A stretch of DNA of 39,209 bases. Origin: Acidimicrobiaceae bacterium. GTDB lineage: Bacteria > Actinomycetota > Acidimicrobiia > Acidimicrobiales > Acidimicrobiaceae. A program made the position numbers and the translations under genes. Shown one piece after another: positions 1 to 39,209 of the stretch. A model generated the notes under the pieces. It did not search any database, was not told the DNA's origin, and was given only the letters and a program-made list of their open reading frames with translations. Position 1 is the first letter of the stretch. Each line of letters begins with the position of its first letter. The stretch spans positions 1-39,209 of the forward strand of contig JABEUN010000088.1 in assembly GCA_013044385.1 (NCBI GenBank), read 5' to 3'.

Positions 1-46
1 ACCAAGCGTGATGCTGACCGCTGACGACAAGAGCTAGGGTGTCTGA

Positions 47-99
47 AACTGTTCACTTTTCGAGCGTTGTAACTGTACAGTTTTCAAGCGTCGTCGACA
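47..99 (+). repeat. Tandem 24-bp repeats, probable IS21-family terminus
   Basis: Two adjacent 24-bp units (47-70 and 71-94) agree at 20 of 24 positions; each has the form AACTGT-CA-TTTTC-AGCGT-GT. The second runs straight into TCGACA, ending in CA at 99. Multiple short direct repeats at the tips and a terminal CA are hallmarks of IS21-family ends, so this is probably the right end of an element whose body lies left of the window. A short open frame stops at 35-37 (TAG) and could be the tail of a transposition gene, but too little is visible to assign it. The IS21 assignment is inference from end structure only. Confidence 0.4.
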
Positions 100-478
100 A
101 CCGAGGCGGTCATCTCTCAGGCGACCTGTACAGAGTTCCCTATGGGGTCAGCTGATTCCGCTACTCGATGGGAGGAACTGGACCTGCTGAAGACCATCGG
201 ACCCCTAGATCATTCTGGTCGATCCCCAAGCACGAGTCCTCCTGTCAACCTGTCTGCGCTATCCTCGATCAATTTCGGGCCTGAACTGCTGACCAATTGG
301 AGGTTCGCGAGATAGTTAGGTGATGCTCAAAGACCGGACACATGAGTCCCTTCAGCAAAGAGGGGTCCTTTGCAAAAGTCGTTGCGGCCGCTCAAGGAGC
401 CTGCCTATTCATTGGAGGTCTCGCAGGACGATTTCGACGCCCAGCTGGTCAAATCCAGCCTTGACGCAGTAGTCCGAC
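100..478. other. Non-coding or decayed stretch
   Basis: No convincing gene is seen between the putative IS end and the DUF2130 gene. A 57-codon plus-strand frame (142-315) exists, but it has no recognisable family and no good ribosome site. Confidence 0.5.
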
Positions 479-1681
479 TCACTCTCCACTCGTTGCGTCT
501 TCAACTTTCAACTCGTTGAACTTAGCGGCCATGGTCGGATTTCCTCTGGTTAATTTCTTAATGGTCAAGTCGTCCGCCTTGTTATTTGCTAGCCGGAGAT
601 TGTTCTCGGAGCCGAGCAGTGCTTCTTTGGTTTTCTGAAGGTGGTCGATGGTCTTGTCAATCTCGTCGATCGCTGTCTTGAACTTCTTCGACGCCAGTTC
701 ATAGTTTCGGGCGAAACCGTGCTTGAACGCATCGAGCTCGCTCTCGAAGTTCGTGATATCGACGTTCTGCTCTCGGACCCGTGCCAGCTCTGTCTTGTAC
801 GTCAGCGCGCCCTGTGCCGCATTCCGCAAGAGGGTGATCATCGGTATAAAGAACTGTGGTCGAATAACATACATCTTCGGGAAGCGGTGAGACACGTCGA
901 CGATACCGGAGTTGTAAAGCTCACTTTCCGGCTCAACAAGAGATACCAGTACCGCGTACTCACAGTCTTTCTCGTTGCGATCCTTATCGAGCTCTTTGAG
1001 AAAGTCCTCGTTTTTCTTCTTCGTAGCTGTTGTATCGCCCTCGTTCTTCATCTCGAACATAACGGATATGAATTCGGTGCCGGATTCGTCTGCATCTCGG
1101 AATATGTAGTCGCCCTTGCTACCACTGCGGACATCGGTGTCCTTCTCAAAGTAGGCTCGGGGGAAGCCAGTGGCTCGCAAACGGTTGAACTCAATCTCGC
1201 AGTGCTGTTCAAGAGTTTCGCCGACCATCTTTGTCGACAGCTTCATCTTGAGGTCCTTGTAGTAGGCGATCTGGTCGTCCTTTGCCTTGAGGTCTGTAGC
1301 GTGCCGCTCCTTGAGCCCCGACTCGAGCAGTTTCTGCTGCGTAGCCTTTAGTTCCAAGTCGCGCGCCAAGGCGTCCCTCTCCTTTTCGACGACACTGACG
1401 GCTTCATTTACAGCTAACCGGGTCGCAATCTCCTTCGAACTGAGTTCAGCCTTCAATTTTGCGATCTCAGCGTCCTTCTTGGCCGCTTCCATTTCCAGTT
1501 CGCTGGCTAACCTTGTTTCAACAAGCGCGATCTCCGTCTTATTTGCCTTTTCGGCAAGCGCGAGCCGCTCGTGCAGTGCCTTTTCAAACTCGCTGTCGTG
1601 AACCTGTTTTACGATGTCCGCATACCCGGCCTCATCGATCTTGAATGCCTTACCGCAATTAGGACATATGACCTCATGCAT
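479..1681 (-). CDS. DUF2130 family protein, coiled-coil with PD-(D/E)XK-like core
   Basis: This 400-residue protein has the DUF2130 layout. An N-terminal CPNC zinc-knuckle half (C6, C9) is followed by a long charged coiled coil (about residues 25-160) and a conserved alpha/beta core. The core reads GDYIFRD (D191), then FEMKNEGD (E210-x-K212), then a lysine-rich helix. That D...ExK arrangement resembles PD-(D/E)XK nucleases; a nuclease role is inference from the motif, and the function of the family is not established. Coiled coil continues near residues 300-380. The ATG start has GGAGGAAG seven bases upstream (minus strand, near 1688-1695). The gene stands alone, next to a probable IS end. 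Length is normal for the family and no frameshift is seen. Confidence 0.85.
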
Positions 1682-2075
1682 AACTACACTTCCTCCACAT
1701 TTCCTTCGCTTTGATCAGCGACTCGATGCGCCTCGCAGCAAATTTTCGGTCGGTAAGGTGACATCCACTCGCTATGTTCATTTATCCCTAGACTGCGCAG
1801 AGTTGGGTTTTACCTAAAATGCATAAACAAACTGCCTCTTCCGGAACCCTTAGACCGTGATGATCATTCTAAGACGTGCACCGGAGTCCGAAAACGAGAC
1901 GAGTCCGAACATGTGCTGCCCTACGGTTCTACCTGATTGGATCATATAAAGTCCAGGTCATCTGCCCTTGCATGAATCGGCTTTGTCCCGGCGAATCCAC
2001 AACTGTGTTCTCAAATGGACATCTAGACGGCTCGCTCATCAACTCGGAATCGTTTCGCAACTTGGTCAAGAAGTT
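1682..2075. other. Intergenic stretch with no supported gene
   Basis: Open frames here are short and match no family I recognise. The sequence looks like decayed or non-coding spacer upstream of the DUF2130 gene. Confidence 0.45.
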
Positions 2076-2234
2076 CTAGCTGCAGACGGGTCTAGGTACA
2101 GGTAACGAAGGGGACTCGGTGGCCTCGAACTCGAGACCACCAAATGGGTCTAGTACTTTGCCGAGGAGCGCGTCGTCGGAGAACTCAACGATCTCACGCG
2201 CTCCGCAGACGCAGCGAACTACTTCGTAAACCAT
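2076..2234 (-). CDS. Small hypothetical ORF, 52 residues (possible gene fragment)
   Basis: The frame begins MVYEVVRCVCGAREIVEFS and continues through DPFGGLEFEATESP to a TAG. It has a CVCG cysteine pair, acidic composition and GC-rich third positions that look coding, unlike the surrounding DNA. The same frame stays open upstream to about 2300 with plausible residues (FQRLVQFNFSGRRVL) but no good start, so this may be the surviving 3' part of a decayed gene. No family was recognised. Existence as a real gene is uncertain. Confidence 0.3.
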   Translation of the reverse strand: MVYEVVRCVCGAREIVEFSDDALLGKVLDPFGGLEFEATESPSLPVPRPVCS

Positions 2235-2550
2235 CAAGACTCTGCGACCTGAGAAGTTGAACTGAACGAGCCTTTGGAAATCCAGACCGATTCCGAGCTA
2301 CCGCTTTGAGTGCAGGCCCTTATCCACTCATAAAGCCTCTTACAAGAGACCGGGTCTAAAATCGCAAAAGTCGTCAACTTCTGGGATCGTCTCAAAAATC
2401 CGTCTCCATTGAACTTGCACACTCCTAGCTCGATTCCTTCCAAGCTGATTCAAGCTCCGAGACGTCTGAATTCGAGAGGATACTAAGCCATTGCTGAAGC
2501 CGTCAGATGGTCTATTTCACAAAGTCACGCGGCAGCGCTAGCATCTATAT

Positions 2551-2955
2551 GTGTCAACTATCGAAAGTGGTTCGAAAAGAGTGACCAAGAGTCAGACGCT
2601 GAACAGGCAGATCTACCGCGTACTTCGAATCTCGAAGGTGGATGACAGTGCACCCAAGCAGGCAGAGGCCCAGAGACTCTTCAGCTTTGCAATGGTTATC
2701 TCGGGACTCCGCTGCATACTCAGCTATCTCATTCTTCCCATTCTTCTTCCCGCCCTCGGTTTGGGTGCGACTGCAAGTCTTGGAGCGGCCATCGGCATAC
2801 CGGTCGGAGTTGTCGCACTTTTCTTCGACGTAAAGGGGATTCGTAGATTCTGGGTCGCCAACTACCGGTATAAGGTCCAGATGACCGTAATCTACCTCAT
2901 GGTCATCGGTCTGGTCTCCTACCTAGTGATTCGCGACATCGTCAGCCTCTTCTAA
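2551..2955 (+). CDS. Small integral membrane protein, unknown function
   Basis: The 134-residue protein starts at GTG. Its basic N-terminal tail (about 40 residues, rich in K and R) is followed by hydrophobic segments near residues 45-70, 74-90 and 108-130. A conserved-looking loop, DVKGIRRFWVANYRYK, separates the last two. Similar small membrane proteins are widespread and uncharacterised in Actinobacteria. The positive-inside rule puts the N-terminus in the cytoplasm. It has no operon partner: the next downstream sequence is a pseudogene. The frame is clean and the composition coding-like, so it is probably expressed, but no function can be assigned. Confidence 0.65.
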   Translation: MSTIESGSKRVTKSQTLNRQIYRVLRISKVDDSAPKQAEAQRLFSFAMVISGLRCILSYLILPILLPALGLGATASLGAAIGIPVGVVALFFDVKGIRRFWVANYRYKVQMTVIYLMVIGLVSYLVIRDIVSLF

Positions 2956-3168
2956 GAGTCGCGACCCTTTCGAATGTGTATGGGGCAAGGGCAGGAGAGG
3001 CAGCGACGACTTAGTTTGCACAGTTTGTGCCCTCGCAGCTCCACCGAGAAACGGGACCAATTGGCCGTCGTTCCCGCTCCACAGATGAAGTGTTGACCTA
3101 GAGCCCAATAGGCTCGGAAAGGCGGATAGCCCGTTGTCGGAATACGGTCTGAGTGACTCCCTCTATGC

Positions 3169-3691
3169 AGCTTGACCGACTACGACGGCCACCTGTTTTA
3201 CCTTAAGACCTCCGATTCAGAAATGGTGAAGTCCTCCCTGAACCCTCTCGTTCGACCACAAAGCGATTAGTTGCTGGAGAACTTCACACGGACTGGTCGG
3301 TCTCGGCATCGGAATTTTGGCGGTTGGAATCAAGGAGTCCGGCGAGTTCCGTGGCTCCAATGCACTTCCCATTCCGACATTCCCTGCGCATTTCATACCA
3401 GCCGTAGATGTCGAATGGAGCCTCGCAAGGCACTTCCGTGGACATGGACAAAGCGGTGAAACGGGACTCGCCTTCCTGGACCACTACTTCAATCTCGCCA
3501 ACGTCACCGAGATAGTCTCGTTCCCGAGCCTTACCAAGCCCAAAACACAGGATTTCACGACTAAGGTCGGAACGTCTCGGAATCTGTCAGATGATCTCGA
3601 TCATCCCGGTATTCGCGGAGCTACCGCCCCTATAAGCAACTCCTCTGCAGACGCTCCATGCGAAGCGATAGAAGACGCTCTAAAAGTGTGA
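3169..3691 (+). pseudogene. Decayed GNAT N-acetyltransferase (RimJ/RimL-like)
   Basis: Pieces of a RimJ/RimL-type acetyltransferase can be read in order but not in one frame. From about 3169 the frame reads LTDYDGHLFYLKTSDSEMV then NPLVRPQSD, which resembles the family's DEDR-ALNSDPEVM region, and hits an in-frame TAG at 3268-3270. It continues as LLENFTRTG, then shifts near 3300 to the frame reading VGIKESGEFRGSNALPIPTF, AHFIPAVDVEWSLA, TEIVSFPSLTKPKTQDF and DDLDHPGI. These match the family's conserved blocks (KETGEFIG, SVPTFEAHF, VEIGWRLA, DEIVSFT, DDFDHP). The acetyl-CoA binding loop is degraded (RGHGQSGE). A nonsense mutation, a frameshift and a scrambled C-terminus make this a clear pseudogene. 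Confidence 0.7.
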
Positions 3692-3692
3692 A

Positions 3693-4163
3693 TCAGCCAG
3701 GTTGTCCAGTTGACTGCCTTTTAGACGTAGCACTTGCAGTCCTAATTGGCCTGTCTGCGATCACACATGGGATCTCCTCGTCCTCCGAAATCGCATAGCT
3801 AGCACAGATGCGGTGATAGCCGTCTGCGATTACGAGTGGAATAGCCGAAGTTTGATCGCCCCGCACCAAGAGGACTGGCGAGAGGCTCACGCCTTTTTTG
3901 ACCTTTTCGAGATCAGACTTCACGTGGAAGTTCTCCGGAGGCAGCAGCGGGAGCCCCGAAGCACGCAGGATGTCCTTGGCATATCGATGTTCGATGGAGC
4001 TCGTCTGGAGTTTTTCAACAAGCTTGCTCACCTGATCGGGTGAAAATACCAAAGATAGGTACCCAGCTGCTGCTGGAAAGTCATGCTCCTCCGGATCCCG
4101 CTTCCACAACTCCTTGAACTCTGTTAACCGCCCACTCCCATCCCGACCCTTAGACTTTGCCAT
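3693..4163 (-). CDS. ParB-fold-like hypothetical protein
   Basis: The 156-residue protein contains VIADGYHRICASY (residues 111-123), which resembles the DGxHR-x-A signature of the ParB/sulfiredoxin-like fold. The N-terminal half has the usual preceding layout: a helix with SPDQVSKLVEKL, then a segment setting out preferred values (SPVLLVRG). Proteins of this size with only this domain are common in Actinobacteria and have no assigned role. They lack the DNA-binding helix-turn-helix of true partition ParB, so a chromosome-partition function is not implied. The stop abuts the stop of the GNAT pseudogene, so the two are convergent. ATG start is preceded by AAGGCGG. Confidence 0.65.
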   Translation of the reverse strand: MAKSKGRDGSGRLTEFKELWKRDPEEHDFPAAAGYLSLVFSPDQVSKLVEKLQTSSIEHRYAKDILRASGLPLLPPENFHVKSDLEKVKKGVSLSPVLLVRGDQTSAIPLVIADGYHRICASYAISEDEEIPCVIADRPIRTASATSKRQSTGQPG

Positions 4164-4435
4164 CTAATTCCGCCTTCCTATCGTACTGATCAGTGGTATC
4201 GATCTAGAACTACGTCAGGATCTAACCGTAGACTAACCACGTTGTGGCGAATGCGGAAGTTTGGTTTCAATCTGACCACCAAATCGGCCGGTGGTTCGGT
4301 GCCGTCGTCATTTGCCACCTCCAACTAGACACGAGACCTCCAAAACAGAGTCTCAAAGCTATTCGGCCAGACACTCCAGTTAAAATGCTCCGAGCGTTGC
4401 CAGTTCCATGTCACACTCGGATCCAAAGCTAGGTC

Positions 4436-5224
4436 TCACGTCTCCAAAATGGAGGTCCGAAACACTTCGCCAGCGGCAATGCTCCTGCTTCCATTTCGAC
4501 CGCCGACCCACACGGCTCCCGCACCCAAAACGCTCCAGTTGTCCGTCGACACCGACGGTTCGAGAACCACAGCGGTGAGCTCATCGATACCGAACATCGG
4601 ATTTCCAGCGCTAACCGCCAAGGCGATACCTGATTTCATAACTCCCGGGAGTCTCCCTATCATCCTGTCAAAGTGCGGGAGCGCAACCACGTCGGCGAAT
4701 CCAAATGCGGGATGATGCTTGGGAGGCACAGACCTAAAACCTGCAACGACAGATCCGAGAGCCATTGCGCCAGCTGAGCAGCCGGCAATGGGTGTACCTG
4801 TCATCCATGCTGCCCGGATAGCATCGAGCAACCTAGTCCCAATCAAGGTAGACACGAGGTGGTTTGGGTTGCCACCTGAGAAGTAGATCAGGCCCGCTCC
4901 TGCGATCTCCGACACTATCGACTCGTCGTCGGCATCCTCACGGCTAGTAACTACTAATGGGACTGCGTCGAACCCCAACCTCTTAGCTTGGGCTTCACCA
5001 AGTCGTACCCAATACTCGACCCGCTCGCGAGACTCAAGGGTCGAAGCGGTGGGAATCTGGACATATCGTTTGGAGGCTGGAAGCATCAATGACGCCTCTA
5101 TCTCTGCCATTTCGCCAAGATATTCTCCTGAGCCTATTAGCGCCAGCTTTCCATATTCCGGCTTGATCTCCAACCTCCGCCACCCCTCCGCCTGAGCCGA
5201 ATGGCCCCAATCCGACACGTCCAT
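4436..5224 (-). CDS. Peptidase S51 (cyanophycinase / dipeptidase E-like)
   Basis: The 262-residue protein has the class-I glutamine amidotransferase-like fold used by S51 peptidases. LALIGSGEYL opens the domain (residues 27-36), then FSGGNPNHLV (116-124) and the nucleophile elbow GCSAGAMALG with Ser150. A histidine at ALPHFDR (184) is a candidate general base. Family members cleave aspartyl dipeptides or cyanophycin-like polymers; the substrate cannot be told from sequence, and no cyanophycin synthetase is nearby. The first 25 residues before the domain are extra, so a slightly later start is possible. There is no obvious operon partner. It acts in the cytoplasm, as no signal peptide is seen. 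Confidence 0.8.
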   Translation of the reverse strand: MDVSDWGHSAQAEGWRRLEIKPEYGKLALIGSGEYLGEMAEIEASLMLPASKRYVQIPTASTLESRERVEYWVRLGEAQAKRLGFDAVPLVVTSREDADDESIVSEIAGAGLIYFSGGNPNHLVSTLIGTRLLDAIRAAWMTGTPIAGCSAGAMALGSVVAGFRSVPPKHHPAFGFADVVALPHFDRMIGRLPGVMKSGIALAVSAGNPMFGIDELTAVVLEPSVSTDNWSVLGAGAVWVGGRNGSRSIAAGEVFRTSILET

Positions 5225-5518
5225 CTGTCAACTATAAATTTCGAATAATTCCCCCACCGAAGAAACGGGGCATAGCCAGATTCTAGAGACACGGATCCAT
5301 TCTTACTGGATCACGACCAGGAAGTTCGCCGCAGCTTCGACCGCCGACACGACGGGAAGTTACTGAGGCAATCCATATAGGTGAACTTACTTATTCGAGC
5401 AGCAATGTCAAGGGCGTATCCAAAGGTCTAACGCATCATGGAAGTTGGGCACCAGTCCGACTTGCCCGACATTTCAGTTAATCAAGTTGGTGACTGAAAA
5501 CGATGCCGCGACATAGTC

Positions 5519-6964
5519 TCACACATCGGGGGCCTCCAAGAGGGCGACAGTTCGATTCGTGGTCTGCTTCGCCCAGGATGAAGTGGATGCGAAGCCTAAA
5601 GCAAATATCACTACCCCAAAGCCGAACAGAATCCACCAGCTAGAATGGCTCGCCTGTCCTATGTGTGTCTGATGCCCTACCACCAGGGCGCTACTCAGCA
5701 GAGCACCGACTACTGCTACACCGAGAGACTGACCGACTTGTCGACTAGTTGCAGCAATACCACCTGCAACGCCTGCCTGGGCCCTCGGCATGCCCGATAC
5801 CGCAGTGTTGGTGATCGGGGCATTCACCAGGCCAAATCCGACCCCAAATATGGAGTATCCGACAAAAAGGTGGAAAAAGGAGGTGTTTACGGACAGTTGG
5901 TGGAGCCAGAGACTTGCGACGGCTAATGCTACTCCCCCTATTACCAAGGGGTAGCGGGGAGTTCCAAAGTTACCCACTATCCAACCAGCAAGGGGAGCAC
6001 AGATCACCGTCATCAATGCCATTGGAAGAGTGTCGAGCCCAGCGTGCAGTGCGGACAGTCCCCTATCCTCCTGGAGGTAGAGAGTATTGATGAAGAGGAA
6101 CCCGCCAAGTGATGCAAATGCTCCGGCGGCCATTATCGTCGCTCCAGCGAATGGAGCACTGGTGAAGTAGCGAAGGTCAATGAGCGGTTCATACTGTCGG
6201 GACTCAAACAGGATAAGTGAGACCAAACAAGCTATCGAAACTGCGAAGACTGCGAGAATCTTCGGTGATGACCAGCCACTGCCCGGTCCTTCAATAATCC
6301 CGTAGGTCAAAGACAGGAGCAGGACGAAGACCAACACTTGGCCGATCGGATCCACTCTCCTTGGATGCTGTGCTCTGGACTCAGGGATAAAGAGTCCAGC
6401 AAGGATCATTCCCGCCACCCCAATAGGGATGTTAATCCAGAAGATCGACCGCCATCCGATCGAGCTCACAAGAACCCCTCCGACAACCGGACCGAGAGCG
6501 AGGCTAATACCCATCACCGCTCCCCAAACTCCAATGGCTTGAGCCCGCTCCTTGGGGTCGGTAAAGGTGTTGGTGATGATAGAGAGCGCAACTGGATTGA
6601 GCATCGATCCGCCCACCGCCTGCAGCATCCGAAACACGATGAGCATGCCGAGATTAGGAGCAACGCTACATGCCAATGAGCCAAGTGAGAACAGCAGAAG
6701 TCCGGTTTGGAAGATCTTCCGGCGACCGACTCTATCTGCGATGGACCCAGAGGCGAGAAGCAGGCTCGCCAGCACCAGTGTGTACGCATCCACTATCCAT
6801 TGCAGACCAGAGACCTTTATGTGAAGGTCCTTTGCAATGGCTGGAAGCGCCACATTTACGATCGTGTTATCGATCCCTACAATAAGGAGGCTAAGGCTAC
6901 AGATTGCCAGGATGAGCATCCTTCGATCACGGCTTACTTCACCTAGTTGCAACGACTTACTCAT
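5519..6964 (-). CDS. MFS drug exporter, DHA2 (EmrB/QacA) family
   Basis: The 481-residue membrane protein fits the 14-helix DHA2 drug:H+ antiporters. Diagnostic segments are DNTIVNVALPAIAKDL in helix 1, QWIVDAYTLVLASLLLASG in helix 2, motif A as GSIADRVGRRKIF, the motif-C-like GISLALGPVVGGVL in helix 5, and WRSIFWINIPIG in helix 6. It probably exports hydrophobic or cationic compounds using the proton gradient. No TetR or MarR regulator gene is next to it, and the upstream 800 bp holds no gene, so regulation is not visible. Length and frame are normal. Confidence 0.9.
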   Translation of the reverse strand: MSKSLQLGEVSRDRRMLILAICSLSLLIVGIDNTIVNVALPAIAKDLHIKVSGLQWIVDAYTLVLASLLLASGSIADRVGRRKIFQTGLLLFSLGSLACSVAPNLGMLIVFRMLQAVGGSMLNPVALSIITNTFTDPKERAQAIGVWGAVMGISLALGPVVGGVLVSSIGWRSIFWINIPIGVAGMILAGLFIPESRAQHPRRVDPIGQVLVFVLLLSLTYGIIEGPGSGWSSPKILAVFAVSIACLVSLILFESRQYEPLIDLRYFTSAPFAGATIMAAGAFASLGGFLFINTLYLQEDRGLSALHAGLDTLPMALMTVICAPLAGWIVGNFGTPRYPLVIGGVALAVASLWLHQLSVNTSFFHLFVGYSIFGVGFGLVNAPITNTAVSGMPRAQAGVAGGIAATSRQVGQSLGVAVVGALLSSALVVGHQTHIGQASHSSWWILFGFGVVIFALGFASTSSWAKQTTNRTVALLEAPDV

Positions 6965-7763
6965 GCCAGGTTCCAGACTTCCCGCCAGATCTGCTCTTCG
7001 AATTCACCTGGGACAAGCGTCCTTTGTGATCATTTGACATCAAACTAGTCCACGGATCTTAGAGAAAGGAAATTGATGTCGTTACAACGCCGTATAGGAG
7101 TAGCGAAGATATCGTTCACCCAAGGGAAATACCCGTAAATTAGAGCATCTAAGATCCCGTAGCTAAAATTCCAACGGGCAGCAAAACGTTCTCCTCGGTT
7201 GTATCCAGGTTGCGTCAATTGACGGCGCCCACCGATCAAGCGGTGGAGATCCCGGTGGAGATGCCGAGCCTGGCTGGAATCTGGTGTTGTGACTCACCCA
7301 CGATTGTCCGTGGTCACGAACCCTACCTTCATCGCCGAGGATCGCGCACCAAAAAGACGTTGGGCGAAGTGTCGGATACCAAAGTAAATTCCCAAACGGG
7401 GGGCCGTCCGATAATCAGGATGAATAGACCGACACAATTGTCACATGGGCCATCGACACCAAGATCTTCCGCTTGGGGCCGGACTGACCGTCCCGCCGGC
7501 TGATTCACCTTCGGATCCGCTCTCACGGGTAGGAGATCAAAAGCCCATTTTTCACTCGTGTCACCACGGTATATGGCTGCTTCTTTGGCCGATTTTCACC
7601 CATTCATGCTCATAATCTGACATCGGTAAAATTCCATCCCACAATGCAATCTGGCAACATACGCCAGTGCTACCGAGATCGGGTTTGGTGCCCCATGTCG
7701 CAGGATCACCAAGCTAGAGAACCTCACGCAGCTGAGGCGCTTCACCGGCGACGGCCCCGACAG
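6965..7763. other. About 0.8 kb without a gene, possible element remnant
   Basis: No credible gene was found. Two imperfect units, 7542-7558 (GCCCATTTTTCACTCG) and 7586-7603 (GGCCGATTTTCACCCAT), are followed by CTGACA near 7616. They loosely resemble the repeated tips of IS21-type elements. The frames between carry no transposase motif, so this is at most a relic. Confidence 0.3.
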
Positions 7764-9389
7764 CTAAGGCTGCTGGCCGGCCCTTGTCATCAGAACCCCT
7801 GGATTCATCATCCCCGACGGATCGAAGTGCTCTTTTAATGCCTGCAGACCCGCAAGAAAAAGTGGGTCTGTTTGGGACTCAAAGCCGCTTGCATGATCCC
7901 TTCCAACAGCGTGATGATGAGTAATGGTTCCCCCTGACTCGACAATCACCCTCGAAGCCACATCCTTGATGCTCCTCCATTGGGAGATCTCCGAACCCTT
8001 CGATACCTTGGCAATGACCGTGAAATAAGGGGCCGCTCCGTCGGGGTATGCATGGGTTAACCTCGTGCTAACCCACCCCGGGACAGATAACCGTCTGAGC
8101 TGTTCCCTCACCCCCTCCATCACCTGGTCGATGAGCTCCGGCAATTCCGCCCAAACTACCGCCGTCTCAAATGTCTCCATCAATATCCCATGGCCGATCA
8201 TGGCATCTCGGACGTATGGAGCCTCGAGGAACGAGCTTCGCCAGGCCGCAGATGGATCGGCCGATGCTGTGGACTGTCCGGCATCTCCATCCGACGGATC
8301 GTCAGAATCAGTTCTGGAAATAAGTGTCGCATCCGCCCGAAGAATGATAGACAGTGCTGAATCTAAAAGAGAAGAAGCAGGTCCCCAATTCGACTCGAAG
8401 CCGACCATAAGAATTGATCCTGGAGTGTTCGTTGACGCAGCAACCATTGCCTCGTTCTCATCCAGAAGACGAAGATTCGAGGGTCGGAGTCCGGACTGGA
8501 CAACATCTCGGACCGCGTCAACAGCGAACCGAAACTGGGGAAAGCGCACTGTCGCCGAGCACTTAAATTCCGGTCTTCGCTGGAGGCGTATCCATGCACT
8601 TGTCATCACGCCAAAGGTACCCTCCGACCCGATCACGAACCCATTTCGATCGGGTCCCGCACCATCGCCAGGGAGCCTCCTCGATGAGAAAGATCCAACG
8701 GGGGTGGTCATCGACGAAGACTCGACGTAATCGTCAATCCTGGTTCTTCCGGTTGCAAAATGGCCAGCAGACCTCGTCACTATCCAACCACCGAGCGATG
8801 AGTACTCGAATGATTGGGGATAGTGGCGAAGCGTCAGACCGTACTCACCTACGTATCGCTCGAGTTGTGGACCCAACACGCCGGCTCCCATGTGTGCCGC
8901 CTGTGACACAACGTCAATCTCAATCAATGAATTCATCTTCGATGTATCGAGACTGACGAGACCGCTAGTCGACTCCGCTCCGGCTGGATTGATCCCACCG
9001 GTGACCGAGGAACCACCCCCATAGGGCACTACCGTCAGAGACCGGCCTGACGCCCACTCCAGGCAGGCAGAGACCTCTGCCGGAGACTTCGGATACAGGA
9101 CAAGATCCGGCACCGAAAGAAAGCGACCATAGAAGCCGTCGATCAACTCTACGTATGACTTCCCATAACAGTGACTGAGCCTTTCATATGGATCGGAGAT
9201 CGCTATGTCCCTCAGCCACGCGGGAATAACGAGCTTCGAATCCGGAATCTGCACATCCCGCCAGGGCACTGGACCGGTAAGCACATCTGGAGCAACACCG
9301 AGCGCTCCTGCAATTCTCGAAGCCACCCTGGCCGCTCTGTCTGGCGAAATTGCCCTCTCAAGATCACCCCATCCCCACCAAGACCTCAA
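7764..9389 (-). CDS. FAD-binding oxidase, alkyl-DHAP synthase-like
   Basis: The 541-residue flavoprotein has the VAO/PCMH layout of alkyldihydroxyacetonephosphate synthase. The N-terminus begins RSWWGWG and contains an IPAWLRD segment. The FAD domain follows with DLVLYPKSPAEVSACLEWA, PYGGGSSVTGG and SLGGWIVTRSAGH, then FVIGSEGTFGVMT. The C-terminal FAD-oxidase domain carries GGTITHHHAVGRDH, the histidine-rich active-site signature of the AGPS group, and ends near DPSGMMNPGVL. In eukaryotes AGPS makes ether-lipid precursors; actinobacterial homologues are usually uncharacterised and may oxidise or rearrange other substrates. The start is TTG, chosen because WWGWG is the conserved N-terminus. 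No lipid genes adjoin it. Confidence 0.85.
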   Translation of the reverse strand: MRSWWGWGDLERAISPDRAARVASRIAGALGVAPDVLTGPVPWRDVQIPDSKLVIPAWLRDIAISDPYERLSHCYGKSYVELIDGFYGRFLSVPDLVLYPKSPAEVSACLEWASGRSLTVVPYGGGSSVTGGINPAGAESTSGLVSLDTSKMNSLIEIDVVSQAAHMGAGVLGPQLERYVGEYGLTLRHYPQSFEYSSLGGWIVTRSAGHFATGRTRIDDYVESSSMTTPVGSFSSRRLPGDGAGPDRNGFVIGSEGTFGVMTSAWIRLQRRPEFKCSATVRFPQFRFAVDAVRDVVQSGLRPSNLRLLDENEAMVAASTNTPGSILMVGFESNWGPASSLLDSALSIILRADATLISRTDSDDPSDGDAGQSTASADPSAAWRSSFLEAPYVRDAMIGHGILMETFETAVVWAELPELIDQVMEGVREQLRRLSVPGWVSTRLTHAYPDGAAPYFTVIAKVSKGSEISQWRSIKDVASRVIVESGGTITHHHAVGRDHASGFESQTDPLFLAGLQALKEHFDPSGMMNPGVLMTRAGQQP

Positions 9390-9706
9390 CGAAAGTCACC
9401 GCCAATCTCGGCGTAGAACTTTTCGCCGATCATTCAGATGGTAGAGGATGAGAGCAACGGTATGGGTGCAGCATCAAAAGCTGCTTCTCCTCACTGTGGT
9501 TTTGACACCCTCAACACTATGCTCCCCAGCTCAACACGGTATTTGGGGGCGAATTAGAACTACCGACTCTGACTTGACAGCACGGCCAACTGCTCGAAGT
9601 GAGGCTACAGCTGACAGTTCAGCATTCATACTTTGAATCGAACTGCGTCTAGGTTTAACAGTTCAAGCAACCACAGCGTGGCGAGCGCCACGTTCAGGAG
9701 GAAAAA
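9390..9706. other. Divergent intergenic region, 317 bp
   Basis: This region separates the minus-strand flavoprotein from the plus-strand aldo/keto reductase, so promoters for both should lie here. A TTGACA hexamer occurs at 9574-9579 on the plus strand, but no well-spaced -10 element follows. No gene was seen. Confidence 0.4.
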
Positions 9707-10666
9707 GTGCAATACAGAAGGCTGGGGCGTTCGGGACTCAAAGTCTCAGTCCTATCACTCGGATCATGGGTCACATTCGGCCCCCAATTGGGCGTTGACA
9801 GCGCATCCAAAGTGATGGAGGCTGCCGTGTCTGCTGGCGTCAACTTCTTCGACAACGCAGAGGCCTATTCGGGCGGCGAATCCGAAAGGATCATGGGGCA
9901 GGCAATCAAAAACCTTGGACTCCCGAGATATAGCTACGTCGTCTCATCAAAGTTTTTCTGGGGAATACATGACACCCCTAATACCAAGTTCACGCTGAAC
10001 CGGAAGTATTTGCTGGAGGCGATAGACGCGAGCCTCGAGAGGTTCGGCCTGGACCATCTCGATCTGGTTTTCTGTCATCGTCCCGATCCCAATACGCCAA
10101 TAGCGGAGACTGTTTGGGCGATGCACGAGATCGTCTCGAGCCACAAGGCGCACTACTGGGGCACTTCGGAGTGGTCTGCGGCCGCGCTTACCGAAGCATA
10201 CGCAGTTGCAGAAAAGTACCATCTACACGCCCCAGTCATGGAGCAGCCGGAGTACAACATGCTACACAGGGATAAGGTCGAAAAAGAGTTCGCTCCCCTG
10301 TACGAAAACCACGGACTTGGCCTGACAACTTGGAGTCCATTAGCTTCAGGACTGCTGACCGGCAAGTACGCCAACGGCGTTCCCGATGGTTCTCGAGGCG
10401 CACTTGCCGGATATGAGTGGTTGAAAGACTCACTTACCTCTGTTGAAGCAAATCGGAAGGTCGTCGAGCTTACTAAGGTAGCAAACCGACTCGACTGCAC
10501 AATGTCTCAACTCGCTATAGCGTGGTGTGCTGCCAACAAGAACGTCTCAACTGTGATCCTTGGCGCCTCTCGACTCTCCCAGCTCGAGGAGAACTTGGCG
10601 GCGGAGCCAATCATCGAGCAGCTTACGCCCGAGATCATGTCGAACATCGATGAAATCCTTGGTTAA
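9707..10666 (+). CDS. Aldo/keto reductase, Kv-beta-like (AKR6) subgroup
   Basis: The 319-residue protein is a (beta/alpha)8 NAD(P)H-dependent oxidoreductase. The AKR catalytic tetrad is intact: D49 in FFDNAEAY, Y54, K82 in VVSSKFFWG, and H124 in [22 protein letters not shown] and [15 protein letters not shown] are typical of the subgroup related to voltage-gated potassium channel beta subunits, which reduces aldehydes and similar carbonyls. The GTG start is strongly supported by a perfect AGGAGG at 9696-9701 with five bases of spacing. The gene faces a DinB gene across a shared hairpin terminator and is probably monocistronic. Confidence 0.9.
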
Positions 10667-10688
10667 GTACCTAAATCGTATTTAGCGC

Positions 10689-10721
10689 ACTGAGGGGGTG
10701 CACCTTGTGCGTCCCCTCAGT
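10689..10721. terminator. Bidirectional hairpin terminator
   Basis: ACTGAGGGG (10689-10697) pairs with CCCCTCAGT (10713-10721), and the arms extend inward through GTGCAC/GTGCGT to a CTT loop, giving about 15 base pairs with two wobbles. It lies between the convergent reductase and DinB genes and overlaps the DinB stop codon. There is no strong T tract, as is common in actinobacteria. Confidence 0.65.
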
Positions 10722-11238
10722 CGTGGTCGACATCGTTCAGATGGTGAATGGGGTCGTGAATCATATAGCGCCCCATCGATTCGACCGTGAAGCGGGATCC
10801 GTTTGAACGTGTACCCGTCCTAAGCCACTGCCCCGGCTCCAGAGAAGCAAAACGCTCTGCGAGTAGGTCAGCAGCCTCGCCAAGCTCAATTGCGACCAAA
10901 GCTGGGCTCTGGTTCGCATAACCATCTTCGATCGCTGTGGCGTCTTGATCCCAGTTTGGAAAGGTCGGATCCTGCAGCTCGAGCATCAGACTCAGGCGTT
11001 CATCGAAGATCCTGAACACGTCCCTTACGTGGCAAGCGTACTCAAGATCACTCCAAACATCGGGACTGTGTCGGATGGCCAATTCATCGCCGTTCAGCAC
11101 CGGCTCCCACCGTCCAGCCACCTCGAGTATCAGAGCCGCCAGGTCTTGTCGATCGAGTTCCGAAGCGTCGAAGCCGCACTCAGGGCAGGCCCTTTCGAGT
11201 ACCCAAGTCCAGTCCTTCTCATCGGGAACAATGGCCAT
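10717..11238 (-). CDS. DinB-like four-helix protein
   Basis: The 173-residue protein resembles DinB/YfiT-type four-helix bundle proteins. Candidate metal ligands are the histidine in YACHVRDVFRIFDERL and the histidine cluster in DPIHHLNDVDHD at the C-terminus. A RWEPVLNG-type first helix and a W-DLEYACHV second helix fit the family. Members include thiol-dependent S-transferases (bacillithiol, mycothiol) and many proteins of unknown role. In this window a mycothiol-type PIG-L deacetylase is encoded 21 kb away, which is only weak support for a thiol-related role. The ATG start gives a full-length domain. It converges on the aldo/keto reductase gene. Confidence 0.7.
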   Translation of the reverse strand: MAIVPDEKDWTWVLERACPECGFDASELDRQDLAALILEVAGRWEPVLNGDELAIRHSPDVWSDLEYACHVRDVFRIFDERLSLMLELQDPTFPNWDQDATAIEDGYANQSPALVAIELGEAADLLAERFASLEPGQWLRTGTRSNGSRFTVESMGRYMIHDPIHHLNDVDHD

Positions 11239-12210
11239 GTAGATGACGCTAATCGAAAAATCTCGATAGCGATCCGTACGAATGCTCCAAGGCTGTCTCT
11301 TTGCTATGCATCGGCTCAGCTACTCCAATCTGACTTCACCTCTGCTTCGTCTCGACTTCGAAACTAAGGTGCCGACCCAGCAAATTGCTCCAGTCAGAAG
11401 CTGATCCCTCGGCACGAATCGACCCACTCAAGTTCCCGCAGCCCTATTCAGCGTCCGCCATACAGTTGCCGTTTTCACGCTAAGGGGGGACAATCCAAGT
11501 AATCGCTCTTCAGCCGACTTAGGGGCCGCTTCATCCTTCAGATGAAAGTCATGCATTCAGGTACGACGCGCCCATCATCGAAGTGCTGGGCATGCAACTC
11601 TCTACAGTCCCTCAGCACGGCGAACCTCCACCTCTCGATCTACCCTGCACGCAAAACACTCCAGGATCTTCAGAATCCATACCGCCAAACAAGTTTTACG
11701 GTCTCAAGAAACATTGCATTGTAGATCTATCGCCCCCTCGGCGGAATATTCGAAATCTCGAACACCACCGACAACACCGGAGACACACACCTACATCCAA
11801 AAGTTCCACTATCGGATATTTGATCGATCTTCTTGCCGCTTGTTACATCTCACGATCATTTGCCGACTTACGTCAGCAAGTCCGGTATTCGTGACTCTAC
11901 GGATGCTAAGGAAAGCCAATGTCGCCATTCAGCTTTACAGCGCAAGCTGGTTGCCGTCGCAACTTGGACTAACCGCGTACAGCGCGTTCAAAATAAGCAT
12001 CCTGCCGTTAGTGATCGGAAGTTCTGGAGGCTGTTTCAGCCTCGGCCCCTCTACGATCGGCTGATGGGGCCTTGAAAGCTCATCAAGGGCAACCGCTGAC
12101 ACGTAATTCTGCGCTATGGCCGCATTTGAACTCTCATCGACCCGAGGCAAAATGTTCATAACTCCGAAGCTCTCCAACCTAGCCCGTGATGAGAGCGTGT
12201 TGATCGCTCG
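11239..12210. other. About 1 kb with no supported gene
   Basis: Frames on both strands are short, overlap each other and show no family motif. A perfect 7-bp hairpin with TTT loop sits at 12027-12043. The region lies downstream of the glycosylase gene and upstream of the DinB gene (both minus strand). It may include the DinB promoter near 11239-11300. Confidence 0.45.
12027..12043. terminator. Short perfect hairpin, possible terminator of the glycosylase gene
   Basis: GAGGCTG and CAGCCTC form a perfect 7-bp stem around TTT. It lies about 170 bp past the stop of the minus-strand glycosylase gene and lacks a T tract, so the terminator role is tentative. Confidence 0.3.
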
Positions 12211-14394
12211 TTACGCTGAGCCTGCAGTAGCGAGCCTCAAACAGGTCGACTTCAAGATGCAGTCGATGCAGTTCGGCTCAGACGGGGTGCACCAACGCCG
12301 TCCAACCTCCCATGCTGACTGATCCAATACGATCGGCCTAGTTGGGTAGAGCCTTCTGGCCGCAGTAATCACCTCATCCCGCTGATCCGACTCAGTTAGG
12401 CCGACCCGGGCGAAGACTCGCCTCACCTGATTATCGAAGCCCGCCTCTACATCGACGCCGTTCGAGAAGTCAACACCCAGAAACCTGGTGAGTATCTCAG
12501 TGGCCACCTGTGCCTTCTTCTTACCGATACCAGCGAAACGCTCGAGTCTGAGCATCAATTGCGTCGGATTTGGCCTGTTGGACCATATTCGCGAGGCGTC
12601 ACCGCCGTATATGCGCACGACGCGGTCGGCGGCCTCAGCGATTGCCTCCGACACATCATTTACGTGTGGAAGGAGTGGTTCAGGAGAGACCATGGCCTTG
12701 CGAAGAGCGATGTAATCTGCTCGGATACGATGCGGATCAAGGTGACCCATCCTCTCCTTGAGCAAAAGTGGTACGTCCCAACTCATTGCGGAACCTTCGG
12801 TACCATCACAGATGACCCCAACTAAAAATGCGAAGGGTTCGTCCTGCACAAGTTGGTCGCCTTCCGCCGTCGAGCTGAGCATGCCCGCCCCTGGAAGCCT
12901 TGCCTCACCAATTTCACCTTGAAAGCGAACGAGGATATCAGCAGTCAGCTTCTTGGCCCGACCAGAAAGCGATGTTCGCTTTGACCCCACCCTGGCCGAG
13001 GACTCCTTTTGGCCACTTGTTTCGGCGTTTGGTATACCTATTGCTACTTTTGCACTTGAGACAGTCGGCATAATTAGGAGTTTCCTAATCGCTGCATGCA
13101 GCGCCCAATGGGCAACGTCATCTTCGCGTATTTTCACCGCCAGAACGCTTCTTGAGTCCGGAGAGACGATCTCGTCTGACTGGAACACCACATCGAAGTC
13201 CTTGTAGAAGGCCGGCAACTCGTCCCTACTCATGAGCATTGAATTCTCGCCGTCGCGGATGAAGCTGACTAGCGAACGCGAGATCCTAAAGTCATCGCAA
13301 CCAGCTCCTTCGACTACTGGTCTTCCATCCAAAAACGTGACGGAGTGGACGCGGAGTTCGCCAAATAGATATCGCTCCCCTATAGCGTGTTTGAATTGAT
13401 GGACAGTCGATCCAATATGCAGATCCGCCGAGAAGCACCGTGAGAAGTGTTCAACGGTCTTCGGCCAACGGTAGTTGCACCCCTTAGTCTCTCGGAAGTT
13501 CTCCAGGTAGAGCCCTGTCTTTACAATCTTCTCTGAACTTGAACCGCTTTCGACCCCTGCATCACTCAAGTGCCTTTTAGGTCTCCGTCCTACCTTCGGT
13601 ACATATCCTTCGGGATTACGGCTGAAATGCACGAGCTCCCTCTCTCTGTCAACTGCCTCTACACGCCAGCCAGCCGAAAGCCATCCCCTCGCCTGGGGGG
13701 ACCGCTCGGTATTTGCCCACCACTCCCTATAGGCCCTCGCAGAGTTTGGCAGGAAGCGACCGATAATCTCCTCCAGATCGACCATGCTCAAACTGACCGA
13801 CTCACCTTCGACTTCGAGTAATCGTCTACCGATCTCGTTGTATGAAGAGCGATGGTGAGTGTGCGTCGAATGAGCGGGGTGGACCGCCATAGAGTCCTCA
13901 CGAGTGTGCTCGTGGGAGCTATTGATCCGGTACAGTTCAAGTTGGCTCCCTACCCGGAGACCTTCAGCCGGAACAAGAACGTGGGCGCCAGCCGCCTTCA
14001 ACTGCTGGACAAGCCCGAAGTCCCTATAAGCCGACCCTGCGTGTATTTCAAAGTCATAGTGGCTGAGGTCGCCTAGTACAGCCCTGAGCTGACGCGTGAC
14101 GTGATCCGCCCAGTCATGTTTGAACTCGATCGGCGCGTCGGTGAGGGCGACTTCGTACGGATCTATCACCTGAGTCGGCAGAACCAGTCCGTACTTGGCA
14201 GACAGGATGAACCACGCATCGCAGGTCTTCTCGACCCAGTCGCGGCGCCCTCTGAAGAGCGTTGAGGTATAAAGATCCTTAGCTTGGGCGGCCGACGGCG
14301 CTTTCGTGCTCACACAACCGACCAAGCCAACCCGAACCTTCACTTCGGCTTGCTTGAGAGAAACACCCGCACCGTGAGTTGCAACCTCATTCAT
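12211..14394 (-). CDS. Multidomain Fe-S DNA glycosylase: DUF6884-like / DUF7662-like / HhH-GPD
   Basis: The 727-residue protein has three recognisable parts. Residues about 20-157 resemble DUF6884 (CVSTKAPSAAQAKDLYTSTLF, then FILSAKYGLVLP and DPYEVAL). Residues about 184-260 resemble DUF7662 (YNEIGRRLLEVEGE, LPNSARAYREWWAN, GWLSAGWRVEAVD). An unrecognised middle section spans about 265-510. Residues about 515-720 form an endonuclease III-type HhH-GPD domain: FAFLVGVICD, WDVPLLLKERMGHLDP, the hairpin FAGIGKKKAQ with K626 at the lyase position, and D654 in GFDNQVRRVF. A [4Fe-4S] set follows at C702-x6-C709-x2-C712-x5-C718. It should recognise and excise a modified or damaged base; which base is unknown. 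The family's Gln in VIxDQ is replaced (CDGTEG). ATG has GAGGTG upstream. It stands alone. Confidence 0.8.
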   Translation of the reverse strand: MNEVATHGAGVSLKQAEVKVRVGLVGCVSTKAPSAAQAKDLYTSTLFRGRRDWVEKTCDAWFILSAKYGLVLPTQVIDPYEVALTDAPIEFKHDWADHVTRQLRAVLGDLSHYDFEIHAGSAYRDFGLVQQLKAAGAHVLVPAEGLRVGSQLELYRINSSHEHTREDSMAVHPAHSTHTHHRSSYNEIGRRLLEVEGESVSLSMVDLEEIIGRFLPNSARAYREWWANTERSPQARGWLSAGWRVEAVDRERELVHFSRNPEGYVPKVGRRPKRHLSDAGVESGSSSEKIVKTGLYLENFRETKGCNYRWPKTVEHFSRCFSADLHIGSTVHQFKHAIGERYLFGELRVHSVTFLDGRPVVEGAGCDDFRISRSLVSFIRDGENSMLMSRDELPAFYKDFDVVFQSDEIVSPDSRSVLAVKIREDDVAHWALHAAIRKLLIMPTVSSAKVAIGIPNAETSGQKESSARVGSKRTSLSGRAKKLTADILVRFQGEIGEARLPGAGMLSSTAEGDQLVQDEPFAFLVGVICDGTEGSAMSWDVPLLLKERMGHLDPHRIRADYIALRKAMVSPEPLLPHVNDVSEAIAEAADRVVRIYGGDASRIWSNRPNPTQLMLRLERFAGIGKKKAQVATEILTRFLGVDFSNGVDVEAGFDNQVRRVFARVGLTESDQRDEVITAARRLYPTRPIVLDQSAWEVGRRWCTPSEPNCIDCILKSTCLRLATAGSA

Positions 14395-14500
14395 CGATTC
14401 ACCTCAACTCACCCGTAGTATGCATTGAATCCTGACAATCCACGACTAATGCAATCCGACCGAGAACACCCCTTCGAACGAATGATAGGACTTGTTGCGA

Positions 14501-14535
14501 ATTTGACAAGGGCATAACCGCTGAATGTGTCAAAT
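14501..14535. repeat. 8-bp inverted repeat with embedded TTGACA hexamers
   Basis: ATTTGACA (14501-14508) and TGTCAAAT (14528-14535) are perfect inverted arms separated by 19 bp. Each contains a TTGACA hexamer, pointing in opposite directions. The site lies about 110-140 bp upstream of the glycosylase gene and could be an operator or promoter element. No matching -10 was found at ideal spacing. Confidence 0.35.
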
Positions 14536-14623
14536 GGCCCTACCAAATTGTGACTACCATCGCAATCTAGGACCAGAAATGGTACAGAATCGCCGACGGG
14601 AGAGCCCTACTGATTACCCAGCG

Positions 14624-15808
14624 TCAACCAACGCAGAGATCAACACCTTTGAAACTTAGATCACTTTCAACGGCGTCTAAAAGTGTACGCCTCGCTAGGG
14701 TTCCATCGGAAACTGCTACAACCAGTGCGTCAACGGTCTGTTTGAAGGTCAGGGCAGGATCCAACGTGTTATACAGTACTAAGTCTGTTCCGGAACCTAT
14801 GGACTCGACCGCTGCTTGTGGAACCGAGAGTCCCAGATTTGAAATTGACTGAGCCGACAGAGAATCGGTGATGATCGTCCCCTTGAAGCCCATGACATTC
14901 CTCAGGTATGAGACGGCCGCCTTCGAGAGACTCGCAGGTTTTGCGGTAATTCCCGGAACCGATGCATTGGAGATCATAACAGCTGGAAGACCGGCCGCTA
15001 TGGCCGCCCTGAAAGGGACCAAGCCAACAGTAAGAAGGGTTGACAGGGGCGGGGTGGAAGCAGACATCACGTCGGTATTCCCTGTAGCTCCGCCGAGACC
15101 CGGAAAGTGCTTGACTACAGGAGTGATTCCGCCTTGAATGAGTCCCTTCGCGAACGCTAACCCGTCCTTGGCGGCAACTGCCGGATCCGCAGAGAATGAT
15201 CTGGTTCCATCAGGATTTGTATTCGACGGTCCCGGTCCACCATCAACGTCCAATACTGGAGCCAGATCTACGGTCAGGCCCAGACTCGAAAGCTTAATTG
15301 CTAGGGACTTGGCAAGTGTCTCGATCTGGGAGGCGGACATGGTCGCTCCCATCTCCCTAGCCGAAGGTATCGGTCCGGTCAACACGGTCAAGCGCTGGAC
15401 TGCGCCGCCCTCCTCGTCCGACATGATCGATGGAGCGACACCGAATGTGTTTAGAGTCTTTAGTTGCGCCAGTTGTCCGGCAAGTTGCGAAGTAGGGTTC
15501 GATCCGAAGAGTATCACTCCACCAGCGCCACCAGCCACGAGCGAGGATACTGCAAGTGGAGCTGCATCTGAAGCCGGAACTACCACCACTTGTGCCGCTA
15601 GCTCCGAGTTTGGCCATCCCGCAAGGACTTTCCGATTTGTGCAGGTAGTCGTTGTCGAGGTAGTACGAACTTGCGTCGTTGTAGTCGGGGCAGCAGTTTG
15701 CGGAGTGCCTCCACCGCCAACGGTACATCCAGAAAGTGCGAATACCAAGACGGATAGCACACCCCCACGCCGGGCAGAGACCGAGCGGTGGACCTTCCCA
15801 ATCAACAT
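14624..15808 (-). CDS. GH3 family lipoprotein, NagZ-like
   Basis: The 394-residue precursor has a basic N-terminus and a hydrophobic signal ending in a lipobox, LSGC (C28). A threonine-rich linker (residues about 35-56) follows, so it should be anchored on the outer face of the membrane. The catalytic GH3 domain shows DEEGGAVQRL (131-140), LAPVLDVDG, VVKHFPGLGG (232-240) and ITDSLSA with the nucleophile D315. The NagZ loop normally carries an Asp-His dyad; here it reads GNTDVMSAS, without the histidine. Many actinobacterial homologues share this KHFPGLG variant. The likely substrate is an N-acetylhexosaminide of peptidoglycan or a related glycoside. It lies downstream of the NCS1 permease gene but is separated from it by a hairpin. 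Confidence 0.85.
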   Translation of the reverse strand: MLIGKVHRSVSARRGGVLSVLVFALSGCTVGGGGTPQTAAPTTTTQVRTTSTTTTCTNRKVLAGWPNSELAAQVVVVPASDAAPLAVSSLVAGGAGGVILFGSNPTSQLAGQLAQLKTLNTFGVAPSIMSDEEGGAVQRLTVLTGPIPSAREMGATMSASQIETLAKSLAIKLSSLGLTVDLAPVLDVDGGPGPSNTNPDGTRSFSADPAVAAKDGLAFAKGLIQGGITPVVKHFPGLGGATGNTDVMSASTPPLSTLLTVGLVPFRAAIAAGLPAVMISNASVPGITAKPASLSKAAVSYLRNVMGFKGTIITDSLSAQSISNLGLSVPQAAVESIGSGTDLVLYNTLDPALTFKQTVDALVVAVSDGTLARRTLLDAVESDLSFKGVDLCVG

Positions 15809-15899
15809 TCAACCTCAGGTAAACGCGACTGTACTTTCACCTCGTAGATCCTAGAAGGTGTTTAGACTTCGGTTCCCGTTGCATATCCGATGCGCTGCA

Positions 15900-15938
15900 G
15901 GATACAGGGCGAGCTCCGCCGACAGCTTCCCTGTATCC
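15900..15938 (-). terminator. Hairpin downstream of the NCS1 permease
   Basis: GGATACAGGG (15900-15909) pairs perfectly with CCCTGTATCC (15929-15938), and AGCT/AGCT can pair inside. On the minus strand it lies 50 bp past the permease stop and upstream of the lipoprotein gene. No T tract follows, so it is either a terminator or an attenuating or processing hairpin. Confidence 0.5.
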
Positions 15939-15987
15939 ATGAGAACGCATTCCACGTCTAACTAGCGGCGAACCACCTGCTCGAGGA

Positions 15988-17403
15988 TCAGTCAGTATGG
16001 AGTTCTGCCTCGCTCTTGACTCCCTTGCCCGCCAATATCAGGTATGCAACACCACCAACGAGCAAGCCGGTAAACACAGAAAAGTCAGCGCCGTTGGTCG
16101 CGTTCGAAACGGGGCTAACAAAGTGAGGGTACGCATCCAGCGCCATAAGTGAAGCAAACATGCCGAGAATCTGAGCGATGATTGCAGGCCAGTGGACACC
16201 ACCATTGCGGTAGTAAATTCCCCCATCTGTACGTTGAAGCTCCTGCTCCTGGTATCGCTTCTTTCTCAACAACCAGTCAACTAGATAGATGGCTGTCCAT
16301 GGAGCAACCCAAACCACAATGAAAAGGATGAACTCCTGAAGCAACGTATTGAAAGAGTTTGCAAAGATGGCGTAGGCAGCGAAGAGTCCACAGATCACCG
16401 TGTCGACAAAAACCGCCTGGAGTCGCGTCAACTTGAGTCCGAGAGCCTGAAGGGTCATACCCGACGAGTAGAGGTCAAGGCTATTGATAGCAAATAACTG
16501 GATGATCGAAACGATCAGGTACGGCCACAGGAACCACGAGGAGAAGGCGGCGCTCATTCCGGTGATACTCCCTGAATTCGAACCTGCGAAAGTGGCTACC
16601 GCTGCCCCTAACCCCATTAGGAGAACTGACGGTACGAAGGTACCTAAGAACACCCAGCCGACTGTCGCCTTGGCTGACGACTTCTTTGGCAGATACCTGG
16701 AGTAGTCGTTGCCGTTCTCGGTCCAACCAAGCCCGGACGTGGTGATGACGAAGGCGAGGCCCTCGAGCATTGTCTGCCAGTTCGCTCCATGATGGACCGA
16801 GTGCAGATTCACTTTGGACAAGCTAAGGAAGGCGAAGACGACGAAAAGAGCCAAAAACGGGAAGAGCAGGACGCGTAGCGTTTTGAGGATCGTCTCGTGT
16901 CCGAAGAGAGGGAGCACCAACTGGATCAGCGACGCAGCGACTATGAAGGCAACTTTTAGCGCCGTGCTTGAGTGGATTCCAGCCTTTGTCGTAAGCGCAA
17001 GTCCTGCCAAAACAATCAGAGCGATTCCTTCTGTCTCAAACCCCACCTGGGTCAGCCAGTTGAAAAACGCGAGGAGCTTAGACCCATTTGGGCCGAAGGA
17101 AGCTCTGTTGATAGTGAAGGTGGTGGTACCCGCCAACGGTCCCTGAAGGCTCGTGAGACCTAAAAGGATCCAGGAGAGATTTCCGACGAGTATCAGAAAT
17201 ACGGCTTGAGCGAATGAAAAGCCGAAGCTCATCAGTACGGCGCCATAGACGAGATACTCCACATTGAATATCGCCCCAGCCCACATCCAAAACAGGTTGA
17301 CCGGCCTCGCCCAGCGCTCTGCCTCGGGCACGAAGTCGATCCCCCGCCTCTCTATGCCTACCGGGCCCGCTTCAGCCATGGGTATCGACAACACTTCCTT
17401 CAC
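15988..17403 (-). CDS. NCS1 family nucleobase/cation symporter (cytosine permease-like)
   Basis: The protein of about 471 residues has around 12 membrane segments. The NCS1 signature begins at IERRGIDFVPEAERWARPVNLFWMW and continues with the helix-1/2 region NVEYLVYGAVLMSFGFSFAQA, TTTFTINRASFGPNGSKL and FNWLTQVGFETEG. A later GWTENGNDYSRYLP is the conserved cytoplasmic loop after helix 6. The family imports purines, pyrimidines, hydantoins or thiamine-type compounds with Na+ or H+. GTG at 17403 is chosen because GGAGGT (17412-17417) is eight bases upstream; a TTG at 17409 is only two bases away. It follows a Rieske oxygenase gene by 100 bp on the same strand, suggesting uptake of that enzyme's substrate. 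Confidence 0.88.
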   Translation of the reverse strand: MKEVLSIPMAEAGPVGIERRGIDFVPEAERWARPVNLFWMWAGAIFNVEYLVYGAVLMSFGFSFAQAVFLILVGNLSWILLGLTSLQGPLAGTTTFTINRASFGPNGSKLLAFFNWLTQVGFETEGIALIVLAGLALTTKAGIHSSTALKVAFIVAASLIQLVLPLFGHETILKTLRVLLFPFLALFVVFAFLSLSKVNLHSVHHGANWQTMLEGLAFVITTSGLGWTENGNDYSRYLPKKSSAKATVGWVFLGTFVPSVLLMGLGAAVATFAGSNSGSITGMSAAFSSWFLWPYLIVSIIQLFAINSLDLYSSGMTLQALGLKLTRLQAVFVDTVICGLFAAYAIFANSFNTLLQEFILFIVVWVAPWTAIYLVDWLLRKKRYQEQELQRTDGGIYYRNGGVHWPAIIAQILGMFASLMALDAYPHFVSPVSNATNGADFSVFTGLLVGGVAYLILAGKGVKSEAELHTD

Positions 17404-17503
17404 CTTCAATTACCTCCTCGATATGGGTGCAGGATTTCCTGCACAACTTTCCAGCCCCGCCTGGTTTATTGTCGTTCGACTCTCAGCTAACGCGTACAGA
17501 CAC

Positions 17504-18526
17504 TTAGTCGATCGACCCGATCAGCTCGCCTAAAATCCGTCTCATTAGAAGGGTCAACCTGTCTGCTCTCGTATGGATCTCGATAGACGTATCGATCGGG
17601 AAAGTGAGTTCCTCATACGCAGCCTGTATCGCGAGATCTTCCTCGAGTACCTTCAGCTCGAACTCGATCGCTTCCTTCATCTTTCCTTCATCACCAGCCA
17701 GATCGTCTCTCCAGAGCGTCGAATAGAGGCAGCAGGACTGGTCATCAACGGGCTGAACGAAGAATCCGATCAAATTCGTACCACCAGAGTCAAGGAAATC
17801 TAGTCTCAAGGTCACCGAAAATGGCGCAAAGTATCGATATGTCATTCGCCTTCGCTGCAACAGCGGCCGTGCCCCCGTCACCACACCTTTATCTTCGCGA
17901 TTCGCAAAGAGGTGCTCGTAGCTAAGGACGGCACTGGTTCCAATTTGCTCTGCGCTATACGGCTCGACATAGGTCGATTCCTCGGCCCCAAAGGTCGCTG
18001 CATGGACGAAAGGGAAGTGAGCAATATCGAGAAAGTTATCCACCATGATGCCAGCAGAAGCCCTCGCACTCACCGGCGGAATCTCGCCTACCATGAAGTG
18101 TGCGTCTCCAGCAACCTCCACCTCCGGAAGATCCGCAACCGGAGCCTTCGGCGCAATGAATATCATGCCAAACCTTTCGACTATCGAATGTGGCCCTTCG
18201 AGTCGTGCACGGATTGGAGGTGGAACTCCAGGTCCAAGTGCCGGTATATCAATACACTTCCCGCTCCGATCGAAGAGCCATCCGTGGTAAGCGCACCGAA
18301 TTGAACTGTCACCCTCGCAGCGACCTATCGACAGCGGAGCAAGGCGGTGTGCGCAACGGTCAACGAAGGCGACCAAACCATCAATTCCCCTGTAGATCAC
18401 GTAGGCAACTCCGAGTAGCACTACGCGCCTCGGCTGAAAATCAACTTCTGCAGAACGTGCCACGGGATGCCAGAAGTTGGACAGAGCCGAACTGCTGTTG
18501 GTCAACCTCAGCCCTGACGTGTCCAC
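17504..18526 (-). CDS. Rieske non-heme iron oxygenase, terminal oxygenase component
   Basis: The 340-residue protein carries a Rieske [2Fe-2S] site, C58-x-H60-x17-C78-x2-H81 (CAHRLAPL and CAYHGW). A catalytic domain follows with NFLDIAHFPFVH, giving H170 and H175. A likely carboxylate is D297 in LEEDLAIQ. The architecture is that of the vanillate O-demethylase / phenoxybenzoate group, whose members hydroxylate or demethylate aromatic or N-heterocyclic substrates. A partner reductase is required, and none is encoded in this window. The GTG start is preceded by GAGAGG. The neighbouring NCS1 permease suggests a nucleobase-like or other heterocyclic substrate; that is inference. Confidence 0.87.
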   Translation of the reverse strand: MDTSGLRLTNSSSALSNFWHPVARSAEVDFQPRRVVLLGVAYVIYRGIDGLVAFVDRCAHRLAPLSIGRCEGDSSIRCAYHGWLFDRSGKCIDIPALGPGVPPPIRARLEGPHSIVERFGMIFIAPKAPVADLPEVEVAGDAHFMVGEIPPVSARASAGIMVDNFLDIAHFPFVHAATFGAEESTYVEPYSAEQIGTSAVLSYEHLFANREDKGVVTGARPLLQRRRMTYRYFAPFSVTLRLDFLDSGGTNLIGFFVQPVDDQSCCLYSTLWRDDLAGDEGKMKEAIEFELKVLEEDLAIQAAYEELTFPIDTSIEIHTRADRLTLLMRRILGELIGSID

Positions 18527-18743
18527 CCAACCTCTCCCTATCGGTCACCAGCTTCGAATCTCGCAGCAAACTGGAGATATCGGACCATACCCCCGGGTCC
18601 GACACGGACAAACTACCGCACTTGGAGTCACATCGCTCGTCCATTGCGTTAATGCTTCATTGACAGTTCACGCATAAAATAACCCGCCACAGGACCAGTT
18701 CTAACAAGAGCCTTCAAAGCGTCGCAATCGACATGGATCCGAA

Positions 18744-19907
18744 TCAGACCAGCGCCATCCGTTTTGCGATGATCTCATTCATTATCTCATTCGTCCCGCC
18801 GCCTATTCCAAGGATCCTCGCATCTCGGTATATTCGTTCGACCTCGCTCCCTTTCATATAGCCCAGCCCACCGTGTATCTGAAGCGCCTGATCGACCACG
18901 TAATCGCAGGCGTATACCGAGGTGTTCTTTGCCATGGCCACCTCCTTTGAACCAACCCGCCCTGCGGCAAAGTCGGTAGCAACCTTTTGGGTGAAGACCC
19001 GTGCAACCTCAGTCTGTCTCGCCATCTCAGCTAACTTGTGGCGGATCGTTTGAAGTGAGGTCAGCGGCGCACCTGAACTCCTTCTGGTTCGAGCCCATTC
19101 AACTGCTAGTTCGAGACCTCTACTTGCCAAGGCGTAGCCATGCACTGCAAGACCAAGCCTCTCTCCATCAAAATTTCTCATTATCTGGTAGAACCCAGTA
19201 CCCCGCTCCCCCACCAGGTTTGCTTTGGGCACTTCGACATCGACGAGAGTTATTTCTGCTGTATCTGAACAGGCCCACCCCATCTTCTCAAGTCTCCTGG
19301 TCACCGAAAATCCAGCGGACGAGGTGTCAACCACAATTAAGGAGACCCCAGCGTGTCCGGCACCGTCAGTACTGGCTGCTACGACGATGAAGTCGGCTCG
19401 CGCACCTGAAGTGATGTAAGTCTTCGAACCGTTGATCAGCCAGTGATCTCCATGGTCCTCGGCCTTGGTTGCCAGACCGGCCACATCGGAGCCACCGGTT
19501 GGCTCCGTTACCCCAAGGCAACCGATCATCTCACCAGAGATACTTGGAAGTACATACCTCTCGATCAAATATTCGTCACCAGAGGCAACAATGTGGGGCA
19601 GTGCGATATGGTGGGTGAGCAAAGCGGCAGCGAAACCAGACGAGGCTCCCGCTGAGATCAGTTCGTCAGTAATGACAAGGTTGTCGATCATATCGCCGAC
19701 TCCACCTACGTTCTCAGGAAAGCCGGCTGCCAAGAGACCAAGTTTCCCAGCTACACGATGAACGTTCCTGGGTACCTCCCCATCTTTCTCCCACTCGTCG
19801 AGATTGGGAAGAACATACCGCTCGGTGAACCCTCTTACCGTCCTTCGCAGCTCGACCCTTTCAGGCGAAGCCCAATCGGCGCATTTGTCCGCTCCTGAAC
19901 TCTCCAT
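18744..19907 (-). CDS. Acyl-CoA dehydrogenase
   Basis: The 387-residue flavoprotein shows CLGVTEPTGGSDVAG and WLINGSKTYITSGARADF for FAD and substrate binding. The C-terminal LQIHGGLGYMKGSEVERIYRDARI block follows. The position holding the catalytic Glu in medium-chain enzymes is glycine (GIGGGTNEI). A Glu is instead available in NFDGERLGLA (E249), where isovaleryl-type enzymes place their base. It therefore probably oxidises a branched or long-chain acyl-CoA and passes electrons to ETF; the substrate is not known. It starts with ATG and is 217 bp upstream of the Rieske gene on the same strand, with no electron-transfer or hydratase genes adjoining. Confidence 0.9.
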   Translation of the reverse strand: MESSGADKCADWASPERVELRRTVRGFTERYVLPNLDEWEKDGEVPRNVHRVAGKLGLLAAGFPENVGGVGDMIDNLVITDELISAGASSGFAAALLTHHIALPHIVASGDEYLIERYVLPSISGEMIGCLGVTEPTGGSDVAGLATKAEDHGDHWLINGSKTYITSGARADFIVVAASTDGAGHAGVSLIVVDTSSAGFSVTRRLEKMGWACSDTAEITLVDVEVPKANLVGERGTGFYQIMRNFDGERLGLAVHGYALASRGLELAVEWARTRRSSGAPLTSLQTIRHKLAEMARQTEVARVFTQKVATDFAAGRVGSKEVAMAKNTSVYACDYVVDQALQIHGGLGYMKGSEVERIYRDARILGIGGGTNEIMNEIIAKRMALV

Positions 19908-20107
19908 CTGACATCAACTCCCCGGGTTGGACGATGCATGAGAAGCTACACCAAAGTTGGGCCATCGCCATGACGGACGAACAAATGTAGCATGCCACTT
20001 CCATGCTCTCCCGATTCAACATTTACACGAATCGATTTCGAGCCACCCCATGCCCGCCCACAATTCGGCGCCAGAATTGGTTCCAAGCATCACAGCAGAT
20101 CAAAACA

Positions 20108-20154
20108 GGAGAGGGCCGGGCGCTGCAGATTCTGCAGCGACACCGGCCCTCTCT
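20108..20154 (-). terminator. Strong rho-independent terminator of the APC permease gene
   Basis: AGAGGGCCGG (20110-20119) pairs with CCGGCCCTCT (20143-20152), flanked by one more pair. Inside, CGCTGCAG (20121-20128) pairs with CTGCAGCG (20132-20139) around an ATT loop. On the minus strand the stem is followed by TCCTGTTTTG, giving a short T run. It lies 30-80 bp past the permease stop. Confidence 0.75.
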
Positions 20155-20185
20155 GGTCTACATATCGAATGAAGGTCAGAAGCCC

Positions 20186-21643
20186 TTACGCGTCGACAAG
20201 GTTCAATTCATCGTCGCTGACAGTCCTCTCCTCGGCGGTTGGCATCTTGAAGTACGGACGCCCCTTCACCCAGTAAATTGTCATCGGGATGAATCCGAGG
20301 GCCAGGGCCCCAAGTCCAACGACCAGCGTGGTGCCGTTGAGTCCTGGAATCGTCTTGATGAACATAACTATCATGAAGATCGCTCCAACCAGCGGCCACA
20401 ACCCCATGAAAATGAAGTTGCCCACACTCTTGAAGATATGCTTCCGGTAAAGGGCCACAACCGCAAGACCGGCGAGGCTGTAATAGACGGCAATTTGTAG
20501 GCCGATCGCATTGATCCCATCTGTGAGGATCGATCCGAGCGATCCGATGAACTGGGACCCTACGAAAAGAGCCAGAGAAATGATTGCAACCACGATGGTT
20601 GCTATCCACGGAGTCCTCAGTCTCGGATGCACAGCACCGAGCGCCCTCGGAAGCGTCCCGTCTCTCCCCATGGCGAACAACGTCCGGGATACCTGAATAA
20701 TCGTCGTCTCCAGCGTTGCAACTGTAGATAGGATCACGGCCACGACGATGAGCTTTCCGCCAGTTCCACGCCATACGATCTGTCCAAGGACGTCCAGAAC
20801 ATCACCAGCGTTATTCGAAACCTGCTTATTGGTAAGTATCATGTTTGTTCCGATAGTGAACACTTCGAAGAGGACGAACACCACGATCACTCCAAAGATG
20901 CCGCCAAGACCAGGCGTGACTTTAGCTGCTTTGGTCTCCTCATTTAGGTTGGCTGTGACATCCCAGCCCCAGTAGTAGAAGGCAGCAACTAAGGCACCGG
21001 CGAAGAAACCGGACGATCCGCTGAAGATTCTCGGCGAGAACCAACTCCAGCTGAAGGTGTGGACATCATGTCCGTGCACCAACATGAGAACTGCGAAGAC
21101 GACCAGAATCACCAATTCGATAGTGGACATGATCACCTGAAGTTTCGCCGTGACGGTCACTCCGGCAATTACAGCCACAATCATCAGAAGGAAAAAGATC
21201 GAACCAAATATTGTGACAGCGGTGACATTGCTGGCAAGCGAACTCGAGAACAGTCCAAGTGTGACCGACCCAGCAGGAAATGAACCAGCCACCATGAAGA
21301 TCAAGGCAGATACGACGAGGGCCCATCCCGAAATGTAGCCGAGCACTGGGTGAAGGGCACGTCTCACCCAGGCGTAGCTGGCACCTGAATTCGCCTCTAT
21401 CCTTCCGAGATAGTTGAAGGCCCAGACAATACCGAACATGGCCACGCCACAGTAAAGAAGTGCCGCTGGTCCGCCAAGGCCCACTGCGCCGACAAGAACC
21501 GCAGTAGAAGCTGCTATCGAATAAGCGGGTGCAACACCGGCAACACCCATGACCGCAGACTCAAATAAATTGAGAGCACCCTTCCGCAGGTGACCCTCTT
21601 CGGTCCCACCCCCCGGACTACTCATACCGTCGGAGTTTTCCAA
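20186..21643 (-). CDS. APC superfamily amino acid/polyamine permease
   Basis: The 485-residue protein has about 12 membrane segments and the APC helix-1 signature GVAGVAPAYSIAASTAVLVGAVGLGGPAA in shortened form. ANSGASYAWVRRALHPVLGYISGWALV covers helices 2-3. Members import amino acids, polyamines or related amines by proton or sodium symport. The start is TTG, well supported by an AGGGGGGAAAG site just upstream; an ATG six codons later is an alternative. It ends at a strong terminator, so it is probably transcribed alone. A second APC permease is encoded 1.1 kb upstream in the same direction. The two are clearly different proteins, so this is not a recent duplication. Confidence 0.88.
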   Translation of the reverse strand: MENSDGMSSPGGGTEEGHLRKGALNLFESAVMGVAGVAPAYSIAASTAVLVGAVGLGGPAALLYCGVAMFGIVWAFNYLGRIEANSGASYAWVRRALHPVLGYISGWALVVSALIFMVAGSFPAGSVTLGLFSSSLASNVTAVTIFGSIFFLLMIVAVIAGVTVTAKLQVIMSTIELVILVVFAVLMLVHGHDVHTFSWSWFSPRIFSGSSGFFAGALVAAFYYWGWDVTANLNEETKAAKVTPGLGGIFGVIVVFVLFEVFTIGTNMILTNKQVSNNAGDVLDVLGQIVWRGTGGKLIVVAVILSTVATLETTIIQVSRTLFAMGRDGTLPRALGAVHPRLRTPWIATIVVAIISLALFVGSQFIGSLGSILTDGINAIGLQIAVYYSLAGLAVVALYRKHIFKSVGNFIFMGLWPLVGAIFMIVMFIKTIPGLNGTTLVVGLGALALGFIPMTIYWVKGRPYFKMPTAEERTVSDDELNLVDA

Positions 21644-21963
21644 CTTTCCCCCCTAAATCGTCGCCAAATAGCTACAATTCCACCGATTGTATCGTAATTG
21701 AATAGGATTTAGCGAAGATTTTGGAGCTCTAGAAGCGATTTTTAATCGACCCCATTGACGTTCATTGCAACAACTGGCCCTTCCTGCGGAAATGTGGGAG
21801 GTCGGGTTGACAAAACTGCTCGTCGTGCTTTGTTGACATCGTTGTCCATTTGACTCCGTCAACTTCTTCATGTGGCTGGCTTAGCGACCTAGGAATTCAA
21901 CTTCACCGCAAAGGTGGACGTCGATGGGTGTGACGCCAACAGTCTTCGAATACCCTTAGCAAC
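21644..21963. other. Divergent promoter region, 320 bp
   Basis: This spacer is relatively AT-rich near 21650-21760 and separates the minus-strand permease from the plus-strand methyltransferase. It should hold both promoters. No gene was seen and no well-spaced -35/-10 pair was resolved. Confidence 0.4.
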
Positions 21964-22461
21964 ATGTTCGAATCCGAAGATACCTCAACTCATGATCAAA
22001 GGCCGATCCCTCCGCCGATACTCTTCGGGCTCGCCACCACTATCGGGTGGATTTTCGACAGGAAAGCATTGCGGCGGTCCCGGCCCCCACAAGGGGCCAC
22101 GACGGCGGTAGCTGCTGGGGTCCGGGTAGCTGGAGGCGCACTTGGAGCCTGGACGATCATCACAATGAAGCGTTCGGGCCAAAGCCCGGATCCAAAAAAA
22201 GCGAAGACCAGCCTCATCAAGACGGGGCCATTCAAGTATACGAGGAACCCGATCTACGTTTCAGCGGCACTTTCATCGATCAGCACATCGCTCAGGTTCG
22301 GCTCTCCAACCGGAATTATCCTGGTGCTTTTTACGTGGATATTTGTGGACAGAACTACAGTCAAATCCGAGGAAGAGTACCTCCGACACCGATTTCACAA
22401 CGAGTATGACGCTTATTGCGACACGACCCCTAGGTGGCTGGGAGTCAAGTCATTCCGCTGA
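21964..22461 (+). CDS. ICMT/PEMT-like membrane methyltransferase
   Basis: The 165-residue protein carries the isoprenylcysteine carboxyl methyltransferase / phospholipid methyltransferase signature. LIKTGPFKYTRNPIYVSA is the SAM-binding and first catalytic segment. VKSEEEYLRHRFHNEYDAY and TPRWLG form the C-terminal EE-F-eY-Y-pRWL block. Hydrophobic helices occupy about residues 18-35, 48-66 and 92-125, so it is an integral membrane enzyme. Bacterial homologues methylate unknown small or lipid substrates; true prenyl-protein methylation is unlikely. The ATG lacks a strong ribosome site. It converges with the second APC permease gene and has no partner gene. Confidence 0.75.
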   Translation: MFESEDTSTHDQRPIPPPILFGLATTIGWIFDRKALRRSRPPQGATTAVAAGVRVAGGALGAWTIITMKRSGQSPDPKKAKTSLIKTGPFKYTRNPIYVSAALSSISTSLRFGSPTGIILVLFTWIFVDRTTVKSEEEYLRHRFHNEYDAYCDTTPRWLGVKSFR

Positions 22462-22745
22462 GCCGCGGAGTTTGTCTGCTGAATATTCTGTCACGCAACA
22501 GATCAATTTTGAAGGTACCATTCATCACCGACACGTTCTCAAGACCATGCCATGGCGTACAAACCCTACACACCGGAACCTGCACTGCATCAGCACTCCG
22601 CCGGACCCGGCGGCATATCTTCTTAGCCGAGAAAGCAGCCGGGTCCACTTACTAACCAAACTCGCCACCGTTCCTTGGTGGGCTGGGATCATTTCAGGCC
22701 ATGTCGGACGCTTCCCAGATCGGAGGCTACCGACTTGGCTTACGT

Positions 22746-24356
22746 CTAGCCCTTTGTCTCACGCTCGGCACCAGTGGGCTCCAATTCATCATGCAGGTGA
22801 CCTTCAAGCCCTTTGTCAGGTCGGCCCACCAACATGTAGATCGCGCCAACGATTGCAATCACAGCCATTACGACAAAAGTGATCCAGTCAAGGTTGAAGT
22901 ATCCCCTCGGACTCGACAGTCCGGTCGGTGCAATGATATTTATGAACATGACCCCTAAGTACACAAGTGCACCAATTGTCACCGGCCACGCCCACGAACC
23001 GAGGGTGAACTGGCCCTCGCCAACCCACCCCTTTGCCCGCGCAATCGCCGCTGCAAGGACGGTCATGAAGAACGAAAGGTAGATTCCGCTTACCCCGAAA
23101 GAGACCAGAGATACCAGAATGTTTGTATTAGCGGGATAGGTAAAGAACAGGATATGGACATTTTTGGTAGGTGACAAGAACTCCAGCAGTATGAAAAGCA
23201 CCGTAACCGCAGTTCCACCGATCAACGCGTTGACAGGGGCTTTGTGACGCTTGCTCACCTGGGATATCCAACGGGCCGCCGGCAGGGCTCCATCTCGCGC
23301 GTAGGAGAAAGCGAGTCGCGCACCCGCCCCTTGAACCGATGTCCCGCAGGAGAAGAACGCGAAGATGATCATCAGGAGCAGGAAGTCCTGCAGCCACGAT
23401 GGGAGTGAACCCAGAATAAAGGGGATACCGCCACCGTTTATCGTCGCGGCTACACCGTTATGCGCCGGAATTGCCAGCAGTAGTCCCATAGTTAGGATGA
23501 AAGACGCCAATCCACCCCAGATCAAAGCCAACCGCATTGACCGAGGTACTTGCCGCCCAGCGTCTATTGTCTCCTCGGAGATATCGCCCGCTGACTCGAA
23601 CCCATAGAAGATGTAGACCGGCGCTAGTACCGCAATCAATGCGGCACCTGTCAGCCAGTGTCCGTTGAAGTTGAGGCCAAGCGGATTGGTCTTCACGTGC
23701 TGCACACCTTGGGCAGTAAACAGGTAGGAGAAGCCGTGATGGAAGCCGTTTATGGCAAGAATGATCGCTACGCCAACGGTTCCGACAATCTCGACATATA
23801 CGCCAAACTGAGCTACCCGACCCATCACCTTTGCACCTGTGATGTTCAAAATGGTCTGTATGAGGAGGAGCGCAACGGTGACAACCAACACCACCCAATG
23901 GCTGGATGGATTCAATTTCCAGCCAAACCAGTTTTGCAGGAGCGAGGTAACGTAACTGACAATTCCGGTATCGACAGAAGCAACTGTCACCAGTAGCGCA
24001 ATTCCGTAGAACCATCCAACGAACCAGCCGTACTTGGGTCCAACCGAAAATTTAGAGTACTGGTAGAGTGCGCCAGCCACAGGATAGTGACTCGCCAACT
24101 CCCCAAAAACCAACGCCACCAGCAACATGCCAGCAACCGGAAGCCATGTCAACCATACATAAGCAGGTCCACCCGTTCCGAGACCGAGAACAAATAGCGA
24201 GTAGATGCCTACCATCGGAGACAGGTAGGTGAACGCTACGGAAAAATTGGCAAATAGTCCTAGCACACGATTGAGCTGTGGGCGATAGCCCAAGCTCTCA
24301 AGTCGACGATCCTCACTCGAGTAAGCGGGATCCTGCGTCCCTACCGCATCCGACAT
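22746..24356 (-). CDS. APC superfamily amino acid permease
   Basis: The protein of about 536 residues has around 12-14 membrane segments. FANFSVAFTYLSPMVGIYSLFVLGLGTGGPAYVW fits helices 1 and 2, and GELASHYPVAGALYQYSKFSVGPKYGWFVGWFYG fits the conserved helix 2-3 region of APC permeases. FYGFESAGDISEETIDAGRQVPRSM is the typical loop before helix 7. It imports amino acids or amines. ATG at 24356 is preferred over the TTG one codon earlier because GAGGAGGG lies eight to nine bases upstream. It is divergent from the PHS-type transporter gene at 24803. Confidence 0.88.
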   Translation of the reverse strand: MSDAVGTQDPAYSSEDRRLESLGYRPQLNRVLGLFANFSVAFTYLSPMVGIYSLFVLGLGTGGPAYVWLTWLPVAGMLLVALVFGELASHYPVAGALYQYSKFSVGPKYGWFVGWFYGIALLVTVASVDTGIVSYVTSLLQNWFGWKLNPSSHWVVLVVTVALLLIQTILNITGAKVMGRVAQFGVYVEIVGTVGVAIILAINGFHHGFSYLFTAQGVQHVKTNPLGLNFNGHWLTGAALIAVLAPVYIFYGFESAGDISEETIDAGRQVPRSMRLALIWGGLASFILTMGLLLAIPAHNGVAATINGGGIPFILGSLPSWLQDFLLLMIIFAFFSCGTSVQGAGARLAFSYARDGALPAARWISQVSKRHKAPVNALIGGTAVTVLFILLEFLSPTKNVHILFFTYPANTNILVSLVSFGVSGIYLSFFMTVLAAAIARAKGWVGEGQFTLGSWAWPVTIGALVYLGVMFINIIAPTGLSSPRGYFNLDWITFVVMAVIAIVGAIYMLVGRPDKGLEGHLHDELEPTGAERETKG

Positions 24357-24802
24357 CAACCAGCCCTCCTCTTGGCGAAGCTGAACCTAAGAAGCCCTCA
24401 CAAATATCCTTACACACCCCACCAACGTATGTGATTTGATTTCCAAGAATCGGCGCAACCAAGCCGAAGAAATATGGAACGAACAGTTAGTGGCTCGATG
24501 GACATCTCCATATCCACGGTCATCTTCTAAACCGTCAGGTCTGGAACTCAGAACTTTGCGTCGACACAAAAACGGTCAAAGACAGATCGCTGAGCGCAGA
24601 ACGGTTTGCAGCAGAATGCCCTCCAAATCCACAACGGCTCGTTCGTGGGCTCAACTAGGGTCAGTTTACCTATTGTTCACTCTTAGTTTCCCAATTCGCA
24701 AGCGGGCATCCACGTACCGTTCACCTCAAATCTTCTACTGTTTACCTATAAGAGAGATTGAGTTCACCTCCCGGATGCGGGCGTTGAAAGGCAGTACGGA
24801 AG
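24357..24802. other. Divergent promoter region, 446 bp
   Basis: This region separates two divergent transporter genes. A TATAAG at 24747-24752 is a candidate -10 for the plus-strand transporter, about 50 bp before its start; no clear -35 accompanies it. No gene was seen. Confidence 0.4.
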
Positions 24803-26254
24803 ATGTCAGATACGACTCCATCCCGAGCGGAGATCTTTCGCTCGCTCGACGAGGCGACAATAACAAAGAATCATTGGGTCACCGTCTTCACAGCCGGCAT
24901 GGGGTTCTTCACCGACGCATACGACCTTTTCATAATTGGAACCGTCACGGTACTCCTCACGCCGATCTTTCATCTGAGCACTAATCAGATATCCCTGCTT
25001 AATTCGATTTCGTTGCTCGCGTCAGTACTCGGGGCGATAATCTTCGGCCGGCTAATGGATCGTCTCGGGCGTAAAAAGATGTACGGGTTAGAGGTTGGCA
25101 TTCTGGTACTGGGGGCCATCCTCAGTGCACTTTCGTGGAACTTCACCTCGCTTTTAATTTTTCGCGTGCTCGTTGGTTTCGGTGTCGGCGGGGACTACGC
25201 CACATCAGCAGTCATCACGTCTGAATACGCAAACAAGAAGTCGCGTGGGCGACTCATCGGTACTGTCTTTGCAATGCAAGGATTCGGGCTTTTGGCCGGG
25301 CCTGCTATTGCATCAATTTTCATCGGCGCCGGAGTATCGAACGGTTTGGCTTGGCGGTTGATGCTGGGACTGGGTGCCATACCGGCGGCATCAGTGATCT
25401 ACCTGCGTAGAAGGATCAAAGAGACGCCAAGATTTACCCTCGACATAAAGGGCGATAAAGAGGCAACCATAGAGGCCATGACCTGGACGTTAGGCGATCA
25501 GGCACCTACTGACTTCAATGGGATAGTCGGCGATGATCCTTCCGGGCGCACACCTGCAAAGCTGACCTCCAAACCGTTCTTGAAAAGACTCATAGGTACA
25601 GCGGGCTCGTGGTTTCTCATGGACATCGCCTTTTACGGCAACTCGGTCTCGAGCCCCCTTATCCTGAAAGCCCTTCAACCGAACGGTACGCTACTTTCCC
25701 ACACACTATTTAGTCTGGCAATCTTCGCAGTGGCCGCCCTGCCAGGATACTGGGTAGCCGTAGCACTGATGGACAAGATTGGCCGAAAGCGGATTCAGTG
25801 GCAAGGCTTCGGCATGATGGCTGTTTGCTTTGCAGCAATCGCCCTCATTCCCGGCGTGTCAACCAGTACTTGGACATTCTTGGTCATATTCGCCATCAGT
25901 TACTTCTTCGTAGAATTCGGACCGAACCAGACAACCTTCGTATACCCGTCAGAGATCTTCCCCACAGCCATAAGGGGAACCGGGGATGGACTCTCAGCCG
26001 CCGCAGGAAAGCTGGGAGCCTTCCTAGGTGCACTATTCGTCCCACACCTTCTCAAATCCATCGGGATCCAAGGAGTCATGGGGACGATGGCAATCGTCTC
26101 GGTCGTCGGCATTCTTCTTACAATCGTTGCCCTTCCCGAGCCCAACGGTCTGTCACTTGAAGACGCCTCTGCAGATCCGGTAGGTGAAGTGATCGACATT
26201 CGGGCGAAAGTCGACCTAGCCGGTGAAGAATCGCCCAGCTCCACAGCCGTCTGA
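24803..26254 (+). CDS. MFS transporter, phosphate:H+ symporter-like (PHS) family
   Basis: The 483-residue protein has 12 predicted helices. TAGMGFFTDAYDLFIIG in helix 1 closely matches the GxGFFxDAYDLFxI signature of PHS and related sugar-porter-like carriers. GRLMDRLGRKKMYG is motif A, and FRVLVGFGVGGDYATSAVI follows in helix 4. In the second half, PNQTTFVYPSEIFPTAIRGTGDGLSAA fits the PHS helix 10-11 block. The substrate is probably phosphate, another inorganic anion or an organic acid, moved with protons. ATG is preceded by GAAAGG eleven bases upstream. The C-terminal tail of about 35 residues is acidic and cytoplasmic. No neighbouring gene narrows the substrate. Confidence 0.83.
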   Translation: MSDTTPSRAEIFRSLDEATITKNHWVTVFTAGMGFFTDAYDLFIIGTVTVLLTPIFHLSTNQISLLNSISLLASVLGAIIFGRLMDRLGRKKMYGLEVGILVLGAILSALSWNFTSLLIFRVLVGFGVGGDYATSAVITSEYANKKSRGRLIGTVFAMQGFGLLAGPAIASIFIGAGVSNGLAWRLMLGLGAIPAASVIYLRRRIKETPRFTLDIKGDKEATIEAMTWTLGDQAPTDFNGIVGDDPSGRTPAKLTSKPFLKRLIGTAGSWFLMDIAFYGNSVSSPLILKALQPNGTLLSHTLFSLAIFAVAALPGYWVAVALMDKIGRKRIQWQGFGMMAVCFAAIALIPGVSTSTWTFLVIFAISYFFVEFGPNQTTFVYPSEIFPTAIRGTGDGLSAAAGKLGAFLGALFVPHLLKSIGIQGVMGTMAIVSVVGILLTIVALPEPNGLSLEDASADPVGEVIDIRAKVDLAGEESPSSTAV

Positions 26255-26817
26255 TGACGCTCAGCCCATTCCGCTACCGAACTAACATTGGCTAATCTGA
26301 CCCCTACTTTGAAATTGACAGACTATTGGAAACGATATTGACAACGCTGGTTTCAGCGCTGGGCAACCCGGAGACCAAGTTGTTGTAACCTGCAGCCGGC
26401 AACTCCTGCCCTAAGCAAGACAGTGCGTTGATTCGCAGGTGCGCCTAGTCGTTCTCTTCGGCAGATCATTAGCTCTCCGAACACCGCCAAGATGTCACAA
26501 AATATGTTGCGCTAATAAATTGTGCTTTACTTCAGGAGAATTCACCTATCGCCTAGGTGTGGTTGCACACCCTACTTCGGCATAGCTTCGGCCCACTCTC
26601 TGACGCCGCAGTCAAAAGTGACAATTTGAACCCTGGAAGGGAATAACCAACTTTAGTCAAGGTGGCTCCGGCAGCGGAAGGTACGGCGGGAACGTGAAAC
26701 CAGCGATCTTCTATTTTCCTGGACGCCAAATGGCGATCGACGGGAACAAAACTCACCGCTTCTAAGTTAGTAGTTGAAATATCAATTATCACAGAACAAT
26801 TTCGAGGTCAGAAGATC
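26255..26817. other. 0.56 kb intergenic region upstream of the FMN reductase
   Basis: No credible gene. Two TTGACA hexamers occur at about 26316 and 26339, but neither has a well-placed -10. The AT-rich segment 26770-26800 just before the reductase gene probably contains its promoter. Confidence 0.4.
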
Positions 26818-27399
26818 ATGACAAAGCAAGTTCGAATAGTAGCAATCTCTGGTTCCTCAAGAGTCGGATCCACGAATACCCAGCTCCTCCGCTCAATTGC
26901 AAAGATGGCACCAAAAAATGTGGATATCGAGATCCTCTCCGGTTTGGAGAAGTTACCTTTTTACAGCGAAGATCTCGAATCGCATAACCTACCGACTGAG
27001 ATAGTCGCATTGAGGGAGAAGGTTTCAGCCGCAGACGCGGTCCTCATAGCCACGCCGGAATATAACTACTCCTACACGGGCCTCGTAAAGAACACCATTG
27101 ACTGGCTATCGAGGCCTTATGCCAAAGGCGTTCTGGCGGGTAAGCCAGTTGCCATCACAGGTGCCTCTCTTGGAGCATTTGGCACGGTGAGAGCTCAGGC
27201 CCACCTCCGGCAAGTGTTGCACGGCACCAACTCGAAGGTTGTGAACAGACCCGAGGTTTACGTGGGCTCCGCCCATGAGAAGTTTGGCGAGGATGATAAT
27301 TTCCTGGATGCAAGCGGACGAGCAATGCTGTTGGAGTTGTTGGACAACCTTATCGATCTTGCCGCCGACGTAAATGGTTCAGAAATGCTGGCCTCATAA
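26818..27399 (+). CDS. NADPH-dependent FMN reductase (flavodoxin-like)
   Basis: The 193-residue protein has the flavodoxin-like fold of the ChrR/azoreductase group. SGSSRVGSTN (11-20) binds the FMN phosphate, and PEYNYSYTGLVKNTIDWLSRP (80-100) lines the isoalloxazine pocket and dimer interface. GASLGAFGTVRAQAHLR is the third conserved block. Such enzymes reduce flavins, quinones, azo dyes or chromate with NAD(P)H and often serve in redox defence. GAGGTC seven bases before the ATG supports the start. It converges with the deformylase gene and is probably monocistronic. Confidence 0.9.
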   Translation: MTKQVRIVAISGSSRVGSTNTQLLRSIAKMAPKNVDIEILSGLEKLPFYSEDLESHNLPTEIVALREKVSAADAVLIATPEYNYSYTGLVKNTIDWLSRPYAKGVLAGKPVAITGASLGAFGTVRAQAHLRQVLHGTNSKVVNRPEVYVGSAHEKFGEDDNFLDASGRAMLLELLDNLIDLAADVNGSEMLAS

Positions 27400-27434
27400 A
27401 TCTGGATGCCTTGTTATAGGAACTTGAGCGGGTT

Positions 27435-27929
27435 CTACAGATATCGCTTCCGACTATGAAGCTTGGAGGACCCGCTTACCCTGTCAATGAAGAGATAGCC
27501 TCCTAGGTGATCGACCTCATGCTGGATAGCGCGAGCCTCGAAGCCAGAAGATTCGATCTCGAGACTCTTTCCAGCGAGGTCACATCCAATTAGAGTCAGA
27601 CTCTCAGCCCGAGTGACGTCTCCAGTCAAGTCGGGAACGCTCATGCAGCCCTCCCTCATCGTCAGCTGCCCTTCACGATTAACAATGGTCGGGTTGACCA
27701 CTACGAGCAATCCATGGTGGGAGGTTGTCTTTTTGTGTCGAGATACATCGAGAACAAAAAGAGACTCGACTCGGCCAACCTGATTGGCAGCAAGTCCGAC
27801 GCAACCTGGAGATTGGTACATGATTTCTATCATCTGAGTGGCCAAATCCCGAATTGTCTCGTCGAAGACAGCGACAGCTCGCGAGACTTCCGAAAGTCCT
27901 GGACTAGGCACTCTCACTATGTCAAGCAA
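27435..27929 (-). CDS. def: Peptide deformylase
   Basis: The 164-residue protein removes the formyl group from nascent proteins. All three motifs are present: CVGLAANQ (43-50), EGCMS (93-97) and HEVDH (137-141). Metal ligands are C95, H137 and H141, and the catalytic base is E138. The first glycine of motif I is cysteine, a variant seen in some deformylases. Length is typical for the bacterial enzyme. It starts 12 bases after the stop of the ACT-domain gene on the same strand, so the two are probably co-transcribed. Many actinobacteria carry more than one deformylase, so this need not be the essential copy. Confidence 0.92.
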   Translation of the reverse strand: MLDIVRVPSPGLSEVSRAVAVFDETIRDLATQMIEIMYQSPGCVGLAANQVGRVESLFVLDVSRHKKTTSHHGLLVVVNPTIVNREGQLTMREGCMSVPDLTGDVTRAESLTLIGCDLAGKSLEIESSGFEARAIQHEVDHLGGYLFIDRVSGSSKLHSRKRYL

Positions 27930-27941
27930 GGATCACAAGAT

Positions 27942-28487
27942 TCAAAGAAGATCCCCGTCTGGATCGAGTACCTTGACCGTGACTCCCAGTTCCATAGCCT
28001 TTTCCGAAAGTGCCGCAACAAGTCGAGCGACGGAATCATCCGTAGAGTCAATTCCAAGATCCACCTCCAATGACATGACGTAAGAGGTGGTACCCAAAGA
28101 ATTAAGTCTGTGGGTCGTCATGTCGACAATGCTCGCGTCATAATCGGCTAGCACATTTGCAATACCGGCGACTATGCCAGTCCTATCGGCACCATGAACC
28201 GAGATCGAGATCGTCTGCGAGATCTCGTCGGTTGGGTAGGAACGACTGATGCTCTTGAGATCAATCCAAAGGCCAAGTTCGGCGCCAACTTGGGAGAGGT
28301 CCGCCCTCAGTACCTCGACATTATCCTCGGCGGACGTGTCGATGATCAACATGATGGCGAAGTGCCCGGCAAGACTTGCCATGGTAGAGTCCTCTAGATT
28401 CGCCCCATGAAAAGCGAGCACCGACGCCACTTTCGCAACTATTCCCGGTCTGTCTTTTCCTATCGCCGCCAGCGCGTACAAAGTCAC
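27942..28487 (-). CDS. Double-ACT-domain protein, GcvR-like
   Basis: The protein of about 181 residues consists of two ACT domains. The first begins TLYALAAIGKDRPGIVAKVASVL and the second ISISVHGADRTGIVAGIANVL; both have the GxDRxGI turn that binds small ligands such as amino acids. This matches the GcvR-like / YkkB-type regulatory group, which lacks any catalytic or DNA-binding domain. GTG at 28487 is chosen because it sits directly before the conserved domain start; an ATG 20 codons upstream would add a tail not seen in the family. It heads a two-gene unit with peptide deformylase. Ligand and target are unknown. Confidence 0.8.
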   Translation of the reverse strand: MTLYALAAIGKDRPGIVAKVASVLAFHGANLEDSTMASLAGHFAIMLIIDTSAEDNVEVLRADLSQVGAELGLWIDLKSISRSYPTDEISQTISISVHGADRTGIVAGIANVLADYDASIVDMTTHRLNSLGTTSYVMSLEVDLGIDSTDDSVARLVAALSEKAMELGVTVKVLDPDGDLL

Positions 28488-28583
28488 CCACCAAACAATA
28501 CCGCCTCTAAAATCCTCGCCGCGTTGCCCGGACTTCTTGTCGAGCAACTAATTTCAGATAGTCAGATAAGGAGGGAATTCGGT

Positions 28584-29432
28584 TTGGAGATGCTTGGACC
28601 CCTGATCACTGCTGAAGATCTTCTTAAATGTCTTGAGGACTCTGTCAAACTCACAGTCCTTGACTGCAGATGGTATCTAGACGGACGAGTCGGCGAGGAT
28701 GCATACAAAAACGGACACATTCCAGGTTCAATCTTCTGCGATATTACTGAAGTGTGCTCCCAACCTTCAGAGTCGTCAAGAGGCAGGCATCCCCTAGCAA
28801 CTCCAGAACATTTTCTCGCCGAAATGGCTAAGCTTGGCGTAGCAGCGAGCTCACGAGTCGTGGTATATGACGACCAGGCCGGATCCATAGCAGGCAGGGT
28901 CTGGTGGATGCTGGATCGGCTAGGAATATCCGTTCAGGTCCTCGATGGTGGACTACAGCAGTGGACAGGGCGGCTTGAAACCGGACAGAACAGCTGTGAA
29001 GCAGTAACTCCTGCGCTGCCCAAGTTTACCAACTGGTATGAACACGGAGCGATAGACACACTGGGCATTGCTGAAATGATCGAAAAAGGCTCAGCTTTAA
29101 TACTCGATGCACGTGGAGTCCAACGTTACCTCGGAGAGGTGGAACCGATAGACCGGGTGGCCGGTCACATTCCGACGGCAAGGTCCCTTCCTTGGACCGA
29201 CTTGATTGCAAACGGAAAATTCAAGTCACCGGAGCAAATTCGGGCTGTATTTGCTTCCCGCATTTCTGGATCTACCGATGCGATCATCGCTAGTTGCGGT
29301 TCTGGAATATCGGCTTGCACGCTTCTGATCGGCATGAGGGTTGCTGGTATTCAAGATGGGCAATTGTACGAGGGATCATATTCAGGCTGGTCAGCTGACC
29401 CGGACCGTAAGGTCTGTATTGGCCCCTGCTAA
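28584..29432 (+). CDS. 3-mercaptopyruvate/thiosulfate sulfurtransferase
   Basis: The 282-residue protein has two rhodanese domains. The inactive N-terminal one reads VLDCRWYLDGRVGEDAY, GHIPGSIFCDI and VVVYDDQAGSIAGRVWWML. The active C-terminal one reads ILDARGVQRYLGE, GHIPTARSLPW and the loop SCGSGISACT. A CGSG active-site loop favours mercaptopyruvate over thiosulfate as donor. TTG at 28584 is chosen: a perfect AAGGAGGG (28568-28575) lies eight bases upstream, and the resulting length is exactly typical. Longer frames starting upstream would run into the divergent ACT gene. The patatin gene follows after 24 bases, so the two probably form an operon. Confidence 0.88.
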   Translation: MEMLGPLITAEDLLKCLEDSVKLTVLDCRWYLDGRVGEDAYKNGHIPGSIFCDITEVCSQPSESSRGRHPLATPEHFLAEMAKLGVAASSRVVVYDDQAGSIAGRVWWMLDRLGISVQVLDGGLQQWTGRLETGQNSCEAVTPALPKFTNWYEHGAIDTLGIAEMIEKGSALILDARGVQRYLGEVEPIDRVAGHIPTARSLPWTDLIANGKFKSPEQIRAVFASRISGSTDAIIASCGSGISACTLLIGMRVAGIQDGQLYEGSYSGWSADPDRKVCIGPC

Positions 29433-29456
29433 GGTGATTCTGCGGGTGTATCCGAA

Positions 29457-30305
29457 GTGACCACCAAAGCATTGGTTCTCGCTGGGGGAGGCCTGTTCGG
29501 AATCGGCTGGGAGACCGGCATGATACGTGGCTTGGAGGCATCTGGACTTAGTCTGAGTGACTCGAATCTGGTCATCGGAACCTCGGCCGGTGCGGTCGTG
29601 GGCACCAATCTCAGGCAGGACAGATCCATGAGTGCTTCGTACGAGCGCTTCACCCATGTTGATGACGAGTCGACTGAAATAGGTGTCGATTTCGACCCTG
29701 TCGAGTACATGAAGCAACTCTCTGAACTTCGCTCGACTTCAAAGAACCGAAAGCAGTTCCTTCAGTCCGTTGGGAAGTGGGCAGTCTCCGCAAAGACCGT
29801 AAGCGAGGACACCAGGTTGCACGTTATTGCCAGACGACTTTCTGGCACAACTTGGCCGCAGCAGCTTTTAGCCATTACGTGCGTGGATGCAGCGACGGGT
29901 GAACTCGAAGTTTTCACGGTTGGATCAAAAATTCCTCTCGTGCAGGCCGTTGCAGCAAGCTGTGCTATCCCGGGCATATGGCCAGTAACTACCATAAATG
30001 ACCGCAAATACTTTGACGGCGGCCTCAGGTCGACTGCCAATGCCGATCTGGCGGCGGGGTTCGAGCGGATATTGATCCTCCTCCCCTCATCAACAGAGGA
30101 GTCAAGATCTGACATTGACGCCGAGATCCGCGAGCTAGAAACGCTCGGATGCGACGTGATGCTTTTGGTTCCCAACCGGGCATCTCTCACCACCGCTAAA
30201 GGTAACCCTCTCGACCCTGCCTGTCTTTCACCTTCTGCCAAGGCCGGCTACCAGCAGGGAACCAATATGTCAGAAATGGTCAACCCCTTCTGGCTTGAAG
30301 ACTGA
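29457..30305 (+). CDS. Patatin-like phospholipase
   Basis: The 282-residue protein has the patatin catalytic dyad. An oxyanion-hole glycine stretch, VLAGGGLFGIGWETG (8-20), precedes GTSAG with Ser43, and DGG contains Asp187. IPGIWPVTTINDRKYFDGGLRS is the conserved block around the Asp. Such enzymes hydrolyse acyl esters of phospholipids or other lipids; no signal peptide is seen, so it is probably cytoplasmic or peripheral. The start is GTG. It lies 24 bases after the sulfurtransferase gene, suggesting co-transcription, although the two functions have no evident link. Confidence 0.87.
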   Translation: MTTKALVLAGGGLFGIGWETGMIRGLEASGLSLSDSNLVIGTSAGAVVGTNLRQDRSMSASYERFTHVDDESTEIGVDFDPVEYMKQLSELRSTSKNRKQFLQSVGKWAVSAKTVSEDTRLHVIARRLSGTTWPQQLLAITCVDAATGELEVFTVGSKIPLVQAVAASCAIPGIWPVTTINDRKYFDGGLRSTANADLAAGFERILILLPSSTEESRSDIDAEIRELETLGCDVMLLVPNRASLTTAKGNPLDPACLSPSAKAGYQQGTNMSEMVNPFWLED

Positions 30306-30388
30306 CCCAGAAAGACCCATAAATCGGCTCATCTTCATGGGCCGTTCGACTCTGTTATTTAGATCATCTGTATGAATACCATCACATA

Positions 30389-31639
30389 GTGCAAACATTC
30401 GGTAGAGACTCAGATGACAAAGTTGGGACACATTCAAGGATGGCTGGACACGTCGCTCAGCTCGAACCAACCCACGGAACCGCAGAGATTGCACACCGCC
30501 AAGGACGACTTGAACAACTCGATCATAAGCCACTCCTAGTCTTCTGGGAGACCACAAAGGCCTGTCCGCTTTCGTGCAAGCACTGTCGGGCCACCGCAAT
30601 CGACACTGCGTTACCTGATGAACTGAGTCACACCGAGTCGCTGGATCTCCTAAACCAAATCGCTGAGTTCGGCAAACCAGCGCCAATTTTGGTCATGACT
30701 GGCGGGGATCTGATGGTACGTACCGATACGTTCTCGCTGATCCGTTATGCAAGAGACCTCGGAATTCGCGTGGCAATTTCTCCAGCGGTAAGTCCACTGC
30801 TCAACGAGACAAACGCCAAACGAATGTTCGAATATGGAGTTAGATCAGTCTCAATTTCTGTGGATGGGATCGGTGCTACTCACGATGGCGTTAGAGGCAA
30901 GCAGGGTCACTACGAGTCAACCTTGGCTACTATCGCCATGCTCACCGGGATCGGCTACACAGTACAGGTGAACTCGACTGTCATGAGGACTACGGTCAAT
31001 GACTTGCCGAAACTGGCAGCGACACTTATAGGCCTAGGAGTTCAAGTCTGGGAGGTATTTTTCCTGATCCAAGTAGGCCGCGGTACCGACCTCCTCGAAC
31101 TTCTTGCGGAGGAAAACGAAGACGTTGCTCGCTTTCTTTACGACGTGTCGCAGTACGGAATGCTCGTTAGAACTGTCGAAGCCCCCCTATTTAGGAGAGT
31201 TGCAACAAACCTCCGAAACAGTACTGGCGAAGTGACAGACGTGCTGCCAGCTGGCTCACTATATCGCCAACTCTCCAACCAACTTCTTACACTGATGGGA
31301 CAGCCAACTCATAAGCCGAAGGCTCCAGCCGTAGCAACTAGAGATGGAAAGGGAATCGTCTTTGTCTCCCAAAGTGGGGAGATATTCCCCTCTGGCTTCC
31401 TTCCTCTCTCGCTCGGCAACGTAAAGACTGACTCGCTTGTAGATGTCTACAGGAATAATCCGCTATTGAAGCAGATCCGCGAAGCGGATTTCCAAGGTCG
31501 CTGCGGGATCTGCGAATATCGAGACCTTTGTGGCGGATCTCGCTCCCGCGCTTTCACGGAGTACGCAAACCCACTGGCCGAGGATCCAGCCTGCGCTTTC
31601 GTGCCCTCCTCCTCAAGCGCACACGCACCACACAACTAA
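30389..31639 (+). CDS. Radical SAM/SPASM protein, TIGR04053-like
   Basis: The 416-residue enzyme binds one SAM-cleaving [4Fe-4S] cluster through C59-x3-C63-x2-C66 (ACPLSCKHC), with MTGGDLMV as the GG motif. The C-terminal SPASM-type region has GRCGICEYRDLCGGSRSRAF followed by EDPAC, able to hold an auxiliary cluster. The combination PSGFLPLSLGNV plus CGGSRSRAF is characteristic of the TIGR04053 group, related to the heme-synthesis enzymes AhbD/NirJ. Its reaction is not established. Heme A synthase is encoded 170 bp downstream, which favours a heme-related role (inference). GTG is the first start; an ATG at 30440 would remove 17 unconserved residues and is equally plausible. Confidence 0.85.
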   Translation: MQTFGRDSDDKVGTHSRMAGHVAQLEPTHGTAEIAHRQGRLEQLDHKPLLVFWETTKACPLSCKHCRATAIDTALPDELSHTESLDLLNQIAEFGKPAPILVMTGGDLMVRTDTFSLIRYARDLGIRVAISPAVSPLLNETNAKRMFEYGVRSVSISVDGIGATHDGVRGKQGHYESTLATIAMLTGIGYTVQVNSTVMRTTVNDLPKLAATLIGLGVQVWEVFFLIQVGRGTDLLELLAEENEDVARFLYDVSQYGMLVRTVEAPLFRRVATNLRNSTGEVTDVLPAGSLYRQLSNQLLTLMGQPTHKPKAPAVATRDGKGIVFVSQSGEIFPSGFLPLSLGNVKTDSLVDVYRNNPLLKQIREADFQGRCGICEYRDLCGGSRSRAFTEYANPLAEDPACAFVPSSSSAHAPHN

Positions 31640-31819
31640 GGGGTACACCAAACCTAGCTAATCATGGACAAACTTCGTACAGTTCAACAGTCCCTACATG
31701 TCGAGAACGAAAGCTGTGACCGAACAGTTGAGAAAGATACGATTGATGTTCTTCCGATTTGATCTAATTCGGCGGCTGCGCCATGATCGGGACTCACAAC
31801 CGTTAGGAAGATGGATCAG

Positions 31820-32788
31820 ATGTCTGACGGCATAGGCGAGTCCGCAGCCACTCAAAGTACAGATATACCCAGGGTGCCCCACGATAAACGGCTGATTATC
31901 GCTGCGACTGTAACAGCCGGACTTACCTATGCACTCGTAGTCCTAGGTAGCACAGTCAGGGTGACTGACTCGGGAATGGGCTGTCCGTCTTGGCCTCTCT
32001 GCTACAACCAACTGGGCCCCATCTTCCATCTCCATCCAATTTTGGAGGAAAGCCACCGGTATCTCGCTTCTATAGTTACAATTTCTGCGTTAGTCACTCT
32101 TTACCTGTCATACAAAACCAAGACGGCTCAAGCAACACGTCGATTTGCTCAGTTTGCGTTCGGGTTAGTCATCTTCCAGGTCCTACTTGGCGGTCTGACC
32201 GTACTCACAAAAAACGCACCGTGGACCGTTACAGTACATCTAATCACCGGTCTAGTCTTCCTTGCTTCGACGACTGCAACGGCTGTTGTAGCCATACGTA
32301 GCGGTTCGAGTTTCAAACTCTCCAACCTTGCCAAGTCCTGGGGAGGAGTCACTTTTGGCGCCACGCTAGTACTACTTGTCTCGGGGAGTCTCGTAGTCGC
32401 CTCTGGTGCTGGGTCAGCCTGCCCCACTTGGCCAGTGTGCTTTGCAACTGGACAGACCAGGCTCGTTGACGTTGCTCTCGTACACCGTTCCATGGCTTTC
32501 CTCGCCGGTGCAGCAATCATCCGGCTTGTAGCACTCGGGTGGAAGGGCGCCACGAGCTTATGGCACTGGGCTGCTGCATCTCTGATGACAGTCTTGGGGC
32601 TCGTAGCAATGCTGGGGGCCTTTTCGGCAATCAGCAAATCAAATCCAACTTGGGCTGATCTACATCTGGCCATGGCAGCACTACTTTGGGTACTACTGAC
32701 GATAGTGATAGTAGATTCCAAAGAATCAAGCGATAGATCACCCGATCCACACCTGAACGACGACTCTCTGACCGAACTGGGAAGATAA
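31820..32788 (+). CDS. ctaA: Heme A synthase (COX15/CtaA)
   Basis: The protein of about 322 residues has eight predicted helices in two similar halves. GSTVRVTDSGMGCPSWPLC holds the first cysteine pair, and GAGSACPTWPVC a matching second pair. Heme-ligand candidates are the histidines in EESHRYLAS, VHLITG, VHRSMAFLAG and LHLAMA. The enzyme oxidises the C8 methyl of heme O to make heme A for aa3-type cytochrome oxidases. ATG at 31820 is preferred because AGGAAG (31805-31810) lies nine bases upstream; the ATG at 31811 directly abuts that site. A heme O synthase or oxidase gene is not in this window. Confidence 0.9.
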   Translation: MSDGIGESAATQSTDIPRVPHDKRLIIAATVTAGLTYALVVLGSTVRVTDSGMGCPSWPLCYNQLGPIFHLHPILEESHRYLASIVTISALVTLYLSYKTKTAQATRRFAQFAFGLVIFQVLLGGLTVLTKNAPWTVTVHLITGLVFLASTTATAVVAIRSGSSFKLSNLAKSWGGVTFGATLVLLVSGSLVVASGAGSACPTWPVCFATGQTRLVDVALVHRSMAFLAGAAIIRLVALGWKGATSLWHWAAASLMTVLGLVAMLGAFSAISKSNPTWADLHLAMAALLWVLLTIVIVDSKESSDRSPDPHLNDDSLTELGR

Positions 32789-32825
32789 TCCTTCTTATTC
32801 CGCTCGTCGAACGAGACCCGCCCTA

Positions 32826-33629
32826 TTAGTGCAGGCTCGGATCAAAGAGGTCTGTGATCTGTTTTCCACCATCGACTCCTCCATAGATGAACCACTCTCG
32901 GCTAAACATTCTCGTTACGAGCTCTTCGGGAAGTGATTGAAACCAAGAATCCTCTGGTATCTGAGAAGCATGTGCCAACAGTGCCTCTCTCTTTCGGTCG
33001 ACATAACCCACAACGTCAACGCAGACATTAAGATCCGACTCCGGAGTGCCGATGGTGAACTCATCGAGGTCAGGAACCTGAGGACCCTCCGTCTCCGACC
33101 CATCATCCCTTGGTGCGCTTGCCAAGAACTCCTTGAATAGGTCCCTGTTCATACTCGCTTGGAACACTCGCTTAATTCCAGCTATCTCAGCTGCTCGAAT
33201 TCCAACCCGATGCAATTGAATATGGTCAGGATGACCGTAGCCTCCGTGGTCGTCATAGACAGTCAGTACGTCCGAATCGAGAGAAACGAGAATCTCTGCC
33301 AACTTCGTTGCGGCTAACTCGACATCTGCCTGCCAGAAGCAGTCCGGGTTTTGATTATCTTCGGTCCCAATCATTCCCGAATCCCTGTAACCAAGACGGA
33401 CCAACTTGTGGATTCCCAATATCTCTACCGACTTGTCAAGTTCCTTTGACCGTCGGTCCTTGAGGGTTTCACCCTCAGTTAGAAATCCTTCCGGGTACTC
33501 TCCGCATTCGCCTCCGGTAGCCGTCACAAGAACAACGGTATGACCCTCATCCACTGCCTTCATCATCGTGCCTCCCGTCGACATAACCTCATCGTCAGGA
33601 TGTGCGTGAAGACAAACCAGTACTGCCAT
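32826..33629 (-). CDS. PIG-L/LmbE family deacetylase
   Basis: The protein of about 267 residues is a zinc-dependent N-deacetylase. CLHAHPDDEVMSTGG provides the AHPDDE metal site, and YDDHGGYGHPDHIQLHRVG supplies the third ligand and catalytic region. The family includes MshB and Mca of mycothiol synthesis and detoxification, and enzymes acting on GlcNAc groups in antibiotics. This protein is closest in style to the general actinobacterial LmbE group, and I cannot assign MshB or Mca. ATG at 33629 is chosen because the conserved domain begins at once and AAAGGT precedes it. It is divergent from the AbiEi-like gene and converges with heme A synthase. Confidence 0.87.
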   Translation of the reverse strand: MAVLVCLHAHPDDEVMSTGGTMMKAVDEGHTVVLVTATGGECGEYPEGFLTEGETLKDRRSKELDKSVEILGIHKLVRLGYRDSGMIGTEDNQNPDCFWQADVELAATKLAEILVSLDSDVLTVYDDHGGYGHPDHIQLHRVGIRAAEIAGIKRVFQASMNRDLFKEFLASAPRDDGSETEGPQVPDLDEFTIGTPESDLNVCVDVVGYVDRKREALLAHASQIPEDSWFQSLPEELVTRMFSREWFIYGGVDGGKQITDLFDPSLH

Positions 33630-33852
33630 AGGTAGACAACCTTTCAGATCGCGCAAGAAGACTCATACGAATTCCAACGTCTGACGAGGCTAAAATGGTC
33701 CAATCAGGTCAGAATTTCTAAATGCCTAAATCCGGCCAGCCACGGGACTTTGAAATCCATTGCCGACGGGAAGGTTTCGCAGGGCACGAGTTATCTGCGG
33801 AAGCGATTGCACGAGATCCCTTTGAAAAGACTAAAGCATTCAGGATCAAAAC

Positions 33853-33880
33853 TTGACTAATCTACAACTTTTGTTAGTAT
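33853..33880 (+). promoter_or_regulatory. Promoter for a leaderless transcript of the AbiEi-like gene
   Basis: TTGACT (33853-33858) and TAGTAT (33875-33880) are separated by 16 bp. The GTG start at 33887 lies six bases after the -10, where transcription itself should begin, and no ribosome site precedes it. This fits a leaderless mRNA, common in actinobacteria. Confidence 0.6.
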
Positions 33881-33886
33881 TTTACC

Positions 33887-34498
33887 GTGGCACCGATATC
33901 GTCCATCACTGAGTTAGCTTCCGCTCAGGAGGGTTATTTCACGAGGGCTCAGGCCCATGAACTCGGCATAGACGATGCTGGCCTGCGACGAGCACTACTG
34001 TCGTCTCGACTAAGCCAGCCCCATAGGGGTGTTTATCGCTTCGCTGGAGCACCGATTCATAGCCATGAAAAGTTGTGGGCAGCCTGGATGGGAATCGACC
34101 CTATCCAGCCACTTTGGGAGAAGAGAAGCAACCCACATGCTCTCGTATTCGGACCTTCAGCACTGGCCGTCTTCGGGGTCGGAAGCGTCCCGTCCTCGCT
34201 GCACAGTTTTGCCGTCGACCGATTGAGAAGAACTCGGCATGACGATACGAAACTGTTTCATCGCAAGTGGGTCAGAAAGGATTTCCAGCTGGTGCAAGGC
34301 ATGGCCGTCGCTCGAATCGAGTGGTGCATCGCTGAATTGCATAAGGTCGGACTCGACCCCACCTACCTTAACGACGTACTGAGAGATGCCCGCTGGCGTA
34401 ACCTTATCGACGAGGACTACCTTCAGGAGTGCATCGACACTTCCAAAACACCCAGCAAGGCCCCTCCCCCGCTGGTGGACATCGACCTGCCAATCTGA
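33887..34498 (+). CDS. AbiEi-like antitoxin-domain protein without a toxin partner
   Basis: The 203-residue protein begins with a winged-helix AbiEi-type domain: LASAQEGYFTRAQAHELGIDDAGLRRALLSSRLSQPHRGVYRFAGAP (residues about 9-55). The middle part (SALAVFGVG, then RIEWCIAELHKVGLDP and DVLRDARWR) matches the C-terminal region of such proteins. Type IV antitoxins of this family repress their own operon and oppose an AbiEii nucleotidyltransferase toxin. No toxin gene follows within the next 365 bp, and the DUF559 nuclease-like domain often fused in actinobacteria is absent. It may be a solitary regulator or a remnant. The start is GTG, immediately after a good promoter, suggesting leaderless translation. 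Confidence 0.7.
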   Translation: MAPISSITELASAQEGYFTRAQAHELGIDDAGLRRALLSSRLSQPHRGVYRFAGAPIHSHEKLWAAWMGIDPIQPLWEKRSNPHALVFGPSALAVFGVGSVPSSLHSFAVDRLRRTRHDDTKLFHRKWVRKDFQLVQGMAVARIEWCIAELHKVGLDPTYLNDVLRDARWRNLIDEDYLQECIDTSKTPSKAPPPLVDIDLPI

Positions 34499-34863
34499 GC
34501 ATGAAAGCTTCGACCTGAAGAAGCAAACGAGCTTGATCTGAGCAAGGACAGGCCGCTCAGTTTCACGTCAATTCACTCCAGTCAGTATTAATCCCCGTGG
34601 GTCGTACCTAGGCTCCAAATTTGCAACCGATCTACAAACATAAATCCCCTCGATCCGTGCGACATATGCACCATGGGCCGGAAAGAGTTTCGCTGGATCG
34701 CAGATACTCGAATCAGCCCTAGCCTTCCACTACTTCGAACGTCTCATTCAACAAGGGCGGCCCTTGGTGCGGGAATTACCATATCTGCAACAATTCGCAG
34801 GTTTTCGACGGCTGCCAGCTAGGACCTGGTCTGGCGAGTTGAACCGTCTAAAGGTAGGTCAAC
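34499..34863. other. Convergent intergenic region, 365 bp
   Basis: This stretch lies between the AbiEi-like gene and the end of the HD-GYP gene. No AbiEii toxin or other gene was recognised on either strand, and no clear terminator hairpin was found. Confidence 0.45.
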
Positions 34864-36255
34864 CTACCACTCCAGATTTAGACGCTCCTCCTCGAATAAG
34901 CTCACGCACGCATCTACGACATTGGAGTCATACTGACGGCCCCTACTCTCACTCAATTCGGCAAGAGCGAGATCCACAACCTTGGCTGGCCGATAAGGGC
35001 GGTGCGAAGTCATTGCGTCAACAGTGTCGGCGACGGCGATGATTCGCGATCCGAGAAGAATCTCCTCGCCGCGAATGCCATTTGGGTAGCCACTTCCGTC
35101 CATACGCTCGTGGTGCTGCTCAACCATGTCGGCCACAGGACTAGGGAAAGCTACCCCACGGATGATGTCGGCACCCGTGGAGGCGTGAAGTTTAATCAGC
35201 TCCCAAGATGGAAGGTTCAGCTGTCCAGGACGTGCGAGGATCTCTGCTGGTATGGCAATCTTGCCGATGTCGTGTATCCGTGCTGCGAACTCAATGCCTT
35301 CAACAACGCTGTCATCGAGACCAATCTCGGCCGCTATTGCAGAAGCTATCGTCGCTACCCGATCTTGATGTCCGTCGGTATATGGATCCCGGAACTCCAA
35401 TGCGGAGGCGAGAGCACCGACGACGGAACGGGTTAGCTTCTTGTGCGCTTCCTCGACTCGCTTACGCTCCGTTATGTCGACAGCAACTAGACCGACACCA
35501 ACAACGTTGGCATCCACGCGGACCGGGTAGTAGCTAGTAAGCCAGTGATGAGTCCCACCTAGTCCAGACGGGCTCGCCGCAGCCAACTCCGCTCCAACTA
35601 TCGCTTCCTCTGTGTCTCTTACCTGTCGGAACAGTGGTTCGATTTGCGGCCAGAGAGTAGGCACCACCTCTCCTGCCAAACGTCCGACCTGTTCATGCGC
35701 CTGGAAACCACTGAATGTACCCAGCATCTGGTTGAGCCGGAGAACCCTGAAATCTTGATCAAGCACGCCAAACCCGATGGGTGCGCTGTCTTGAAGCGTC
35801 TGTAACAATGCAAGGGCTTCAGTTGCGGAACGCTCTGATTTGCGCAGTTGCTCTGCTGTCTCTGCATGTAAAGTCATGTCTCGGCCGACTAACAGAATTC
35901 CGATCAAGTCATCATCTGGTCCGAGTACCGGCGACAGCACTTCTGACACCGCAAGGTGCGTTCCATCTTTCCTGATTCGTGCGGTCAATGAGTAGCGGAC
36001 CGTTTCGCCGGCGCTGACTCGGGACAGGGCGTTAGGAAGCTCCTCTTTCCGGTCAAATGGAACCAGGGCAGCTAAGTCGTGGCCCACCATTTCTCCAGCC
36101 CTGTAGCCCAGAAGACGTTCGGCAGAACCACCCCATGTAGTCACGATCCCCAGCGCGTTCAGCTCGAGAATGTAGTCGTCCGAGGAGCCGACGAGCGCTG
36201 CCAGGATCCGTCCTGGTCCGACCTCGGACTCACCGGGCGACGAGATCGCATCCAT
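34864..36255 (-). CDS. PAS-PAS-HD-GYP phosphodiesterase
   Basis: The 463-residue protein has two PAS domains (about 15-130 and 150-265), each ending in a VDITERK-type linker or equivalent. An HD-GYP domain (about 270-455) follows. Catalytic and metal residues are intact: HD at 328-329 in RIHDIGKIAIP, EQHHERMDGSGYP with the GYP at 389-391, and AVADTVDAMTSHRPYR. It should hydrolyse cyclic di-GMP, or possibly another cyclic dinucleotide, in response to a signal sensed by PAS. There are no membrane helices, so sensing is cytoplasmic. No GGDEF cyclase gene is nearby. A perfect 7-bp palindrome sits 45 bp before the start. Confidence 0.9.
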   Translation of the reverse strand: MDAISSPGESEVGPGRILAALVGSSDDYILELNALGIVTTWGGSAERLLGYRAGEMVGHDLAALVPFDRKEELPNALSRVSAGETVRYSLTARIRKDGTHLAVSEVLSPVLGPDDDLIGILLVGRDMTLHAETAEQLRKSERSATEALALLQTLQDSAPIGFGVLDQDFRVLRLNQMLGTFSGFQAHEQVGRLAGEVVPTLWPQIEPLFRQVRDTEEAIVGAELAAASPSGLGGTHHWLTSYYPVRVDANVVGVGLVAVDITERKRVEEAHKKLTRSVVGALASALEFRDPYTDGHQDRVATIASAIAAEIGLDDSVVEGIEFAARIHDIGKIAIPAEILARPGQLNLPSWELIKLHASTGADIIRGVAFPSPVADMVEQHHERMDGSGYPNGIRGEEILLGSRIIAVADTVDAMTSHRPYRPAKVVDLALAELSESRGRQYDSNVVDACVSLFEEERLNLEW

Positions 36256-36299
36256 TCAGTCCCCCATTCCGGCAATACCGACCAATTGCAACTCCTATA

Positions 36300-36316
36300 T
36301 CGGCATCTCATGCCGA
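36300..36316. promoter_or_regulatory. Perfect 7-bp palindrome upstream of the HD-GYP gene
   Basis: TCGGCAT and ATGCCGA flank CTC. The site is 45-61 bp upstream of the phosphodiesterase start on the minus strand, in a position suited to an operator. No regulator is identified. Confidence 0.35.
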
Positions 36317-37288
36317 AGGCCCGCCGAAATTCCCAGCGTCGGGCCCTACATGGCAAGACTAGCGGGCTGTTTAGGCCACTAGTTGTCGTCCAAACAACGA
36401 CATGACATGACACTGTTCGGGTCAGCACCGGAAAAAGGAGCATTGATGGCGTACCTTTGAGCGCCTGTAAGGGTCAGACAGTTGACGAGATGTCAATGGA
36501 TTGCATAATCTCCGCCGGTTATTCCACCGAGATCGGAACTCGATCGCAATGGTGCGAAAATGCGCTGACTAGTTGCCCATCTACGTCTCGCTGGATGCCA
36601 TACACCGATGTGCTGAAGTAGATTCCAACTCCGCTTTACATGAGTCGGCTTATGCCACCGTAGGGTTCTCACACAGAGGAGACCTGCCACTTGCAGCGCT
36701 CACTTCCAAGCGCCTATCGCACAGGTGGCATAACGGGAAGGGACAATCCTAGAGCGGCGAAGATTAGCTACTCCATAAAGGTTCGACCGATTCCCGAGCC
36801 AAGAGCCACTCCGAAAGGCGAGAAGAAAACTCAGATGTTCGGAACTCCTCGAACTACAAATGTTTGTAGGTTACCAAACTACGCAGGTCTCTTTGGAAGG
36901 ATGATACCGCAAGCTGTCCTACTAGGTCCCCCAATTGCGTGACAATGGCCATGTGCCAACCGACGCCATGGAGTTTGCGGTGGAAAATATGGATCGACCA
37001 ACTCTGCGCTGCAGGTCTTGCTGACTTTTGAAGCGGCACTACTGCAGTCGTGAAACAGAAAGCGCCACTGCATTACCCCAGGTCGAGGTCAACGTTGCGG
37101 CGCGAATATGTGAGTAATCTACACCGAACCGTTGGGTAGGTATCTCGGCCGAGAAAGTGCGACCTGAGCAACGCTTAGGAGCCAATGTGGCGTATTGAGT
37201 TAACCTCTAAAAGATCGCCACCGGAGAATTGGCAGTCAAAGGGGTCGGACCAAACCCCATTTTAGGGACCACCTTCTTACCGGTTACC

Positions 37289-37309
37289 GACTAGAACGCA
37301 GTTCTAGTC
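37289..37309. repeat. Perfect 9-bp hairpin in the gene-poor stretch
   Basis: GACTAGAAC (37289-37297) and GTTCTAGTC (37301-37309) form a perfect stem around GCA, followed by ATATTTC. It is terminator-like or a protein-binding palindrome, but no gene ends nearby. Confidence 0.4.
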
Positions 37310-37517
37310 ATATTTCATGTGCAGTATCCCCTTGGGACCGGAGAGATCCAGTTTCCGCAGATCCGGCAGTAGCCTAAGGCACTATCGACGGGACCGAATA
37401 GCGGCTCAGAAATTCAATACTGCACATGTTCCATAAGGCAAGTTGAGGAGCTCCGAGAAAACTGATCCACCCATAATGTAAGTCGTTCCTCCGGAATAGA
37501 TATGGAGGAAAACAACC

Positions 37518-37785
37518 ATGAAGTCCAAGCGACACACCCCAGAGCAGGTGATCAGAAAGCTTGCCGAGGGCGACAAGATGTTGAACGAAGGGTCATCTGT
37601 TGCGGAAGTTGCTCGCAGCCTCGGCGTGACGGAGACCACCTGGCACCGCTGGAAGAACCAATACGGCGGGATGAAGACCAACGATGCCAAGAAGCTCAAA
37701 GAGCTCGAGATGGTGAACCGCAAACTCAAGACAATCGTTGCCGACCAGGCACTTGACATCTTGATGCTCAAGGAGATCGCCTCGG
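37518..37785 (+). pseudogene. IS3-family orfA (helix-turn-helix), 3' end disrupted
   Basis: The product starts MKSKRHTPEQVIRKLAEGDK. It has a helix-turn-helix (SVAEVARSLGVTETTWHRWKNQYGG) and a leucine-zipper-like tail ending ADQALDILMLKEIAS, the usual orfA end of the IS2/IS407-like IS3 elements. After the codon at 37782-37784 the family sequence (typically GN/GK plus an aromatic and stop) is replaced by IS110 right-end DNA, so the open frame runs on artificially to 37823. GGAGG (37504-37508) lies nine bases before the ATG. Without orfB the transposase cannot be made, so the element is inactive. Confidence 0.85.
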
Positions 37786-37798
37786 ACGCTCCTATAGA

Positions 37799-38848
37799 TC
37801 AGACGCTTTGCAGATTCTCATAGTCTGAGCGGAGGGCTCGAAGCACCTCTCTGATCAGGTAACGCTTCAGACACCTAATCACCTCCATTTTTGATAGACC
37901 TTCAGCAGTTCGACGCTCCATGTACGCTTTGGTCTTTGTGCAGTAGCGCAGGCGGACAATGACTGCGACATGAAGAGCGCTGTTGGCATCTCGTACGCCA
38001 CCCCGATGGAGTCGATAGCGTGTGACATTACCAGAAGACGCCGGGATGGGCGCTACGCCGCAGAGTCGTGCAAAAGATGCGTCGGACATGAGACGCTCTG
38101 GATTATCCCCAATAGTGACGAGCAACGCCGCTACGGTTCCCACCCCCATCCCAAAGACACTAAGGGTCTTCGGCGCAACCTGGGTGACGAGGGTTTCCAG
38201 GTGAGCGTCAAGCGCGTCGATTTCTTCTGAGAGATGGTGAATGCGCTGTGCAAGATAGTTACATGCCAATTTCGTACCTTGTAGTGGATCACAAGGATCG
38301 GCTCCTCGTACCCGAAAAGACCGACACGTGGCAATGAGCTGTTGGGTGTTTCTCTGCAGTAGTTGATCCCGGAGTTCACCGGGAGCAGTGATCACCATGG
38401 ATTTGAGCGTGTTTGTTGCGGCAATCTTGGCTTTGAGAGCTCCCTGACGCGTGACCCGCAGCATTCTGATGCATTCAATCTGTGACGAACCGAGCTTGGG
38501 AACAATTACGGCCTGGCCACTCATGACCGATCGTGCTGCTGCCTCGGCATCGATGGGATCTGATTTGCCAAGCCTTCGTCGTCCCTGCCTGTTGGGACGT
38601 GGTACTTCAAGCACCTTGGTTCCATTCCCATGCAGTCGTCGTGTCAGCTCCGCACCATAGGACCCTGTTCCTTCAACGCCAACTGCTTCCACGTCGCCGA
38701 AGCCCTCAAGCCACTGCTGTAGCTCATTAATGCCTTGCTTGGTCGTTGGGAACTCCTCTGTTCCAAGCAACCTGCCAGTCTCATCGAGCGCCGCAGCGCA
38801 ATGGAACTCTTTATCGGTATCGACACCTCCAATAACGCAACTGTGCAT
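37799..38848 (-). CDS. IS110-family transposase (DEDD recombinase)
   Basis: The 349-residue recombinase is full length. The N-terminal RuvC-like domain has D10 (IGGVDTDKEFH), E59 (GVEGTGSYG), and D97 and D100 (KSDPIDAEAA), the DEDD catalytic set. The C-terminal Transposase_20 domain has FGMGVGTVAALL, then FARLCGVAPIPASSGN with the candidate catalytic serines S271/S272 and YRLHRGGVRDANSALH. IS110 enzymes join donor and target DNA guided by a structured bridge RNA. AAGGAGG (minus strand; 38854-38860) precedes the ATG by five bases. All motifs are intact, so this copy could be active. Confidence 0.93.
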   Translation of the reverse strand: MHSCVIGGVDTDKEFHCAAALDETGRLLGTEEFPTTKQGINELQQWLEGFGDVEAVGVEGTGSYGAELTRRLHGNGTKVLEVPRPNRQGRRRLGKSDPIDAEAAARSVMSGQAVIVPKLGSSQIECIRMLRVTRQGALKAKIAATNTLKSMVITAPGELRDQLLQRNTQQLIATCRSFRVRGADPCDPLQGTKLACNYLAQRIHHLSEEIDALDAHLETLVTQVAPKTLSVFGMGVGTVAALLVTIGDNPERLMSDASFARLCGVAPIPASSGNVTRYRLHRGGVRDANSALHVAVIVRLRYCTKTKAYMERRTAEGLSKMEVIRCLKRYLIREVLRALRSDYENLQSV

Positions 38849-38879
38849 ATGGGCCTCCTTAATTCAAATGTTCTTGCCC

Positions 38880-39085
38880 GCCTCCGGGTCGGTGGACAGT
38901 CCATATATGAGACGTTGCGCTCAGGCTCCTATTAAGTCACACACAAGCTGGTAACAGGCACGTACTTCTCGTTGACTCGGGCTGACTGACAGGTCCTCAC
39001 GAAAGACATCTCCTACCGGAGAGTCCGGAAACTACTGAGTCAAGTCAGCTCGAGCCAACGAAGACCACACTAGATCTTTCACGTT
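38880..39085 (-). ncRNA. Candidate IS110 bridge RNA
   Basis: The left end upstream of the recombinase can fold, on the minus strand, into a long stem: 39039-39060 pairs with 38970-38990 through about 19 base pairs, one bulge, one G-U and one A-C mismatch. Directly after its 5' arm is AGTAGTTTCC (39027-39036). This equals the ten bases of IS3 DNA just outside the element (39095-39104), as expected for a target guide. Further 3', ATAGGAGC (38925-38932) equals eight bases of the element's right end (37788-37795), as expected for a donor guide. The order target loop then donor loop matches known bridge RNAs. Exact ends are approximate. Confidence 0.65.
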
Positions 39086-39096
39086 TTCAGTTATGG

Positions 39097-39209
39097 AAAC
39101 TACTAACCCCGAACCGCCGTCGCAGCGCCGTTTCATTGCTGCAGCGTCGGTTTGGGGTCTCCGAACGACGGGCCTGTCGTGTTACCGGGCAGTCACGCTC
39201 TACCCAGCG
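39097..39209 (+). pseudogene. IS3-family orfB, 5' fragment continuing beyond the window
   Basis: The frame reads KLLTPNRRRSAVSLLQRR then FGVSERRACRVTGQSRSTQ, which is the conserved N-terminus of IS3 orfB transposases just after the orfA/orfB junction. It directly follows the IS110 left end. The DDE catalytic core would lie to the right of the window. It is separated from its orfA by the IS110 insertion. Confidence 0.85.

Follow-up and report, generated by a model that had tools for sequence, protein, structure and literature searches.

The window analysed here, a 39,209-nt stretch of an Acidimicrobiaceae bacterium genome (GCA_013044385.1, contig JABEUN010000088.1, positions 1–39,209), contains an IS110-family element on the minus strand (37785–39094). 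Its boundaries follow from comparison with an uninterrupted IS3 copy on a second contig of this genome (G000:C69) and from a right end that is conserved in relatives. The tnp gene (37799–38848, minus strand) encodes a 349-aa DEDD/serine recombinase (Pfam DEDD_Tnp_IS110, 1.3e-17; Transposase_20, 6.9e-12), and thus has the DEDD transposase and C-terminal Transposase_20 domain that characterize the IS110 group. The reading frame is open and all predicted catalytic residues are present (D10, E59, D97, D100, and S272; positions by alignment to IS621 8wt6, with the residues of IS621 named as in PMC11208158). Upstream of tnp lies a 246-nt non-coding left end that holds both loops of a predicted bridge RNA, the target-binding loop (TBL) and the donor-binding loop (DBL). 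The first seven nucleotides of the left end, ATAACTG (39088–39094, minus strand), form the right donor (RD), and the right end forms the left donor, TATAGGAGC-G-TC (37785–37796, minus strand).

The element interrupts an IS3-family orfA (37518–37784, plus strand; HTH_Tnp_1, 2.4e-14). The interrupted frame resumes at 39095 with GGA AAC TAC TAA, so that the joined frame reads ..EIASGNY. On the minus strand, the right target is CGAGGCGATC (37775–37784), and the left target together with the core CC occupies 39095–39104. The orfA of G000:C69, 79% identical in protein to the interrupted one, is uninterrupted at this point (..GAGATCGCCTCGGGAAACTACTAACCCCGAACC..) and serves as the empty site. Compared with it, the insertion is scarless, with one core copy at each end (37785–37786 and 39095–39096) whose letters are unequal: read on the minus strand, the left-end copy is CC and the right-end copy TC. 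The contig stops inside the IS3 element, 115 bases past the insertion (39095–39209), as expected for repeated DNA.

The right boundary deserves comment. A first reading, in which the element ended ..GGAGC and the target began GTCC, was ruled out by the joined reading frames and the empty site, and the right end that the first-pass annotation had placed at 37788 moves 3 nt outward to 37785 on the same grounds. Four joined frames put GTC inside the element: ASGNY, ECPPKM after an upstream orfA-like stretch, CWD-NAPMESFF, and DSYD-NALAE. The window genome has a single copy of this IS and one 46% identical paralogue (L002; G000:C74, 107–1313, minus strand). The paralogue has its own target loop, whose left target guide, CACTCAGAT, resembles its flank, CATTCAGAC.

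A predicted two-loop bridge RNA in the left end

A search of positions 36000–39209 against Rfam gave no family match at E values up to 1, and we therefore built two covariance models from 31 relatives (recombinases 45–61% identical), aligned without the window; calibration was short and the E-values are rough. Model R1 places the TBL at 38961–39069 on the minus strand (45.6 bits, rough E 2.6e-8), the next best match in the 39-kb window scoring 8.7 bits. Model R2 places the DBL at 38887–38949 on the same strand (33.8 bits, rough E 1.5e-5; next match 12.8 bits). The first-pass annotation had proposed a bridge RNA with target and donor guides in this left end and suggested a covariance model as a check. 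Both loops were recovered in the expected order, the fold of the donor loop being the weaker part of the result.

The TBL is built on a long stem, its 5' arm at 39039–39062 pairing with its 3' arm at 38968–38990, as indicated by the fold, the model, and covariation in relatives. The near-perfect stem noticed earlier at 38970–38990 and 39039–39060 is thus real and slightly longer. The 104-nt target-loop fold has a predicted energy of −47.2 kcal/mol (z −4.2), which none of 200 shuffles equalled; over the full 246-nt left end the signal is weaker (z −1.9; 6/200 shuffles as stable). Among the 31 relatives, 18 of the 22 TBL pairs have changed in both partners, and 87% of the cells are paired compared with 66% in shuffles (0/500 as good), slid versions falling far below too. 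Hence the fold conserved among relatives that had been asked of the first proposal is present for the target loop. For the DBL, 4/10 pairs changed on both sides; its letters are well conserved in the 31 relatives (mean column identity 70%), and the 49-nt donor stretch of the window, folded alone, is no more stable than shuffles (168/200 as stable).

Two of the four guides in the window match perfectly. The left target guide (LTG), AGUAGUUUCC (39027–39036, minus strand), agrees at 10/10 positions with the flank at 39095–39104, its final two letters lying on the core; the plus-strand letters GGAAACTACT stand at both places, as first reported. The window flank fits its own LTG at 9/9 and the guides of other elements at no more than 7/9. 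Similarly, the left donor guide (LDG), AUAGGAGC (38925–38932, minus strand), agrees at 8/8 with the right end (37788–37795), where the plus-strand letters GCTCCTAT recur as claimed. Both left guides are complementary to the bottom strand of their partners, the left target and the left donor. Counted at any place and on either strand, the 10-mer turned up in 15 of 20,000 Markov-shuffled left ends and the 8-mer in 77 of 20,000. At the fixed places assigned by the models, simple arithmetic gives chances of about 4^-10 and 4^-8, respectively.

The right-hand guides, which the first-pass annotation had not named and whose partners would be the top strands of the right target and right donor, are poorer. 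The right target guide (RTG), UUUCGUGAGGAC (38993–39004, minus strand), takes its register from relatives, with GA on the core TC and the last C as the handshake base for the donor G. It matches its own target at 1/5 bases beyond the core, somewhat as in L009, and down from an apparent 4 once GTC is assigned to the element. The right donor guide (RDG), CAUAUAUGG (38901–38909, minus strand), matches the RD ATAACTG at 5/7 and the target core CC at 2/2; the 44 other RDGs reach 1–3/7 on the window RD. A second target guide had tentatively been sought in the 7-nt match AGGAGAT, which is real as letters (39008–39014 and 37771–37777). This candidate was rejected: AGGAGAU is the 3' arm of the TBL apical hairpin UCUCC-GGUA-GGAGA (39005–39026, minus strand; seen in the fold, with a short hairpin conserved in relatives), and its target partner is some 10 nt away from the junction.

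Guide specificity and targets among relatives

Of 83 elements (the window and 82 loci), 53 had their guides read by hand; the remaining 30 comprised truncated or interrupted elements, elements of a different build, near-copies, and elements left unattempted. The hand readings were taken after the flanks had been seen, and guides called by the model are the cleaner test. That second set comprised 42 further loci outside the model training, with 44 loops and 35 distinct guides tested; two loops were dropped for short upstream DNA (L084 and L116), and for 16 of the 44 no right end was found. The LTG scan covered the whole upstream stretch because the automatic left ends were wrong in rows such as L008, L010, L016, L017, L019, L030, L034, and L035, and guides sharing more than 5/9 letters were excluded from the cross comparisons in both sets.

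The guides in relatives fit their own flanks much better than those of others. Among hand-read LTGs, 30 of 40 distinct guides matched their own upstream flank at 8–9/9, compared with 18 of 1386 cross comparisons. Three reached 7/9 (L018, L034, and L052) and seven failed at 5–6/9 (L003, L004, L013, L036, L037, L051, and L071), including L003, a 61% relative from the same genus as the window with no LTG-like flank (6/9). In the model-called set, 13 of 35 LTGs matched their own flank at 8–9/9 versus 17 of 1098 cross comparisons; 22 of the 35 stayed below 8/9. The match between RTG and right target beyond the core averaged 3.48/5 for own pairs and 1.48 for cross pairs in the hand-read set (42 elements, NTC right ends only), and 3.32/5 and 1.27 in the model-called set (25 elements), with 0/10,000 permutations as high in either case. 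Likewise, RDGs agreed with their own RD at 5.4/7 and with others at 4.3/7 (0/20,000 permutations as high). Together with the empty site in the same genome, the relatives bear out the bridge RNA first proposed here, including the strand that encodes it, its position within the left end, and its LTG and LDG.

Some relatives are built differently. In L004 (2145–2359), and likewise in L005, L055, L115, and L123, two tandem target-binding loops precede one donor loop, and the same layout occurs in L088 (2646–2912, minus strand). In the L004 type, the LTG of the first loop, GAAGTTTCC, equals the flank and the second loop reads CCAATTTCC. This accounts for the failed LTG test of L004, since it is the first of its two loops that carries the flank-matching guide; the same holds in L115. 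Tandem target loops are perhaps a dual-target bridge RNA, perhaps a duplication.

An IS3 or integrase-core transposase reading frame extends up to the junction in 16 of the 53 elements; the seven queries behind this count were themselves taken from seven of the 16, and several loci have one flank only or a short flank. On this count, we reject the idea that the branch as a whole targets IS3 genes. In a tree of 99 rows, the window falls in an 11-row clade (support 100/97), nine members of which have IS3 orfA or orfB on at least one flank (L084 counted). Within this clade, the guide of L003 suggests IS3 targeting but its left flank has no IS3 gene, L011 was outside the flank test, L059 has an IS3 gene only on its left flank, and L013, whose LTG fits poorly, has the opposite orientation. 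Elements of other lineages (L029, L030, L038, L044, and L045) are found at D-N codons within the integrase domain. Some of the relatives therefore have guides that match transposase codons of the IS3 or integrase-core type (GN-F/Y-stop of orfA or, in other lineages, D-N of the integrase domain) and are apparently RNA-guided transposons landing in other transposons. The window offers a compact natural example: a single genome shows the guides for target and donor, the two ends of the element, the gene it interrupts, and the empty site. At L013, a single IS3-like element appears to be interrupted twice by different IS110 elements (2278–2372 and 4246–4343), once where orfA meets orfB and once at the GDALD codons of orfB.

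Core letters and handshake bases

We use the name ISEc21-like, coined in this analysis, for the branch to which the window element belongs by tnp similarity, common RNA architecture, and the tree. The right-end trinucleotide in this branch is GTC in 27, ATC in 17, and TTC in 1 of 46 elements, so that 45/46 have (G/A/T)TC; the remaining element, L067, has GAC, and no right end was found in 7 of 53. The conserved trinucleotide belongs to the element, as follows from the joined frames of the interrupted transposase genes and from the empty site. On the target side, base 9 is C in 41/45, and base 8 is A in 34, C in 8, G in 2, and T in 1. Base 9 is therefore usually C in both target and element; at base 8, the right end has T and most targets have A, C, or G.

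The RDG letter for base 8 follows the target, forming a Watson–Crick pair in 41/45 and a G-U pair in 2/45, and the next RDG letter, the handshake base of the DBL, pairs with target base 7 in 35/45; 0/20,000 permutations were as high in either case. For these counts of target bases 7 and 8, L003 and L004 were dropped, and left ends were set by the LTG match or, in L013, L036, L037, L051, and L071, by hand, so neither count is independent of the LTG. The last RTG letter pairs with donor base 7 in 41/42 hand-read and 25/25 model-called elements. The RTG letter for base 8 and the T of the element hardly vary, and their pairing is a fit, not covariation.

In IS621, a CT core common to target and donor is paired by the guides (PMC11208160 and PMC11208158), and handshake guides are described for positions 6–7 (PMC11208158). 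A shared CT core of this type is absent from the window element (CC left, TC right), whose two core copies agree at base 9 and disagree at base 8; base 8 in the ISEc21-like branch instead behaves like positions 6–7 of IS621. The difference looks like a trait of the branch, because it is also seen in the right end of ISEc21.

We tentatively suggest, as a possibility we would not yet favour, that the core is split in this branch: only base 9 (C) would be common, the right guides would fit the recombined DNA and not the substrates, and the RNA itself would drive insertion forward. The RTG would pair with the TC of the element plus donor base 7, and the RDG with the NC of the target and then with the base at target position 7. 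Both loops would be mismatched at base 8 before the exchange, with no mismatch afterwards. If this holds, the bridge RNA would tell an occupied from an empty site, and simple base swaps could test the direction of bridge recombination.

Proposed mechanism, alternatives, and known systems

The left end of the window element, an ISEc21-like IS110 element, very probably encodes a minus-strand two-loop bridge RNA that guides insertion into the 3' end of IS3 orfA. At the sequence level, the conserved target-loop fold, the guide matches, the empty site, and the own-flank specificity across relatives all point this way. The first loop would pair with both target halves at the end of orfA (codons S-G-N-Y-stop) and the second loop with the joined element ends. 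The recombinase would then cut both DNAs beside the core and exchange strands, giving insertion in one position and orientation, with RTG and RDG fitting the recombined product as an extended handshake. By analogy with IS621 and ISEc21, the RNA would be transcribed from an excised circle, and binding, cleavage, and exchange would follow the course known from these elements.

Alternatives differ in how much of this they dispute. Lone matches of 7–8 nt are expected now and then, as the shuffled left ends illustrate for the 8-mer, and one could suppose that no guide RNA exists and that the matches arose by chance or remain from a DNA duplication; this we consider extremely improbable, given models that never saw the window, compensatory pairs, and own-flank specificity in two sets. 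A subtler proposal, the seekRNA model, would have the target loop alone guide, the donor-loop matches being conserved protein sites and not RNA guides. It draws on the report that a 58-nt RNA was enough for ISEc21 movement (PMC11187229), its restriction to the target part being deduced from its length, and on the near invariance of LDG and left donor, hence their little covariation. We think it unlikely, as the RDG agrees with its own RD above others (5.4 vs 4.3 of 7) and also with the target core, L084 combines an RD of AATGATT with the RDG TTTCATTGG, the donor-loop letters are conserved in 31 relatives, and donor guiding was shown for IS621 (PMC11208160). Because ISEc21 moved with 58 nt, shorter than its 74-nt seekRNA, the donor loop may nevertheless be dispensable, by analogy with that element.

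The third alternative keeps the bridge RNA at the time of insertion and supposes that the window copy is now inactive, with an open recombinase frame, an unrecognisable junction promoter, and two poor guides out of four. A promoter at the RE-LE circle junction could not be recognised in the window: the best candidate has 6/12 sigma-70 consensus letters, a score equalled or bettered by 99/100 shuffles, and the consensus may not fit the host. Among relatives, TTGAC stands at the −35 place of the right end in 42/43, and the joined ends have at least 9/12 letters in 31/43. The weak RTG (1/5) and RDG (5/7) and the single copy in the genome also speak for inactivity. On the other side, 12/43 relatives likewise have only 7–8/12 letters, the frame is open with every predicted catalytic residue kept, LTG and LDG are perfect, and L084 (61% identical) has the same altered right end, TGATCTATAGG. 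The window copy may be a fossil or may use another promoter, and on balance we see inactivity as plausible without leaning towards it.

The predicted two-loop bridge RNA of the window element has close parallels. ISEc21, an IS110-family element of E. coli, is RNA-guided in vivo and was traced to IS3 genes (Siddiquee et al. 2024, PMC11187229). Its recombinase is 44% identical to the window tnp over 347 aa, both models match its left-end RNA (43.2 and 21.8 bits), its right end is ..GTC, and its RTG and RDG letters, read by eye, have the pattern of the window branch. Like the window element, it inserts in IS3-family transposase genes without duplication of target bases, but it targets codons that flank the second D of the DDE domain in IS3 (PMC11187229), in contrast to the end of orfA in the window. 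ISEc21 is experimentally active, and the sections consulted describe it with target-matching bases only (PMC11187229).

IS621 and ISCro4 share with the window element a two-loop left-end bridge RNA, in which each loop has a stem, a left guide, a hairpin, and a right guide (Durrant 2024, PMC11208160; Hiraizumi 2024, PMC11208158), and a DEDD plus Ser recombinase, with weak sequence matches of 3.3e-6 (IS621 8wt6) and 0.00089 (ISCro4 9t56). The RDG of the window branch aligns with the RD without the flipped-out bases of IS621. IS4321/IS5075 of the IS1111 group, on Tn21-family ends, are also DEDD elements that insert in other transposons, as indicated by a title cited in PMC11187229. In the IS1111 members studied, the RNA lies downstream of tnp, with the target-matching parts in another order (PMC11187229).

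The window element is thus a clear new example of bridge-RNA elements, not a new kind of system. IS3 targeting as such is not a new discovery, as it was already known for ISEc21 (PMC11187229). What is added over ISEc21 is the orfA-end target and the split-core guide pattern. The titles and abstract openings of the open-licence PMC matches listed make no mention of split cores, of two target loops, of IS110 elements at the ends of IS3 orfA, or of an IS110 element within a bridge-RNA gene.

The last of these is a side finding of possibly greater interest. At four loci in four genomes (L012, about 1111–2395; L043; L048; and L076), a different IS110-family element lies inside the left donor guide of a host IS110; the inserted copy in L012 matches DEDD_Tnp_IS110 at 7.1e-27. 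The layout is GTGACCT(G/C)ATAG / CGCCTCT..AACAAGT / CAGGAGC, and L011 and L025 have the 3' junction only. The inserted element's own left end resembles both halves of the site, with CAGGCTCCT and CTCATAG in L048 and GCTCCT and TGATAG in L012; in L043 and L076, GCTCCT fits and the second half differs at one position. When 396 genomes were searched by pattern, three further cases came up in two of them (L149–L151), every one at such a site, although both search patterns include the ATAG of the target and the result is no independent count. Judged from these sequences, the inserted element may itself be of the bridge-RNA kind and direct its insertion to the guide segments of other such elements, as an RNA-guided parasite. 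Near the same donor-guide position, L042 (1344–2501) carries an inserted transposase reading frame that we take to be IS5-like.
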